NCBI RefSeq assembly: GCF_020622265.1
Contig: NZ_JACNMQ010000009.1
Coordinates: 62,001 to 126,000 of the forward strand
DNA length: 64,000 nt
Direction of reading: 5' to 3'
Source: Halomonas sp. M20
GTDB lineage: Bacteria; Pseudomonadota; Gammaproteobacteria; Pseudomonadales; Halomonadaceae
How positions within the stretch are numbered: the first letter of the stretch is position 1; every line of letters starts with the position of its first letter. This document shows, in pieces, positions 1 through 64,000 of this stretch. The notes beneath the pieces were generated by a model that saw only the letters and a program-made list of their open reading frames with translations, had not been told where the DNA came from and made no database searches. The position numbers and the translations under genes are program-made.

Positions 1-1062
<1,062 letters not shown>

Positions 1063-1483
1063 GGCCTATTCGACCCTCCTTGGCACCCCTTCATGGGTGC
1101 CGAAAAATGCAGTCAGACGATCGCGCAACGCCGGACGATAAAAATCCAGCCGCAAGCGCAGACGGTTTCAAACAGGGCCTTTCCATACAAGGTCCGCTCT
1201 TGCGAGACCCGGAGCCTGAAGGCAAAAAGTCTACACGCTCACCCGACGGCTGCCTAGCAGGCCGTTATCGGCTTTTCACAGGTTCTCCCAGGGTCGCTGT
1301 CATCTCTTTGCAGAGTGAAATCCGTGACCGGCATTTGATGGATATCCACAACTCGGCGACAATAATCCCCCGGTTTTCATGTCGGCTCTTGTCCGGCACC
1401 ACCCCATCGAACGGATAGTAGTGGCCATTTCGCTGCGCTGTACTACTATCGCTGTTCATTTGCCCTAGGCGAGGAGCTTTACG
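1063..1483. other. metK-tkt divergent intergenic region with a hairpin beside the metK ribosome site
   Basis: This 421-bp gap must hold the promoters of metK (left) and tkt (right). A perfect 7-bp inverted repeat (GGCACCC, six-base loop, GGGTGCC) lies at 1082-1101. In the metK transcript it would sit directly against the AAGGAGG ribosome site. I see no ArsR-type regulator gene here and no match I can recognise to known SAM or SAH riboswitches. Short reading frames in the gap show no convincing ribosome sites or protein character. Confidence 0.5.
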
Positions 1484-3490
1484 ATGCCGTCCCGTTTCGA
1501 GTTGGCGAATGCCATCCGTGCACTATCCATGGATGCCGTACAGAGGGCCAAGTCCGGTCATCCCGGCGCCCCCATGGGCATGGCCGATATTGCCGAAGTG
1601 CTGTGGAACGACTATTTGGCACATAACCCGGCTAATCCGCACTGGGCGGATCGTGACCGTTTCGTGCTGTCCAACGGTCATGGCTCCATGCTGCTCTATT
1701 CGCTGTTGCACCTGACCGGCTATGAACTGACCCTCGAAGACTTGCAGAACTTTCGTCAGCTGCACTCAAAGACCCCAGGGCATCCGGAGCTGGGTTACAC
1801 CCCCGGCGTCGAAACCACCACCGGCCCGCTGGGCCAGGGGCTGGCCAATGCAGTGGGCATGGCCATTGCAGAACGTACGCTGGCCGCTCAGTTCAATCAG
1901 CCCGGGCACACCATCGTCGATCACTACACCTATGTGTTCCTAGGGGATGGCTGCCTGATGGAAGGCATCTCCCATGAGGTTTGCTCCCTGGCCGGCACTC
2001 AAGGTCTGGGCAAGCTGACCGCCTTCTACGATGATAACGGCATTTCCATCGACGGCGAGACCAAGGGCTGGTTCACCGACGATACCGCCAAGCGCTTCGA
2101 GGCCTATGGTTGGCACGTGGTGCCCAATGTGGATGGCCACAAGCCCGAAGAGATCAAGGCCGCCATCGAACTGACCCGCCAGCATGACGATCGCCCCAGT
2201 CTAATCATGTGCAAGACCATCATCGGGTTTGGCGCCCCCAACAAGCAGGGCACCGAAGCCACTCATGGCTCGCCTCTGGGTGAAGATGAGGTCGCCGCTG
2301 CCCGGGAGCAACTGGGCTGGTCTCATGCGCCGTTTCACGTGCCCGAGGAGATCTACAGAGGCTGGGACGCCAGCGCCCGGGGAGAGAAGACCGAAAGCGA
2401 GTGGAATGCGCACTTTGAACGCTACGCCGAAGCGCACCCTGAGCTTGCCAAGGAGTTCAAGCGGCGCCTAAAAGGTGAACTGCCCTCCACGTTGAACACA
2501 GAAAAGTTGATCGAGCAAACCCAAGCGAATGGCGAAAGCATTGCGAGCCGCAAGGCGTCGCTGGCCTGTCTGAACGAGCTCGGCCCACAGCTGCCGGAAC
2601 TGTTCGGTGGCAGCGCGGATCTGGCCCCATCCAACCTGACCTTCTGGAAAGATTCCAAGGCCATCAGTCGCGACCAGCATGATGGCAACTACCTGCACTA
2701 CGGCGTGCGGGAATTCGGTATGGGCGCGATCATGAACGGCATCGCCGCCCACGGCGGGTTCATTCCCTATGGCGCCACCTTCCTGACCTTCATGGAGTAC
2801 ATGCACAACGCCGTGCGTCTGGCGGCACTGATGAACCTGCAGACCATCTATGTGTTTACCCATGACTCCATCGGTCTGGGCGAGGACGGCCCGACCCATC
2901 AGCCCATCGAGCAGATGGGGGCGCTGCGCTCGACGCCCAACCTATCGACCTGGCGACCGGCGGATGCGGTAGAAACCGCCGTGGCCTGGCGCATCGCGCT
3001 CAAGCGGCAAGGCGCGCCGACGGCGCTGGTACTGTCCCGGCAAAACCTGCCTCACCAGCAGCGCGACAAGCATCAGCTGGCGGAGATTCGCCGCGGCGGC
3101 TATGTGCTCAAGGACAGCGACGAGCCTTTCGAGGTCATTCTGATCGCAACCGGGTCCGAAGTCGGCCTGGCCATGGAAGCCGCCAATGCGCTGGAGGCCA
3201 AGGGTAAGGCGGTGCGCGTCGTGTCGATGCCCTCCACGGATATCTTCGATGCCCAGCCCGCCAGCTACCGCGAATCCGTCCTGCCGTCCACCATGACCAA
3301 GCGCGTAGCCATCGAAGCCAGCCACTACGCTTACTGGTACAAGTACGTCGGGCTTCACGGCCGTATCATCGCCATGCACAGCTTCGGCGAATCCGCCCCG
3401 GCGGAAGCGCTGTTCAAACACTACGGCTTCACCGTGGACAACGTCGTCGCGCAGGTCGAGCAACTGCTGGAGGAAAGCGCCACGGCGTAA
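1484..3490 (+). CDS. tkt: Transketolase
   Basis: Transketolase moves two-carbon units between sugar phosphates in the non-oxidative pentose phosphate pathway and uses thiamine diphosphate. The 668-residue length matches the usual 660-670. Family motifs are present: [14 protein letters not shown] near residue 115, the thiamine diphosphate-binding [12 protein letters not shown] near residue 155, and the [15 protein letters not shown] segment of the pyrimidine-binding domain near residue 460. The start at 1484 follows a GAGGAG ribosome site. It is transcribed away from metK and is followed by a strong terminator. The epd-pgk genes often found after tkt in relatives are absent here. Confidence 0.97.
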
Positions 3491-3506
3491 CGACACGCCG
3501 CCACGC

Positions 3507-3537
3507 AAAAGGCCCGGTCGCAATGACCGGGCCTTTT
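3507..3537. terminator. Bidirectional terminator between tkt and fbaB
   Basis: The sequence contains a 12-bp stem (AAAGGCCCGGTC and its complement) with a five-base loop, followed by five T on the plus strand and preceded by four A. It can therefore end transcripts from tkt (plus) and from the aldolase gene (minus). Confidence 0.9.
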
Positions 3538-3578
3538 TATTTATTAATCATCAGCCTCAGAAATTAGGCGAGCGACGA

Positions 3579-4631
3579 TCAGGCAATGGTGACGTCTTTC
3601 GACAGATACACATCCTGAATCGCGTTGAGCAGCTCGACGCCTTCCTTCATCGGCTTCTGGAACGCCTTGCGCCCGGAGATCAGGCCCATGCCACCGGCAC
3701 GCTTGTTGATTACCGCGGTACGCACCGCCTCACCCAGATCGGAATGTCCCTTGGAGCCGCCGCCGGAGTTGATCAATCCCGCACGTCCCATGAAGCAGTT
3801 GGCTACCTGATAGCGGGCCAGGTCGATGGGGTTGTCCGAAGTCAACTCATCGTAGACCTTGTCGTGGGTATGGCCGAAACCGACCGCCTTGTAACCACCG
3901 TTGTTCTCCGGCAGCTTCTGCTTGACGATATCCGCCTTGATGGTTGCCGCAAGGTGAACGGCCTGGCTCGTGAGATCCGATGAAACGTGGTAATCGGTGC
4001 CATCTTTCTTGAAGTCGGGGTTGCGCAGATAGGACCACAGCACCGTGACCATACCCAGTTCATGAGCACGTTCGAAGGCCTCGCTGACCTCCATGATCTG
4101 GCGGCGGCTTTCCGGCGAGCCGTAGTAGATGGTGGCTCCAACCGCAATGCAGCCCATGTTATGAGCCTGCTCGACCTGAGCGAACATCGTCTGATCGTAG
4201 ATCGCCGGATAGGTCAAGGTCTCGTTGTGGTTGAGCTTGAGCATCATCGGGATCTTGTGGGCATAACGCCGCGCCACGGAGGAAAGCACACCCAGAGTCG
4301 AGGCGACGCAGTTACAGCCGCCTTCGATGGCCAGCTCGACGATATTCTTGGGATCGAAATACTGCGGATTAGGGGCGAAAGAGGCACCGGCAGAGTGTTC
4401 GATCCCCTGATCCACCGGCAGCATACCCAGATAACCGGTGCCTGCCAGGCGACCGTGATTGAACAACGCCTGCATGTTGCGCAGCACGAGAGGGTTGCGA
4501 TCACTGTCCATCATCACCCGATCGACGAAGTCGGGGCCGGGCAGGTATAGATCGTCCTTCTTGAAGCCTTTGCAGGTATGGCTGAGCAGGCTGTCTGCTT
4601 CATCGCCCAGCAGTTTGGTAATATCGGTCAT
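3579..4631 (-). CDS. fbaB: Class I fructose-bisphosphate aldolase (DhnA/FbaB type)
   Basis: The protein cleaves fructose 1,6-bisphosphate, or makes it in gluconeogenesis, through a Schiff-base mechanism. It belongs to the bacterial DhnA/FbaB class and is unrelated to the zinc-dependent class II enzymes. It is 350 residues long, and the segments [43 protein letters not shown] and SGRKAFQKP are typical of the family. I chose the ATG at 4631 ([13 protein letters not shown]) because an AGAGGAA ribosome site stands before it; the open frame continues about 70 codons upstream but without a plausible start. It converges on tkt across a shared terminator, which fits central carbon metabolism. Confidence 0.92.
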
Positions 4632-4981
4632 CGTGACTAGTTCCTCTTTAGATGGCGGCGGCCTTTGCGTCCTGCAGGCACGTTCAAAAAATACGCCGAT
4701 CATCTTGCCGATAAGTGACGCACTTTTCCAGCTTAGGCATTCTGCGCAAAAAACACGAGCGGGATAGGCCTGTTCGGAAGGTGTCTGCGCTCGATCATAC
4801 GGCGTAAAAAACGGCTTGTGCGCGCGTCCAGTCAAGCGACTCATTTACATCGCGCAATCTCCGCTCTTCCGCCAAGTTGGGCCAATCGGTTTTCGGAGCA
4901 AAGGAGTGATCAAGAGCAACGCAGGATTATAGAGACCCTGGCCTTCACAAGAGAGCCAGGGTCTGAAGATCGCTTCCGGGG
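4632..4981. other. Intergenic region: fbaB promoter side and end of metal operon
   Basis: This 350-bp gap separates the fbaB start from the end of the membrane-anchor gene; both are on the minus strand. The only clear structure is the hairpin at 4933-4964, listed separately. No convincing gene was seen. Confidence 0.5.
4933..4964 (-). terminator. Hairpin downstream of the metal-island minus-strand operon
   Basis: A perfect 10-bp inverted repeat (AGACCCTGGC and GCCAGGGTCT) lies 17 bp beyond the stop codon of the membrane-anchor gene. It lacks a clean T-run on the minus strand, so it may be a weak terminator or an RNA-stabilising hairpin. Confidence 0.45.
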
Positions 4982-5734
4982 TCAGAGCATTTGCTTCAGC
5001 TCACCGTAATCACCGTCGAGTCTCAGCACCACGGTCACCTCGTTGTCGTTGCGGTTGCGGAAGAACCAGCCGTGGTTGCCGGTGAAGGCCGCCTCCAGCT
5101 CGCCCTCGTCTTCGGGGACACCGCGCCCCTTCTCATAGCTGATCGAGTTGCCATTCCCGTCACCGTGAGTGTCAAAATTGACCGGCCCCCCGTCGGACGA
5201 CCAGGCGAACCTCGCGACGGCGCCTTCCTCCATGGTCAGCTTGTACTCGGTGCCCTCGCCCGGCGTCAGGGTGAAGCTCACCTCATCACGCCAGCTGGCT
5301 GTCTCATCGGTCGCCTGGGAGGGCGTCTTATCGGGTAACGAGGCCGCGGCCACCTGGCTGGCCTCAGGCTGAGGCTGCGTCGCTTCCGGGGCAGACGCGG
5401 TGGTGGAGGCTTGTCCGACTGCATTCTCCGAGGAGGATGCCTGCGGGTCAGCATCAACCCCGACCGTGGCCTGGCTATCCACCGTGCCCTGTGGCGAAGC
5501 AGCCTGTGTCGCTGCCCGATCAAGCTCGGCCTCTTCGGCCAGTTGCTCCTTGATTTCCCCCATCTCGGTCAGCCCCAGAAGACGCCCCGCCCCGGTGTGG
5601 TCAATCCCGTACTCGGCGGGCAGGACCACGGTTACCAACAGGACGTTGGCCGCCACGCCGGCCAGCAGGGTCGAGCGGATCAGCTTGCGGGAAGAGGGCA
5701 ATTCCGCGCGAGTAGGAAGATCAGTATTGTACAT
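4982..5734 (-). CDS. Membrane-anchor protein of the HupE-type metal island, function unknown
   Basis: This 250-residue protein has one membrane segment near residues 22-40 (TLLAGVAANVLLVTVVLP). An Ala/Gln/Pro/Ser-rich linker follows, roughly residues 70-140. A compact C-terminal domain then ends in GNHGWFFRNRNDNEVTVVLR. The layout suggests an inner-membrane anchor holding a periplasmic domain. Proteins of this kind are commonly found next to HupE/UreJ-like genes and are usually annotated only as transmembrane anchor proteins. The start at 5734 lies 16 bp after the HupE-type gene, so the two are co-transcribed. The substrate and partner are unknown; a role in metal handling is inferred from neighbours. 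Confidence 0.75.
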   Translation of the reverse strand: MYNTDLPTRAELPSSRKLIRSTLLAGVAANVLLVTVVLPAEYGIDHTGAGRLLGLTEMGEIKEQLAEEAELDRAATQAASPQGTVDSQATVGVDADPQASSSENAVGQASTTASAPEATQPQPEASQVAAASLPDKTPSQATDETASWRDEVSFTLTPGEGTEYKLTMEEGAVARFAWSSDGGPVNFDTHGDGNGNSISYEKGRGVPEDEGELEAAFTGNHGWFFRNRNDNEVTVVLRLDGDYGELKQML

Positions 5735-5750
5735 AGTGAAACTCCGTGAA

Positions 5751-6485
5751 TCAGGTAGTGAACAGGCCAGTGAGCTGATAACCGAACAGCACGAAGCCGG
5801 CACACATCATGGCAACGTTGGCGGTATAGGCGTGACGCAGGAATCCGGCAGTGCGCCGCCAGAAGCCCATGACGATGAGAATAGCGCTCAAGGCCAGCAG
5901 TTGGCCGATCTCCACCCCTACATTGAACGCCAGCAGGTTCGGCAGCAGGCCATCCGACGAGATCTCGTACTCGATGATCTTGGTCGAGAGCCCGAAGCCG
6001 TGAAAGAAGCCGAAGATCAGCGTCGCCGCCTTGGTATTGGGTTGGAAACCGAACCAGCGCTGGTAGGCGCCGAGGTTGTCCAGCGCCTTGTAGACAATGG
6101 ATAGCCCGATGATGGCATCAATGAGATAGCTGTTGATGCCGACATTGAAATACACCCCGAGCAGCATCGTCGTGGAGTGACCCAAGGCGAAGAGACTGAC
6201 GTAGATGGCGATGTGCTGCATCCGGTAGAGGAAAAAGATCACCCCCAGCAGAAACAGGATATGGTCGTACCCCGTCACCATGTGCTTGGCGCCGAGATAG
6301 ATGAAGGAGATCAGGTTGATGCCATAGATCTCCTGGATATAGCCCTTGTCGCCTTCGGCAACGGCATGGGCAAGGGCTTCGCCGCTGGCCCCCAGGAGCA
6401 TCACCAGCAGCGTGAGAAGGACTAAGACGTGGCGTCGGACTACATCAGGCAGGCCGAACGCACCCCCTATTCGGGATGGAAACAT
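5751..6485 (-). CDS. HupE/UreJ-type membrane protein (predicted nickel/cobalt-related)
   Basis: A 244-residue polytopic membrane protein with a signal-like N-terminus ending near AHAVAEG. The conserved segments HMVTGYDHILFLLGVIFF, FALGHSTTMLLG and FGFFHGFGLS carry paired His/Asp residues inside membrane helices, the hallmark of the HupE/UreJ_2 family. Some HupE/UreJ proteins move nickel or cobalt; for this subgroup the substrate has not been settled to my knowledge. The start at 6485 follows a GGAGG ribosome site at short spacing. It sits between a His-rich exported protein and a membrane-anchor protein, all on the minus strand, divergent from a metal-responsive repressor and exporter. Confidence 0.85.
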   Translation of the reverse strand: MFPSRIGGAFGLPDVVRRHVLVLLTLLVMLLGASGEALAHAVAEGDKGYIQEIYGINLISFIYLGAKHMVTGYDHILFLLGVIFFLYRMQHIAIYVSLFALGHSTTMLLGVYFNVGINSYLIDAIIGLSIVYKALDNLGAYQRWFGFQPNTKAATLIFGFFHGFGLSTKIIEYEISSDGLLPNLLAFNVGVEIGQLLALSAILIVMGFWRRTAGFLRHAYTANVAMMCAGFVLFGYQLTGLFTT

Positions 6486-6537
6486 GAAACCTCCACGGGT
6501 CTTTCATAAGAATCGGCCGTCCGACGGACGGCCCCGG

Positions 6538-6906
6538 TCATACAGCGATGACCGGCCGTGGGGGACGCTCCAGGCGGTACACCCGGTGCAGCGGAACGCC
6601 GTCACGATCGCCAGACCGCAGGACGGCGCGGAACAGCGGCTCAAAGGTAACGCCCGTCGCGGGCCGAGCCGCAGTCTCGTGGAAGTGGCTGCCGCTCTCG
6701 TGGTGAGGGGAATGCCCCTCCCCGTGCTCGTGGCCATGATCGTGGGCATGGCTATTCCTTTCAGTCTCCTGATGAGCCGAATCGACAGCTGCCGTGCTCA
6801 ACGGACCATGGGAACGCGCCTCGCCGGCACTGGTGATGACCAGGCCGGGCACGAACAGCAACAACAGGACCAGATAGCCGAGGCGATGGCGCAGCCGATG
6901 GAGCAT
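6538..6906 (-). CDS. Exported histidine-rich small protein
   Basis: This 122-residue protein begins with a basic stretch and a hydrophobic segment (LGYLVLLLLFVPGLVITSA), which looks like a signal peptide. A His-rich region near residues 45-80 follows (HAHDHGHEHGEGHSPHH). The C-terminus HRVYRLERPPRP resembles the ends of small exported proteins found in czc/ncc-type metal clusters. It is the first gene of the minus-strand operon, 52 bp before the HupE-type gene. The ATG at 6906 is chosen over an upstream TTG; its ribosome site is weak. A periplasmic metal-buffering role is inferred from composition and context. Confidence 0.7.
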   Translation of the reverse strand: MLHRLRHRLGYLVLLLLFVPGLVITSAGEARSHGPLSTAAVDSAHQETERNSHAHDHGHEHGEGHSPHHESGSHFHETAARPATGVTFEPLFRAVLRSGDRDGVPLHRVYRLERPPRPVIAV

Positions 6907-6950
6907 ATAAAGCAACCAGGATGAGACCGAAGACGTATAGGGCGCTGCAC

Positions 6951-6963
6951 TGACCTAGGGTCA
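6951..6963. promoter_or_regulatory. Short palindrome in the divergent metal-island promoter
   Basis: TGACC and GGTCA flank the three bases TAG. It lies between the divergent starts and may be part of an operator. There is no direct evidence of binding. Confidence 0.3.
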
Positions 6964-6990
6964 TTGGCGCAGCACCCACAAAAGTTTAAC

Positions 6991-7007
6991 ATCCTCCCCA
7001 GGAGGAT
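6991..7007. promoter_or_regulatory. Candidate operator for the CsoR/NreA-type repressor
   Basis: A perfect inverted repeat, ATCCTCC-CCA-GGAGGAT, lies 23 bp before the repressor start and between the two divergent operons. CsoR/RcnR-family operators typically contain G/C tracts inside short inverted repeats, so this fits autoregulation and co-control of both arms. The right arm may also serve as part of the leader of the repressor gene. Confidence 0.5.
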
Positions 7008-7030
7008 ATGAAACAGAATAAGGGAAAAAG

Positions 7031-7306
7031 ATGACATCGCATACCCATCAAACACATCCCGCCATCATCAAGCGTCTGAACCGCGCCAGGGGGCATCTGC
7101 AGAGCGTGACCCAGATGATCGAGGATGGGCGTCCCTGCCTGGATATCGCCCAGCAACTCCACGCCGTGGAGAAGGCCATCCAGCAGGCCAAGCGGACCCT
7201 GGTGCAGGACCATATCGATCATTGTCTTGAGGAAGCCCTTGGCCCTCAGACCCAAGCGCAGCGGGCCCATGCCGAGGAGTTCAAGGCGATCGCCCGCTAC
7301 CTGTAA
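7031..7306 (+). CDS. CsoR/NreA-family metal-sensing repressor
   Basis: A 91-residue all-helical DNA-binding protein of the CsoR/RcnR/FrmR family. These proteins repress metal or formaldehyde resistance genes and release DNA on binding their ligand. The sequence PAIIKRLNRARGHLQSV is the family helix 1, and GRPCLDIAQQLHAVEKAI follows. Cys36, His61 and Cys65 match the C-H-C ligand set of copper-sensing CsoR, with an additional His64 and an N-terminal His cluster (His4, His6, His9). Overall it most resembles NreA-type proteins beside nickel exporters. It sits 36 bp before the NreB-like exporter and faces the HupE-type operon. Metal specificity cannot be read from the sequence. Confidence 0.85.
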   Translation: MTSHTHQTHPAIIKRLNRARGHLQSVTQMIEDGRPCLDIAQQLHAVEKAIQQAKRTLVQDHIDHCLEEALGPQTQAQRAHAEEFKAIARYL

Positions 7307-7342
7307 GCCCTTATGGACACCACTGCTCCTCGAGGAGGCCCC

Positions 7343-8713
7343 ATGCTCGACGTGCTCGCCCACCGCGTCTACCGCCATTTGTTTCTGGCCCAGGTCATTG
7401 CGCTTGTTGGTACCGGCCTGACGACGGTGGCCTTGGCGCTGCTGGCCCACGACCTGGCCGCCGGGCAGGCGGGGGTCGTGCTGGGCACGGCACTCGCAAT
7501 CAAGATGGTGGCCTACGTGGGTATCGCACCGCTGGTGGGCGCCTATGCGGCGCGCCTGCCCCGACGCTGGCTGCTGGTCAGCCTGGACCTGCTGCGTGCA
7601 GCCGTGGTCTGCATGCTGCCCTTCGTCACCGAGATATGGCAGATCTATGTCCTGATCTTTCTGCTCAACGCTTGCTCGGCGGGCTTCACGCCGGTCTTCC
7701 AGGCGACGATTCCCGACATCCTCGAAGATGAGGGCCAGTACACACGGGCACTGTCGTTGTCGCGTTTTGCTTACGATCTGGAAAATCTGCTCAGCCCGGT
7801 GGCCGCGGCAGCGCTGTTGATGGTGATGGGCTTCGACGTATTGTTTCTGCTCAACGCCCTGGCGTTCCTGATCTCGGCCGCCCTGGTCGTGTCGGTGACG
7901 CTGCCGTCGCCGCATCCCATGGAGGAAGCACCCGGCATCTGGCGGCGTGCTTCCCACGGCAGTCGGATTTACCTGAAGACACCTCGACTGCGGGGACTGC
8001 TGGCGTTGAATATGGCGGTCTCGGCTGCCGGAGCCATGCAGATCGTCAACACCGTGGTGGTCGTGCGCTCTGTCCTGGGCTTGGGCGAGCGCGAGGTTGC
8101 CCTGGCCTTCGCTGCGGCGGGCGGGGGTTCTATGGTAGTAGCCTTGCTGCTGCCCAAAGTGCTGGATCGGATGCCCGAACGTCCGGTCATGCTGTTGGGC
8201 GGTGTCCTCATGACGTTGAGCCTGTACCTGGGCCTGCTCACCCCAGGGTTTACCGGACTACTGGGGCTATGGCTACTACTGGGTGCCGGCGCCTCGCTGG
8301 TCATGACGCCCACCGGACGATTGCTCAAACGCTCATGTCAGCCCGAGGATCGACCGGCGCTGTTTGCCGCGCAGTTTTCGCTGTCACACGGCTGCTGGCT
8401 GTTGGCTTATCCGCTGGCCGGATGGGCTGGAGCACAGGTAGGGTTGATCGAGACCTTCGCACTAATGGGAACAATAGCGCTCTTGGCGACGGCGTTAGCG
8501 GCTTATGTCTGGCACTCCTATGACTCGATGGTTCTCGAGCACGAACATGCCCCCATGGCCCACACCCACCTGCACTACCATGATACACACCACCAGCATA
8601 CGCATGAGGGATGGGAGGGGCCGGAGCCTCATGCCCATTCCCACCACCACCTGGCGGGTAGGCACCGGCATATCTTTGTGATCGATGGACATCACACGAG
8701 ATGGCCGTCGTGA
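7343..8713 (+). CDS. NreB-like MFS exporter with histidine-rich tail (predicted nickel efflux)
   Basis: A 456-residue major facilitator superfamily transporter with about twelve membrane segments in residues 1-395. The cytoplasmic-looking tail of about 60 residues is packed with His (for example HTHLHYHDTHHQHTHEG and HAHSHHHLAGRHRH). A His-rich C-terminus on an MFS protein is the hallmark of NreB/NrsD nickel exporters, where the tail is thought to bind the metal. I chose the ATG at 7343 because a perfect GAGGAGG ribosome site precedes it; an ATG at 7313 lacks one. It is in one transcription unit with the CsoR/NreA-type repressor. Nickel is the likeliest substrate, cobalt is possible. Confidence 0.82.
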   Translation: MLDVLAHRVYRHLFLAQVIALVGTGLTTVALALLAHDLAAGQAGVVLGTALAIKMVAYVGIAPLVGAYAARLPRRWLLVSLDLLRAAVVCMLPFVTEIWQIYVLIFLLNACSAGFTPVFQATIPDILEDEGQYTRALSLSRFAYDLENLLSPVAAAALLMVMGFDVLFLLNALAFLISAALVVSVTLPSPHPMEEAPGIWRRASHGSRIYLKTPRLRGLLALNMAVSAAGAMQIVNTVVVVRSVLGLGEREVALAFAAAGGGSMVVALLLPKVLDRMPERPVMLLGGVLMTLSLYLGLLTPGFTGLLGLWLLLGAGASLVMTPTGRLLKRSCQPEDRPALFAAQFSLSHGCWLLAYPLAGWAGAQVGLIETFALMGTIALLATALAAYVWHSYDSMVLEHEHAPMAHTHLHYHDTHHQHTHEGWEGPEPHAHSHHHLAGRHRHIFVIDGHHTRWPS

Positions 8714-8767
8714 CATGCTAAAGGGGCACAGTGCCTGTCTGTTTCACGCTGGTCAGCGAAGAACCAA

Positions 8768-8800
8768 TAAAAAAGGCGCCCTCCCGAAGGAGGACACCTT
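8768..8800 (-). terminator. Terminator of the hsp20 operon
   Basis: Read on the minus strand, AAGGTGTCCTCC and GGAGGGCGCCTT pair around a TTCG tetraloop, followed by a run of six T. It lies just past the stop of the second Hsp20 gene. Confidence 0.88.
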
Positions 8801-8821
8801 GTCTGTGGCAGTGCTGGCGAA

Positions 8822-9211
8822 TCAAGCCGCCTTGACCTCGATACGCCGACGACGATGCGTCTCGCGCTTGGGCAATACCAGACGCAGCACGCCATCGCGG
8901 ATTTCTGCCTGGATCGAGTCGGCATCGATCTCGTGGCTCAACGTGAAGCGACGCGCGTACTGATCGCCGCGTATCTCCGCATAGGAAGCGGAAACGCCGC
9001 TTGGCATATCGATCTTGATATCGCCTTCGATGCTCAGCACGTTTTGATCCACCTCGATGTGCAGCGACTCCTGGGTGACCCCTGGCATATCGGCGACCAC
9101 ATGCAGGGCGTCATTCTGCTCGTAGATATCCACTGCCGGTAACAGCGTACGGCGCTGTTCGGGCTGGGTCGCGACATCGCGGTTGGTTTCGCGTTTAGTG
9201 ACATCATTCAT
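8822..9211 (-). CDS. Hsp20 small heat-shock chaperone (second gene of pair)
   Basis: A 129-residue small heat-shock protein that holds unfolding proteins in a refoldable state. The alpha-crystallin domain spans roughly residues 24-115, with VDIYEQNDALHVVADMPGV at its start and GVLRLVLPKRE near its end. The tail has the RRIEVK motif, a form of the I-x-I/V motif used in oligomer assembly. A strong AAGGAGG ribosome site precedes the ATG. It lies 21 bp after the first Hsp20 gene and shares its promoter and terminator. Confidence 0.93.
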   Translation of the reverse strand: MNDVTKRETNRDVATQPEQRRTLLPAVDIYEQNDALHVVADMPGVTQESLHIEVDQNVLSIEGDIKIDMPSGVSASYAEIRGDQYARRFTLSHEIDADSIQAEIRDGVLRLVLPKRETHRRRRIEVKAA

Positions 9212-9232
9212 AACTCAACACCTCCTTGGGTC

Positions 9233-9688
9233 TCAAGCCGTCTTGATTTCGACGCGACGTGGCTTCATTTCCTCGCGCTTGGGTAAATATATCTCGACCA
9301 GTCCGTTGGCCGTTTTAGCCTCGGCTCGCTCGGTGTCGACGCCATCAGGTAAAGTAACGGAGCGCGAGAATTCACCGCTGAACCGCTCCTGGCGATAGTA
9401 GGCGCGCTCTTGGCGCTCGCCTTCTTCCGCGACCGACGAACGGCGACCGTGCAGGGTCAGCACGTTATCCTGGACGCTCACATCAAGCGCTTCGGTCGTC
9501 AAGCCCGGCGCAAACACGTATACCAGGATGGCTTCGTCCGTACGGCCCATATTGATCATGGGAAAGGTCCCGCGGGGCACCGAACGAATATCTGAGGTGG
9601 CCTGGGGAAAGAATTCGTCCATGACCTGCCGGAACCAATCAAAATCCGCAGACCTGGAGCCGTTGGAACGCCAAAGATCTCCGAACAT
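9233..9688 (-). CDS. Hsp20 small heat-shock chaperone (first gene of pair)
   Basis: A 151-residue alpha-crystallin protein and the promoter-proximal gene of the pair. The N-terminal arm is longer than in its neighbour (residues 1-40). The core contains NVLTLHGRRSS and GLVEIYLPKREE, and the tail ends RRVEIKTA. The ATG at 9688 follows a perfect AAGGAGG ribosome site. The two Hsp20 proteins are clearly different in sequence and so are unlikely to be a recent duplication; co-assembly, as with IbpA and IbpB, is possible. Expression is probably heat-inducible through the sigma32-type promoter upstream. Confidence 0.93.
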   Translation of the reverse strand: MFGDLWRSNGSRSADFDWFRQVMDEFFPQATSDIRSVPRGTFPMINMGRTDEAILVYVFAPGLTTEALDVSVQDNVLTLHGRRSSVAEEGERQERAYYRQERFSGEFSRSVTLPDGVDTERAEAKTANGLVEIYLPKREEMKPRRVEIKTA

Positions 9689-9769
9689 GATCTAACACCT
9701 CCTTATAAAAGTCAGTGAAGATGTACTTCTCAGCAAAGCCGGTGATGTAGCCCGTTTTGCTATATATGA

Positions 9770-9797
9770 ATATGGGCCCGTGCGGTAAAAATTCAAG
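9770..9797 (-). promoter_or_regulatory. Sigma32-type heat-shock promoter for the hsp20 pair
   Basis: On the minus strand CTTGAA (9797-9792) is followed after 14 bases by GCCCATAT (9777-9770). This matches the sigma32 consensus (CTTGAA, 13-17 bases, CCCCATNT) with one mismatch in the -10. The predicted start is near 9763, about 75 bases before the first Hsp20 gene. Confidence 0.75.
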
Positions 9798-9817
9798 GTT
9801 TCCTTACTTGAAAAACC

Positions 9818-11215
9818 TCACTCTAAAATCGTATTTTTCAGCTTGCGGGTCAATGTGTTGCGCCCCCAGCCCAACAACTCCGCCGCCTCTCCTTTTCGCC
9901 CACCGGTATGCTTGAGGGCGGATTCGATGAGAATACGCTCGAACTCCGATACCGCTTCACCGAGCAGGTGTGTATGCCCTGCGCTCAAGGTGCGATCGGC
10001 CCAGACGCGAAAGGCCTTGCGCCAATCCTCGCTCTCATACTCCAGGCTTTCCACATCACGCAGTTCTGCCGGCAGGTCGTCGATCAGGATTTCGCGTCCG
10101 GAGGCCATGACCGTCAGCCAGCGGCAGGTATTCTCCAACTGGCGCACATTGCCCGGCCAGGGCAGACGGGTGAGGTGCTCTTCGGTGGCCGGGGTCAATA
10201 CCTTGACCTCGATGGTGAGCTCCCGGGCCGCTTCCGCGAGAAAGTGCTGGGCCAAGCGGGGAATGTCTTCGCTACGCTCCGCCAGACGCGGCAGATGAAT
10301 GCGAATCACGTTGAGCCGGTGGAACAGATCTTCTCGAAAGCGCCCTTCCGCGGCCCGCTGCTCAAGAGGCTGGTGGGTGGCGGCAATGATGCGCACATTG
10401 ACTTTGACGGAGTGATGGCCACCGACACGATAGAACTCACCGTCTGCCAGCACCCGGAGCAAGCGGGTCTGGGTATCCGGTGGCATATCGCCGATCTCAT
10501 CGAGAAACAGCGTACCGCCATCCGCCTGCTCGAAGCGCCCCTGGCGCTGGGTAGTGGCGCCGGTGAAGGCGCCCTTTTCATGCCCGAACAGTTCGGATTC
10601 CATCAGCTCCTTGGGTATAGCCGCCATGTTCAAGGCGACGAAGGGCCGGGCCTTGCGTGGACTGTGCTGATGCAGAGCCTTGGCCACGCGCTCCTTGCCG
10701 GTGCCGGATTCGCCATTGATGAGCACGGTGATATGGGATTGCGCCAGGCGACCGATGGCGCGAAACACCTCCTGCATGGCCGGCGCCTCGCCGATGATCT
10801 CCGTTGCCAGCCGAGCAGGTGGGCTGGTCGGCGTACGGCGTTCCCGAGCATGCGCAATGGCCCGCCTCACCAGCGCCAGGGCGTCGTCGACATCGAAAGG
10901 TTTGGGCAAATACTCGAAGGCGCCGCCCTGGTAAGATGCTACTGCGCTGTCCAGATCAGAGTGCGCAGTCATCACGATCACCGGCAGATCCGGATGGGCC
11001 TGGCGAACCTGTGCCAACAGATCCAGACCATCGAGCCCCGGCATACGGATGTCGGTCAGCAGTACGTCCGGCGGATCACTCATCAGCGTATCGAGAGCAT
11101 GATCCGCGCGTTCGAAACTTTGAATCTCGATGTCCGGCTGGGCAAGCGCACGCTCCAGCACCCAGCGAATGCTGCGATCGTCGTCGATGATGACGACACG
11201 TGCCATCTCGGTCAT
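9818..11215 (-). CDS. glnG: Nitrogen regulation response regulator NtrC
   Basis: NtrC is the sigma54-dependent activator of nitrogen-limitation genes. This 465-residue protein has the three expected domains. The receiver (residues 5-120) carries the phospho-acceptor Asp in LLTDIRMPGLDG. The AAA+ core carries GESGTGKE and the sigma54-contacting GAFTGA loop. The Fis-type helix-turn-helix ends with AAELLGWGRNTLTRKLK. Its start overlaps the ntrB stop by four bases (ATGA), so the pair is translationally coupled. NtrC-type sites and a sigma54 promoter are visible upstream of glnA in the same neighbourhood. Confidence 0.97.
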   Translation of the reverse strand: MTEMARVVIIDDDRSIRWVLERALAQPDIEIQSFERADHALDTLMSDPPDVLLTDIRMPGLDGLDLLAQVRQAHPDLPVIVMTAHSDLDSAVASYQGGAFEYLPKPFDVDDALALVRRAIAHARERRTPTSPPARLATEIIGEAPAMQEVFRAIGRLAQSHITVLINGESGTGKERVAKALHQHSPRKARPFVALNMAAIPKELMESELFGHEKGAFTGATTQRQGRFEQADGGTLFLDEIGDMPPDTQTRLLRVLADGEFYRVGGHHSVKVNVRIIAATHQPLEQRAAEGRFREDLFHRLNVIRIHLPRLAERSEDIPRLAQHFLAEAARELTIEVKVLTPATEEHLTRLPWPGNVRQLENTCRWLTVMASGREILIDDLPAELRDVESLEYESEDWRKAFRVWADRTLSAGHTHLLGEAVSEFERILIESALKHTGGRKGEAAELLGWGRNTLTRKLKNTILE

Positions 11216-12276
11216 GGGGCCTCCACGAGTGAGTTGACGGCTGCGTCCAGGGGGATGAGCAGACGAAATTCGGTATGGCCAGACTGAGACTCGCTTTCAA
11301 TCAAGCCATGATGTTGTTGCAATATCGACTGAGCGATGGCCAACCCCAAACCACTGCCGTCGGCACGCCCCGAGACCATGGGGTAAAAGAGCGTGTCCCG
11401 TAAGCGCTCGGGAACCCCAGGTCCGTTGTCGATCACGGTGATTTCACAGACCAGCCGATGGCATTCGCTGCCAAGAGTAAACTGGCGTCTTGCCCGAGTG
11501 CGCAGCGTCAATCGCGGTGCTTCGCAGCGGCTCGATTCCATGGCCTGTACGGCGTTGCCCGCCACGTTGAGCAGCGCCTGGATCAGTTGGGCTTCGTCCC
11601 CGATCATCTCTGGCAGGCTGGGGTCGTAATCCCGCACATAATCGATACCCGCATGTTCCGCCAGAAGCAGGGTTCGCACCCGTTCCACGACCTTGTGGAT
11701 ATTCAAGGATTCGTGTCGGCAAGGGTAGTGGGGGCCCAACATACGGTCGACCAGATCCCGCAGTCGATCCACCTCCTCGATGATTACCTGGGTGTATTCA
11801 ACGAGCGCCGAATCCGGAAGATCGCGTTCAAGCAGCTGCGCCGCGCCGCGGATACCTCCCAACGGATTCTTGATCTCATGGGCCAGCCCCCTGGAGAGCA
11901 CCTTGACGGTTTTCTGGCGGGCGATGAGCGCCTCTTCTCGAGAGATTCTCAATAGCCGATCCCGAGGTTCGATTTCGAGCAGCAGTTCATCGTCACTCAA
12001 GGGGGTCGCCGTAAAATCGACGGTGACTGCTTCGCCGCTAACCAGCACGAGCCTCGCTTCCCGCTGGGTAAAGGAGTGAGCGGTCTTCATCGCCTTGACC
12101 AGCACCTCGGTCACGGCTGTATTGCCACCTATCAGGCTTTCGAGCCGCAAGCCTTTCACGCGACCAAGGCTGACCGCCAACAATGCCTCGGCCGCCGGAT
12201 TCATCCAATCGACGTTGAATGTTCCATCCAGGGTCATGACGGCAGTCGTCAGGTGTTCCAATAATCGTCGGTGCAT
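11212..12276 (-). CDS. glnL: Nitrogen regulation sensor kinase NtrB
   Basis: NtrB phosphorylates NtrC under nitrogen limitation and dephosphorylates it with PII under nitrogen excess. The protein has an N-terminal PAS-like domain (MTLDGTFNVDWMNPAAEALL), an H-box AHEIKNPLGGIRGAAQ with the phosphorylated His, an N-box DEAQLIQALLNVAGNAVQA, and a GSGLGLAIAQSIL G-box. I placed the start at the ATG at 12276 because GGAG stands seven bases upstream, giving 354 residues. An ATG at 12297 and a TTG at 12315 in the same frame are alternatives without clear ribosome sites. Confidence 0.95.
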   Translation of the reverse strand: MHRRLLEHLTTAVMTLDGTFNVDWMNPAAEALLAVSLGRVKGLRLESLIGGNTAVTEVLVKAMKTAHSFTQREARLVLVSGEAVTVDFTATPLSDDELLLEIEPRDRLLRISREEALIARQKTVKVLSRGLAHEIKNPLGGIRGAAQLLERDLPDSALVEYTQVIIEEVDRLRDLVDRMLGPHYPCRHESLNIHKVVERVRTLLLAEHAGIDYVRDYDPSLPEMIGDEAQLIQALLNVAGNAVQAMESSRCEAPRLTLRTRARRQFTLGSECHRLVCEITVIDNGPGVPERLRDTLFYPMVSGRADGSGLGLAIAQSILQQHHGLIESESQSGHTEFRLLIPLDAAVNSLVEAP

Positions 12277-12340
12277 CCTGCGCTCCGTAATGGTCATGCT
12301 TGTACGATGGTGCAAGCACTACTTTTGGAGTCGTTGAAAC

Positions 12341-12958
12341 TCAGTTACCGGTTTGATCTGGGGGCCGACCCGCAGGGTTGTTCGGATTCGATGGAAGATT
12401 GACGCTGGCCCGATGCACGTACAGCGTCACCGGGTCGCTGCGATGCCGCACATTGCCCTGAGCATCGAGCAGCTCCGCGCGCAAGGTATGCTCACCGCGA
12501 TTCAGGTTGCTGAGCATGAACACCTTTGTGTGCGTTGCCGATTGACTGACGTCACCGTCTTTCAACAAGCGGATGCGATGATCCTGGCGCAATTCAGGCT
12601 CCACCGCTATATCGATGATGATATCGCCAGCGTAACCGGTCTGCAGCGTATAACCGTCCTGGGGCGATAGAATGCCAAAGGTGGAATAAGGCATGAAGGG
12701 GCCACCAGGGACGTTTCGCGATGAGCGGGGAGCCGCTTGCTCCTCGGCTGCGGTTCCAGAGGCCTTTGAGGCGGAAGGTGCAGATTCTTGCGAAGGCACC
12801 ACCGTGAGGGATTCGAGCTTGATGCGCTGGCTATCCTGGCTGGGGGTATCGGTAAAGACGACATTGCCTTGAGCATCGAGGCTTCGATAAACCGTGGCCG
12901 CCTCGATCCCGCTAAAAGGCAAGCAACCTATGAATATGCAGGATAGAAAACGCCTCAT
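12341..12958 (-). CDS. Exported DUF4124-domain protein
   Basis: A 205-residue protein with a signal peptide (MRRFLSCIFIGCLPFSGIEA). A DUF4124 module follows immediately (TVYRSLDAQGNVVFTDTPSQ), then a low-complexity linker and a C-terminal beta-rich domain with LLKDGDVSQSATHTKVFMLS and NRGEHTLRAELLDAQGNV. Such proteins are commonly found between glnA and ntrB in Pseudomonas-like genomes, but their role is not known. The ATG at 12958 is preceded by GAGGAA. It probably acts in the periplasm. It lies between the glnA terminator and ntrB and may be co-transcribed with ntrBC. Confidence 0.85.
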   Translation of the reverse strand: MRRFLSCIFIGCLPFSGIEAATVYRSLDAQGNVVFTDTPSQDSQRIKLESLTVVPSQESAPSASKASGTAAEEQAAPRSSRNVPGGPFMPYSTFGILSPQDGYTLQTGYAGDIIIDIAVEPELRQDHRIRLLKDGDVSQSATHTKVFMLSNLNRGEHTLRAELLDAQGNVRHRSDPVTLYVHRASVNLPSNPNNPAGRPPDQTGN

Positions 12959-13013
12959 GATAGCTTCCTCGGTGATCCTTGCCACAAGTATGCGCCGCAT
13001 CTCGAAGTGACGT

Positions 13014-13039
13014 AAAAAAGGGCTCCCGTGGGAGCCCTT
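13014..13039 (-). terminator. Terminator of glnA
   Basis: On the minus strand AAGGGCTCCC and GGGAGCCCTT form a tight hairpin followed by six T. It lies 67 bp past the glnA stop and separates glnA from the DUF4124-ntrBC genes. Confidence 0.88.
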
Positions 13040-13105
13040 GCTTCTTATATCTTATCGGCCGCTTGCCTGGCATCTGTAACAAGCAGCTTTATCACGCGGC
13101 TGTCA

Positions 13106-14515
13106 TCAGCAGCTGTAGTACATGTCGAACTCGAGCGGGTGCGTGGCCATGCGCAGACGCTGCACGTCCTCACCGATCACCTCGATGTAGGCATCGATCA
13201 TGTCATCGGTGAACACTCCGCCTTCGGTAAGAAAGGCACGGTCCTGGTCCAGACACTCAAGGGCCTGCTCAAGACTCGTCGCCACGGTGGGTACGGACTT
13301 GCCCTCTTCCGGCGGCAGATCGTAGAGATTCTTGTCCATGGCATCGCCGGGATGGATCTTGTTCTTGATACCGTCTAGACCCGCCATCAACAGCGCCGCA
13401 AACGAGAGATAAGGGTTGGCGACCGGATCCGGGAAGCGTGTCTCTACCCGCTTGCCCTTGGGGCTGGCGGTATAGGGAATACGAATCGAGGCGCTGCGAT
13501 TGCGCGCCGAATAGGCCAGCATTACCGGCGCCTCGAAGCCTGGCACCAGACGCTTGTAGGAGTTGGTCGCCGGATTGGTAAAGGCGTTCAGGGCCCGAGC
13601 GTGCTTGATGACGCCCCCGATGTAGTAAAGCGCCATCTCGGAGAGTCCGGCGTACTCGTCACCGGCGAACATGTTCTCGCCATCCTTCCAGAAGGACTGA
13701 TGGATGTGCATGCCGGAGCCGTTGTCGCCCACCAGCGGCTTGGGCATGAAGGTGGCCGTCTTGCCGTAGGCGTGGGCCACGTTATGAATGACGTACTTCA
13801 TCTCCTGAACTTCATCGGCCTTCTTGACCAGCGTATTGAACTTTACGCCGATCTCGTTCTGGCCGGCATTGGCCACCTCGTGGTGATGCACCTCCACGGA
13901 CTGGCCAATCGCCTCCAGGGTGTTACACATGGCACTGCGGATGTCGTGATGGGAGTCTACCGGTGGAACCGGAAAGTAGCCGCCCTTGACCCGGGGTCGA
14001 TGGCCGAGGTTGCCGCCCTCGACGCTAGTGGAGTCCGTGGCCCAGGCCCCCTCTTCCGAGGAAATGCGAAACATCGATCCTTGAATATCGTTTTTCCAGT
14101 GCACCTCGTCAAAGATGAAGAACTCCGGCTCCGGGCCGAAGAAGGCGGTATCGCCCAGTCCGGTACTGGCAAGATACGCTTCGGCGCGCTTAGCGATGGA
14201 ACGAGGATCGCGCTCATACCCCTGCATGGTGGCGGGCTCAATGATATCGCAGCGCAGTATCAGGGTGGCATCTTCAGTGAACGGGTCGAGAAAGCCCGAG
14301 CCATCTTCCGGGCGCAGGATCATGTCGGATTCATTGATTCCCTTCCAACCAGAAATAGAAGAACCATCGAACATCTGGCCATTTTCGAAAAATTCGTCAT
14401 CGACGGCACTGGCGGGAATGGTGACATGCTGCTCTTTACCCCGTGTATCGGTAAAGCGCAGATCGACCCAGCGAATGCTGTGCTCTTCCATCAGGGCGAG
14501 AGTCTTTTCTGACAT
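13106..14515 (-). CDS. glnA: Glutamine synthetase type I
   Basis: This enzyme makes glutamine from glutamate, ammonia and ATP and is the main ammonia-assimilation step. The 469-residue length equals the E. coli enzyme. Motifs seen include [12 protein letters not shown] near residue 50, the ATP-binding [16 protein letters not shown] and NRSASIRIP. The loop [12 protein letters not shown] carries the Tyr that is adenylylated in GSI-beta enzymes, so it is probably under GlnE control. The ATG at 14515 follows GGAGAA. A sigma54 promoter and two NtrC-type sites lie upstream, and ntrBC follow downstream. Confidence 0.98.
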
Positions 14516-14620
14516 GGTTTTCTCCACAAGGTGAACATTAAATTCGAATCGGTAAAAATCGCATCGTTTTAGCATGCCGCGCTATTGATTGCCCACGACA
14601 GACTCTTTCCATCAGTTAAT

Positions 14621-14637
14621 AGCAAAAGATGGGCCAA
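14621..14637 (-). promoter_or_regulatory. glnA: Sigma54 promoter of glnA
   Basis: On the minus strand the sequence is TTGGCCCATCTTTTGCT. The GG and GC elements are separated by exactly ten bases, and TGGC-N7-TTGC matches the sigma54 -24/-12 consensus. The predicted start is near 14610, about 95 bases before the glnA ATG. Confidence 0.82.
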
Positions 14638-14765
14638 ATATACCTAGCAAAACTTTCCCTTTAAACAGTCACCTGATTTCACTGAAAATAATTTTAACTC
14701 ATCGAAAAAATCAACAACTCATCATGGCGTTGTACGCCACGCTGTGCGCTTTGGAAAACAATACG

Positions 14766-14782
14766 CGCACCATCCGAGTGCA
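14766..14782 (-). promoter_or_regulatory. NtrC binding site 1 upstream of glnA
   Basis: Read on the minus strand, TGCACTCGGATGGTGCG has the NtrC form GCAC-N5-TGGTGC without mismatch in the conserved bases. It is centred about 164 bases upstream of the predicted start, an enhancer position. Confidence 0.78.
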
Positions 14783-14795
14783 TGTCTTGTTTTCT

Positions 14796-14812
14796 CGCCC
14801 CATTCTGGTGCC
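14796..14812 (-). promoter_or_regulatory. NtrC binding site 2 upstream of glnA
   Basis: Read on the minus strand, GGCACCAGAATGGGGCG fits GCAC-N5-TGGTGC with one mismatch. Its centre is 30 bp from site 1, about three helical turns, similar to the spacing of the paired sites at enteric glnA. Confidence 0.65.
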
Positions 14813-15074
14813 TTACGTGATTTGGCCGCAACGGGCTCGATAATGATTAATCAACTCAACCGATTAAGCGTGAAAAAACCATGCGCTAACCATGTTGAAA
14901 TCAGCCGGTCAATACATTGATACGCTATGAAAACAAAAGATACTATTTATTACATAAAAACTGGCGTCTAGTAATCGCTGACATGAGTGACTGCATGACA
15001 TTTATTGCGTGACTCAAAAATTCAAGTCGCTGACGCGGCAAACGACCAGCCAACAGAGTTGGGTCACCCTGACA

Positions 15075-15650
15075 ATGAATTATTTTTGCATCATCATCGA
15101 CTCTCAACGTGGCCACTCACGCCTGGACAGGTGTTTGGAAGCTGTTACGCACGCAGTCAATACGATCAACAGTCCAGTGGATATCATCGTACTCGTTGAC
15201 AAGGTTCGAACGCGCCACGCCATATTGGCCGACCGTCATAATGCACAATTGGTAGAGCGCTGTGCCGATACTCGAGGACAGCGTTACAACGCTTGTGCCA
15301 ACCGGACCCAGGCCAGCACCCTGGTATTCATCGATCCTTTGGTGGAGCTACCCGCGGGCTGGCTGGCCTGGGCGGAGCGCGCCATGTTCGAGCGCGCCTG
15401 GGATGCCGTGGCCTTGACAATGATCAGCACCACGAAGCTTCCCTGGCTGACGCGTTTTTTGAGCTCCGGCAGCGACACCCTCGCCCTAAGCGTCAAACGC
15501 CAATGGTTCGAGCGCGTAGGCGGCTTCGACGTCGAGCGGGAACAAGGCATCGAAAGCGATCTTCTACTGCGTCTAGCTGCTTGTAACGCCCGGGTGATGC
15601 ACCGGGCACCTGAAGTCAGTCAAGCAACCAGCAGCGAGTTGCGCCAATGA
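15075..15650 (+). CDS. Family 2 glycosyltransferase-like protein with altered catalytic motif
   Basis: A 191-residue protein resembling short GT-A glycosyltransferases of family 2. The stretch RGQRYNACANRTQASTLVFI corresponds to the family segment that ends in the metal-binding aspartates. WFERVGGFDVE corresponds to the acceptor-side GGFD motif. Where active members usually have H-A-D followed by T, this protein has D-P-L-V, so the canonical metal-binding Asp is missing. I prefer the ATG at 15075 because the GT fold begins there; a GTG at 15009 in the same frame would add 22 residues. It overlaps the next gene by four bases, so both are probably made together. Substrate unknown. Confidence 0.62.
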   Translation: MNYFCIIIDSQRGHSRLDRCLEAVTHAVNTINSPVDIIVLVDKVRTRHAILADRHNAQLVERCADTRGQRYNACANRTQASTLVFIDPLVELPAGWLAWAERAMFERAWDAVALTMISTTKLPWLTRFLSSGSDTLALSVKRQWFERVGGFDVEREQGIESDLLLRLAACNARVMHRAPEVSQATSSELRQ

Positions 15651-16624
15651 ATGCTCTCGGGTTGGCTCAGGATCTGGCGCAGCGCCTGCGCGGTCATTGG
15701 CGACGCACACTGTTGGAGCCGGGTCGCGGGCAGCGCGTGTTATTGCATTTGCCTCAAGTACTTGCAAGCGAGACCGAGGCACGCTTACCCCATTGCGCGC
15801 CCTGGAGCCTTGGGCCATCGAGTTTCGAAAACTTGCTTATTACGCTCAACGGTGTCGCAGGTATGGTCAACCTTTCCACCGCGCTTACGCCTCACGCCGA
15901 GCAACATCCCAGCATAAGCCTGACCTTCGACACCCCCTGGCGCCATGATATCGAAAATGCGACCGGCTTACTCGATCATTACGCTATCCCCGCAAGTATC
16001 TTCATCACGTCGGCACCGACACAGGATACGGGGCTGTGGCGCAAGCTGATTGGCGATGCACTATGGCAAAGACACTCCTTCAGGCGGGTTCGAGACACCA
16101 TGGGAGACGCGGGACTGCCACTACCACCCAAACCCCCCAGTCATCCAAATCATGCCTATAGCCGCGCACTGCTGCACTACTTCCTGCAACTTGCCGATAC
16201 CGATTCAAAGCGCTTGTGCCAGGTAAGTGACCATCTGCTGGGCATTCTCGATCATTCACTGCAACCGATCGACCCCTTTAGCGCGCGACGCCTGGAGAGT
16301 AGCGGGTTGTTCCGCTTCGGCGCCGGCGGATTTCGTTATACCGAGCAGGATGACGGCGGGCTCTACCAACAGTTGCGCCGTTCTCGCAGAATGCTGGCCA
16401 CGCTTTGCCGTGACCCGCTACCGACTATCGCCTTCACCGGCGAGCCCCCCTCCTTGCATAGCCGGCGAATGCTACAGCGCGCAGGCGTAACCTCAGCGGT
16501 GTTCGATACAGAAGGCTGGCTGACACAGCGCAGCAATCCGCTGGCGCTTCCGCGCATTAACGTCAACCAAACGCTGGCTCAGAGCCCAGGGCGTCTCTTC
16601 GATCATCTACTAGGCTTTTTATAG
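15647..16624 (+). CDS. NodB-like polysaccharide deacetylase homologue lacking metal ligands
   Basis: A 325-residue protein that keeps the frame of the NodB fold: SLTFDTPWRHDIENATGLLD and HYAIPASIFITS match the TFDD motif and the following IPATFFV strand. The second Asp of TFDD is Thr here. The region where the two metal-binding His residues (HTxxH) are expected reads FRFGAGGFRYTEQ, with none of them. It is therefore probably not a conventional zinc-dependent deacetylase. No signal peptide is seen, so a cytoplasmic location is likely. Coupled by an ATGA overlap to the GT2-like gene. A role in cell-surface glycan is only suggested by the folds. Confidence 0.62.
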   Translation: MNALGLAQDLAQRLRGHWRRTLLEPGRGQRVLLHLPQVLASETEARLPHCAPWSLGPSSFENLLITLNGVAGMVNLSTALTPHAEQHPSISLTFDTPWRHDIENATGLLDHYAIPASIFITSAPTQDTGLWRKLIGDALWQRHSFRRVRDTMGDAGLPLPPKPPSHPNHAYSRALLHYFLQLADTDSKRLCQVSDHLLGILDHSLQPIDPFSARRLESSGLFRFGAGGFRYTEQDDGGLYQQLRRSRRMLATLCRDPLPTIAFTGEPPSLHSRRMLQRAGVTSAVFDTEGWLTQRSNPLALPRINVNQTLAQSPGRLFDHLLGFL

Positions 16625-16786
16625 GCTACGCCCCAGCGGTTCTGAAAAAAGGGGCCAAGGCCATCGAAAAGCGCGTCGACAGAACGTGAAACCGGCGCCA
16701 GCCGGCAAAATCCGCGGGATAAGGTAGCCGCCGGGCACCACTAGCCACTATAATGCGCCCCCTATTTCCCCCAGCAGGATCCCGTC

Positions 16787-18613
16787 GTGATCGAGAAACT
16801 TCGCAACATTGCCATCATTGCTCACGTCGACCACGGCAAGACCACTCTGGTCGACAAACTCTTGAGTCAGTCCGGTACCCTGGATCGCAAGGCCGAAGGC
16901 CAGGAGCGCGTCATGGACTCCAACGACCAGGAGAAGGAACGCGGTATCACCATCCTGGCGAAGAACACGGCGATCCGCTGGCAGGCACCCGACGAACAAA
17001 TCTATCATATCAATATCGTCGACACCCCCGGGCACGCGGATTTCGGCGGCGAAGTCGAACGCGTCATGTCGATGGTCGACTCTGTGCTGCTGCTGGTCGA
17101 TGCGGTCGACGGTCCCATGCCCCAGACACGCTTCGTCACACAGAAAGCCTTCGATCAAGGCTTGAAGCCTATCGTGGTAGTCAACAAGATCGACCGCCCG
17201 GGGGCCCGTCCGGACTGGGTCATCGATCAGATCTTCGATCTGTTCGACAACCTGGGGGCAAGCGATGAACAGCTCGACTTCCCGATCATCTACTGCTCCG
17301 CATTGAACGGCATTGCCGGCCCGGACCCCGAGGAACTGGCCGATGATATGACGCCGATGTTCCAGTCCATCGTCGATATCGTCGAACCGCCCAAGGTCGA
17401 GCGTGACGGCACCTTTCAGATGCAGATCTCGGCACTCGACTACAACAGCTACGTGGGCGTCATAGGCCTGGGCCGTATCAAGCGCGGCAATGTACGTCCC
17501 GGTCAGCAGGTCAGTGTGATCTCGCGCCACGGCGATACCCGCAAGGGCAAGATCGGCCAGGTAATGACGCACATGGGGCTTGAGCGTGTGCAGACCGATC
17601 AAGCCGACGCCGGCGACATCATCTGCATCACCGGCATCGACGATCTGGCGATTTCCGATACCTTGTGCGATCCGGCCGCTCCTGAAGCCTTGCCGGCACT
17701 GACCATCGACGAACCCACGGTTTCCATGACCTTTCAGGTCAACGATTCACCCTTTGCCGGCCGCGATGGCAAGTACGTCACCAGCCGCAATATCAAGGAC
17801 CGTCTTGACCAGGAGCTGATACACAATGTCGCGTTGCGCGTCGAGCAGGGTGACTCTCCGGAGAAGTTCAAGGTCTCCGGCCGGGGTGAACTGCACCTAT
17901 CGGTGCTGATCGAGACCATGCGTCGTGAAGGCTACGAGCTGGCCGTGGGCCGTCCGGAGGTCATCATTCGGGAAGTCGACGGCGTCAAGCAAGAGCCCTA
18001 CGAAGAGGTCATCATCGACTGCGAAGAGCAGCATCAGGGCGCCATCATGGAGGAGCTCGGCTATCGCAAGGGCGAGATGACCAACATGAACCCGGATGGC
18101 AAGGGCCGGGTGCGTTTGGACTTCATCATCCCGGCACGAGGCCTGATCGGTTTCCGGGGCCAGTTCCTGACCCTGACCTCCGGTACCGGCATTCTCACCA
18201 GCCGCTTCGATCATTATGGGCCGCTCAAGCCCGATGCTTCCATCGAACGGCGTAATGGCGTATTGGTGTCGATGGTCGATGGCAAGGCACTGGCTTATGC
18301 ATTGTTTACGCTGCAGGAGCGGGGCAAGCTGATCGTCGATCACGGCACCGAGGTCTACGAGGGTATGCTGATAGGTATCAACAACCGCGCCAGCGACATG
18401 ACGGTCAACCCCACCAAGGGCAAGAAGCTCGACAACATGCGCGCCTCGGGCAACGACGAGAACATCGTGCTGACGCCGCCGGTAAGATTCTCGCTGGAGC
18501 AGGCCATCGAGTTTCTCGATGACGATGAGCTGGTCGAGGTCACCCCGAACCATATCCGCTTGCGCAAGAAGCACCTCAAGGAAAACGAACGCAAGCGCGC
18601 CAACAAGAACTGA
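16787..18613 (+). CDS. typA: Ribosome-associated GTPase TypA/BipA
   Basis: TypA/BipA is a translational GTPase that binds the 70S ribosome and helps late 50S assembly, especially in cold or stress. The 608-residue length is usual. The G motifs are clear: AHVDHGKTT (G1), ERGITI (G2), [11 protein letters not shown] (G3) and [12 protein letters not shown] (G4). The C-terminal region contains [15 protein letters not shown], typical of the family. Translation starts at a GTG (16787) following AGGAT. A terminator follows 26 bp after the stop, so the gene is monocistronic or ends the preceding unit. Confidence 0.97.
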
Positions 18614-18639
18614 TTTAGTATTTGTTCATGCGTTTTCCG

Positions 18640-18665
18640 GCCCGCCTTCATCGGCGGGCTTTTTG
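18640..18665 (+). terminator. Terminator of typA
   Basis: GCCCGCC and GGCGGGC form a stem around a six-base loop, followed by five T. Confidence 0.88.
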
Positions 18666-18788
18666 ATGGGTAATTCCCGCGTTAACCCACGCTTACCCAA
18701 GAAGCGTTATGCTATAGCCGTCATGATGTCCGGGGCAGTGGATGCGCGAGCTCAACTGCCACCCTGCTATTAGCCAGTAAGGCCTGCC

Positions 18789-20042
18789 ATGTCTATCGAA
18801 TCACTTCCTCTCTCGCTTCAGGATCTACACGCCACTCGAGCAAGCCTTCGCGATGCGGTGATTCATACGGCTCAGTGGCATAACGACGTTCTTTCCGCTG
18901 CATTAGGCGCGCCGCTTGCCTTCAAATTCGAGAATCTGCAACGTGCAGGCTCTTTCAAAATACGCGGCGCCACCAACAAGATTGCTCAGTTGCTGGCTGC
19001 CGATGCTCAGGGCAATGGGGTGATCGCCGCTTCCGCCGGCAATCATGCCCAGGGCGTGGCCCGGGCCGCCGGCCTCGCAGGACTTCGCGCCGTTGTGGTC
19101 ATGCCGACCAACGCGCCTTTAACCAAGATAGAAGCCTGTCGCAAGATGGGCGCCGAGGTTCATTTGCATGGCACCAACCTGGAACAATCTACCGAGCTTG
19201 CCCTGGAAATTGCCCAACGGGACAACTTGGCCTTCCTGTCTCCCTACGACGACTGGGATGTGATCGCCGGCCAGGCCAGCTGTGGTCTCGAGATGTTCGA
19301 GGACGCGCCGGACATGACGCTTGCCGTGGTGCCCCTAGGGGGTGGCGGCCTGCTGTCCGGGGTGGCGCTAGCGCTCAAACTGCAAAATCCTGCCATTCGT
19401 ATCGTCGGCGTACAAACCGACACTGTGGCACCTTGGCGGCGCTTTTTAGTGGATGGCAGCATCGAGGAAGTCGCTCCCGATGCCCATACCATCGCCGATG
19501 GCATCAAGGTCAAGCGTGCCGGCAAGCTGACCCGCCAGGTCATCGCCCGCTACGTAGACGATATCGTCACCGTCAGTGACAATGCCATCGCCGAGGCCAT
19601 CGTAACCCTGCTCGAGCATACTCATACCATCGGTGAAGGGGCTGGGGTCATCGGCCTAGCTGCCTTGATGAGTGGAAGGATTCATGTCAGCGATCGAGAC
19701 CGGGTCGTCTGTGTGATCTCGGGTGGTAACGTGGATATGAGCCTGGTGGGCCGCTCCATCGACTATGGCCTCGCCTCCAGCGGGCGCCTGATAAGCCTTT
19801 CGGTCACCATCCAGGATACGCCAGGCAATCTCGCCCATCTGCTCGATACCGTCGCCAAGCTCAGCATGAACATCCGTCATGTGGAACATCGCCGCGGCGA
19901 ACTCCACGTGCCTATCGGCATGACACAAGTGATTCTCGAGATGGAAACCCGCGGTCCGGAACACCAAAACCAATTAGTTGCCCTGCTTCAGAAAGAGGGT
20001 CTGCAGGTCAACTCGCTGACGGCCAGTGGCGATAACGATTAG
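18789..20042 (+). CDS. ilvA: Threonine dehydratase (PLP-dependent, with C-terminal ACT-like domain)
   Basis: The enzyme deaminates threonine to 2-oxobutanoate, the first step towards isoleucine. The PLP-binding lysine is in SFKIRGATNK near residue 60, and the phosphate-binding glycine loop is VPLGGGGLLSG near residue 180. After about residue 330 an ACT-like domain begins (LISLSVTIQDTPGNLAHLL), which usually gives allosteric control. At 417 residues it is the shorter, single-ACT form, so a catabolic (TdcB-like) role is an alternative to the biosynthetic one. It stands alone between typA and ompW with its own terminator. Confidence 0.9.
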   Translation: MSIESLPLSLQDLHATRASLRDAVIHTAQWHNDVLSAALGAPLAFKFENLQRAGSFKIRGATNKIAQLLAADAQGNGVIAASAGNHAQGVARAAGLAGLRAVVVMPTNAPLTKIEACRKMGAEVHLHGTNLEQSTELALEIAQRDNLAFLSPYDDWDVIAGQASCGLEMFEDAPDMTLAVVPLGGGGLLSGVALALKLQNPAIRIVGVQTDTVAPWRRFLVDGSIEEVAPDAHTIADGIKVKRAGKLTRQVIARYVDDIVTVSDNAIAEAIVTLLEHTHTIGEGAGVIGLAALMSGRIHVSDRDRVVCVISGGNVDMSLVGRSIDYGLASSGRLISLSVTIQDTPGNLAHLLDTVAKLSMNIRHVEHRRGELHVPIGMTQVILEMETRGPEHQNQLVALLQKEGLQVNSLTASGDND

Positions 20043-20097
20043 ATTGCACGTCACTCGTGCATTGAATGACCGGCTCGCAGAAGCCTTACTCTTTCCT

Positions 20098-20123
20098 GCC
20101 CACCTCCATTGGTGGGCTTTTTA
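20098..20123 (+). terminator. Terminator of the threonine dehydratase gene
   Basis: GCCCACC and GGTGGGC pair around TCCATT and are followed by a T-rich run (TTTTTATT). Confidence 0.87.
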
Positions 20124-20180
20124 TTGTGATTTCAAGTGCATACGAAAATCACTTCACGTGAGCATCTACTTGTATCAAAC

Positions 20181-20194
20181 ATGACATAAATCAA
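20181..20194 (+). promoter_or_regulatory. FNR/Anr-like box upstream of ompW
   Basis: The sequence ATGACATAAATCAA fits TTGAT-N4-ATCAA, with a perfect right half and three of five bases in the left half. A possible -10 (TACGCT, 20216-20221) places the start near 20228. The box is then centred about 41 bases upstream, the standard position for an FNR-activated class II promoter. E. coli ompW is known to respond to FNR. Confidence 0.55.
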
Positions 20195-20326
20195 TGTGCG
20201 CCGTTGTGCATCGGTTACGCTACTCCCAATTCGTAGCGTTATGACCGTGCTACGCTCATGCCCCAGTATTGGATGTGCCATGCGCCATCAGGGGCGATTA
20301 TTGGGATTCAACCAAGGAGTCTTCCC

Positions 20327-20962
20327 ATGCGCGTAACCCCTCTTCTGACCGGCGCCATTTTCCTGGCCTCCATGACAGCCGCCTCCTCGGTAATGGCCTA
20401 TGGCCAAAACGACTTCTATACACGCTTCGGTGTCGCCAAGGTCTCCCCGAAAAGTGACAACGGTGATTTGAGTGCTCTTGGCATCAACGAAATCGATGTA
20501 GGTGACGATAGCGCCTTCGCCTTCACCCTGGGCTACCGTTTCCTCGATCAGCTAGGTGTCGAGCTGCTGGCCGCTGAGCGCTTTGAGCACGAGATCGAGC
20601 TGGACGGAGCCAACGTTGCCTCGACCAAGCACCTACCGCCGACTCTGACCCTGCAGTATTACCCCTTCGGCGGAACCGATTCCCGGGTACAACCGTACGT
20701 CGGTGCCGGTGTGAACTACACTCGCTTCTCGGATGAAACCCTCGATCTTCCCGGCGCCGACCTCGAACTGGACAACTCCTGGGGCTACGCCGCGCAATTC
20801 GGCGTTGACCTATTGATCAGCGAGCACTGGGCGCTCAACGCCGCCGCCTGGTACCTGGACATCGACAGTGATGCCACTGTCTCGGCCGGGGGCGCCGACT
20901 ACGATACCGAGGTGGAAATCGACCCGCTGGTGGTCATGGGTGGCCTGAGCTTTCGCTTCTAA
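20327..20962 (+). CDS. ompW: OmpW-family outer membrane protein
   Basis: A 211-residue eight-stranded outer membrane barrel of the OmpW family. The signal peptide is MRVTPLLTGAIFLASMTAAS with cleavage near VMAYG. The mature protein begins with FYTRFGVAKVSPKSDNG, includes LTLQYYPFG and VQPYVGAGVNYTRF, and ends in the Phe-terminated GGLSFRF expected for barrel insertion. OmpW proteins form narrow hydrophobic channels and often respond to oxygen, salt or osmotic change. I chose the ATG at 20327 because AAGGAG precedes it and the signal peptide starts there. An FNR-like box upstream suggests oxygen control. Confidence 0.92.
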   Translation: MRVTPLLTGAIFLASMTAASSVMAYGQNDFYTRFGVAKVSPKSDNGDLSALGINEIDVGDDSAFAFTLGYRFLDQLGVELLAAERFEHEIELDGANVASTKHLPPTLTLQYYPFGGTDSRVQPYVGAGVNYTRFSDETLDLPGADLELDNSWGYAAQFGVDLLISEHWALNAAAWYLDIDSDATVSAGGADYDTEVEIDPLVVMGGLSFRF

Positions 20963-21020
20963 TACTCAGTGTTTTCCGATTCTCCATAAGACGGCCTGAG
21001 GGCCGTTCCAGAACGTTGAA

Positions 21021-21054
21021 AAAGCTCTGGTGTAACCGCTGGAGCTTTGCTTTT
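21021..21054 (+). terminator. Probable terminator of ompW
   Basis: AAAGCTC and GAGCTTT pair across a 14-base region that can itself fold, followed by GCTTTT. A separate short hairpin (ACGGCC, TGAG, GGCCGT) lies at 20991-21006. Confidence 0.5.
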
Positions 21055-21257
21055 AGTTAGTACTACTTAAGAAGCCACCCTATGTTCAAAGTCCCCATGG
21101 ACTATGTCCAACCGGTAAGAAGGTGATGCTTTAACATTCAGAAAGAATTGGCAACGAGGCTTTGCCGGCAACACCGTCCATCATTAGTTCTTTCGTTAAC
21201 GTGCAAAAGGCTTGGCCAGTGACAAGCTACTGTATCCCGAGAGTGTGTACTAATACG

Positions 21258-22016
21258 TTACACCAGATGCAACATGACATCGTGCTGCTTCAGCAGGTGG
21301 CGTATCCGCTCCGGCGGCTGACGGTCGGTGAACAGCGCACTGATCTGCGAAAGATGTCCTTGTCGAACGACGGGGTTGCGCTGGAACTTGGAGTAATCCG
21401 CGGCCAGAAACACTTGTCGCGAATTGCGAATGATCGCCTGGGCGACTCGCGCCTCCTGGTAGTCAAACTCCAGTAGCGAGCCGTCTTCGTCGATGCCACT
21501 GATACCGATGATGCCGTAATCGACCTTGAACTGGTTGATGAAATCGATCGTGGCCTCGCCCATGATACCGCCATCCCGGGCGCGGATCTGGCCGCCGGCG
21601 ATTATCAGATTAAAGTGCTCCTTGTGCTGCAGGATGGCTGCCACATTGAGGTTGTTGGTGATGACCTCCAGGCTGCGATGCTCTAGCAGCGCGTTGGCGA
21701 TCACTTCATTGGTAGTGCCGATGTTGATGAACAGCGATGCATCTTCCGGGATGTGCTTCGCCACTGTGACGGCAATCCGATGCTTGGCGTCGAGATTGAG
21801 ACTCTTACGCGTCGTGTAAGAGGTATTGACGGTACTGGACTCGAGGCTGGCGCCGCCATGAACGCGGCGTATCCGATTCCTACTTGCCAGATAATTGAGA
21901 TCACGACGAATTGTCTGCGGAGTCACCGTGAAATGATCGGCCAACTGCTCAATACTGGCATAGCCCTGGCGGCCAACCACTTCAATGATACTCTCATGTC
22001 GCTGCTGCTGGTTCAT
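21258..22016 (-). CDS. glpR: DeoR-family repressor of glycerol metabolism GlpR
   Basis: A 252-residue DeoR-family repressor. The N-terminal winged helix-turn-helix reads YASIEQLADHFTVTPQTIRR. The effector domain contains SLFINIGTTNEVIANALL and NLIIAGGQIR, the sugar-phosphate-binding part of the family. GlpR normally releases DNA on binding glycerol 3-phosphate. It is the last gene of the glpF-glpK-glpD-glpR run on the minus strand and lies 216 bp after glpD, so it may also have its own promoter. The operator-like sites upstream of glpF are the likely targets. Confidence 0.93.
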   Translation of the reverse strand: MNQQQRHESIIEVVGRQGYASIEQLADHFTVTPQTIRRDLNYLASRNRIRRVHGGASLESSTVNTSYTTRKSLNLDAKHRIAVTVAKHIPEDASLFINIGTTNEVIANALLEHRSLEVITNNLNVAAILQHKEHFNLIIAGGQIRARDGGIMGEATIDFINQFKVDYGIIGISGIDEDGSLLEFDYQEARVAQAIIRNSRQVFLAADYSKFQRNPVVRQGHLSQISALFTDRQPPERIRHLLKQHDVMLHLV

Positions 22017-22232
22017 GAAAACTCTTCGATTCTTACGTACTCGTATTCAGAAATGCGCTTTAATCACGCTGTTATACATAGCCATTCTATCACCTCCAGT
22101 CGGTTAGACTCCTCGCCACGCACTGCATCAACATGGTGCCCTACCATCTGCAGGGCCTGAGGCAAGGCCCCACTTGCTCCGGTATGGGTCGTTGAAGACT
22201 CGAAGCGTTCCGCCGGTAACTGTCGGCGCTCG

Positions 22233-23912
22233 CTACCATTTCAAGGTTTCAAAATGAGGTGCGCTGTCGTTCTCGCTCTCATGGCTGGGGATTTCCAGTC
22301 TACGATCATCGTGCCTGTCAAAATATTCATCGAAGCGCGCCTTGGCCTCGTCGCCGAACAGGATCTCACAGGCTTCCCTCAAGCCGGGAGATTGGCGGAT
22401 TTCCTCGTCACGTACCACCAGGGAGATCTTCGAGCGACGCCGCAGGAAATCCTCGAGACGCACGATCATCTCACGGTGGCGCGCCTGATCGAGCTCGCAG
22501 CGCAGGTACTCGGTGCCCTCGATCAGCAGTTCGCCTTGGCGTGGATCCTCGCGAATCTTCTCGAGCATGGCCAAGGCGCCGGCGCCGTAACGTCGCCAGA
22601 GGCGGATCGATAATGGCTCGGAGGACTCCGCCGGGGTCATGGCATCCAGATCCATCAGCTCCGCCTGGTGCATGAATTCCCGCTTGACCGGCGCCGGCGG
22701 CTCGCCGTACCAGCGATAGTTCGGATGAGAAATCGTCACACCCAGACGCTTCACCTCCTCGACGACCTCGTCCCCCACGTTGAGGCAGTCGGTTAGCTTG
22801 CCGCCGAAGATACTGATATGTGCATCGTCTTCGTGGGTATCGATGGCATGCTTGCGCGACAGCTGCAAGAAATCGCGATTCTTGCCGCTGCTGGGCTTGA
22901 CCGCGAGAGAGCGAACACCGCAACGAGTCGCGATGATGTCGTCCCGGCTCAGCGGCTTATCCAGGGTGAGACGCTTGTTGATATTGTCCAGCACGAACTG
23001 GACGTCATCGTCGGTAACCTGCACCTCCGGGCTTTCCATGCGCGTATCCGTGGTGCCGATACAGGTGCGCGGCCCCATGGGAATGACGAAGAACAGCCGC
23101 CCCTCATCGTCGAAGAAGGCCAGCACCCGCCGGTGATCCGTCAGCTGCGGCACGATCAGGTGAATGCCCTTGGAATAGGCGTGTCTGTGGGGGGTCTGCT
23201 GCTTGCTCAAGGTGTTGTGCTCGTCCACCCAAGGGCCGGCGGCGTTGATCAAGACCTTGGCACGGATATCGAAAGTGTCATCGCTCACCACGTTGCGTGC
23301 TTGGACGATCCAGGTGCCGCCTTCCCGCTGGGCGCCCAGGGATTCAACATAGTTGGCGGCCACGGCGCCGTGGTTCAGCGCGGTGCGCACGAAGTTGAAG
23401 ACGAAGCGCGCGTCGTTGTCGTGAAGATAGGCATCAGAATACTCGAAACCGCCGACCGTCTCCCGGGTATTGATGATCGACTCACTCTCCCTGATAGATT
23501 TCGGGGTAAGGAAGCGTGGGATACGCGTGAAACAGTCGCCCATGAACCAGTAGAGCCAAGTACCGAACCAGAGATAGCTGGGTCGGTAGCGAAACCCCTT
23601 GGCGATGGTGGTCAGGAAGCGAATTTCCTGAACCGTGGAAGGAAAGCTCTTGATCAAATGGTTACGGCTCTTGCAGAGCTTTCGCACCAGCGCGAAATCA
23701 TAGCTTTCCATGTATTTGATGCCCCCCCAGACCAGGTTGGAGGAATGCATGCTGGTACCGCTGGCGAAGTCGCCTCGATCGATCAACGCCACCTTGACGC
23801 CCTTGCCAGCCAGGGCGGCGGCGGCGGCGGCGCCGTTGATGCCGCCACCGATGATCAGCACGTCGAAAGTGTCGTCGGTCAGTTTTTCGATATTGCTGTT
23901 GCGCAGTTGCAT
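22233..23912 (-). CDS. glpD: Aerobic glycerol-3-phosphate dehydrogenase
   Basis: GlpD oxidises glycerol 3-phosphate to dihydroxyacetone phosphate at the inner membrane and passes electrons to the quinone pool. The FAD-binding Rossmann motif is DVLIIGGGINGAAAAAALAG near residue 17, followed by DRGDFASGTSMHSSNLVWGG. The length is 559 residues, about 50 longer than the enteric enzyme because of an extended C-terminus. The gene lies 87 bp downstream of glpK. The C-terminal acidic region ends in an unremarkable hydrophilic tail. Confidence 0.96.
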   Translation of the reverse strand: MQLRNSNIEKLTDDTFDVLIIGGGINGAAAAAALAGKGVKVALIDRGDFASGTSMHSSNLVWGGIKYMESYDFALVRKLCKSRNHLIKSFPSTVQEIRFLTTIAKGFRYRPSYLWFGTWLYWFMGDCFTRIPRFLTPKSIRESESIINTRETVGGFEYSDAYLHDNDARFVFNFVRTALNHGAVAANYVESLGAQREGGTWIVQARNVVSDDTFDIRAKVLINAAGPWVDEHNTLSKQQTPHRHAYSKGIHLIVPQLTDHRRVLAFFDDEGRLFFVIPMGPRTCIGTTDTRMESPEVQVTDDDVQFVLDNINKRLTLDKPLSRDDIIATRCGVRSLAVKPSSGKNRDFLQLSRKHAIDTHEDDAHISIFGGKLTDCLNVGDEVVEEVKRLGVTISHPNYRWYGEPPAPVKREFMHQAELMDLDAMTPAESSEPLSIRLWRRYGAGALAMLEKIREDPRQGELLIEGTEYLRCELDQARHREMIVRLEDFLRRRSKISLVVRDEEIRQSPGLREACEILFGDEAKARFDEYFDRHDDRRLEIPSHESENDSAPHFETLKW

Positions 23913-23999
23913 GATGAGATTCCGTCAGTTGAGGAGTCGCGCCGTCCGGCACCTTCCGGACGGTGACGTGGGCGTTTCACTCGAACCCTCGCCCGAGCG

Positions 24000-25562
<1,563 letters not shown>

Positions 25563-25565
25563 TCA

Positions 25566-26414
25566 TCAATCCCGTTTGGGCGCGGGAGCCGGGTTGCCTT
25601 TCGGCGGCAATGCATGGCGCTTGGACCACCATCTTTCGGCGATGAAATCCGTGGACAAGCAGGCCAGGATCGCGATCAGGGCGATCGCCATGCCAAGCGC
25701 ACTGCCGTCGACGAACACATGCTGATAGAAGAGTCCGCCGCTGGCTCCGCCGATCAAGGGCCCTACGACCGGAATCCAGGCGTACTTCCAGTTCGAACCA
25801 CCCTTACCGGCCACTGGGAGCAGAAAGTGCGCCAAGCGAGGCCCCAGATCCCGGGCTGGATTGATGGCGTAGCCGGTGGTCCCGCCCAGGGATAGACCGA
25901 TAGCGAGTACCAGCAGCCCGATGATTAGCGGGTTGAGGCCTTCGGTGAACTCGTTGGCGCCGATGGCCAGCACGCTCAGCACGAGCACGAAGGTACCGAT
26001 GATTTCACTCATCAGGTTAGAAGGCGTATGGGGAATGGCGGGATCGGTACAGAAAACCGCCAACTTGGCGTCCTTGTCCTCGGTGACCTGCCAGTGCGGG
26101 TAGTAATGCAGCCACACTACCACTGCGCCGATGAAGGCGCCGATCATCTGGCCCGAGATATAGGCGGGAACCAATGCCCAGGAGAATTCACCGATGACCG
26201 CAAGGCCGACGGTGACCGCGGGATTGATGTGCGCGCCGCTGATGTCACCCACCGCGTAGATGGCCATTGCTACACCCAAGCCCCAGCCAAAGGTGATGAC
26301 AATCCAGCCGCTCGCCTCGGCTTTCGAACGTTTGAGCACCACGCCGGCCACGACGCCACCACCGAAGATGATGAGAATCATCGTGCCGAAGAGCTCACCT
26401 AGAAAAGGTGTCAT
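25566..26414 (-). CDS. glpF: Glycerol uptake facilitator (aquaglyceroporin)
   Basis: GlpF lets glycerol cross the inner membrane by diffusion. The 282-residue protein has six membrane segments and the two NPA-type half-helices of aquaporins: SGAHINPAVTVGLA near residue 65 and GYAINPARDLGPRL near residue 200. The Asp after the second NPAR is typical of the glycerol-conducting branch. The ATG at 26414 follows AAAGGAGAA. It is the first gene of the glycerol operon, and candidate GlpR operators lie 168-267 bases upstream. Confidence 0.96.
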   Translation of the reverse strand: MTPFLGELFGTMILIIFGGGVVAGVVLKRSKAEASGWIVITFGWGLGVAMAIYAVGDISGAHINPAVTVGLAVIGEFSWALVPAYISGQMIGAFIGAVVVWLHYYPHWQVTEDKDAKLAVFCTDPAIPHTPSNLMSEIIGTFVLVLSVLAIGANEFTEGLNPLIIGLLVLAIGLSLGGTTGYAINPARDLGPRLAHFLLPVAGKGGSNWKYAWIPVVGPLIGGASGGLFYQHVFVDGSALGMAIALIAILACLSTDFIAERWWSKRHALPPKGNPAPAPKRD

Positions 26415-26581
26415 GAGCTTCTCCTTTCACTTGTAGTTGTGTATGAATTTATGAAGCATTTTTCGCTGTGCCGAACCCAGCAAGGCGCTGTGCAACGAAG
26501 CCTGCGGCTCGCTCCCTCGCAAACGAAGCATTCCTGCTCAAATTAGCGTTTAGCGGTTGACGATAACCCTGAAAAGCCGCC

Positions 26582-26601
26582 AAAGTTCGATTATGAAAAT
26601 T
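26582..26601. promoter_or_regulatory. GlpR operator-like site A
   Basis: AAAGTTCGATTATGAAAATT matches 18 of 20 positions of the E. coli GlpR operator consensus (WATKYTCGWW, WWCGAMMATW). It lies upstream of glpF. Confidence 0.6.
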
Positions 26602-26661
26602 AGTATCTATTTTCGAACAATTCAACAGGAAAAGTGTAGAAATGAGAAAATACTCTTCTTT

Positions 26662-26681
26662 TATATTCGGAAACGAAAATT
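26662..26681. promoter_or_regulatory. GlpR operator-like site B
   Basis: TATATTCGGAAACGAAAATT matches 18 of 20 positions of the GlpR operator consensus. It is 80 bp from site A, and a perfect half site lies between them, so DNA looping or cooperative binding is possible. Confidence 0.6.
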
Positions 26682-26882
26682 CATAGCAAAAAATACACAA
26701 AATACGAAAGTCTTCCTGCCCACGGCATCGCTTTGTCTCAACATTAAAACGAGCGCCATTGCGTCCGAGGGAGTAACTGGATAAGACTCATCGCAGATCA
26801 GCGTGAAACCGACAGGATTTGCGTTTTCATGCTTTCCCCCTAGGCTTGGATCAGGAGAACAATCTACGACAGAGAGAAAACA

Positions 26883-28136
26883 ATGAAGCCTTTCCTGCTA
26901 GCCGTAAGCCTTACCTGCACCACCTTCCTTACCCCATTCCCAACTTTAGCCGCCTCTCAGCAAAAGGTCCTCGAAGCCGCCCAAGAGCAGGAGCAACCGC
27001 TGCTCGAGACCCTGGAAACGCTGGTCAATATCGATTCCGGCACCGGTTACGTGGAAGGTCTCAATAAAGTCGCCGGTATACTCGAGCAACGCCTCGAACG
27101 TCTTGGCGCCGAGATCGAAACCCGCCCGGCGCCAAAGTTCGGCGGCAAGACGCTGATCGGCACCCTGAACGGTAATGGGGATCAGAACCTCATGCTGATG
27201 ATCCACTACGACACCGTGTTCGATGAAGGCGAGGTAGAAGAACGACCCTTTCGTACCGAGGATGGCCGTGGCTACGGCCCGGGCATTGGGGACGCAAAGG
27301 GAGGCGTCGCGGTGATTCTGCACGCTCTCGCGATACTCGAAGAACTCGATTTCAAGAAGTACGGCACCCTGACCGTGGTCTTCAATCCAGACGAAGAAAA
27401 AGGCTCTCTTGGCTCTCGAGATGCAATTCAACAACTCGCCAAGGATCAGGACGCCGTGCTGGTATTCGAGCCGGCGCTGGGTGAAGACGATGTCGATGCG
27501 GTTACCGTAGTGACCAAGGGCATCAACTATGTCTTTCTCGACGTCGAAGGCCGCGCCTCCCACGCGGGTAGCGCGCCGGAGCAAGGGCGGAACGCGATCA
27601 TGGAGCTCGCGCACCAGCTTCTGCAACTCGATGAACTAGGCAACGCCGACAAGGAGACCACCCTCAACTGGACCATCGTCGACGGTGGCGCCAAGCGCAA
27701 CATCATTCCCGAGCAGGCCCACGCCGAAGGCGATATGCGCTATTTCGATGCCGGCGAATATGAACGAGTGATGAACGAGGCCAACAAGATCATTCAAAAC
27801 AAGCTCATAGAAGATACAAAGGTGAACTTCCGCATCGACAAGGGTCGTCCTCCGATGCCTGACAACCCCCAGACCCAGGCGCTGGCAGAACAGGCACAAG
27901 CGATTTATTCCGAACTGGATCGCGATCTCAATGCCATCGAGATCGGCGGGGGAACCGATGCCGCCTATGCCTATACCCCGGATAGCGATACACCGGCAGT
28001 GCTTGAGTCCCTGGGCCTGGTAGGCGGGCGTTACCACAGTGCTGATGAGTTCATCGTACTCGACAGCATCGTACCCAGACTCTATCTCGCGACCCGCATG
28101 ATCATGGAGCTTTCCGGGCAAGCACCTGATTCTTGA
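26883..28136 (+). CDS. Periplasmic M20 glutamate carboxypeptidase (CPG2-like)
   Basis: A 417-residue secreted zinc peptidase of family M20, closely resembling carboxypeptidase G2. CPG2 removes C-terminal glutamate from folates and peptides. The signal peptide ends near FPTLAAS. Zinc-ligand segments are visible in order: LMLMIHYDTVF (His), YGPGIGDAKGG (bridging Asp), FNPDEEKGSLGSRD (catalytic and ligand Glu), LVFEPALGEDD (ligand Glu) and GGRYHSADEF (His). The inner dimerisation domain contains GRASHAGSAPEQGRNA. It is divergent from the glp operon and may be linked only by position. CPG2-like is a close match in layout; the real substrate is unknown. Confidence 0.88.
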   Translation: MKPFLLAVSLTCTTFLTPFPTLAASQQKVLEAAQEQEQPLLETLETLVNIDSGTGYVEGLNKVAGILEQRLERLGAEIETRPAPKFGGKTLIGTLNGNGDQNLMLMIHYDTVFDEGEVEERPFRTEDGRGYGPGIGDAKGGVAVILHALAILEELDFKKYGTLTVVFNPDEEKGSLGSRDAIQQLAKDQDAVLVFEPALGEDDVDAVTVVTKGINYVFLDVEGRASHAGSAPEQGRNAIMELAHQLLQLDELGNADKETTLNWTIVDGGAKRNIIPEQAHAEGDMRYFDAGEYERVMNEANKIIQNKLIEDTKVNFRIDKGRPPMPDNPQTQALAEQAQAIYSELDRDLNAIEIGGGTDAAYAYTPDSDTPAVLESLGLVGGRYHSADEFIVLDSIVPRLYLATRMIMELSGQAPDS

Positions 28137-28233
28137 ATCCATGGAAATAGTTAGGCGTAGCGCTATGGGCTTTCATAAAGCGGCCTCGTCCGGCTAAGCT
28201 TGGCATGTACGAGAATCCACAAGGAGAGGATGC

Positions 28234-28548
28234 ATGCATACACATATTGACTGGGACGACCCCGGCGCCGATAGCGTTACGGCACACTATACCAAGGACC
28301 CCAATGACTACGGCGAGCCGCATCCCGGCACCGTCGTTTCGGGACGCTATCAAGGCATGAACGTGCGCATCAAAGTCGAGGCCTACAAGGATGGCGTCAG
28401 TATCGGCGAGGTTGCCGCCCTGATCGATGCCAAAGGGGAACGAATCAAGCAACACGGCAAACTCAACCTCGGAGACATCGTGCGCCTGCCCGACGATAAG
28501 CGAGCCTTCGAATCCGTTCCGGGTTCTCCAAAGGAGGACGAGGATTAG
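28234..28548 (+). CDS. Small protein of unknown function
   Basis: A 104-residue acidic protein with no signal peptide and no membrane segment. It begins MHTHIDWDDPGADSVTAHYT and contains KVEAYKDGVSIGEVAALIDA and LNLGDIVRLPDDKRA, which suggests a small beta-rich fold. A strong AAGGAGAGG ribosome site stands before the ATG at 28234, so it is very likely real. I do not recognise the family. It lies 97 bp after the CPG2-like gene and before a terminator, and may be transcribed with it. Confidence 0.7.
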   Translation: MHTHIDWDDPGADSVTAHYTKDPNDYGEPHPGTVVSGRYQGMNVRIKVEAYKDGVSIGEVAALIDAKGERIKQHGKLNLGDIVRLPDDKRAFESVPGSPKEDED

Positions 28549-28606
28549 AAGCGACCCAACGTTTATCAAGGATCGCTTGAGCTCGCTCTCTTGAGCCAGT
28601 AGCCTC

Positions 28607-28646
28607 CCCCTGAAGGTTGATTGCCCAATCTACCTTCAGGGGTTTC
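28607..28646. terminator. Terminator between convergent genes
   Basis: CCCCTGAAGGT and ACCTTCAGGGG form a perfect 11-bp stem with a 14-base loop, followed by TTT. It separates the small unknown gene from the convergent LysR gene. Confidence 0.72.
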
Positions 28647-28672
28647 CAGACCTATTGCTCCGATCTGTCTTA

Positions 28673-29599
28673 CTACTGCCCCCTTTCCTGACGACATCTA
28701 GGAACCCTATTTGTCCGAGTACGAGTAACCACATCAACAAACCGAGCCACTACAGGGTTTGTACTGCTAGATGACCACACCATCTCCGTAATCAACTTGG
28801 CCTCGGTATCTGCAAGAGGCCGCAGGATAATGTCCCGCCGGTTATGGTTAAGATCGCAGTCAGGATAGATGGTCACTCCCATTTGTGCGGCGACCAAGCC
28901 AAATATGCTGTCACTGTTTGGCGCTTCTTTAACCACTCTCGGAATGAATCCAGCCTCGAAACACAATGCTTTGATCTGAGAGACAAAATGTCGCCACGTA
29001 TGCATATTGCCCAATACGAAAACTTCTTCCGAAAGAGCCTTTAGGGGCACACTTTCTAAATCAGCCAGCGGGTGATGGTAAGGTAAAACCGCCATATAAG
29101 GAGCTTCGTGCACGGTAACTTGCCTCAGCCCTGCGCCGCTGACAGGGCCGGTTAAAAATCCCACATCGAGCCGCCCGCCTTCGATCGCCTCGAGCTGCTC
29201 ATGAGAATCGCAACGCACAAGATCGATACTCACTTCGGCCAGGTGGCTATGAAAAGTAGCCAGTATCGAAGGTAAGACGCCATTGATCGCGAAATCCGTA
29301 TACCCCACGATCAGTCGCCCGGACTCGCCTTTGTTCGCCTTGATGGCGCGCTGCTCGGCGCGCTTCATTGCCTCCCGCGCGAGATAACACTCCTCGAGAA
29401 ATACACTTCCCGCAGCAGTCAAACTGACATTCCGTCGGCTGCGCTGCAGCAAGATCACACCCAGCTGATCCTCGAGTTGACGTATTGCACGGCTGAGCAC
29501 CGGTTGCGCGACATGCAGACGCTCCGCAGCCCGGCGAAAGTGCAACTCTTCCGCTATCGCGATGAAATAGCGAATATGGGGCTGTAAATGCCTCACCAC
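28673..29599 (-). CDS. LysR-family transcriptional regulator
   Basis: A 308-residue LysR-type regulator. The N-terminal helix-turn-helix is HFRRAAERLHVAQPVLSRAIRQLEDQLG, broken here by reading as HFRRAAERLHVAQPVLSRAI then RQLEDQLG. The effector domain follows from about residue 90 (GRLIVGYTDFAINGVLP). Translation probably starts at a GTG at 29599. It is divergent from the M20 carbamoylase-type gene, with a palindromic T-N11-A site in the shared promoter, the normal arrangement for a LysR protein that controls its neighbour. The inducer is unknown. Confidence 0.9.
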   Translation of the reverse strand: MVRHLQPHIRYFIAIAEELHFRRAAERLHVAQPVLSRAIRQLEDQLGVILLQRSRRNVSLTAAGSVFLEECYLAREAMKRAEQRAIKANKGESGRLIVGYTDFAINGVLPSILATFHSHLAEVSIDLVRCDSHEQLEAIEGGRLDVGFLTGPVSGAGLRQVTVHEAPYMAVLPYHHPLADLESVPLKALSEEVFVLGNMHTWRHFVSQIKALCFEAGFIPRVVKEAPNSDSIFGLVAAQMGVTIYPDCDLNHNRRDIILRPLADTEAKLITEMVWSSSSTNPVVARFVDVVTRTRTNRVPRCRQERGQ

Positions 29600-29618
29600 T
29601 GATACCCTGAAGGTATCA
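29600..29618. promoter_or_regulatory. Candidate LysR operator
   Basis: TGATACC-CTGAA-GGTATCA is a perfect inverted repeat with 7-bp arms and contains the T-N11-A core typical of LysR sites. It adjoins the LysR start. A second small palindrome (ATCAA-ATA-TTGAT) lies at 29623-29635. Confidence 0.6.
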
Positions 29619-29724
29619 AAACATCAAATATTGATATTATACGAACCATAGAGGCTTCACTACCTTGGTAAGTGATGGCGGTTTCTTTACCGCACTTTCA
29701 CTAACAACTGAGAAGAGAAGCACT

Positions 29725-30957
29725 ATGGCCGAAGAACTTAGAATCAATCAAGATCGGCTTTGGCGGCGACTAATGACAATGGCGGAGATTGGCGCCACCC
29801 CCGCAGGCGGCAGTTGCCGGGTCGCGCTTACCGAGGAAGATCGCCAAGGTCGCGACCTGTTCATTGACTGGTGCCGCGAGCTTGGCTGTGAGATTCGTAT
29901 CGACCGCATGGGCAATATCTTCGCACAGCGGCCCGGCCGCGACTCGCAGCGTTTACCGATCGCCTGCGGCAGCCATCTCGATACCCAGCCCCACGGTGGG
30001 AAGTTCGACGGCGTTTATGGCGTGCTCGCCGGAGTGGAAACCTTCGAGACGCTGAACGATCAAAACATCGAAACCGCCGCTCCGCTGGAAATCTGTGTCT
30101 GGACCAACGAAGAGGGCTCGCGCTTTGCCCCGCCCATGATCTCCTCGGGCGTATTCGGCGGGACCTACGATCTCGATTATGGACTAGGCCGAGAGGACGC
30201 CGATGGCATCACACTTGGCGAGGCACTCGACGCTATTGGCTATGCAGGGTCGTTACCTTGCGGTGACCACCGGCTCGGCGCCTTTATCGAAGCGCATATC
30301 GAGCAGGGACCGATTCTCGAGCGGCAGGCGGAAACCATTGGCGTAGTCACTGGAGTGCAAGGTTCCCGCTGGTACCGAGTGACGTTTCATGGCCAGGATG
30401 CACATACAGGATCGACTCCCATGACCGGTCGCCGCGATGCCTTGGTCAGCGCTGCCCACATGATCAAGGCGGTTAAAGACATCGCGGAACGACAGGCACC
30501 ATCTGCGGTCGCGACCGTGGGGCGTATCGACTGCCTGCCCAACTCCCACAATACGATCCCCGGTGAAGTGGCGCTTACCGTCGATATGCGCCATGCCGCC
30601 ATCGACACGCTCGATATCATGGAAACCCAGCTTCATGAAGCCGCCAGCATGGCGTCGCACCAGGAAGGCACGGACGTTGAGGTTCACCGGATCATGAACA
30701 CGCCTCCCGTCCACTTCGATGAACGCTGTGTCGAGGCCGTCACCGGGGCCGTCCGCGAGTTGGAGCTACCTCATAGACGCATGCTCTCCGGCGCAGGTCA
30801 CGATGCCTGTCACGTAGCCCGAGTAGCGCCCACCAGCATGATATTCGTTCCTTGTGCCGGAGGGCTCAGTCACAACGAAGCCGAGAGTGCCGAGCCGAGG
30901 GATCTCGCGGCGGGTGCCAATGTGCTGCTGCATGCCTTGCTCGAACTCGCGCAATAG
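29725..30957 (+). CDS. M20-type amidohydrolase of the carbamoylase/allantoate amidohydrolase family
   Basis: A 410-residue metal-dependent hydrolase of the group that includes N-carbamoyl-L-amino acid hydrolase, allantoate amidohydrolase and beta-ureidopropionase. The metal-ligand segments are CGSHLDTQPHGGKFDGVYGV (His and Asp), WTNEEGSRFAPPM (Glu pair), GAFIEAHIEQGPILE (His) and GGLSHNEAESAEP (His). No signal peptide is present, so it is cytoplasmic. The ATG at 29725 follows a purine-rich GAGAAGAGAAG. It is divergent from the LysR gene and begins a run with an SSS transporter, an amidohydrolase and a CobW-type GTPase. The substrate cannot be assigned from sequence alone. Confidence 0.85.
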   Translation: MAEELRINQDRLWRRLMTMAEIGATPAGGSCRVALTEEDRQGRDLFIDWCRELGCEIRIDRMGNIFAQRPGRDSQRLPIACGSHLDTQPHGGKFDGVYGVLAGVETFETLNDQNIETAAPLEICVWTNEEGSRFAPPMISSGVFGGTYDLDYGLGREDADGITLGEALDAIGYAGSLPCGDHRLGAFIEAHIEQGPILERQAETIGVVTGVQGSRWYRVTFHGQDAHTGSTPMTGRRDALVSAAHMIKAVKDIAERQAPSAVATVGRIDCLPNSHNTIPGEVALTVDMRHAAIDTLDIMETQLHEAASMASHQEGTDVEVHRIMNTPPVHFDERCVEAVTGAVRELELPHRRMLSGAGHDACHVARVAPTSMIFVPCAGGLSHNEAESAEPRDLAAGANVLLHALLELAQ

Positions 30958-31092
30958 CTGGAGATGTGCTTAACATTCATAGCAAACCAAAGTATTGAAA
31001 ATGATGTTCGTCAAAAGCGCACATAAAATAAAAGCGCTTTACCGAACTGTAATTGCGCCAGCATACAAAAACATCAAGCGGAGAAACAACTT

Positions 31093-32556
31093 ATGGCCTG
31101 GTATACAACTTATACGCTAATTTATTTCATCCTCATGTTCGCCATAGCAATTTATTACTTCACCAAAGTAAAAACATTTGATGATTATCTAATTGCCGGC
31201 TGGAACATGGGGTTCTGGAGCATTAGCGGTACACTAATAAGTACGTGGTGCGGTGCCGCCGTCTTTATTGGCTGGGTTGGCATGGGGTTTAGCGTTGGCA
31301 TGTCAGGATATTTCAAGTTTGCGCTTCCCGGTATAATCGTGAGCATGCTGCTCGTATTCTTCTTTAGCAAACCACTAAGACGGCAACGGCTTTATACATT
31401 GGCCGATCTATTTAGCGAGCGCTTTGGAGAAAAAGCGGGAATACTTCCTTCTATATTCTCTGCTTTCGTGTATTCCGTTCCTACTACCGCGTTACAGATC
31501 GTCGGCATGAGCACTATTTTCAACATCGTCTTCGACGTTCCCATCAATTACGGCATTGCGCTTTCCTTCGCGCTTATCCTGGGCTTCACCATACTTGGTG
31601 GACTGGTGGCTACTATTGTCACCGATGCGATACAAAGCATCGTAGTTATTGCAGGAATAATCATACTGGCAATTGCAGCCGTAGCCTTTGGCGGTGGCTT
31701 CAGCGAAATTATAGCCAGCACACCTGCGGAATACTTGTCTCCTTTAGGTAAAGGAGGTTTGAGCGAAATCCTTGTCTTCGCCCTGACGGTAGCTCCTTTT
31801 TACTTGGTGTGGCAATCAACATGGCAACGTATCTTTGCCTCACGTACCGAAGCCATAGCAATCAAAGCCGGCTTGACCGGATTTGGAGTTGTATTGGCGA
31901 TTTCCTTACTACCCTACATGATAGGGGTCATTGCACGGCAATTCGTGCCTTTGGACATGCGGGCCGATTTGATTTTTTCCTATGTCACGGTGGAGCTCTT
32001 GCATCCAGCTATTGGAGGTATCGTGATTGTCGGCCTGCTATCAGCACTGATGACGGGCGCCGACTCTTTCATCCTGCAGGGCAGCTCCAACCTCGCTCAG
32101 GATTTCTATCATCGCCTGATCAATCCTGCGGCGAACGAAAAGCAGAAGATGTTTGCCGCTCGGCTCAGCGTCGTACTGATCTCCTTGCTCGCAGTGATGG
32201 TGGCATATTTCATGACTGATATTGTCAGCATGTATCAATGGGCCCTTCGATTAACCACTACCACCCTGGTGATTCCTTTTCTAGCGGTGATGTTCTGGCG
32301 ACGCGCTACAGGGATTGCTTGTCTTCTAAGTATGGGTCTGGCAGCCATTGTCACGATAGCTTGGCCATTCCTTGGCACCGATATCGACCCTGTTTTCCCA
32401 GGATTCTTTATATCTTTAATGGTGCTGGCTGGCGTGAGTTTCATTACCAAGCATGCCGCCGACGAAAGCGTCAAGGCCGTCTACTGGGAAGATCTTCCTA
32501 CGGCTCACTCGAGACTCCATCCCGGCGACAAGCCTGCCGCGCTAGTCAATTCCTGA
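31093..32556 (+). CDS. Sodium:solute symporter (SSS family)
   Basis: A 487-residue inner-membrane transporter with about thirteen hydrophobic segments. The N-terminal region has YLIAGWNMGFWSISGTLIST and the middle has VGLLSALMTGADSFILQGSS, which matches the SSS-family segment around the conserved A-x(2)-S-T/S positions in helix 8. It probably brings in the compound broken down by the neighbouring hydrolases using the sodium gradient. It lies 135 bp after the M20 gene and is followed 22 bp later by the amidohydrolase. Confidence 0.88.
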   Translation: MAWYTTYTLIYFILMFAIAIYYFTKVKTFDDYLIAGWNMGFWSISGTLISTWCGAAVFIGWVGMGFSVGMSGYFKFALPGIIVSMLLVFFFSKPLRRQRLYTLADLFSERFGEKAGILPSIFSAFVYSVPTTALQIVGMSTIFNIVFDVPINYGIALSFALILGFTILGGLVATIVTDAIQSIVVIAGIIILAIAAVAFGGGFSEIIASTPAEYLSPLGKGGLSEILVFALTVAPFYLVWQSTWQRIFASRTEAIAIKAGLTGFGVVLAISLLPYMIGVIARQFVPLDMRADLIFSYVTVELLHPAIGGIVIVGLLSALMTGADSFILQGSSNLAQDFYHRLINPAANEKQKMFAARLSVVLISLLAVMVAYFMTDIVSMYQWALRLTTTTLVIPFLAVMFWRRATGIACLLSMGLAAIVTIAWPFLGTDIDPVFPGFFISLMVLAGVSFITKHAADESVKAVYWEDLPTAHSRLHPGDKPAALVNS

Positions 32557-32578
32557 CTCTGTGGAAGCGAACACAACA

Positions 32579-34204
32579 ATGACGACTATCTACTCTGCCA
32601 AACGTATCATCACCATGAATCCTTCCCAGCCGGAAGCCACTTACATTGCTATACGGGACGGACGCATTCTGGCCGTGGGCACACAGGAGTCGATGAAGGA
32701 TTTCGAGGGTGCTGACTACGACAATCGGTTCGAAAACGATGTCATCTTACCCGGCTTCGTGGAAGGGCATAGCCACGCGCTGGAAGGTGCGCTGTGGAAC
32801 TATGGCTACCTAGGCTACTTCGGTCGAACAGACCCGGAGGGCAAGCACTGGGAAGGGTTGCGCAGCGTACCCGACATGCAGGCTCGACTGAGCGATTATG
32901 CTGCAAGTATAGAAGCCGAAACATCGGTTATTGCCTGGGGATTCGATCCGGTTTACTTCCCAGAAGAGCGTTTGGATCGATACGCCCTGGATGCCGCCGT
33001 TCCCGATCGTCCGGTGGTGGTGTTCCATGCGAATCTTCACGTCATGACGGTCAATACCGCCATGCTCAAGCTGGCCAAGATCGACCAGGTAAAGGATGTC
33101 GAAGGCATTCGCCTCGGCACGGATGGCAAGCCCGACGGCGAGTTGCAGGAAATGGCCGCCATGCATGTGGTATTCGATACCCTGGGCTTTAGCGTTTTCG
33201 ACCTGGTGGCCTCGGTGGAAACATTACAGCGCTACGCAAGGATCGCTAGACGAAGCGGCGTGACGACTATCACGGATCTGTACAATCCATTATCCAACGA
33301 AGGAGTGGCAGCACTTGAAAGCGCCACAACGCAGCCCAGCTATCCGGTACGCCTGGTACCGGCCATGGCGGCGCTGAGCTGGTCTCCTCAAGAAGGTATC
33401 GAAAGGCTGCGCGCCTGCCAGGGCATTGGCCACGACAAGCTTCATTTCGGGCCAGTCAAACTGATGACCGATGGCTCGATTCAAGGATATACGGCACGAC
33501 TCAAGTGGCCTTATTATCACGATGGTAGTCCCAACGGCATCTGGAACGCGCCACCACAACAGCTGAAGGAGATGGTGCACAGCTACCATCAGGCTGGTGC
33601 GCAGCTGCACATCCATTGCAATGGCGACGAAGCAGTAGACCTGATGCTCGACGCCATTGAGGAAGCCCAAGAGATGTGGCCACGCGCCGATCATCGTCAT
33701 ACGCTGCAGCATTGTCAGATCATGGATCATGCGCAGCTCAGACGCGCCGCGCGCCTCGGCGTTTGCTTGAATATCTTCGCCAATCACCTTTATTACTGGG
33801 GCGACATTCACCTCAAGCGCACCCTGGGCTTCGAGCGCTGCCAGCGTCTTGAGCCGCTGGCCTCTACACGACGCCTGAACATCCCGTTGGCCATTCATAG
33901 TGATGCCCCGGTCACCCCGCTCGGACCATTATTCACGGCCTGGTGCGCAGTGATGCGCAAGAGTGCCTCCGGCATCCAACTCGGCGAGCACGAAAACCTT
34001 TCGGTTGCTCAGGCCTTGGAAGCGATCACCCTTGGCGCCGCCTATACGCTGCGCATGGATCATCTGGTCGGCAGCCTTGAAATCGGCAAGTTTGCCGACA
34101 TGGTGGTACTTGAAGAAGACCCGCTGACCTGCGACCCAGACCAATTAAAGGATACCGCAGTGAAGGCGACGGTACTGGGAGGTCAGGTGCATGTCAACGA
34201 ATGA
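32579..34204 (+). CDS. YtcJ-type amidohydrolase
   Basis: A 541-residue metal-dependent hydrolase of the amidohydrolase 3 (YtcJ-like) family. The metal-binding HxH is in GFVEGHSHALEG near residue 67. A second metal-ligand His is in QLHIHCNGDEAVDLML, and the final catalytic Asp is in IPLAIHSDAPVTPLGP. I chose the ATG at 32579 rather than a GTG at 32561. The next gene, a CobW-type GTPase, overlaps its end by 14 bases, which suggests a metal chaperone feeding this enzyme. It is probably an amide or cyclic-amide hydrolase in the same pathway as the M20 enzyme. Confidence 0.85.
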   Translation: MTTIYSAKRIITMNPSQPEATYIAIRDGRILAVGTQESMKDFEGADYDNRFENDVILPGFVEGHSHALEGALWNYGYLGYFGRTDPEGKHWEGLRSVPDMQARLSDYAASIEAETSVIAWGFDPVYFPEERLDRYALDAAVPDRPVVVFHANLHVMTVNTAMLKLAKIDQVKDVEGIRLGTDGKPDGELQEMAAMHVVFDTLGFSVFDLVASVETLQRYARIARRSGVTTITDLYNPLSNEGVAALESATTQPSYPVRLVPAMAALSWSPQEGIERLRACQGIGHDKLHFGPVKLMTDGSIQGYTARLKWPYYHDGSPNGIWNAPPQQLKEMVHSYHQAGAQLHIHCNGDEAVDLMLDAIEEAQEMWPRADHRHTLQHCQIMDHAQLRRAARLGVCLNIFANHLYYWGDIHLKRTLGFERCQRLEPLASTRRLNIPLAIHSDAPVTPLGPLFTAWCAVMRKSASGIQLGEHENLSVAQALEAITLGAAYTLRMDHLVGSLEIGKFADMVVLEEDPLTCDPDQLKDTAVKATVLGGQVHVNE

Positions 34205-35120
34205 AGCTGAGCAAATTCCTCTGACGGTCATCGGGGGCTTTCTTGGGGCGGGCAAGACGACCTACCTCAACAATCTGATCAAACGTGGCCTGCCTGCCAA
34301 TGCCTTGCTCGTCGTCAATGACTTTGGCGATATCAACATCGATGCGGAACTGGTCGAGTACCGTGACGACAACATCATGCAGCTCAGCAATGGCTGTGTA
34401 TGCTGCACTCTGGGCGGTACATTGGCGGAACAACTAGCCGCCGCCCTTCGCATCCGCTCTACACCAGCAGCGATCATCATCGAAGCCAGCGGTGTGGCCA
34501 ACCCCGCTCGTATCGCCGATATTGCCAAGCTATCACCTCGGTTACGTCTTGACGAGGTGGTGTGCATCGTCGATGGCTCCCAGGCACCACACCATGCCCA
34601 GGACTCACTGATCGGCGACACCTGGCGTATTCAGGTAGCGTCAGCCAACAGGGTATATATCAATCGTCTGACCGCCAGCGACAAGCCAGCGGTGTTTGAG
34701 CTACTAAAACATATCAATCCTGAAGCCTTTATCGAGTACGCACCATTAGCCTCTTCGTCATCACTGGAGGCCCACTCTTCAGCCTCACAACCCAGAACCG
34801 CCCACGGCAACTTCTCTTCTCATCCTCACGCTAACTGGCACTCTTTCAGCGTTACCGGTAGCGCCAGCATCGATAAGAATAAACTTAATACACTGCTTGA
34901 TAGCTATCGCGATGTACTCTTGCGTGCCAAGGGGTTCATGCTTGTCAACGACGGAGTGGGTGTCGAGTTACTACAGTACAGCGGTGGCCAACTATATTGG
35001 CAGCCGGCGTTACGCCCCCCCATTGAGAATCGTTTGGTGTTCATCGGTATCGCGGGGCCGCGTTTCGATGCGCTGAAACAGGCCGCAGATGCATTAGTAA
35101 AGCCATCATTGTCCTCATAA
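34191..35120 (+). CDS. CobW/COG0523-type GTPase, putative metallochaperone
   Basis: A 309-residue G3E-family GTPase. The Walker A is GGFLGAGKTTYL, the metal-binding GCxCC motif is NGCVCCTLGG near residue 67, and the Walker B-like segment is IIIEASGVANP. After residue 180 there is a Ser/His-rich linker (SSSSLEAHSSASQPR, SSHPHANWHS) before the C-terminal CobW domain. COG0523 proteins deliver zinc or other metals to client enzymes. The NKxD-type G4 motif is unclear: the expected place reads INRLTASD. The overlap with the amidohydrolase gene makes that enzyme the likely client. Confidence 0.85.
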   Translation: MSTNEAEQIPLTVIGGFLGAGKTTYLNNLIKRGLPANALLVVNDFGDINIDAELVEYRDDNIMQLSNGCVCCTLGGTLAEQLAAALRIRSTPAAIIIEASGVANPARIADIAKLSPRLRLDEVVCIVDGSQAPHHAQDSLIGDTWRIQVASANRVYINRLTASDKPAVFELLKHINPEAFIEYAPLASSSSLEAHSSASQPRTAHGNFSSHPHANWHSFSVTGSASIDKNKLNTLLDSYRDVLLRAKGFMLVNDGVGVELLQYSGGQLYWQPALRPPIENRLVFIGIAGPRFDALKQAADALVKPSLSS

Positions 35121-35268
35121 GCACAGTCGACACAGCCCTATTGCACGGGCTAAACACTACATCGATAACGTTCTCGCATTTTAGCGAAGACAAGTGACTT
35201 TTTCTGTAGAATCGCCGCGGTTCAATATATTCCCCTTCCCTTCATGGCATTCCACGGAGATAACCTAC

Positions 35269-36522
35269 ATGGCAGATAGCGTAACCTCGCGACGCAATCT
35301 ATGGCGGCGTATTCCTTTATGGCAGAAGATTCTTGTCGGCCTGGCACTCGGGGTGCTTGCCGGGGCGCTCATGGGCGAAGACGCCAGCGTCTTCAAACCC
35401 ATCGGCGATATCTTCATCAGCGCCATCAAGATGCTGATCGTGCCCCTTGTATTCTCGACTCTGGTTGTCGGTATTACTGCCATGCGTGACCCACAGAAGA
35501 TGGGGCGCATCGGCCTGCGCACTATTGTGCTTTATCTGATCACCACCGCCTTCGCCATCAGCATAGGCTTGCTGGCCTCGACCATCTTTCAGCCGGGCGC
35601 GGGGTTGGATCTGAATTTCGACAAACCGGTCCAGGCGGAAGAGGCGCCGTCGCTGGTGCAAATACTCGTCGATCTGGTGCCTCAGAATCCCATCGATGCC
35701 TTGGCCAACGGCAACATTCTACAGATCATCGTGTTCGCCATCGGTTTGGGAATTTCCTTGACTCTGATCGGTGAAAAAGGCGAGCCGGTGGTACGTTTGT
35801 TCGAGAGTTTTGCCGAAGCCATGTACAAGCTTACCGAGATCGTCATGGCCTTTGCGCCCTTCGGTGTGTTCGGCCTGATTGCCTATGTCTCGGGTAGCTA
35901 CGGGCTCGACGTGCTGTTGCCGCTGGCCAAGGTAATCGGCGTGGCTTATCTAGCCAGTGTGCTGCATGTGCTGCTGGTCTACTCCGGGCTGCTGGCACTG
36001 CTGGGGCGCTTGAACCCGCTGCGATATTTAAGCGGCATTCTCGATGCGCTGGTGGTCGCCTATTCGTCGGCATCTTCCTCAGGCACCTTGCCGGTATCCT
36101 TACGTTGTGCGCAGAAGAACCTTGGCGTGTCCGAAGGGGTATCGGGCTTCGTGCTGCCAGTGGGTGCCACCATCAACATGGATGGCACCGCTATCTACCA
36201 GGGTGTGGTTGCCCTATTCATCGCCCAGCTGGTCGGCGTCGATCTCTCGCTGATGGATTACGGCATGATCATCGTCACCGGTACCCTGGCGTCGATCGGC
36301 ACCGCCGGGGTTCCTGGCGCTGGCTTGATCATGCTCTCTATCGTGCTGGCTCAGGTAGGGCTGCCGCTGGAAGCCATCGCCGTGATTGCCGGCATCGACC
36401 GCATCCTCGATATGGCGCGCACCAGCGTCAATGTGGCCGGCGATTTGATGGTGACGACCCTTGTCGGAAAGAGTGAAAAGGAGTTGAACATGAATATCTA
36501 CAACGGCCCCAATCGTGTATAA
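35269..36522 (+). CDS. Dicarboxylate/amino acid:cation symporter (DAACS family)
   Basis: A 417-residue symporter of the GltP/DctA family, which imports glutamate, aspartate or C4-dicarboxylates with sodium or protons. The serine-rich re-entrant loop is AYSSASSSGTLPVSLRC and the following NMDGTAIYQ motif is intact, as is the MARTSVNVAGD motif that binds the substrate. I placed the start at the ATG at 35269, with GGAGA upstream; an earlier in-frame codon lacks support. It follows the CobW-type gene by 148 bp, so it may be a separate unit. Confidence 0.92.
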   Translation: MADSVTSRRNLWRRIPLWQKILVGLALGVLAGALMGEDASVFKPIGDIFISAIKMLIVPLVFSTLVVGITAMRDPQKMGRIGLRTIVLYLITTAFAISIGLLASTIFQPGAGLDLNFDKPVQAEEAPSLVQILVDLVPQNPIDALANGNILQIIVFAIGLGISLTLIGEKGEPVVRLFESFAEAMYKLTEIVMAFAPFGVFGLIAYVSGSYGLDVLLPLAKVIGVAYLASVLHVLLVYSGLLALLGRLNPLRYLSGILDALVVAYSSASSSGTLPVSLRCAQKNLGVSEGVSGFVLPVGATINMDGTAIYQGVVALFIAQLVGVDLSLMDYGMIIVTGTLASIGTAGVPGAGLIMLSIVLAQVGLPLEAIAVIAGIDRILDMARTSVNVAGDLMVTTLVGKSEKELNMNIYNGPNRV

Positions 36523-36590
36523 CTTTTGACGCTACACTGCGCTCAGCAGCCTACATCGACTTTTTTGCAATAAATACTGTACAGCCTGCG

Positions 36591-36596
36591 TATAAT
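36591..36596 (+). promoter_or_regulatory. -10 element of the GGA-rich small RNA
   Basis: A perfect TATAAT lies here, with only a weak -35 (TTGCAA about 20 bases upstream). A strong -10 with a poor -35 fits an activator-dependent promoter. I did not find a clear GacA box (TGTAAG-N6-CTTACA) upstream. Confidence 0.6.
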
Positions 36597-36602
36597 ACAG
36601 GT

Positions 36603-36774
36603 ATAGTAAATCCTGTGAGCAAGGACAGCGTAAAGTTGCCAGGACGGCAACCAAGAACCCGCTGTTGCTATGGAAAGCAGCAGCCTAGCATCACCTCGGA
36701 TACCAGGAAGGTAGCACGGAAGCCCCGCCGTCAAGGATGACGAAAAGCCCAACTTCGACAAGTTGGGCTTTTTT
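36603..36774 (+). ncRNA. CsrB/RsmZ-type small RNA with seven GGA motifs
   Basis: No protein frame fits here, but the sequence folds into a chain of short hairpins that show GGA in their loops. GTTGCC-AGGAC-GGCAAC is at 36635-36651, a 9-bp stem with ATGGAA in the loop at 36661-36684, TACC-AGGAA-GGTA at 36701-36713, and GTCA-AGGA-TGAC at 36730-36741. Further GGA motifs lie at 36623, 36698 and 36718. The RNA ends in an 11-bp terminator stem with a TTTTTT tail (36745-36774). GGA in hairpin loops is the binding signature of CsrA/RsmA, so this RNA probably titrates that regulator. The 5' end is estimated from the TATAAT box. No similarity search was possible. Confidence 0.82.
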
Positions 36775-36869
36775 GATATTTACGGAACTCCTTCTCTACT
36801 CACTTCTTTACGAAAGGCGAAAGCATCTTCTACGCTAGAGGATGCATACTTCATCAAAGGAGAGCAGAC

Positions 36870-37037
36870 ATGGCCGATCAACAAACCTGCGCTTGCCCAA
36901 ACTGCAACTGCGAAGTCGATACTGACCAGGCTGTCATGTCCGAGGGAAAGGCATTTTGTTGCGATGCCTGTGCCACCGGTCACGCTGATGGCGCAAAGTG
37001 CACCCACGAAGGTTGCGGCTGCGACAAGGCCGCCTAA
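36870..37037 (+). CDS. Small bacterial metallothionein
   Basis: A 55-residue cysteine-rich protein of the SmtA/BmtA metallothionein family. Ten Cys (7, 9, 12, 14, 30, 31, 34, 44, 49, 51) and two His (38, 46) are present, in the family order TCACPNCNC, FCCDACATGH and CTHEGCGCD. The pattern matches the four-metal cluster that binds zinc and cadmium in SmtA. A strong AAGGAGAG ribosome site precedes the ATG. The gene stands 96 bp after the small RNA terminator and 24 bp before another small gene. Confidence 0.9.
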   Translation: MADQQTCACPNCNCEVDTDQAVMSEGKAFCCDACATGHADGAKCTHEGCGCDKAA

Positions 37038-37061
37038 AGAAATTCGATTAGAGGTAATACG

Positions 37062-37238
37062 ATGCAGAAGCAAGCGCGCGTCGAGCCCATCTTTGACGCT
37101 ACGGATATGAATGAAAAGATCATTGGCTGGAACGTGATCGATGAAAGCCAGCCGGAAAATGAAACCGTGGTTTCAGAGCATGAAACTCAAGAAGAGGCTA
37201 TCAAAGCCGCTGAGGAATTCGAACAGCGTGAATTCTGA
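37062..37238 (+). CDS. Small acidic protein of unknown function
   Basis: A 58-residue protein (MQKQARVEPIFDATDMNEKI at the start) with an acidic, helix-prone second half (HETQEEAIKAAEEFEQREF). A GAGG sequence lies eight bases before the ATG at 37062. It has the size and appearance of small DUF-type proteins in halomonads, but I do not recognise it. It follows the metallothionein gene by 24 bp and is probably co-transcribed. A weak hairpin (GGCCCCC and GGGGGCC, 37252-37273) follows its stop. Confidence 0.62.
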   Translation: MQKQARVEPIFDATDMNEKIIGWNVIDESQPENETVVSEHETQEEAIKAAEEFEQREF

Positions 37239-37299
37239 ATGATTACCAGCCGGCCCCCACTTCTACGGGGGCCGTGTTTGACACCCATGAACCAGTCCT

Positions 37300-37566
37300 T
37301 CACGACGTGCATTGCGAGTTTGCACTCCTCTTCTCACTCGCGGTCTCTCCTTTCAAATACTGTTCGGTTGTAAGCAAGAACAACCGCCGAAACAGATTGT
37401 GTACAGCTTCTTCCTGCTTGAGTGCCAATAGATCCGGATCGGTGCGATCGGTTGGATTTTCCTCTCGTGGATATTCCCAGGCCAGCCGTACCGAGCCCGA
37501 TGACGCATCGCAAATCTGCAAGGTGGGGTTGGTTCCTTTGAGTCCTGACGTAATGCTATAGGCCAT
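37300..37566 (-). CDS. Small protein of unknown function
   Basis: An 88-residue protein, MAYSITSGLKGTNPTLQICD at the start, with no signal peptide. Its C-terminal half is charged and helix-prone (KQEEAVHNLFRRLFLLTTEQ). AGGATAAG lies before the ATG. It is convergent with the preceding small gene and divergent from the C45 hydrolase gene. Family not recognised. Confidence 0.55.
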   Translation of the reverse strand: MAYSITSGLKGTNPTLQICDASSGSVRLAWEYPREENPTDRTDPDLLALKQEEAVHNLFRRLFLLTTEQYLKGETASEKRSANSQCTS

Positions 37567-37699
37567 GATCTTATCCTGACAAAATTCAAACGATAAAACT
37601 TCTCATTTTCATTTAAGAATTTATGCGCTCCCCTATGCGTCGTCAAGAAAAAATATTGCCGCTATAGTGATTCTTGATTCCATAATTGGTGATACTCGA

Positions 37700-38737
37700 A
37701 TGTCAGTTACCTCGTTGAAAGGCGACCGTCGCACCATTGGCTACGAGCACGGGCGTCGCCATGCCCTTCAGATTCAGGACAGCATCACGGTCTACGACCG
37801 TCTGTTTCAGGATTTCGTGGGCTCCTCCTGGCAGCAGGCACGTCATAGGGCGCCCCGTTTCCTGCCCGCCATCGAGCGTTGCTTTCCCGCCATTCTTGAC
37901 GAAGTACAAGGCATCGCTGAGGGCGCCGGCGTCGACTTCGACGACATCCTGACCCTTAACTGCCGAAGCGAGATATCATTGACTCAGGCCAGCGGAGGCT
38001 GCTCCGCCTTCTCGCTCAACCAGAACGGGCAATGGCTGGCCCAGAACTGGGACTGGCGCGCCGACCAGCAGCGCAACGTGGTCGTGCTCGAAATCGATCT
38101 GGAGGGGCATGCGCCATTGATCAGCATTGGCGAGGCGGGCATGGCGGGCAAGATCGGCATGAACGCAAACGGCCTGGGGGTGTGTCTCAATGCCATTCGT
38201 TCCCAGACCTGCGGCGAAGGCTTGCCGATTCATTTTGCCTTACGCAAGATTCTGGAATGCCCCGATTTTGAAGCCGCAAGGCGAGTAGTGAACGAGGATC
38301 GGGTTGCCTCGCCGGCGCATTTCCTGATCGCCAGCGCCGATGGCCAGGCCACCGGCTTCGAGGTGCATCCCGGCACCCCGGGCGAGCTGCTCCCGCAGCG
38401 CGGTAAAGTGCTACATACCAACCATCTTTGCGCGGATACGACAACCGCCTGCATCAACGACCTGCCCAGACCCGACTCCCCGGTTCGACTGACAAGGCTT
38501 CAACAGTTGCTGGATCAACCCATCGCCAGCGAGCCCGATTCCCTGTTCGATGTACTCAGCGATCACGCCAACGCTCCTTCCTCCATTTGCCGCCACACCA
38601 ATCATGACCTGCCTGAAGCGGAGCGCATGGAGACCCTGTTTGCCGTGGTGATGAATCTAAAAAAGCGCAGACTGTGTCTGCGCTTGGGCAAGCCCTGCGA
38701 AGCGGAAGAGACGCTGAATCTCACATTAAGTGAATAG
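37700..38737 (+). CDS. C45-family autoproteolytic acyltransferase/hydrolase
   Basis: A 345-residue N-terminal-nucleophile enzyme of the family of isopenicillin N acyltransferase (peptidase C45). Such proteins cut themselves before a Cys that becomes the nucleophile. That Cys is in SGGCSAFSLNQNGQWLAQNW near residue 107, and the segment before it (LTLNCRSEISLTQ) is typical. GKIGMNANGLGVCLNAI follows. The ATG at 37700 has only a weak ribosome site. The natural substrate of bacterial relatives is mostly unknown; acyl-amide hydrolysis is the likely reaction type. It stands alone, convergent with a chemoreceptor gene. Confidence 0.82.
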   Translation: MSVTSLKGDRRTIGYEHGRRHALQIQDSITVYDRLFQDFVGSSWQQARHRAPRFLPAIERCFPAILDEVQGIAEGAGVDFDDILTLNCRSEISLTQASGGCSAFSLNQNGQWLAQNWDWRADQQRNVVVLEIDLEGHAPLISIGEAGMAGKIGMNANGLGVCLNAIRSQTCGEGLPIHFALRKILECPDFEAARRVVNEDRVASPAHFLIASADGQATGFEVHPGTPGELLPQRGKVLHTNHLCADTTTACINDLPRPDSPVRLTRLQQLLDQPIASEPDSLFDVLSDHANAPSSICRHTNHDLPEAERMETLFAVVMNLKKRRLCLRLGKPCEAEETLNLTLSE

Positions 38738-38753
38738 CAGCATAGGGGCGCAT

Positions 38754-40502
38754 TTAGAACTCTTCCCAGACATCTTCCGACACCGCGCTCGCCTTATGAG
38801 ACGGCGCCGCCGTGCTGGACTTAGGAGATGCGCGATGCGCGATGGGTGCCGGCGTTTTTGACGCGGCCTGCGTGTCTTCATCGCCGAGCACGAAGGTATC
38901 GATCAGAGCGCTTAGACGAGTTGCCTGTTCGCGCATGGTGTCAGCAGTGCTAGAGGTCTGCTGTACCATGGCGGAGTTTTGCTGGGTCATGGTGTCCATT
39001 TCGGTCACCGCTGTGTTGACTTGGCCAATACCATTGCTCTGCTCCCGCGCACCGGCGCTGATCTCCGCAATCACATCCGTGACGCGGGTAACGCTTTCCA
39101 CGATCTCGCGCATGGTGACACCGGCACGCTGCACGGTCTCGCTACCCTGCCGCGTATACGTAACCGCTGTATCGATCAAGCCGCGAATTTCACTGGAGGC
39201 ATCGGCGCTGCGGCTGGCCAGGTTGCGTACTTCCTCGGCGACCACCGCAAAGCCACGGCCGTGCTCGCCGGCGCGGGCGGCTTCCACCGAAGCGTTGAGC
39301 GCCAGAATGTTGGTTTGAAACGCGATGTCGTCGATCAGCTTGATGATCTCGGCTATCCGTGTCGCCGAACCGCTGATATCCCCCATGGTCTTTTCCACCT
39401 CGGTCATCGCCTCGCCACCCTGGCGTGCCACAGTGACCGTGGAGGACGCCAGCTGGTTGGCCTGCTGTGCCGATTCGGCGCTGTGATTGACGGTGGAAGT
39501 AATCTCTTCCATGGATGACGACGTTTCCTGCAGATTCGCGGCGGCCTGCTCGGTCCGTGTGGCAAGCTCCTCGCTGCCCTTCGCCATCTCACCGGCGGCA
39601 TTATGCACCTCATACACCCCGCGGCGTACATCGATGAGCGTAGTTTGCATGCGTGCCACGAAGGTATTGAACTGCTCCGCCAAGTCGCCGATTTCATCCC
39701 GGGTGGCAACGTTGAGTCGCCGGGTCAAATCACCCCGCCCCTGGGCGATATCGCGCATTGCCGAGGCAGTAATGTTGATCGGGCGTACGAGCCTGCGCAC
39801 GAGCCATAGCGCCACCAGCGCCACGGCGACGAAGATCGCGATGCCCAGCAATATCGTGCTGATGATCGTGTTGCGCAGCGACTCGGACGCCTCGGCGCTG
39901 ACAGCGGCCATGGTCTGATCGATATCATATATGTACATTCCCGCGCCGATGACCCAGCCCAGTTTGGGCAGGTTCACGATGTAGGACTGCTTTTCCTCCA
40001 CGGTGCCGGTTTCTGGATGCTCCCAGCGATAGGTGTAAAAACCACCGCCGCTGAGCCCAAGCGCGATGACATCCTTGGCGATAGGACGGCCATCCGGGTC
40101 CAGCTCATTCAACTGGTCCGTACCCACGAATTCCAGGTTATCACCCACAACGGTGGCCCTACCGTCGTAGTCATAACCGAAAATATAGTTGCCACCGTCA
40201 AAGCGTATGCCCTGAAGCACTTGAGATGAGCGCTGCAGAGCCTCTTCTTCACTCAGGGTTGGGTCGTCCACCAGCGCGGAAGTAGCGCTGCGGGCGATGT
40301 CCATTACCCCTTTGACTCTTTCCTTGCGCGCGTCGATCAGCTGTTCACGCTGCTCGGCAATACTCTCTTGGCTGGCGGCACGCTGCTTCAGCGCCGCCGC
40401 CGTCACGAGGGTAGCGGTAACCAGGAAAAGTGGGATCAGCACCAGCGCTAGAATCTTGCTTTGCAGACCTAGAAAACGATGTAAACCGGCAAGACGAGAC
40501 AT
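38754..40502 (-). CDS. Methyl-accepting chemotaxis protein with sCache_2-type sensor
   Basis: A 582-residue chemoreceptor. An N-terminal membrane segment ([20 protein letters not shown]) precedes a periplasmic single-Cache domain ([36 protein letters not shown]). A second membrane segment, a HAMP domain ([20 protein letters not shown]) and the signalling hairpin follow, with its highly conserved tip [19 protein letters not shown]. The protein ends in DVWEEF, similar to the NWETF tail that tethers CheR and CheB. The ATG at 40502 follows GAAGGAAG. sCache_2 domains often bind small organic acids; the ligand here is unknown. Confidence 0.93.
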
Positions 40503-40816
40503 AAAAGGCTTCCTTCTTTTTATTAATCGGTGGCCCACCGGCGGTAGATCGCCAAGCGCAGCGCCAGACAACGAATTTACGTTATGAAGATGGTGAAAAT
40601 AGCGGCACAGCAACATGGCAACAGCCGCCACCAGTTTCAGCCATCGGGTCATTGTCAGTCATCGGCCGAAACTGAGAAAAATTGAGCGGGGATGTTTTAA
40701 CTTCAGGATTCTCTAAAGCGTTGATCAAAGGCGAAGCAGAGCTGGGCAAACTTTCACTTGAAGTAAATTTCAACAAGACTACGATTGTGTTAACAATCAA
40801 CACAGGAGAGTGAACC
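40503..40816. other. Intergenic region between the chemoreceptor and parDE
   Basis: This 314-bp gap holds the two divergent promoters. The only clear signal is the inverted repeat just before parD, listed separately. Confidence 0.45.
40783..40798. promoter_or_regulatory. Candidate ParD operator
   Basis: GATTGT-GTTA-ACAATC is a perfect inverted repeat 18 bp before the antitoxin start. ParD antitoxins usually repress their own promoter through such repeats. Confidence 0.5.
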
Positions 40817-41059
40817 ATGCCCAGAACAACGAGTATCACTATCGGCTCACAACTAGACAACTTTGTGGCGAAATTGATCGAGTCCGGACGCTACGGCTCG
40901 ACTAGCGAAGTCGTGCGCTCCGCCTTGCGGTTGCTTGAACATCAGGAAAATCAAACGGCGGCACTGAGAAGTGCCATTGAAGCTGGAGAGCGAAGTGGAG
41001 AAAGCGATCTGTCACTACATGAGATTGCTGCTCAGGTGAAGCAGAAACACGGTGTATAA
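40817..41059 (+). CDS. parD: ParD-type antitoxin
   Basis: An 80-residue ribbon-helix-helix antitoxin. The N-terminal strand and helices (TSITIGSQLDNFVAKLIESG, TSEVVRSALRLLEHQ) form the DNA-binding dimer, and the C-terminal half is the disordered toxin-binding part. AGGAG precedes the ATG. Its end overlaps parE by eight bases, as usual for type II toxin-antitoxin pairs. It lies beside a broken CRISPR-Cas locus. Confidence 0.9.
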   Translation: MPRTTSITIGSQLDNFVAKLIESGRYGSTSEVVRSALRLLEHQENQTAALRSAIEAGERSGESDLSLHEIAAQVKQKHGV

Positions 41060-41345
41060 GCTATCCAATCTTGCCTCGGAGGATTTCGCTGCAATCTTCG
41101 AGTACACATTGTTGAACTTTGGTACTCATCAGGCCGACGCTTATACCGACGACCTGGAGAGTATTTTCGATCTTCTATCTCGCTCTCCGCTGATAGGTCG
41201 AGAGTGCCCAGAGATCGCGAAGGAAGTTCGCCGGCATGATCACCAACAACACGTCATTTTCTATCGTCGAAAAGAACACAAGATCTTTGTCATTAGAATA
41301 CTTCACCGGCAAATGGAACCGATGAAGCATTTTTTTGAGCTTTAG
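41052..41345 (+). CDS. parE: ParE-type toxin
   Basis: A 97-residue RelE/ParE-superfamily toxin, with the family features LASEDFAAIFEYTLLNFGT near the start and HVIFYRRKEHKIFVIRILH near the end. ParE toxins usually inhibit DNA gyrase. It starts at a GTG that overlaps the antitoxin stop by eight bases. The fold-defining segments are intact, so the toxin appears functional. Confidence 0.9.
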   Translation: MYKLSNLASEDFAAIFEYTLLNFGTHQADAYTDDLESIFDLLSRSPLIGRECPEIAKEVRRHDHQQHVIFYRRKEHKIFVIRILHRQMEPMKHFFEL

Positions 41346-41616
41346 CGTTAAAAGATTCTTCCCCAATTGGAAGTCATTTCATTGCCATGATAGCTCCACA
41401 TATGCGGGAACGAACGATAAGCAGCCCATGTGAGCTGCGGCGCGTATTGCGATAGCCTGATCACTGGCGAGACCTAGCTTCTATCTGCGCTACCCATCTC
41501 GCTTTGCAGCAGCGCAGTGTCACGATTGTTTCTATTCGTGCGGGCCGTGCGGGCCGCGACCCCAGCGTTGGGCGTTGGGGACGCCACTGGCGTATCCGTG
41601 GCCGTCTCTGCCCAGG
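41346..41616. other. Region between parE and the CRISPR repeats
   Basis: No gene is visible. The segment 41538-41583 has a short tandem repeat (GTGCGGGCC twice) and a CCCC/GGGG stem with GGGGACG at the expected 61-bp step from repeat 1. It may be a fourth, badly decayed repeat, but the match is too weak to call. Confidence 0.35.
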
Positions 41617-41765
41617 CGGTTCATCCCCACGGGCGTGGGGAACGGGTCCGGGCCGTCATCGCGGCTCAGCTCAATTTCGGTTGATCCCCGCGCCTGCGGG
41701 GAACGGCGTCACGAGGTGACAGCTCGACACCCCGTTTCTGGTTGATCCCCGCGCCTGCGGGGAAC
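41617..41765 (-). CRISPR. Short type I-E CRISPR array (three repeats, two spacers)
   Basis: Three copies of a I-E repeat, CCCCGCGCCTGCGGGG with flanks, start at 41617, 41678 and 41739. The step is exactly 61 bp, the classic 29-bp repeat plus 32-bp spacer. The copies at 41678 and 41739 are almost identical; the copy at 41617 has several changes (CCCCACGGGCGTGGGG), typical of the leader-distal end. In the direction of cas3 (minus strand) the repeat reads GTTCCCCGCAGGCGCGGGGA. The array is very small and sits next to a truncated cas3, so it is probably inactive. Confidence 0.92.
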
Positions 41766-41769
41766 GGTC

Positions 41770-41873
41770 TAATCGTAGACGATTGTTTGCAAAGAATAAA
41801 ATCGCCGATGACATTTTCACCGGCGATTTTGCTCGCTTTTGGTTCAACTCTAATTGTTAAAGATATTTATAAA
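41770..41873 (-). other. AT-rich leader-like segment between cas3 remnant and array
   Basis: About 100 bp of AT-rich DNA joins the broken cas3 to the first repeat. On the minus strand it contains AAAATCGCCG and CGGCGATTTT around a 13-base loop followed by a T-rich stretch, a terminator-like hairpin at 41799-41832. Its position fits a CRISPR leader, left after the cas genes were lost. Confidence 0.5.
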
Positions 41874-43157
41874 TCAATTACCAACACCGACTTCGGCCAA
41901 CAGGGCTTTCTTGCGCGAGTCTGCCAGCCAGTGATTGCACTGCGAGGAAGCGCTTTGCTCATCGGTAGCGTAATCGAGATCGCCGGGCTGCACCTTGTCT
42001 AGCGCTCTGACAAAGTCCTCGTTCAATTCCCGCGCGCCATGGGCTAGCACAAAAGACGGCTGCGACTGTGTAGAAAAGAAGTGCCGATGCAGATTGCCCA
42101 GCCGGGCATACATGGCATTGGAGGTGGCCATGGTCGGCAAGGCGAAATACAGCCCCTCACCGTGCCCACCAGACAGCAATCGCTGGGCCAGGATGCAGGC
42201 TGCTTCGGTCTTGCCTGCCCCGGTGACGTCTTCGAGGATGAATAGCTGCGGGCCGGGGAGCAGTTCGGCACGTTCTGCCTGGTGCTGGAGCGGGGTGGGC
42301 GTTATGTCCTGGCGGCCGTCAAACCAGGCCTGTAGCCCCTTATAGGGGATGGGAACCGCAGAATCATGGAAACCGAAGGCTTTCAGCGCCCGTATGGCAC
42401 TGGGCTTGGCGATATCGTCCCAGTAATCCCTCAGCGCCATCGGCTGATCGTGATAGCCGAAGTGTTCGCGGTTGGAGCCAATCCAATCCGATAGCACCGC
42501 CCAGCCCGCCAGCGTCCAACTCAGTGTTTCGAGTCTCATACGCCAGTCTGGAGAGGTAAAAAATGTTCTGGGCCACTGTACCTCGATCAACGCTGTCCAG
42601 TCCGCAGTGAAGTGACGTGCGGCCTCGATATCGTCACTGGTTTCATCACAGCCGAAGAAGCTCTCTACTCTGAGTCCCGTACCGTTGACCGGCTTGCCAT
42701 GGTGGCCAAACATGGGCGTCATCAACGCGGTGAAGGCCTTCGAAAGAGAGTCGCGTTCCACGCGATTGAGTTGCCCTTGCGGCCACTGCAATACATCGTC
42801 TTGCAACCAAGATATCCAGTTCCCTTTCCATAGCACCGCACCCAGTCGATCATGGCGCTCGGAGTAGGCGAACCTTGGCAGTGGGGCGACCAGCTCGACG
42901 CTATGCGGTCGAGCCTGGGCCTGGAAAGCACGCGCGAACTTGCCCAGGTCGTGGAGTCCAAGCGCCCAGACAAATAACTTCCTCATATTCTCAGGCGGTA
43001 AGTCAAGCTGTGTCGCAAGCTGTCGAGTCAAAGGCCGTTCGGGTGCCAACAAATACCAGCCTACCGCCGCGACATCCAAGCAATGGAATGGCAATAAATG
43101 GCACGGCGGGCCTTCACTGTCGGGTCTGGCCTTGCCCCAATAGTGGAAGTAATCCAT
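41874..43157 (-). pseudogene. cas3: Truncated cas3 of a type I-E CRISPR-Cas system
   Basis: This frame gives 427 residues, about half of a I-E Cas3. The start MDYFHYWGKA is typical. The HD nuclease motif is at about residue 69 (LGLHDLGKFA), and the helicase Walker A is at 313-319 (VTGAGKTEAACILA). The protein stops at DSRKKALLAEVGVGN, exactly where the family continues with GTIDQ and the DExH box. All later helicase motifs and the C-terminal domain are missing. No cse1, cse2, cas7, cas5, cas6, cas1 or cas2 is present; the array follows 100 bp later. A deletion of roughly 7 kb is inferred. Confidence 0.9.
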
Positions 43158-43401
43158 GTTTTTCCAGCATATTTTTATGTTCGTATGTACTTGAGCATCT
43201 GAGCAGAAATCCTAAGATGAATCTATGCTCATCGTCATGCGAATAGGGCCGCTTTCTACTTGCTATTTATAGCAAATATGGGGCAGGAACCGTGGTATGG
43301 CTGAGCCAAGCTCGTTTACATCTTGGAACATATAGAACCATGTTAGCGAGTTGGCCCTAGATAACGCCCGGAGCTCATAGGCATCTCTCGTTTAGCCCAA
43401 C

Positions 43402-45462
43402 TCAAGCACCAGGCTGTTCCGGGCTGTCCGGAATGTTGGTATGGCCCGGTTCAAGCCGGTTGAGATGCAAAAAGTGCAGATGGCTTTCGTACTGATCGAG
43501 GATGTCCTCGATCACCTGCTCACGTGAATAGCCCATGAGATCGTAGCCTTGGCTGCCTTCGAGCAGATACACCTCCAGCCGGTAGTAGCGCGACGAAGCC
43601 TGTGGCGTGTGCATGGCGAAGCCCGGGGTCGCGAATCCATGGCTCCACACCTGGTAGCTGAAGTTTTGCTCGCTCTCGTGATCCACGTTCAGCGCCGCAT
43701 AGTCGTCGGCATTCTGAGTGCCTTGATTGACCTCGACACCCAGTCCGCCCTCACGTAACTGACTCGCCACGGACTCCATCGCTGGCTTGACGATCTCCTG
43801 CATGAAGCGCTGGGCCTGCTTGCGATCAGGAAAGCTCAAGGATCGAGTGAGACGCTGCTGCCAACTGCGGCTGGCGCCCCGCTCACCGCTTCCGGTGCGC
43901 CCGGAAAGATGCCCAGGGAGGCTGATGCGCTGGCTGTCGAACTTGAAGGCTTCGAGCTTGAGCGCCTTGTAGAGCCCGGCCATCATGAAGAACAGCACCA
44001 CCGAGAACGGCAGGCCTGTGATCACCACGGCGCTTTGCAGGGTGGTCAGCCCACCCGCCAACAATAATGACAGAGTGAGGACGCCAATCACTGCCGACCA
44101 AAGGATGCGCATCCAGATCGGGGCATCACTGTTGACGTTCTTGAGGATCGTGGTGAAGTTCGACAATACCAAGGCCCCGGAGTCCCCGGAGGTGACGAAG
44201 AACACAATGGCCAGAATGCTTACCGCGATGGTGGTGAACACCGGCGCCGGGTACTGCTGCAGGAACAGATAGATGCCCGCCGGGGGATTGTCCATGACCT
44301 GCTGGCCGAACTCGGTGCCGCCATTCATGGCAATATCCAGGGCGCTGTTTCCCAGCAGGGACATCCAGATCATCATGAAGGCGATGGGCAGGGTCAGGGT
44401 GCCAGCGACGAAGGTGCGAATCGTGCGGCCCCGGGAGATGCGTGCTAGAAACAGGCCGACGAAAGGCCCCCAGGCGATCCACCAGGCCCAGAAGAACAGC
44501 GTCCAGGCATTGAGCCAGTCGGTCGGGGTATCGAAGGCGTAGGTATTGAAGGACATAGAGACGAAACTGGCCAGATAGTCGCCCAGGTTCATGACCAGCG
44601 CATTGAGCAGGAAGATCGTCTTGCCGGCGAACAGCACGAATAGCAACAGCGCAATCGCCAGCAGGATATTGAACTCCGAGAGGCGACGGATGCCGCGCTC
44701 CACCCCGGTCACTGCGGAAATGGTGGCGAACACCACGATGGCCAGCACCAGGCCCGTCTGGGTCCAGGCGCTTTCGGCGATGCCGAACATGTAATTCAGC
44801 CCGAAGTTGAGCTGGATGACACCGATCCCCAGGCTCGCGGCAATACCGAACACGGTACCCAGCACCGCGGCAGTGTCCACTGCATGGCCGATGGGGCCGT
44901 AGATCTTCTTGCCGAAGATGGGATACAGCGCGCTACTGATGGTCAGGGGCAGGTTGTGACGATAGCTGAAGAACGCAAGGGACATGCCCACCAGGGTATA
45001 AATGCCCCAGCCGGACAGGCCCCAGTGCAGAAAGGTCAACTGCATGGCATAACGCGCCGCGGCAATCTGATCAGCGGGGGCGTTGGGGGCGTTGTAGAAC
45101 TGGGTCAGGGGTTCTGCCAGAGCGAAGAAGATGACGCCGATACCGATCCCCGCCGAGAATAGCATGGCGGACCAGGAGAACAGGTTGAAGTCCGGGCGAG
45201 CGTGTTCCGGGCCCAAACGAATCTTGCCAAAACGGGAAACACCGATGACGATCACGAAGCCTAGATAGATCACCACGGTAAGAAAGTAGTACCAACCAAA
45301 GGTGCGGGATATCCAACCCAGAATGGCGTTAATGATGCCGTTGGCTTGTTCTGTGGCGATCATCGCCCATAGCGAGAACACGACGATGCCGACGACGGAG
45401 CTGTAGAAGACTATGGGATTGATTCGATCCTTGCCGGTTTCTTCTTGTGGTTGTGTACTCAT
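43402..45462 (-). CDS. BCCT-family choline/betaine transporter (BetT-like)
   Basis: A 686-residue secondary transporter of the betaine-choline-carnitine family, used for osmoprotectant uptake. Twelve membrane segments lie in about residues 15-530; the signature WWIAWGPFVGLFLARISRGR is present. A cytoplasmic tail of about 155 residues follows, the arrangement found in BetT-type choline carriers of similar length, where the tail senses osmotic state. The ATG at 45462 follows AAGGA. No bet genes for choline oxidation are next to it, so choline or glycine betaine both remain possible substrates. Confidence 0.9.
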   Translation of the reverse strand: MSTQPQEETGKDRINPIVFYSSVVGIVVFSLWAMIATEQANGIINAILGWISRTFGWYYFLTVVIYLGFVIVIGVSRFGKIRLGPEHARPDFNLFSWSAMLFSAGIGIGVIFFALAEPLTQFYNAPNAPADQIAAARYAMQLTFLHWGLSGWGIYTLVGMSLAFFSYRHNLPLTISSALYPIFGKKIYGPIGHAVDTAAVLGTVFGIAASLGIGVIQLNFGLNYMFGIAESAWTQTGLVLAIVVFATISAVTGVERGIRRLSEFNILLAIALLLFVLFAGKTIFLLNALVMNLGDYLASFVSMSFNTYAFDTPTDWLNAWTLFFWAWWIAWGPFVGLFLARISRGRTIRTFVAGTLTLPIAFMMIWMSLLGNSALDIAMNGGTEFGQQVMDNPPAGIYLFLQQYPAPVFTTIAVSILAIVFFVTSGDSGALVLSNFTTILKNVNSDAPIWMRILWSAVIGVLTLSLLLAGGLTTLQSAVVITGLPFSVVLFFMMAGLYKALKLEAFKFDSQRISLPGHLSGRTGSGERGASRSWQQRLTRSLSFPDRKQAQRFMQEIVKPAMESVASQLREGGLGVEVNQGTQNADDYAALNVDHESEQNFSYQVWSHGFATPGFAMHTPQASSRYYRLEVYLLEGSQGYDLMGYSREQVIEDILDQYESHLHFLHLNRLEPGHTNIPDSPEQPGA

Positions 45463-45564
45463 AGGCATCCTTGTCGGTTGGCAACAGTCGTCAGCGTCTT
45501 CATAGCGTAGATACAATTCCAGGGGTTGCTGTAAGTAAATGTCTCCGGCAAGCTCCGCGCTTTT

Positions 45565-45579
45565 TGTTATCGTATGACC
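45565..45579. promoter_or_regulatory. Zur-box-like sequence upstream of the metal ABC operon
   Basis: TGTTATCGTATGACC fits the Zur core TGTTATANTATAACA at 11 of 14 defined positions. It lies before the small membrane gene and the Znu-type genes, where zinc repression would be expected. It overlaps an ATG at 45574, which argues for the later start at 45604. Confidence 0.5.
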
Positions 45580-45603
45580 AATTCATCACTCCAAGGCGGC
45601 TTC

Positions 45604-45750
45604 ATGGCTTCTCGTCATCGCCATCGTCCCGATGGCCCCTGTCACTTTTCGTTGATGTCCCTATCGGCACGCAAGCGTCTTGTTATGGCGCTGGGGCCGC
45701 TTGTGCTGTTGTGGCTGGCGGTTGCCTGGGCCACCGGGAGCATTGGCTGA
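45604..45750 (+). CDS. Small single-span membrane protein leading the znu-type operon
   Basis: This 48-residue reading frame begins MASRHRHRPDGPCHFSLMSL and has one membrane segment (LVMALGPLVLLWLAVAWATG). The N-terminus carries three His and one Cys within 14 residues. AAGGCGG precedes the ATG, and its stop overlaps the start of the ATPase gene by one base (TGATG), so translation is probably coupled. I do not recognise a family. A role in metal uptake is inferred only from position. Confidence 0.55.
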   Translation: MASRHRHRPDGPCHFSLMSLSARKRLVMALGPLVLLWLAVAWATGSIG

Positions 45751-46475
45751 TGTCCCGGCTACATCTGCAGGATGTACGCTTGGCCCAGGGAGGTCGCCCG
45801 GTACTCGAAGGGCTTACGGGGAGCTTCCCGGATGGCGCCATTACCGCATTGATCGGCGCCAACGGCGCGGGCAAAAGTACCTTGATTCAAGCCATCATGG
45901 GCTTGTTGTCTCCGGTGGCGGGTCGCATCGAATGCAGCGTACCTAGAGAGCGCCGCGCCTGGCTGCCCCAGCAACTGGTGCTGGATCTGAGCTTTCCCAT
46001 GAGCGTCGAGGAGCTGGTGATGACCGGCACCTGGCCCAGTCACGGCGCGATGAAAGGTTACTGCGCGGCGCATTATCGCAAGGCCCGGGAAATCATGGCA
46101 CGACTGGGCATCTCGCATCTGGCCCATCGCCCGCTGGGTGAGCTGTCCGGTGGCCAGCGCCAGCGAGTGCTGCTCGGGCGTACCTTGATGCAGGAAGCCG
46201 AACTGCTGCTGCTCGATGAGCCCTTTGCCAACGTCGACAGCGAAACCGTGGAAGTGATTACCCAAGTGCTGCGGGACATGGCCGCCCAGGGCGTGACCCT
46301 CATTATCGTGCTGCACGATCTCGAGCAGTTGGCCCACCTGGCGGACTGCGTGCTGCTGCTTGCCGAAGGTAACGGTCAGTGGTTCGATCCCAAGACGCTT
46401 CTCGAGCGCCAGGGCCGAACCTCGCTCGGCACTGCTGCGTTGTCACCACTTGATCTGGGCGGGGTGTCACTGTGA
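45750..46475 (+). CDS. znuC: Metal ABC transporter ATP-binding protein (ZnuC-like)
   Basis: A 241-residue ATPase of a zinc/manganese-type ABC importer. Walker A is IGANGAGKSTLIQ, the signature is LSGGQRQRVLLGR, and Walker B is LLLLDEPFANVD. The start at 45750 is chosen because the family N-terminus (SRLHLQDVRLAQGG) begins there and its ATG overlaps the preceding stop. It is co-transcribed with the permease and binding protein genes, which makes a complete importer. Confidence 0.9.
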   Translation: MSRLHLQDVRLAQGGRPVLEGLTGSFPDGAITALIGANGAGKSTLIQAIMGLLSPVAGRIECSVPRERRAWLPQQLVLDLSFPMSVEELVMTGTWPSHGAMKGYCAAHYRKAREIMARLGISHLAHRPLGELSGGQRQRVLLGRTLMQEAELLLLDEPFANVDSETVEVITQVLRDMAAQGVTLIIVLHDLEQLAHLADCVLLLAEGNGQWFDPKTLLERQGRTSLGTAALSPLDLGGVSL

Positions 46476-47401
46476 TCGATACTCTCAATGCGCTACTGCT
46501 TGCCCCGTTGACCGATTACGGTTTCATGCGTCGCGCCCTGGTAGCGGGGCTGGCGTTATCCTTAGCCGTGCCCTCACTAGGGGTTTTCTTGATGCTGCGG
46601 GGCATGAGTCTGATGGGCGATGCCATGGCCCATGCGATTCTCCCTGGTGTCGCGCTGGGGTTCCTGCTAGGAGGATTTTCGCTGCCGGCCATGAGCCTGG
46701 GGGGCGTGCTTTCCGGGTTGCTCGTTGCCGGGCTGGCCGGCGGCGTCTCCCAAATGACCGGGCATCGCGAGGATTCGGCGATGGCCAGTTTCTATCTGAT
46801 TTCTCTTGCTGTCGGGGTCTTGCTGGTCTCCATGGGGGGCAGCAGTGTCGATCTCACCCATGTGCTGTTCGGCTCGATCCTGGCGGTGGACTCAAGCGCC
46901 CTGCTGTTGATCGCGGCGGTGTGCAGTGCAACGGTGCTGCTGTTGGCAGTGATGTTTCGCGCCCTGGTGGTGGAGTGTCTCGATCCGTTGTTTCTGCGCG
47001 GCCAGGGGGCGCGTAACGGCCTGATTCACGGCCTGTTCCTGGGCCTGGTCGTGCTCAACCTGACTGCTGGCTTTCAGACCCTGGGTACTTTGATGGCGGT
47101 GGGCCTGATGATGCTGCCGGCCACCGCCGCGCGCTTCTGGTCCAAGCGCCTGGAAGGCCTGATGGGGTTGGCCATTGTCATTGCCATGCTGGCCAGTACC
47201 GGTGGCCTGCTGCTTTCTTATCATCTTGGTTTGCCTTCCGGCCCCTGCATCATCTTGCTTGCAGGCATTGCCTATCTGCTCTCGGCGCTCTGCGGTCGTC
47301 ATCACAGCGTGCTGGCGCGCCTGCGTCGGCCCAAGGCAGTATCTGACACAGCCGATATCGAAGACTCCCCATCCACCCGCCCTCGTCACAGGACAACATA
47401 A
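46472..47401 (+). CDS. znuB: Metal ABC transporter permease (ZnuB-like)
   Basis: A 309-residue integral membrane protein of the ABC-3 family with about nine membrane segments. It contains GDAMAHAILPGVALGFLLGG and SLAVGVLLVSMGGSSVDLTH, typical of zinc/manganese permeases. It starts at a GTG that overlaps the ATPase stop by four bases (GTGA) and ends in a one-base overlap with the binding-protein gene. The last 40 residues are hydrophilic. Confidence 0.9.
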   Translation: MIDTLNALLLAPLTDYGFMRRALVAGLALSLAVPSLGVFLMLRGMSLMGDAMAHAILPGVALGFLLGGFSLPAMSLGGVLSGLLVAGLAGGVSQMTGHREDSAMASFYLISLAVGVLLVSMGGSSVDLTHVLFGSILAVDSSALLLIAAVCSATVLLLAVMFRALVVECLDPLFLRGQGARNGLIHGLFLGLVVLNLTAGFQTLGTLMAVGLMMLPATAARFWSKRLEGLMGLAIVIAMLASTGGLLLSYHLGLPSGPCIILLAGIAYLLSALCGRHHSVLARLRRPKAVSDTADIEDSPSTRPRHRTT

Positions 47402-48330
47402 TGCACAAATCCTCAGCTCTTGCCCTATTCCTGGTACTAAGTCTCAACATGGCTCAGGCTGCGGAACCACTGCGAGTGGTGACGAGCTTCAGCATTCTCG
47501 CGGACATGACCCGACAGGTCGGCGGCGAGCAGGTCGAAATAACCTCCCTGGTGGCGCCAGACAGCGATATTCACGCCTTCTCTCCAAGCCCGACTCAGGC
47601 GCGCACCCTCAGCCAAGCGGATGTGCTCATCTTCAACGGCCTGCAACTGGAAGGCTGGCTTACCCGCCTGATCGAGGCCAGCGATTATGACGGCGTTCGT
47701 GTCACCGCCAGCGATGGTATCTCGGCGCTGACCGGTGATGCTCGCCAGGATGATCATGGTCATGATCACGGCCATGGAAATGGCCACGATCAGGGCGAAG
47801 CCGATCCCCACGCCTGGCTGGACGTGGGCCGCGCTCAGCAGTATGTGGTCAATATTCGCGATGGCCTGATCGAGGCGGACCCGGATAATGCCAAGCGCTA
47901 TCGCGACAACGCCGAGCGCTATCTCGACGAACTCGAAACACTGGATCAGGATATTCGCACCTCGATGGCTGCAATTCCCGAGGAGCAACGCGTCGTGGTC
48001 ACCGGTCACCTGGCTTTCGGCTATTTTGCCGATGCCTACGCCCTGCGCTTGCTATCCCCGGCGGGGCTGAGTACCGCCTCGGCGCCTTCTGCAGCAGAGA
48101 TGGCACGACTGATAGATGTCATTCGCGACAATCAGGTGCCGGCGCTGTTTCTCGAAAACAACGCTAATCCAGGCATCATCCATCAACTAGCCGAAGAGAC
48201 CGGCCTGCCCATCGCCGGCACACTCTATTCAGGCGCCTTGGCCAACGAGGGCGATGCCAGCACCTATGCTGGCATGATGCGCCACAATGCCGCATTGCTC
48301 CATGAGGGTTTGACGACCACCGTCGAATGA
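47401..48330 (+). CDS. znuA: Metal-binding periplasmic protein (ZnuA-like)
   Basis: A 309-residue substrate-binding protein of the A-I cluster (ZnuA/MntA). The signal peptide is MHKSSALALFLVLSLNMAQA. A His-rich loop lies near residues 118-130 (DHGHDHGHGNGHDQG), directly before the ligand segment DPHAWLD. The other ligand regions are PDSDIHAFSPSP (His) and VTGHLAFGYFADAY (His). The His-rich loop favours zinc over manganese. The start overlaps the permease stop (TAATG). It is the last gene of the importer operon. Confidence 0.88.
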   Translation: MHKSSALALFLVLSLNMAQAAEPLRVVTSFSILADMTRQVGGEQVEITSLVAPDSDIHAFSPSPTQARTLSQADVLIFNGLQLEGWLTRLIEASDYDGVRVTASDGISALTGDARQDDHGHDHGHGNGHDQGEADPHAWLDVGRAQQYVVNIRDGLIEADPDNAKRYRDNAERYLDELETLDQDIRTSMAAIPEEQRVVVTGHLAFGYFADAYALRLLSPAGLSTASAPSAAEMARLIDVIRDNQVPALFLENNANPGIIHQLAEETGLPIAGTLYSGALANEGDASTYAGMMRHNAALLHEGLTTTVE

Positions 48331-48378
48331 AAGGAACGCTATCTAGGCCAGCCCAGTAAAGGATGACACGTCGCAACC

Positions 48379-49044
48379 ATGCTGAAAATGACTGGCATCA
48401 CCAAGACCTATCCGACGCCCCAGGGGCCGCTCAAGGTGCTCGACGATGTCGACCTGACGCTCGGGGCGGGGGAAAGTCTGGCGCTGATGGGCGAGTCCGG
48501 CAGCGGCAAATCGACCCTCTTGCATCTGGCGGCGGGGCTAGATCTGCCGGATGAGGGCAGCGTGTACCTTGGCGGCCAGCGTCTTTCCGCCTTGAGCGAG
48601 ACTCGCCGCGCTGCCCTGCGCCGGGAGCAGCTGGGGCTGGTGTTTCAGCAGTTTCATCTGGTGCCGAGCCTCTCCGTGCAAGACAACCTCGCCCTGCAGG
48701 CCCGCCTTGCCGGGCGCGAGGACGACGCCTGGACCCGGCATCTGCTCACGCGCCTCGGGCTTGCCGAATTCGCCACGCGCTACCCGGAGCAGCTTTCCGG
48801 CGGCCAGCAGCAACGCCTGGCCATCGGCCGCGCCTTGGCGCCGAAACCACGCTTTTTACTGGCAGACGAACCCACCGGCAATCTCGATGAGGCCGCCGCG
48901 GCCCAGGTGCTCGAACTGCTTCAAGCGCTGATCGATGAAAGCGGCTGTGCGCTTTTGATGGTGACCCACAGTGCCCAGGTCGCCACGCCCATGCAGCGCC
49001 ATTTGGTGCTCACGCGGGGCAAGCTGATGGATAAAGCCCTGTGA
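48379..49044 (+). CDS. LolD/MacB-type ABC transporter ATP-binding protein
   Basis: A 221-residue ATPase of the LolD/FtsE/MacB subgroup. Walker A is [13 protein letters not shown], the signature is [15 protein letters not shown], and Walker B is [11 protein letters not shown], the last typical of this subgroup. It is translationally coupled (GTGA overlap) to the large FtsX-type permease. It serves an envelope exporter or extractor. It starts 48 bp after the zinc-type operon, which seems to be a separate system. Confidence 0.9.
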
Positions 49045-51551
49045 GTGCCGCCGCGTCAAGCGTGCTGCGCACGACTCTCGCGACCCTGTTGTCCCATTAT
49101 CGTCGCCATCCCGGCCAGCTCCTCATGCTGTTGCTTGGGCTCTGGGTGGCCAGCGCCTTGTGGAGCGGCGTACAGGCCATCAATGCCTCGGCCCGGGAAA
49201 GCTATGACCGGGCCGAGGCGCTGTTCAGCGCAGATCTCGATCGTATCGAGCGCCGCGATGGTGCGCCGCTGACTCTGGAGGATTATCTCGCTCTTCGACG
49301 CGCCGGTCTGCCTATCTCGCCGATCATCGAAGGTGAGCTCTCCCTGTCTAGTGGCAAGTCGGATGGCGAGAGCCTGACGCTGATCGGCATCGAGCCCTTG
49401 AGTCTGCCCGGTAGCGCCCCCCTGGCCCAACAGGACGGTGACGCTGACTCTTTGCGCAATTGGTTAGTACCGCCATATCGCGTGCGGGTGGCTCCGGACA
49501 CTCTCGAACAGGCCCGAACTCTGGACGATCTGCCCCCACTGGAGATCGCTTCCGACTTGCCCCCGGCAACCCTGGTGACGGACATCGCCGTCGCTGCGCG
49601 ACTGTTGAACATGGATCGAGGCATCACTCGGCTGGTGATCGCACCGAAGTATGATGTCGAGTTGCCTTCCGCTTTCATACGCACCTCAACAGAGGCACTG
49701 GCCTCTCCGGGTCAGCTTGCGGACAGCTTTCACCTCAACCTCACCGCCATGGGCCTGCTGGCTCTGGTGGTCGGGCTATTCATCGTGCATGCCGCTCTGG
49801 GGCTGGCGCTGGAGCAACGTCTGGGGCTGCTTCGCACCTTGCGCGCCCTGGGTGTGCCGGCACGCACGCTGATACTCGCCTTGGGGCTGGAGCTGCTGCT
49901 GATGGGGCTGATCGGTGCGCTGCTGGGTATCGTCAGCGGCGTGATTCTGGCCCAGCTGCTGTTGCCGGATGTAGCCGCGACCCTGGATTCACTTTACGAC
50001 ACTACCGTCAGTGGCACCCTGAATCTGCCCTGGTATTACTGGCTAGGCGGCGTTGCCATTACCCTTGGCGGACTTTTCAGCGCTGGTGCCAGCATGCTGT
50101 GGCGGGCAAGCCGCATCAATGTACTTGGCTTGGGGCAGGCCCAGGTCTGGCGCGCGCGGCTACGTGGCCAACTGCGGCTGCAGCTGCTGTTCGGCGGTAT
50201 CTTGTTGGCGGGCGCCGTATTTTTATGGTGGTACTTGGCAAGCGCTGGCGGGCAGCAGGATCTGGCCCTGGGTTTCACCCTGGTTGCGCTGCTGCTGTTG
50301 GGGGCGGCGCTTTGCCTGCCGCCGCTTCTTGCCGGATTGTTGGGTTTGCTTGCCCGCTACCTGCCGCGCCGGGCCGCGCTGCTGCAATGGAGCGTGGCCG
50401 ACCTGCAGCTGCAGTTGCCGCAGCTTTCCTTGGCCATGATGGCGCTGCTGCTGGCCTTGTCCGCCAATTTGGGGGTGGGCAGCATGGTCGGCGGTTTTCG
50501 CCTGACCTTCCTCGATTGGCTCGATCAGCGTCTACTGGCGGATCTCTACGTGCGCCCCGCTGCGGAGCAGTACGACGATCTTGAGGCTTGGCTGAACGAG
50601 CGCTCCGAGGTGGCTACCTTGCTGCCGGCGCGCAGTACCGAGGCGGAGCTGATCAAGGATGGCAGCAATGCCGGGTCGGTGGCGCTGTTTGGCATCGCAC
50701 CCAAACCCATCCTGCGCAATTCCTGGCCGCTGCTCGATACGAAGGACAGTCACGAAGCTGCTTGGCAGGCGCTGACGACAGGTTCGGCCTTCATCAACGA
50801 GCAGCTGGCCCGGCGGCAAGGGCTCGAACCCGGCGACAGCGTACAACTGCAAGGGCCTTCCGGAATGACCACGCTGAGCGTTGCCGCGATCTATCCGGAT
50901 TACGGCAATCCGCGCGGCGAGATAGTGCTGCCGGTGTCACGGCTTGCCAGGGAGTTTCAGGCGCCGCCCGGCACACTGGGCGTGGTGCTAGCGCCAACAA
51001 AAGATCGGCAACAAACGCTGACTCGTCTTCAGGAAGCGCTGAACAAGCGCTTTCGCCTGACGGGCGAGAACGCAAGCGGCGCATCGCTAATCGATCAGCA
51101 GGCCTTGAAGCAGGTGGCCACCGAGGTGTTCGAGCGCACCTTTGCCATCACTCGAGCGCTCAATGCGCTCACCCTCGGCGTCGCCGGGCTGGCACTGCTG
51201 ACCACCCTGCTGGCTCAGGCCGGCGCACGCCGCGCCCAGCTGGCGCCGCTGTGGGCAATTGGGGTTTCTCGCAGTCGGCTGGTGATGCTGCAGATCGGCC
51301 AGTTGGTGATGGCATGCCTGGGCACCGCGCTGTTGGCGATCCCCCTTGGGCTGCTGCTGACCGGCACCCTGGTGGCGGTGATCAACGTGGCCGCCTTTGG
51401 CTGGCGGTTGCCGCTGCATATATTCCCCGGTCAACTCGCCATGACCGTTGCCTTGGCTGTCGTGGTCGCCGTGCTGGCGGCGCTGATACCCGCCTGGCGT
51501 TTACGTCGCGTACCGCCGCGTCAACTACTGCAGGAGTTTGCCGCCGCATGA
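49041..51551 (+). CDS. FtsX-type ABC transporter permease, large double-unit form
   Basis: An 836-residue membrane protein with an N-terminal helix (LLMLLLGLWVASALWSGVQA), a periplasmic domain, and two groups of membrane helices near residues 235-470 and 705-825. These correspond to two FtsX-like units in one chain. It starts at a GTG overlapping the ATPase stop and ends in an ATGA overlap with the lipocalin-type gene. Such permeases move lipids, lipoproteins or signals in the envelope rather than small solutes. Substrate unknown. Confidence 0.87.
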   Translation: MSAAASSVLRTTLATLLSHYRRHPGQLLMLLLGLWVASALWSGVQAINASARESYDRAEALFSADLDRIERRDGAPLTLEDYLALRRAGLPISPIIEGELSLSSGKSDGESLTLIGIEPLSLPGSAPLAQQDGDADSLRNWLVPPYRVRVAPDTLEQARTLDDLPPLEIASDLPPATLVTDIAVAARLLNMDRGITRLVIAPKYDVELPSAFIRTSTEALASPGQLADSFHLNLTAMGLLALVVGLFIVHAALGLALEQRLGLLRTLRALGVPARTLILALGLELLLMGLIGALLGIVSGVILAQLLLPDVAATLDSLYDTTVSGTLNLPWYYWLGGVAITLGGLFSAGASMLWRASRINVLGLGQAQVWRARLRGQLRLQLLFGGILLAGAVFLWWYLASAGGQQDLALGFTLVALLLLGAALCLPPLLAGLLGLLARYLPRRAALLQWSVADLQLQLPQLSLAMMALLLALSANLGVGSMVGGFRLTFLDWLDQRLLADLYVRPAAEQYDDLEAWLNERSEVATLLPARSTEAELIKDGSNAGSVALFGIAPKPILRNSWPLLDTKDSHEAAWQALTTGSAFINEQLARRQGLEPGDSVQLQGPSGMTTLSVAAIYPDYGNPRGEIVLPVSRLAREFQAPPGTLGVVLAPTKDRQQTLTRLQEALNKRFRLTGENASGASLIDQQALKQVATEVFERTFAITRALNALTLGVAGLALLTTLLAQAGARRAQLAPLWAIGVSRSRLVMLQIGQLVMACLGTALLAIPLGLLLTGTLVAVINVAAFGWRLPLHIFPGQLAMTVALAVVVAVLAALIPAWRLRRVPPRQLLQEFAAA

Positions 51552-52669
51552 AGCGTTTACTGGCTATTGCCCTGCTGTTTCTCGTCATACTGGTATTCGG
51601 CTGGCAGCTCTGGCCAGAGGAGCCCACGACGCCTACGAGCTATGCGGGCCTGGGCGAAAGCACCGACGAGTTTCGCCAGGCCCAGCCCGGCACGGTGCTA
51701 AGGTTTCCCGAGGATCACGGCCCGCATCCGGACTACCGTATCGAATGGTGGTATTTGACCGCCAATCTCGCGGCGAAAGATGGGCGACATTTCGGCGCTC
51801 AATGGACGCTTTTCCGCCAGGCCATGGCGCCTTCCGATCCGCAGCCGGGTGCAAACGAAACACCCTGGGCCAGCCGCCAGTTGTGGATGGCCCATGCGGC
51901 CCTCTCGACCCCGGAGGATCACCGGTTCAGTGAACGCTTCGCCCGGGGTGGCGTCGGTCAGGCCGGTGTGAAAACAAAGCCCTTTGACGCCTGGATCGAC
52001 AACTGGTCACTGAAAACCGTGGATGACAAATCGGGGTTCGAGCGCTTGGTGGTGACTGCTGGTGGCGAGGATTTCGGCTATCGCCTGAATCTCGATGCCC
52101 AAGGGCCACTGGTGCGCCACGGCGAGCAGGGATTCAGCCAGAAATCCGCGGATGGTCAAGGCTCGATGTACTACAGCCAGCCGTTCTTTCAAGTCAGCGG
52201 CGAGGTGTGGGTCGATGGCGAGCCCATCACCGTTACTGGTCGCGCCTGGCTGGACCGGGAGTGGAGCAGCCAGCTGCTGGGGCCGACACAGAGCGGCTGG
52301 GACTGGTTTTCACTGCATCTCGACAGCGGGGCAAAGCTGATGGCCTTTCGCCTGCGCGGCGGGGGTGAAACCGGAAAGGAGGAAAGCTATCTCTCCGGCA
52401 GCTGGATTACGCCCAAAGGCGAAATCATGCCCTTGAAACCCAACGAACTGAGCCTTGAGCCCCGTGAATATCAATCCGTTGTCGGGCGCGAGGTTCCAAC
52501 GCGCTGGCGTATCCAGGTACCCGACCATGATCTCGACGTCGAGGTGCGCGCTCGTCATTCGAACCAGTGGATGAATACCTCGTTCCCCTACTGGGAAGGC
52601 ATGGTGGAAGTAAGCGGCAGCAACGACGGCGAGGGCTATCTGGAGATGACCGGCTACGCCGATGAATGA
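51548..52669 (+). CDS. AttH/CrtC-like lipocalin-fold exported protein
   Basis: A 373-residue protein with one N-terminal membrane or signal segment (RLLAIALLFLVILVFGWQLW). The rest matches the family of AttH and carotenoid 1,2-hydratase: FPEDHGPHPDYRIEWWYLTA near residue 55, GRHFGAQWTLFRQA, and GRAWLDREWSSQLLGPTQSG near residue 235. The fold is two lipocalin-like barrels. It is coupled to the FtsX-type permease, and the same trio of ATPase, permease and AttH-like protein recurs in other bacteria. It may bind a hydrophobic compound handled by the ABC system; a carotenoid role is unproven. The frame extends upstream inside the permease gene, but the true start is at 51548. Confidence 0.83.
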   Translation: MKRLLAIALLFLVILVFGWQLWPEEPTTPTSYAGLGESTDEFRQAQPGTVLRFPEDHGPHPDYRIEWWYLTANLAAKDGRHFGAQWTLFRQAMAPSDPQPGANETPWASRQLWMAHAALSTPEDHRFSERFARGGVGQAGVKTKPFDAWIDNWSLKTVDDKSGFERLVVTAGGEDFGYRLNLDAQGPLVRHGEQGFSQKSADGQGSMYYSQPFFQVSGEVWVDGEPITVTGRAWLDREWSSQLLGPTQSGWDWFSLHLDSGAKLMAFRLRGGGETGKEESYLSGSWITPKGEIMPLKPNELSLEPREYQSVVGREVPTRWRIQVPDHDLDVEVRARHSNQWMNTSFPYWEGMVEVSGSNDGEGYLEMTGYADE

Positions 52670-52732
52670 GGCGATGTCGATAATACGCTACGCTGATGTT
52701 GACCCAACATCATGAACGACGAGGAGCAGGAC

Positions 52733-53269
52733 ATGGCGATATTTACCGAAAACTATCCCGGTGTTGATACCCACGTTCCCCCGGAAACCTCCGGTTTCAC
52801 CCTTAACCACACCATGCTACGCATCAAGGAGCCCGAACGCTCCCTGGCGTTTTATAGTCATGTGCTCGGCCTGCGGGTGCTACGTAAGCTGGATTTCCCT
52901 GAACTGCAATTCACCCTCTATTTTCTGGCCCAGGTGGATGTGGATGAGCCAGTGCCCGACGATATTGGCGAGCGGACCCGGTGGACATTCAGCCGCCGCA
53001 GCGTGCTCGAGTTGACCCATAACTGGGGCACGGAAGACCAGGATAATTTCGCCTATCACGATGGCAACGCCGAGCCCCAGGGCTTTGGCCACATCTGCTT
53101 TTCCGTGCCGGATCTATCAACGGCCGTGCACTGGTTCGAGAGCAATCAGGTCGAGTTCGTCAAACGCCCGGAAGAGGGAAAGATGAAGAATGTCGCTTTC
53201 ATCAAGGACCCGGATGGCTACTGGATCGAGATCGTGGAGCCCGCCTTGATGACCAAGATGGGGCGCTGA
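52733..53269 (+). CDS. gloA: Lactoylglutathione lyase (glyoxalase I)
   Basis: Glyoxalase I converts the hemithioacetal of methylglyoxal and glutathione to lactoylglutathione. The metal ligands are seen in FTLNHTMLRIKEPERSL (His), VLELTHNWGTED (Glu), GFGHICFSVPD (His) and GYWIEIVEP (Glu). The protein has 178 residues, the longer form with an N-terminal extension and an insertion, as in the zinc-using Pseudomonas and eukaryote-type enzymes. The ATG at 52733 has GAGGAG seven bases before it; an ATG at 52712 is an alternative. Confidence 0.93.
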   Translation: MAIFTENYPGVDTHVPPETSGFTLNHTMLRIKEPERSLAFYSHVLGLRVLRKLDFPELQFTLYFLAQVDVDEPVPDDIGERTRWTFSRRSVLELTHNWGTEDQDNFAYHDGNAEPQGFGHICFSVPDLSTAVHWFESNQVEFVKRPEEGKMKNVAFIKDPDGYWIEIVEPALMTKMGR

Positions 53270-53287
53270 TACGCGGCGCAGCAGAGG

Positions 53288-53317
53288 CGAGGCCCGAACG
53301 ATGCGGGCCTCGTCTTT
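53288..53317 (+). terminator. Terminator of gloA
   Basis: CGAGGCCCG and CGGGCCTCG form a perfect 9-bp stem with a seven-base loop, followed by TCTTT. Confidence 0.7.
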
Positions 53318-53323
53318 GCGAAC

Positions 53324-53536
53324 TCAATCGTCCAGTTTTTTTATCGTTCCTTCCTTGTGGGCCGCTATGTGATCGGTCTTGTCGCTCTTGATCTCGTATT
53401 GCGGCTCCTCTGGAGAGGCGCGCCGGTTGTGGCCCTTGTAGTCGAAGTCCTGAGTGTGCACCTTGGTGATAACGCCACTCACATGCCCGGCCTCGGAATT
53501 CCAGGTGACGTGATCGCCTTTCTTGAACTTGGTCAT
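53324..53536 (-). CDS. DUF2945 (HVA1/Tudor-like) small protein
   Basis: A 70-residue protein, beginning TKFKKGDHVTWNSEAGHVSG, followed by GHNRRASPEEPQYEIKSDKT. This matches the DUF2945 small SH3/Tudor-like family, in which the function is unknown. The ATG at 53536 follows AAGGAG, which decides the start. It faces gloA across a terminator and is divergent from a small exported protein. Confidence 0.88.
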   Translation of the reverse strand: MTKFKKGDHVTWNSEAGHVSGVITKVHTQDFDYKGHNRRASPEEPQYEIKSDKTDHIAAHKEGTIKKLDD

Positions 53537-53678
53537 CGTGTCGCTCCTTGAGGGGAAAACATCTATCAATCTAGCCGAAGGCCGAGCGTCAAACAAAGCC
53601 CGCTGGCGTTGGACACTCCCGCAGGAGGGTGTCTACGCTGAGGTAGTAAACGGATCATCCAGCAAAAGGAGAGTCTCG

Positions 53679-54092
53679 ATGAAAACCCGTGTATTCGTGC
53701 TAGCAGCTCTTGCGGCCTCAAGCGTCAGCGGCATTGCCATGGCTGCCGGGACCGCCAGCATCGAAACCTCACCCCAGCCTGCCGGCGACGAGATCACCGT
53801 AGACAGCGTTACTTCCAATGGTCCCGGCTTCGTCGTGATTCATGCCAGTGACGCCGAAGGCAAGCCCATCGCGCCGCAGTCCATTGGACATCAGCAGGTG
53901 GAGGATGGCCAGCAGCAGGATGTGGAGGTTTCCTTGGACGAGGAAACGCAATCCGGCGACAAGGTCTTCGTCATGCTGCACGAGGACACCGGTGAAGAAG
54001 GCGAGTACGAATTCGGTCCGGGTTCCACTGATGTGGATCCGCCCATGACCGCCGACGGCAAGCCAGTCGTAGTGCCCATGGATATTGAATAG
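53679..54092 (+). CDS. Small exported acidic protein (DUF7282-like)
   Basis: A 137-residue protein with a clear signal peptide (MKTRVFVLAALAASSVSGIA, cleavage near AMAAG). The mature part is very acidic and contains ITVDSVTSNGPGFVVIHASD, which recalls the DUF7282 domain of halophilic microbes. AAGGAGAG stands before the ATG at 53679. Strong acidity fits a periplasmic protein in a halophile. Function unknown. Confidence 0.72.
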   Translation: MKTRVFVLAALAASSVSGIAMAAGTASIETSPQPAGDEITVDSVTSNGPGFVVIHASDAEGKPIAPQSIGHQQVEDGQQQDVEVSLDEETQSGDKVFVMLHEDTGEEGEYEFGPGSTDVDPPMTADGKPVVVPMDIE

Positions 54093-54112
54093 GCATCGAC
54101 TAGCCGAAAAAC

Positions 54113-54142
54113 AAAGGCCGCCTGAGGAAAGGCGGCCTTTTT
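54113..54142. terminator. Bidirectional terminator between exported protein and betaine-type binding protein
   Basis: AAAGGCCGCC and GGCGGCCTTT form a 10-bp stem with an eight-base loop. T-runs follow on both strands, so it serves both converging genes. Confidence 0.88.
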
Positions 54143-54154
54143 GATACTTGGGCC

Positions 54155-55123
54155 TTACCCTTGTGACAGATCGAAGGCTTCCTGCAAGACTGGCCAGGCG
54201 GGCTCGCCATCCCGAGTGGTGACACCCTCGACGAAGGTCTTGATCTTCTCCGGGTTATTCTTGATCCACTCCAACGCGACCTCTTCGGGCTCACGATTCT
54301 CGAAACCGAACCCCAGGATCATCTCACTCTGGTCGTCGGCGGAGATCACGATCTGATCGAGAAACTTCGAGACATTGGGATGAGAGTCGGCAAAGTCCTT
54401 GTTGAGCAAGGTCTTTACATCGCTGCGTCCACCATTTGACCCCCACAGATCCTCGGGATCTTCAAGGTAGACGATATCGTACTCGATGTTCATCCAGTGC
54501 GGTGTCCAGGCACCGAATACGACCCACTCGTCGTTGTTGATGGCATTTTTCACTACGCTGAGCATGCCCGGCGTGGAGGTCTCGGAAAGATTCCAGTCCC
54601 CTAGTCCGTAGATGTCTTCATCTACTCCACCGTTGAGAATCTCGCTCATGCCCGAGCCGGCCTCGATATTGTAGATAGTACGATCGAAGCGCTCGGCGAA
54701 TTCTTCCTTGTCCAGATCCTCGGCGGAAGTAACCCCTGCTTCAGCGACATAGCGTGGCACACCAAAACCCAGTCGCGCACCGTCGACGTTGTTGCCCAGA
54801 TCAACGATGGTGCCTTTCTCAATGCTAGGGTCGTACATAGGCTGCTGGGCAGGCAACCAGGCAGCCAGAAACGCATCTATTTCGCCCAGATTGAGCGCCT
54901 CATAGGTGATGGTGGAACCGACCTCCTGCTGGCTTGGCTGATAACCTAGCGCTTCGAGCAACGCAGATGTCATAGCGGTCTTGACGGTAACGCCGGGCCA
55001 GGGCGGCGAGGAAAAACGCACGCTGGCATCTTCCTGCTGTGCCATTGCGGTAATGGGTAGGGCTAAAGGGAGAGTCAGAAGCGCCGAACCGACAATGAAA
55101 GTAAACGGATAGCGTTTCGTCAT
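54155..55123 (-). CDS. Glycine betaine/proline-type ABC substrate-binding protein
   Basis: A 322-residue periplasmic binding protein of the OpuAC/ProX group. The signal peptide ends near ITAMAQQ. VRFSSPPWPGVTVKTAMTSA, GEIDAFLAAWLPAQQP and VVFGAWTPHWMNIEYDIVYL supply the Trp residues that usually form the cation cage for quaternary amines. The ATG at 55123 follows AAGGAG. No permease or ATPase gene is adjacent, so this is an orphan binding protein that must work with a transporter elsewhere. Betaine, choline or a related compound is likely. Confidence 0.88.
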   Translation of the reverse strand: MTKRYPFTFIVGSALLTLPLALPITAMAQQEDASVRFSSPPWPGVTVKTAMTSALLEALGYQPSQQEVGSTITYEALNLGEIDAFLAAWLPAQQPMYDPSIEKGTIVDLGNNVDGARLGFGVPRYVAEAGVTSAEDLDKEEFAERFDRTIYNIEAGSGMSEILNGGVDEDIYGLGDWNLSETSTPGMLSVVKNAINNDEWVVFGAWTPHWMNIEYDIVYLEDPEDLWGSNGGRSDVKTLLNKDFADSHPNVSKFLDQIVISADDQSEMILGFGFENREPEEVALEWIKNNPEKIKTFVEGVTTRDGEPAWPVLQEAFDLSQG

Positions 55124-55250
55124 AAAAGAACTCCTTGCGGTCGAGTAACCAGTGATTATTGTTTGCGTAGAAAACTATAACACTGTTTTATCATGGAGTT
55201 GGCAACAATTGTCCACAACTTTTGTACGCTTCTGATAGGATGCGAAGGCG

Positions 55251-56828
55251 TTACACGGCGCCCTCCTTCATCAGCTTGCCCATGTGCTCGGCTTGGCGAA
55301 CCGCTAGCGCTACGATGGTCAACGTCGGGTTTTCCGCCGCCGAAGTGGTGAATTGACTGCCGTCCGAAATGAACAGATTCGGAATATCATGCGTCTGCCC
55401 ATGACGGTTGCACACGCCGTCCCGTGCCTTGTCACTCATGCGGCAGGAGCCCAGGTTATGAGTCGAGGGATAAGGCGGGGTCAGATAGATATCCTTGGCC
55501 CCCACTGACTCGTACAGCTTGCTGCCTTGCTGGAAAGCGTGTTCGCGCATAGCGATGTCGTTGGGATGATCGTCGTAGTGCACGTTGGCTACCGGCAGCC
55601 CGTAGGCGTCTTTGGCCTCATTGTTGAGGGTGATACGGTTGCTTTCTCGCGGCATGTCTTCCCCTACCAGCCACATGCCTGCCATACGATCGTATTGATC
55701 CAATGCACCGGTGAACTTGCGGCCCCAGGCGCCAGGATCGAGAAACGCCGCCATGAACGGCAGTCCCAGCGACAGCGTTTCCATCTCATAGCCCCCCACG
55801 AAGCCTCGGGATGGATCGTGACGGGCCTCTTCCGAAATAATGCCGGCCATGGTGGTGCCACGATACATGTGCACCGGCTCATCGAAGGTGGCATACACCG
55901 AACCAGTCATGTGGCGCATGTAGTTGCATCCGACCTGACCGGAACTGTTGGCCAACCCGTCCGGAAACATGGACGACGCCGAATTTAGCAGTAGTCGTGG
56001 CGTCTCGATGGAGTTGCCTGCTACCGCCACCATGCGTGCTCGCTGACGCTGCAGGTTGCCATCGGTATCGAAATAGGTCACCCCGGTAACATGCCCACGC
56101 TCATCGTGCTCAATGGTGGCGACATGGGATTGCGGCCGCAGTTCTAGATGGCCAGTAGCGATTCCCGCGGGCAGTTCCGTGTACAGCGTCGACCACTTGG
56201 CGCCGGTACGACAGCCCTGAAAGCAGAAGCCGCGCTGTTGACAGGCGGCGCGACCATCGCGGATCTGGCTATTGATCGCCATATGACCAGTGTTACAGGT
56301 ATAGCCCAGCTTCCTGGCGCCGGCATACATCACATGAAAGTTGTTGTTGCCGGGCAGACCGGGAATGCTGTTGGTGCGGGTGACCCCCATGCGATCTTCT
56401 GCATTCTCGTAGTAGGGCAACAGCTCCTCGTAACTCAACGGCCAGTCAAGCAGGTTGGCGTCTTCTAGAGTGCCGTATTCACTGAGTGCGCGGAACTCAT
56501 GTGGCTGAATGCGCAGGCTAGCACCCGCCCAGTGAACCGTGGTGCCGCCCACGGACTTGACGATCCAGGCGGGCAGGTTGGGAAAATCCTTGGTCAGCCG
56601 AAAACTGCCCGAGGTCGTGCGGTTGTCCAGCCAGGCCAGCTGGCTGAAGGATGCCCATTCGTCGGCCAGAAAGTCGTCCCGGGTATGCAAGGCTCCCGCC
56701 TCGAGCACGACCACGTCGATGCCCTGCCGGGCCAGTTCGTTGGCCAGGGTGCCACCGCCCGCGCCGGAGCCGATGACCACCACCACATTGCTGTCGTTGG
56801 AGGCAAATTGCGTTTGTCTATCGAGCAT
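55251..56828 (-). CDS. GMC oxidoreductase, gluconate 2-dehydrogenase-like flavoprotein
   Basis: A 525-residue FAD enzyme of the GMC family. The dinucleotide-binding motif is VVVIGSGAGGGTLANELARQ near residue 15. The C-terminal active-site region is PYPSTHNLGSCRMSDKARDG (with His-Asn around it), and TTSAAENPTLTIVALAVRQA completes the FAD site. The Cys-rich segment CQQRGFCFQGCRTGAKW is typical of the membrane-bound gluconate/sorbose dehydrogenase branch. It is paired with a Tat-exported small subunit just upstream. It oxidises a sugar acid or polyol; the substrate is not defined. Confidence 0.88.
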   Translation of the reverse strand: MLDRQTQFASNDSNVVVVIGSGAGGGTLANELARQGIDVVVLEAGALHTRDDFLADEWASFSQLAWLDNRTTSGSFRLTKDFPNLPAWIVKSVGGTTVHWAGASLRIQPHEFRALSEYGTLEDANLLDWPLSYEELLPYYENAEDRMGVTRTNSIPGLPGNNNFHVMYAGARKLGYTCNTGHMAINSQIRDGRAACQQRGFCFQGCRTGAKWSTLYTELPAGIATGHLELRPQSHVATIEHDERGHVTGVTYFDTDGNLQRQRARMVAVAGNSIETPRLLLNSASSMFPDGLANSSGQVGCNYMRHMTGSVYATFDEPVHMYRGTTMAGIISEEARHDPSRGFVGGYEMETLSLGLPFMAAFLDPGAWGRKFTGALDQYDRMAGMWLVGEDMPRESNRITLNNEAKDAYGLPVANVHYDDHPNDIAMREHAFQQGSKLYESVGAKDIYLTPPYPSTHNLGSCRMSDKARDGVCNRHGQTHDIPNLFISDGSQFTTSAAENPTLTIVALAVRQAEHMGKLMKEGAV

Positions 56829-56869
56829 TGTTATGAGAAATCTCCTGATTATTATTCTGGTTGGGCGCT

Positions 56870-57448
56870 CTAGGAAGCCGTTGTACCGGGCATGAAACCG
56901 TCCTCGGGTTGCGGCGGGTCGGGCAACCAGGTCAGATCGCTGAAGCCGTTGTAGAGATAGCCGACATCGCCCTCTTCCCCCTGATAACCAAAATGCGCAA
57001 AGGCCAGTGGATTGTTGTAGAGCGAAACCACGGCCGTGCTGCGAATCTTTTCAAAAAAGGAGGTGCCTTCCAGAGCTTCGATACGGCGAAACTGATCCTG
57101 CGTATCCAGCGTCAGCCAGTCTCCGCTGGCGCCCTCATCAAGCGAAGCGATGCCCCCCTGAAGCAGCGCCCGGGTCTGCTCGGCCTCGGCGGCTCGATCC
57201 AGATCCTTGACCACGAAGGTGTAGACCGCGTCTTCCAGGTTTGCATGAGGAAACATCTGCCTGATGATCACCAGTAGGATTTCACCCTCGCGAGAACTCA
57301 ACGCCTCCAGTGGCATGGCCCAGCTGCGACTGGGAGCCAGCAAGGCAATGGGACCACTGGCAAAAGCCAGTGTGCCCAGCAGGGTGCCACCGCTGGCCTT
57401 GAGAAAGACACGGCGTGACAGCGTGTGTGAAAAAGAGCGTATCGGCAT
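56870..57448 (-). CDS. Gluconate 2-dehydrogenase subunit 3-like protein with Tat signal
   Basis: A 192-residue protein with a Tat signal (TLSRRVFLKASGG) followed by a hydrophobic stretch. The remainder resembles subunit 3 of flavin-containing gluconate 2-dehydrogenase (SREGEILLVIIRQMFPHANL). The start at 57448 has GGAG nine bases upstream. In such enzymes this subunit carries the flavoprotein, which has no own signal, across the membrane as a complex. The usual cytochrome c subunit is not seen next to the pair. Confidence 0.83.
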   Translation of the reverse strand: MPIRSFSHTLSRRVFLKASGGTLLGTLAFASGPIALLAPSRSWAMPLEALSSREGEILLVIIRQMFPHANLEDAVYTFVVKDLDRAAEAEQTRALLQGGIASLDEGASGDWLTLDTQDQFRRIEALEGTSFFEKIRSTAVVSLYNNPLAFAHFGYQGEEGDVGYLYNGFSDLTWLPDPPQPEDGFMPGTTAS

Positions 57449-57714
57449 GGCGGTTATCTCCATAAACGGGCTGACAGGAGCCTTGTCGGTTGGCTCGGGC
57501 ATGTCTCCCGGTTGTCATTGTGATGTGACTGAATATAAGGACGAGCGAGGCTCTTTTTTGAGGATAGGCGGTCGTCAAGATCTGGGAATATCAATAAGCT
57601 ACTACCTAGCCTAAGGTCGTAGGCACCATGCGATACCCAGCCACTTAACTTCGAATGGCTCAAAAGCCCTTGTGGCGCTACTCTACAAACTGGGACATTG
57701 ATTTCGAGTCACTC

Positions 57715-58203
57715 ATGCCATTACTGACCAAATCGCGCTATCGCCTGTGGGGCGCCCTGCTCATGTTCACACTGCTGGCCGGCTGTGCCGGGCGTGAGAT
57801 GCGCATGCAGGACTACGATCAGGATCAAGCGGCGCTCTCCATCGAACGAGCGATGATCCTGGCCAGTGCTCGTCAGGCGCTGGGCATCCCCTATCGCTAT
57901 GGTGGGACGACCAGGAGTGGCCTGGACTGCTCCGGTCTGGTGCAGATGGCCTACGCCAATGCGGGCATCGATATACCCCGTACCGCCAATCAGCAGTTTT
58001 CCCGCATTCCCCAACGGGACACGATCCGCCCTGGCGACTTGGTATTCTTCGGCTCGGGTAGCAAGGCAACCCACGTGGGCATTTACCTTGGCGATGGGCA
58101 GATGGTGCATGCCCCCGGACGCGGTCGCCATGTCACCACCACGTCTCTTGATCTCGACTACTGGCAGAACCGCTACCTGGGTACCGGAGGGCCCGCGCCT
58201 TGA
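57715..58203 (+). CDS. NlpC/P60-family peptidoglycan hydrolase lipoprotein
   Basis: A 162-residue lipoprotein. The signal WGALLMFTLLAGCAG has the lipobox LAGC, so the mature protein is anchored by Cys. The NlpC/P60 domain has its catalytic Cys in GLDCSGLVQMAY and its His in ATHVGIYLGDG, with a further His in MVHAPGRG. Such enzymes cut peptide cross-links in the cell wall (Spr/MepS-like). The ATG at 57715 is chosen because the signal begins there. It is a single gene. Confidence 0.9.
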   Translation: MPLLTKSRYRLWGALLMFTLLAGCAGREMRMQDYDQDQAALSIERAMILASARQALGIPYRYGGTTRSGLDCSGLVQMAYANAGIDIPRTANQQFSRIPQRDTIRPGDLVFFGSGSKATHVGIYLGDGQMVHAPGRGRHVTTTSLDLDYWQNRYLGTGGPAP

Positions 58204-58332
58204 GCCCTTCCTTGGCGTCTTTCCTTTTGGTTCCACCCTTGAATAAAGCCGATGTGCCCACATGCTTTACTTGTTGACCGTTAAAGATGTTCTACGCTTT
58301 TAGCTCTAGCGTTGTTTCAAGGAGATGTTTTC

Positions 58333-58890
58333 ATGGCAGATCAACCATTTTTGACCGACGTACAAACACTTCGTGAGCGCGCGCGCCAGCACATCGAAAA
58401 AGGCGCGATCACTGAAGGGTACAAGGCCGATCGCGAGAATGTGATCAACATTCTCAATGAGGCCTTGGCAACGGAAATCGTCTGCACCCTTCGCTACAAG
58501 CGCCACTATTATATGGCGGATGGCCTGAGCGCGAACGTCGCCAAGGCCGAGTTTCTGGAGCACGCCCAGCAGGAACAACAGCACGCCGATTGGCTTGCTG
58601 AGCGTATCGTTCAGTTGGGGGGTGCGCCCAACTTTTCACCGGAGGGCCTGCAAACCCGTTCCCATGCCGAGTACGTGGAAGGCTCCGATCTCAAGGAGAT
58701 GATCAAGGAGAACCTGATTGCCGAACGCATCGCCATCGACAGCTATCGTGAAATTGCGACTTATCTAGGGGACAAGGATCCAACCTCTCGCCGTATCATG
58801 GAGGACATCCTGGCCCAGGAAGAAGAGCACGCCGACGATATGGCGGGGCTATTGGAAGGCGTCGAGCGGCTACCGACGAATAACGCCTAG
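58333..58890 (+). CDS. Ferritin-like (bacterioferritin/Dps-type) protein
   Basis: A 185-residue four-helix protein. The iron-ligand pattern of ferritin-like proteins is visible: NEALATEIVCTLRYKRHYY in the first helix, HAQQEQQHADWLAERI in the second, NLIAERIAIDSYREIA in the third, and LAQEEEHADDMAGLLEG in the fourth. AAGGAGA stands before the ATG at 58333. It precedes a peroxiredoxin gene by 58 bp, which suggests a shared role in iron storage and peroxide protection. Whether it forms a cage cannot be told. Confidence 0.85.
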   Translation: MADQPFLTDVQTLRERARQHIEKGAITEGYKADRENVINILNEALATEIVCTLRYKRHYYMADGLSANVAKAEFLEHAQQEQQHADWLAERIVQLGGAPNFSPEGLQTRSHAEYVEGSDLKEMIKENLIAERIAIDSYREIATYLGDKDPTSRRIMEDILAQEEEHADDMAGLLEGVERLPTNNA

Positions 58891-58948
58891 GCGTTGACGA
58901 GAGCAGTCTATTTACCTACACCTGGCTTCTAACAAAAGGAGTGACAAC

Positions 58949-59587
58949 ATGTCTTTACGTCTTGGCGATACTGCCCCGGACTTTACGCAAGATAGCACCG
59001 AAGGATCCATCGAATTTCATCGGTGGGCCGGCGATAGCTGGGTTGTACTGTTCTCGCATCCTGCGGATTTTACGCCGGTATGCACCACGGAGCTTGGCGA
59101 GGTATCGCGACTCAAGCCCGAGTTCGATAAGCGCAACGTCAAGGCTATTGGTCTATCGGTGGATCCACTCGACGACCACAAGGCCTGGGCCGGAGACATA
59201 CAGGAAACTCAGGGCTACGGCCTGAATTTCCCGTTGCTGGCCGATCAAGACCGCAAGGTCAGCGACCTTTACGATATGATTCATCCCAATGCCGACAACA
59301 CTCTGACGGTGCGGTCGGTATTCATCATTGATCACAACAAGAAGGTACGCCTGACCATTACTTACCCGGCTAGCACCGGGCGCAATTTCACTGAGATTTT
59401 GCGGGTGATCGACAGCCTGCAGCTCACTGACAACTACAAGGTGGCAACGCCAGTGAACTGGACCGATGGCGACGATTGCATCATCGTTCCCTCGGTTCCC
59501 AACGAGCAGGCCAAGGAACTTTTCCCCCAAGGCTGGGATGAAAAGAAACCTTATCTGCGCATGGTCAAGCAACCCGACAAGACCTGA
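58949..59587 (+). CDS. 1-Cys peroxiredoxin (Prx6 type)
   Basis: A 212-residue peroxidase. The active-site Cys is in HPADFTPVCTTELGEVSRLK near residue 49. The extended C-terminal domain ending YLRMVKQP is typical of the 1-Cys Prx6 group. AAAGGAG precedes the ATG at 58949. It lies directly after the ferritin-like gene. It reduces hydrogen peroxide and alkyl hydroperoxides in the cytoplasm. Confidence 0.93.
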   Translation: MSLRLGDTAPDFTQDSTEGSIEFHRWAGDSWVVLFSHPADFTPVCTTELGEVSRLKPEFDKRNVKAIGLSVDPLDDHKAWAGDIQETQGYGLNFPLLADQDRKVSDLYDMIHPNADNTLTVRSVFIIDHNKKVRLTITYPASTGRNFTEILRVIDSLQLTDNYKVATPVNWTDGDDCIIVPSVPNEQAKELFPQGWDEKKPYLRMVKQPDKT

Positions 59588-59634
59588 TTGGTTATTGAAG
59601 GTCGTCGCCAATGATCGAGCACCCGTGATAATGA

Positions 59635-59662
59635 AACGCCGACTTTTGCAGTCGGCGTTTTT
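59635..59662. terminator. Terminator between peroxiredoxin and DMT transporter genes
   Basis: AAACGCCGAC and GTCGGCGTTT form a 10-bp stem around TTTTGCA, followed by more T. It ends the peroxiredoxin transcript and may also serve the converging gene. Confidence 0.8.
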
Positions 59663-59679
59663 GTTGGCCAATCCCGGGT

Positions 59680-60555
59680 TCAAAGCGTGGGACGAGCCTT
59701 GATGGCGACACGGCGTTCGTGCAAAGCGACGAGGAGGCCGCTGGCGATGATGACGGTGGTGCCGACATAGACCCAGGTATCGGGAAGCTCGCCCCAGAAC
59801 AACCTGCCCAACAGCACCGCCCAGACCATCGCCGTGTAATCGAAAGGCGCGGCAATCGATGCCGGCGCATGTTGAAACGCCAACGTAATGAAGGCCATCG
59901 CTGCCACCCCCATTATCCCCGCACTGACAAAGCCCAGCCAATGCACGAGTTGAGGCGGTTTCCAGAACAGTGGCAACAACAACGCGCTAACGATCAGCGG
60001 CACCAGGGTCACATAAAACACCATGGCCCAGAGATGTTCGCGGCCACCATAAAGGCGCGCGGTAATCATCAAGAGTGCATAGCAGATGGCTGCGAGCAGT
60101 ACCACCAATGCCCCAAGCTGAAATCCTGCTGCGCCGGGTCTCACCACGATCAGTACGCCTGCAAAGCCAACGAAGGAGGCGATCAGTGGCAAGCGTTCGA
60201 CTCGCTCACCGAGCAGGGGAACCGATAGCAGCGCAATGAACAGTGGGGCGGCAAAGGCGATAGCCGTGACCTCCGCCAAGGGCAACAAGGATAGACCCAT
60301 TATGAAGCTGAACGTAATGACGGTGGCGATCAGCCCACGCAGTAAATGTATCAAGGGGCGTCGCGTACCCAAGGTGCGCAAACCGCCGTTGAATCGAGCT
60401 ATCAACATGATCAATGGTAAAGCAACCAGCATGCGGAAGAAGACGATCTGCACGGGGGCATAGCTTTCGCTCAGCCATTTGGCCACGGCGTCGCCCAATG
60501 CAAGAAACAGCACGCCGAGGCACATATATACGATACCCAGTACGGTCGATGACAT
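59680..60555 (-). CDS. DMT-family (EamA) transporter
   Basis: A 291-residue inner-membrane protein with ten hydrophobic segments and two EamA repeats, the second starting near residue 150. SYAPVQIVFFRMLVALPLIM is the segment near the first repeat. Such proteins usually export amino acids or other metabolites. No neighbour suggests a substrate. It is transcribed away from the pga region. Confidence 0.87.
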   Translation of the reverse strand: MSSTVLGIVYMCLGVLFLALGDAVAKWLSESYAPVQIVFFRMLVALPLIMLIARFNGGLRTLGTRRPLIHLLRGLIATVITFSFIMGLSLLPLAEVTAIAFAAPLFIALLSVPLLGERVERLPLIASFVGFAGVLIVVRPGAAGFQLGALVVLLAAICYALLMITARLYGGREHLWAMVFYVTLVPLIVSALLLPLFWKPPQLVHWLGFVSAGIMGVAAMAFITLAFQHAPASIAAPFDYTAMVWAVLLGRLFWGELPDTWVYVGTTVIIASGLLVALHERRVAIKARPTL

Positions 60556-61284
60556 TCAATATTCCTTGATAAAGGCCAAAGCGGTGAGTGCTGGGGGCCC
60601 CCTGCTTGTTTAGCCTACTTTAATCGCTATGACAGCGCGTACCGAATGGTTACTAATGCTGCAATGCAGTGGTTACAATTCAACCTCGATTTTAACGGCT
60701 AGAATTTAGTATGAACTCTTCGGCTATAACCTTTAGTCTAATATAATTAGCAACCTACTTTTTTGCACGGCATTAGTATGAGGAAAACCATTATGGAAAT
60801 AACAATATAATATAAACAAATACTCATATTAATTAAATTTTTAGTGCTAACGCACGTGCTTTTAATTCTTAGTTTCAATGCTAGATATAGTGTTTTACTA
60901 TAATTAATAAATATTTACCTAAGAACACTTTGAGTGCTTCATTATCCTATCCATTTTTCCTTCTTAATTTTCGATTAAACATAGGCTTATAAAAAAACTA
61001 GTCAGATCATCCCTCTTTACTTAATAGGTTTGTTTAAAAAATACCCACGGTTGGAAAAACCATTCTAATAAAGCTATATAAGCACTAAAACTAAATCGAA
61101 AAAGATCAGAAAATCCACTCTCATGGAAGACCAATGTCATGTTGGGGCGTAGAGGCAAGCGCCCTATCATGAGATTACTTTGCGCTGCATAGTTACTTTT
61201 TGTATCCGAATGTATCATCATATGCGAACATCGTTCATACCTTCGGCGCCAAAAAAACTGCCTATACGGCTGGGAGAAAACCGC
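60556..61284. other. Long AT-rich control region upstream of pgaA
   Basis: This 729-bp gap is strikingly AT-rich from about 60690 to 61130, unlike the GC-rich genes around it. It must hold the pga promoter and possibly a binding area for silencing proteins. No convincing gene was seen: a 66-residue frame at 61021-61221 on the minus strand has no clear ribosome site and no family character. GTGC-TAAC-GCAC (60844-60855) is a small hairpin. Confidence 0.5.
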
Positions 61285-63708
61285 ATGACTAAAGGATGGT
61301 GGACACTGGTGTGCCTATCCAGCCTCCTGTGCGCTACTTCGGTAGTAGCACAAGAAGGCGATCTGGATGCCCGGCGTGAAGCCTGGGTCATCAAGGCGCG
61401 TCAAGGCCAGATGAATGAAGCCATCGACGGCCTGGCCAATCTTTACGCTAGAACCGGTGATTCTGCGGTACTCGATGACCTTATTGCCCTGCGTCTTCGT
61501 GACGGTCGCAATCAGGAAGCGCTCGACACCTGCCAAAACTGCAGCATCGAGGATTACTCCAGCGTCAGCCTAGAAGCGCTTGGCGTAGCCGCGCGTCGTG
61601 CCGGCAAACTGGAGCGAGCGCTAGAATTCTATCAAGCACTGACCATGCGTGAGCCTAACAATTTACAAGGCTGGTTAGGTTTAGTGCTGACCAACGTCGA
61701 CCTTGAGAACTACGAGGCTGCAAGCTTTGCGCTGAGCGGTATTGAGGAGCGTGTCGGCCGCAGTGCCGACTGGGCCAGAGCACGTGCCTATCTTGCTGCG
61801 CAAACCGATGACACCATAGCCGAGTTGCAAGCGCGTCAGTTCCTTCTCGAGCGTCAGCCTGAAAATGAAAAAGATATTCAAGCGCTTTACCGCACGGCAG
61901 TGACTCTTGGTGCCGCTGATGCCGCCAGACGGTTAATGCGCGAACATCCAAATGCCTTTACCAAGGCGGATCGCTTATGGCTACGTTTTTACGATGCCCA
62001 AGGCAAGTTGCGGCTAGCCGAACAGCTGGATGAACCTCAGCGTGCCGAACAAGCGCTTGAAGAACTCAATGTCGTTATCGCTTCACAGGAATCCGCCGAA
62101 GGCCTGGTGCAGCGTGCGGAGTACGATAAGGTCGTGGCTTTGACCCAGCTTCGCCGTTTCCAGGAAGCCGAGGCGCTGGCCATGAATCTCCAGCAGCGCT
62201 ATGGCCAGTTGCCTGCTTATCTTCAAAAAACCCGCGCCGATACATTAATGGGGCTGCATCGCCCGAATGAGGCTGCGCAGCTTTATGAGAAGTTGATCGC
62301 GTCCAATCCTGGCCTTGCCACGGACGCGAATAATCCCCTGTATGAGCCACTGGTATACGCTTACGCAGACGCACAGCGCTATGACGAAGCTCAAGCCACC
62401 CTCGACAAATGGAAAATGGAAGAACCGGCCACTCGGTGGGATTTTACTGGTACCCAACGCATACCCAATCCCAGCTATGACCGTATCCGTGGGTTAGAAA
62501 CGACACTGACGGCCTGGCGTGGCGATGAGCGCCGCGCAGACGAGCGTCTGACACAACAGCTTGATCAGGCACCCGGCAATGCCTGGCTATGGCAAAGTCA
62601 GGGCGACCTCAAACGGTGGCGTGGCTTGCCCCGCAGATCCGAGCAGAGCTATCAGCGCGCTGCCGAACTCATGGCACCAAACGATCGTCGCGAGGCGGAA
62701 TACGGTGTACTTATGTCGCGGCTTGATCGTGGGCAGTGGCGCGATACCGTCACCGCAATCAAAAGAAAGATCGCCCAGGACCCGCCCAGTGCCGCTCGGG
62801 ATGAGATGGAACGAGAGCTCCGCGAACAACGTGCAGGCGGATTGATCGTTGAGGCAAAGCGCGGCGATAGCGAAGGTAGTGGCACCCAGAGTTCTCGCGA
62901 CTGGGCCTACGAAGCGCGCCTGGAGGCACCACGCAACGACAGCGGTTCGCGCTTCTTTGCTCAACGAATCGGTCAGTTTGGCGAATTCGATGATAAAGCG
63001 TTGTACGCCGCCTATGACGCGGTGGGTTACGAACTCAACCTTTATCCTGCCACGCTGTCCGTAGCCGCAGGACAAGGCGCTCAACTCAACGATGATGCGC
63101 TCTTATGGGGAAAGTTGAACTACGCCTTCTCGGACCACTGGTCCGCCCTCGTCAACGTGGAACTCAATACTGCCGAAACGCCGCTGCGAGCCCTGCGCGA
63201 TGACGTCAATGCGGATCTCTACGGTGTCGAGGCACGCTATACCCGGGACAAATCAGGTTCCGGTGGCATTGGCCTGGCTTTTCTAGATCTCGATGACGGC
63301 AACTTGCGTCGTGCTGTTACCGCTGACTGGCAGGAAGCGCTTTATCGTTACGACCGCTGGCGTATCGATGGACAAGTCTTCCTCGGCACTTCCCATAACG
63401 ACACCGTCGAAGCCAGCTACTTCAACCCCCGTCGTGATGTCAGCGCCGATGGACAAATCGATATTGGCTATCTCCTGCCCCTTGGCTATCGCAAAGCATT
63501 CATCCAGACCCTGACCCTGGGCGGTGGAGGCTACTGGCAGAAGGATTTCGGCAGCGATCCCACCTGGCAGATCGGTTATCGGCACGGCTGGGAACTGGAA
63601 CCAGATCTAACCCTAACCTACGGCTTTTCCCGGCAGAAGAGTGTCTATGACGGCAATCCCGAGTACGGCAACTTCGTCACCGCTGGCTTCGAATGGAGAT
63701 TCCTGTGA
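61285..63708 (+). CDS. pgaA: Poly-beta-1,6-N-acetylglucosamine export porin PgaA
   Basis: PgaA carries the biofilm polymer PNAG across the outer membrane. The 807 residues equal the E. coli length. The signal peptide is GWWTLVCLSSLLCATSVVAQ. TPR-like helical repeats extend from about residue 25 to 500 (for example GLANLYARTGDSAVLDDLIA and AGKLERALEFYQALTMREPN). The C-terminal part forms an outer-membrane barrel ending in FVTAGFEWRFL. The ATG at 61285 follows GGGAGAAA. It overlaps pgaB by four bases. Confidence 0.93.
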   Translation: MTKGWWTLVCLSSLLCATSVVAQEGDLDARREAWVIKARQGQMNEAIDGLANLYARTGDSAVLDDLIALRLRDGRNQEALDTCQNCSIEDYSSVSLEALGVAARRAGKLERALEFYQALTMREPNNLQGWLGLVLTNVDLENYEAASFALSGIEERVGRSADWARARAYLAAQTDDTIAELQARQFLLERQPENEKDIQALYRTAVTLGAADAARRLMREHPNAFTKADRLWLRFYDAQGKLRLAEQLDEPQRAEQALEELNVVIASQESAEGLVQRAEYDKVVALTQLRRFQEAEALAMNLQQRYGQLPAYLQKTRADTLMGLHRPNEAAQLYEKLIASNPGLATDANNPLYEPLVYAYADAQRYDEAQATLDKWKMEEPATRWDFTGTQRIPNPSYDRIRGLETTLTAWRGDERRADERLTQQLDQAPGNAWLWQSQGDLKRWRGLPRRSEQSYQRAAELMAPNDRREAEYGVLMSRLDRGQWRDTVTAIKRKIAQDPPSAARDEMERELREQRAGGLIVEAKRGDSEGSGTQSSRDWAYEARLEAPRNDSGSRFFAQRIGQFGEFDDKALYAAYDAVGYELNLYPATLSVAAGQGAQLNDDALLWGKLNYAFSDHWSALVNVELNTAETPLRALRDDVNADLYGVEARYTRDKSGSGGIGLAFLDLDDGNLRRAVTADWQEALYRYDRWRIDGQVFLGTSHNDTVEASYFNPRRDVSADGQIDIGYLLPLGYRKAFIQTLTLGGGGYWQKDFGSDPTWQIGYRHGWELEPDLTLTYGFSRQKSVYDGNPEYGNFVTAGFEWRFL

Positions 63709-64000
63709 ATAAGTGGATTCTTGCCCTTTTGGCATTTTCCTTGGCATTTCCGGTCTTAGCTGACCAGAGCGGCGGCCAACAGAACGAAGAGTACAGTGTC
63801 ATTAGTTATCATGACATTATCGATGTTGCTCAGACGCCGGATCTGAAGATCTATCCCCAGACCATCACTCGTGACCTGCTGGTCAAGCAGTTCAACATGA
63901 TTGATAAGCTGGGCTATCACCCGGTGAGCTTTCAGCAAGTGCTCGATGCCAAGACCGGTAAGCAACCTTTGCCGGACAAAGCAGTGATACTGACCTTCGA
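63705..64000 (+). CDS. pgaB: PNAG N-deacetylase PgaB, N-terminal part
   Basis: PgaB partly deacetylates PNAG in the periplasm before export through PgaA. Only the first 98 residues are in the window. They include a signal peptide (MNKWILALLAFSLAFPVLA) and the start of the deacetylase domain: YSVISYHDI with the expected His-Asp, then PDKAVILTFD at the window edge, the beginning of the TFDD motif. It starts at a GTG that overlaps the pgaA stop (GTGA), so the two are translationally coupled. pgaC and pgaD would be expected just beyond the window. Confidence 0.93.
   Translation, partial: MNKWILALLAFSLAFPVLADQSGGQQNEEYSVISYHDIIDVAQTPDLKIYPQTITRDLLVKQFNMIDKLGYHPVSFQQVLDAKTGKQPLPDKAVILTF

Follow-up and report, generated by a model that had tools for sequence, protein, structure and literature searches.

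The stretch of DNA that we analysed (the window) comprises 64,000 nucleotides of Halomonas sp. M20, and the coordinates of its features are positions within it. A gene of the sodium:dicarboxylate symporter family (PF00375; 35269-36522) and a prokaryotic metallothionein gene (PF02069; 36870-37037) lie on the plus strand, and between them, on the same strand, is a candidate CsrA/RsmA-sequestering small RNA at 36603-36774, in agreement with the first-pass annotation, which had placed the RNA between a DAACS gene and a metallothionein gene. The metallothionein start codon is 95 nt past the end of the terminator of the RNA. After the metallothionein, a 58-aa gene at 37062-37238 has a weak likeness to DUF2188 (20.4 bits against a cut-off of 22), and its start was recognised by eye 3' of the metallothionein gene in the related genomes G012, G006 and G013 as well.

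The claim of seven GGA motifs in about 170 bases, four of them in the loops of separate hairpins, was confirmed in full at 36603-36774, where the motifs start at 36623, 36642, 36672, 36698, 36706, 36718 and 36735. All four hairpins are on the plus strand and have perfect stems: hairpin 1 (GTTGCC-AGGAC-GGCAAC; 36635-36651) has 6 bp and the loop AGGAC, hairpin 2 (GCTGTTGCT-ATGGAA-AGCAGCAGC; 36661-36684) has 9 bp and the loop ATGGAA, hairpin 3 (TACC-AGGAA-GGTA; 36701-36713) has 4 bp and the loop AGGAA, and hairpin 4 (CGTCA-AGGA-TGACG; 36729-36742) has 5 bp and the loop AGGA. The three GGA motifs outside these loops are at 36623-36625 (in AAGGAC), 36698-36700 (in CTCGGAT) and 36718-36720 (in CACGGAAG). 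The strong terminator described earlier is also present, as an intrinsic terminator at 36743-36774 with a 13-pair stem (36743-36772) and a run of U's. The mechanical open reading frames overlapping the RNA are one of 41 aa on the plus strand, with a GTG start, and two on the minus strand, of 40 and 72 aa, with TTG starts; where the corresponding gaps of sister species align over these frames, they are almost unrelated in sequence.

The 5' end of the RNA is placed approximately. The TATAAT that had been noted at the start of the RNA is indeed found at 36591-36596 (plus strand) and may be a -10 box, but reading the sequence upstream revealed no good -35 element at the usual spacing of 16-18 nt. 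The best predicted plus-strand promoter is TGTACA-N18-TATAGT at 36578-36607 (9/12), which overlaps the RNA start, and the two promoter candidates define the 5' end only to within about 10 nt. Alternatively, the RNA could be a CsrA-binding 3' UTR of the symporter mRNA that arises only by read-through and processing, in the manner of RsmW of Pseudomonas aeruginosa; such a 3' UTR may also control the stability of the symporter message, and it would be compatible with CsrA titration. From the symporter stop (36522) to the RNA no terminator-like site was listed, which favours this origin, as does the same layout in RsmW, whereas the TATAAT just before the RNA and the promoter overlapping its start argue against it, with the reservation that promoter-like matches are common here (5 in the region against 2.0 expected). 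We consider an exclusive 3'-UTR origin possible, if distinctly short of probable.

A GacA box upstream of the RNA was sought with the consensus TGTAAG-N6-CTTACA (12 scored positions). The best site in 36203-36620 matched 8/12, a score reached or exceeded by 751 of 2000 mononucleotide shuffles of the 150 nt upstream, and the earlier statement that a canonical GacA box is missing holds.

The number of GGA motifs is unspecific when used as the only criterion, since many stretches of the window contain at least seven of them (105 of 12,766 on the plus strand and 67 of 12,766 on the minus strand). The hairpins are more informative. Among 2000 dinucleotide shuffles of the RNA, none reached four loop-GGA hairpins and two reached three, and with stems of at least 5 bp the locus is the sole place in the window, on either strand, with three loop-GGA hairpins per 172 nt. 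A loose rule (a loop of 3-8 nt with any GGA, on a stem of at least 4 bp), applied to 154 records with 731,486 bases, returned 23 four-hairpin rows among 137 clusters, and six of the 23 were the window locus; as other four-hairpin clusters turn up, a loose hairpin count is likewise unspecific by itself. A strict rule, chosen after the loose scan, called for three hairpins in 180 nt with AGGA or ANGGA loops, the latter because the available part of one review states that CsrA prefers ANGGA (PMC7366521). Under this rule 10 rows were left in the same 154 records, namely six for the window locus and four for other Rsm-like RNAs. In 100 records unselected for RNA (590,785 bases), which partly overlap the 154 and are mostly surroundings of symporter and metallothionein genes, the strict rule returned the window locus alone, in three records.

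Folding bore out the array of hairpins in part. The global minimum fold has -60.2 kcal/mol (z -3.58) and does not contain all four hairpins, and the drawn four-hairpin structure scores -49.1. Hairpin 2 is firm, with pair probabilities of 0.91-1.0, but competing pairs are preferred over the other three in global folding, where pair probabilities are 0.48-0.49 for hairpin 1, 0.28-0.38 for hairpin 3 and 0.15-0.19 for hairpin 4. When the pair span was limited to 40 nt, the fold scored -57.4 with hairpins 1, 2 and 4 formed and hairpin 3 not as drawn.

In the related genomes G012 and G006, the gap between the symporter and metallothionein genes contains two loop-GGA hairpins and a terminator, and the same elements follow the symporter gene in G004, whose contig stops shortly beyond them. 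In these sister species the hairpins and the terminator lie within about 170 nt of the symporter, an arrangement that also speaks for a 3'-UTR origin. The sister hairpins read AGAG[C/T]ACGG[G/A][A/G]TGCTCT and [T/C]AGCC-AGGAA-GGCT[A/G]; in the alignment, read by eye, the second shows a single compensatory change, from T-A to C-G, with its GGA loop unchanged, and the loop of the first is CGGGA in G012, which is not ANGGA. This pair was found only in G012, G004 and G006 (L081-L083) among 68 transporter loci scanned downstream, that is, 72 loci minus four (L148, L149, L151 and L152) from Metabacillus, Treponema and Ignavibacteria, and the scattered clusters of two or three hairpins at other transporter loci look unrelated. 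No such RNA was found at the symporter locus of M. ilicicola (L053/L084).

The flanking genes of the window genome (G000) and G012 are well conserved in DNA sequence, with 1111/1251 identical positions in the symporter gene and 159/168 in the metallothionein gene. Identity across the gap is 170/253 (0.67), inside the range spanned by 100 shuffles (mean 0.64, maximum 0.71). Between G000 and G006 the gap identity of 0.712 equals the highest value among 100 shuffles (0.712), and between G012 and G006 it is 0.73, clearly over the shuffle maximum of 0.69. Hairpin 3 is similar to the second hairpin of the RNA in the sister species (AGCCAGGAAGGCT), with which a short piece of it, CCAGGAAGG, aligns; because this motif is also seen in further RNAs of the kind, it speaks only weakly for descent. 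The first-pass annotation had made its reading depend on loop-GGA hairpins in related species, and two such hairpins lie at this place in three sister genomes, but M. ilicicola has no RNA and the sequence has largely turned over. From these comparisons the window RNA looks lineage-specific, with sisters that appear to carry a shorter two-hairpin version of largely different sequence.

The small conservation of sequence would also fit a terminator region whose structure includes GGA hairpins by chance and which has no role in CsrA control, as would the several GGA motifs hidden in the global fold and the other GGA-hairpin clusters of the loose scan. The absence of four loop-GGA hairpins from all shuffles, the uniqueness of the locus under the strict rule in the unselected records, and the loop-GGA hairpins that three sister species show at this position even though the sequence has turned over all stand against chance, and we judge it unlikely.

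A cis-acting role as leader or attenuator of the metallothionein gene, exerted by way of the terminator, would suit an RNA that lies upstream on the same strand with its terminator at the distance from the start codon given above. On reading, however, a CTTCTAYGCTRR motif precedes the metallothionein start in G012, G006 and M. ilicicola. Since the motif is kept in M. ilicicola, where the RNA is missing, it suggests a promoter after the terminator and the RNA is probably not a metallothionein leader; we rejected this function as very unlikely.

Sequence searches did not place the RNA in a named family. In the comparison with the CsrB, RsmY, RsmZ and RsmX models that had been proposed as a check, and with CsrC, no Rfam gathering cut-off was reached; at relaxed thresholds RsmY was the sole Rsm family among the matches listed, which omit two lower-scoring matches of the same clan, with 15.4 bits where the cut-off is 57. 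Of 13 loci that were compared with Rfam, none reached a cut-off. A genome search with the Rfam RsmY model (E<=10) gave matches in 13 of 14 control genomes, none above the cut-off, and weak RsmY matches therefore carry little meaning; the best loci of the RsmY search, after hairpin scanning and reading, yielded the Rsm-like candidates L061, L064, L075, L076, L078 and L079. BLAST of the RNA against plasmids and phages returned no match. Against 58 genomes, its own included, BLAST returned the RNA itself and one 33-base match in G019, which was taken as chance after its surroundings were read, and against the 14 genomes of the genus (E<=1) it returned the RNA itself and short matches only, of which the four opened (L057-L060) look like coding DNA. 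The four-hairpin form was thus found by BLAST in one genome only, among the 58 genomes and the 14 of the genus.

We built a model (R1) from six other RNAs of the genus, with their terminators and with the window RNA left out. R1 scores the window RNA at 29.9 bits, its top match within the window; the best terminator-only match has 22.7 bits, and part of the score is owed to the terminator. In a genome search with stricter filters, the window RNA was not among the R1 matches in G000. In a later search, 54 of 66 matches score at least 27.8 bits, the value of the next match below the window RNA (L213, minus strand), which has GGA hairpins and a terminator. At E<=0.01, matches to R1 were present in 35 of the 61 family genomes searched, and four genomes had 8 or 9 each; the weakest of these matches are probably terminators.

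A second model (R2), free of the terminator, was made from the 42 best of the 66 matches; the 24 left out included the window RNA along with further likely Rsm RNAs. Its one modelled hairpin covaries: 94.9% of the cells are paired against 84.6% in shuffles, and 46 cells are changed on both sides against 13.9 in shuffles. R2 does not match the window RNA: at 36603-36635, which lies outside the hairpins, it scores 6.6 bits (E 1.8). Nor does it find any match in G000 at E<=0.05. At E<=1e-5 it gives 69 matches in the 14 genomes of the genus, spread over eight of them (19 in G005, 14 in G009, 12 in G001, 7 in G008, 6 in G011, 5 in G003 and 3 each in G002 and G007), and none in G000, G004, G006, G010, G012 and G013, G012 having one at E 0.0115. 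G001, G005, G008 and G009 supply 11 of the 42 model rows, so that they match themselves there by construction; some matches are adjacent and may be a single RNA, and the G005 match at C17:9422 has no terminator in the 45 bases shown.

GacA-like boxes are frequent at R2 matches. Scored at 10/12 or better within 250 nt, with TGTC counted as TGTA, such a box is present at 14 of the 27 places examined, with all 19 matches in G005 and 8 of the 14 in G009 as the scope. In ten of the 14 cases the box precedes the model start by exactly 62 nt, and one box is shared with a neighbour. As a control, ten upstream stretches of this kind were shuffled by mononucleotide, and 24 of 2000 shuffles reached a score of 10.

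The genome of the window has one csrA gene (G000:C8:510762-510917; PF02599, 92.5 bits, cut-off 27) and one regulator of the GacA/UvrY type above the cut-off (284.9 against 280 bits). Two other candidate Rsm RNAs were listed there by the R1 genome search. The first, L184 (G000:C10:231400-232400, minus strand), has a GacA box, TGTAAGAAATAACCTACA, that matches 11/12. Good matches to it in G012, G006, G004 and G013 combine 12/12 GacA boxes with two conserved AGGA hairpins; G005, G009, G001 and G010 contain weaker, partial matches. The second, L185 (G000:C8:522300-523400), is rich in AAGGA and is matched in G012 and G004, and its best site for a GacA box has only 7 or 8/12. L185 sits after a reading frame taken by eye for a regulator of the CRP/FNR type. 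Elsewhere in the genus, Rsm-like RNA adjoins csrA-like frames (MLIL...), two of them at L064 in G005 and one at L078 in G009, and L061 in G001 is perhaps likewise by a csrA, whose start was read from the sequence alone.

Taken together, these results point to the window RNA as a likely small non-coding RNA that would sequester CsrA/RsmA. The earlier designation as a CsrB/RsmZ-type RNA survives as a functional class, given the hairpin cluster beyond chance, the sister hairpins, the csrA and gacA/uvrY-type genes and the other Rsm-like RNAs, but not as a named family by sequence, as neither Rfam nor R2 recognises it. Because R2 has no match and the R1 match is partly terminator, the RNA would act in the manner of an Rsm RNA and need not descend from that family.

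We propose that the RNA would be transcribed from a promoter of its own (about 36578-36607) or as read-through of the symporter gene, that pairs of its GGA sites would hold CsrA dimers, and that the accumulated RNA would pull CsrA off mRNAs and relieve their control. Since the RNA has no GacA box and another candidate in the same genome has one, the signal is probably other than GacS/GacA; the RNA may feed this signal into the CsrA pool, perhaps in connection with the expression of the dicarboxylate/amino-acid symporter. Tentatively, and at a little short of even confidence, we suggest that the window RNA is a CsrA sponge of recent birth and independent of Gac, which arose at the 3' end of a transporter gene, and that its family is one in which such sponges turn over and multiply unusually fast: some genomes of the genus have as many as 19 Rsm-like matches, a good number of them with GacA boxes, and the window genome and its nearest sisters have none of that set but a few divergent ones. 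What is new here is the sequence of the RNA; its presumed kind, a CsrA sponge, is already known. If the sets of up to 19 matches prove to be expressed, they would raise the question of why many sponges for one protein are useful.

RsmY, RsmZ and RsmX of Pseudomonas and CsrB and CsrC of Escherichia coli are arrays of loop-GGA hairpins with a 3' terminator. The window RNA shares this array and the terminator at its end, and unlike them it falls below the Rfam cut-offs (for RsmY as given above) and has no GacA box. It is like the RNAs of R1 and R2 in belonging to the same bacterial family and in its loop AGGA hairpins, its terminator and its R1 score, and it differs from them in the missing R2 match and in the GacA-like boxes at about half of the R2 places, mostly at the fixed upstream distance. 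In Alcanivorax dieselolei, another marine gammaproteobacterium, CsrR1 and CsrR2 are predicted CsrA-related sRNAs, of which CsrR1 comes from the hfq 5' UTR and, according to the available part of the report, is found in two species only (PMC9788540); they are predictions like the window RNA, and we liken them by description.

For Halomonas anticariensis, a table in a 2020 review lists GacS-GacA and gives the CsrA-antagonising sRNA as 'Unknown' (PMC7366521). Among the titles and abstract openings listed from open-licence literature on the Csr-Rsm system of Halomonas and Chromohalobacter and on multi-copy Rsm RNAs, no paper on these RNAs was found, and no native Csr/Rsm sRNA of Halomonas is named in the available parts of PMC12889724 or PMC13414033. 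The window locus and its relatives are testable candidates for the gap in that table. The largest set that we noticed in the same table is that of Azotobacter vinelandii, with nine sRNAs (RsmZ1-7 and RsmY1-2; PMC7366521), and up to 19 Rsm-like matches per genome would exceed it if they prove to be expressed.

The closest precedent for the window RNA is RsmW of Pseudomonas aeruginosa, which binds RsmA, comes from the 3' UTR of PA4570 and is not activated by GacA, as described in the available text of PMC4950607. RsmW has seven GGA motifs, three of them in outer loops (PMC4950607), and the window RNA also has seven, with four in hairpin loops; in both, no terminator was found between the upstream gene and the RNA and no GacA box is close by, and a narrow distribution is common to the two (for RsmW, PMC7366521). 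The two RNAs differ in their neighbouring genes and in the TATAAT at the start of the window RNA, and for RsmW the binding of RsmA and the origin from the PA4570 3' UTR are demonstrated, whereas for the window RNA CsrA binding is predicted and a 3'-UTR origin is possible. If the proposed function is true, the window RNA would add, beside RsmW, a case of a CsrA sponge beyond the control of GacA.
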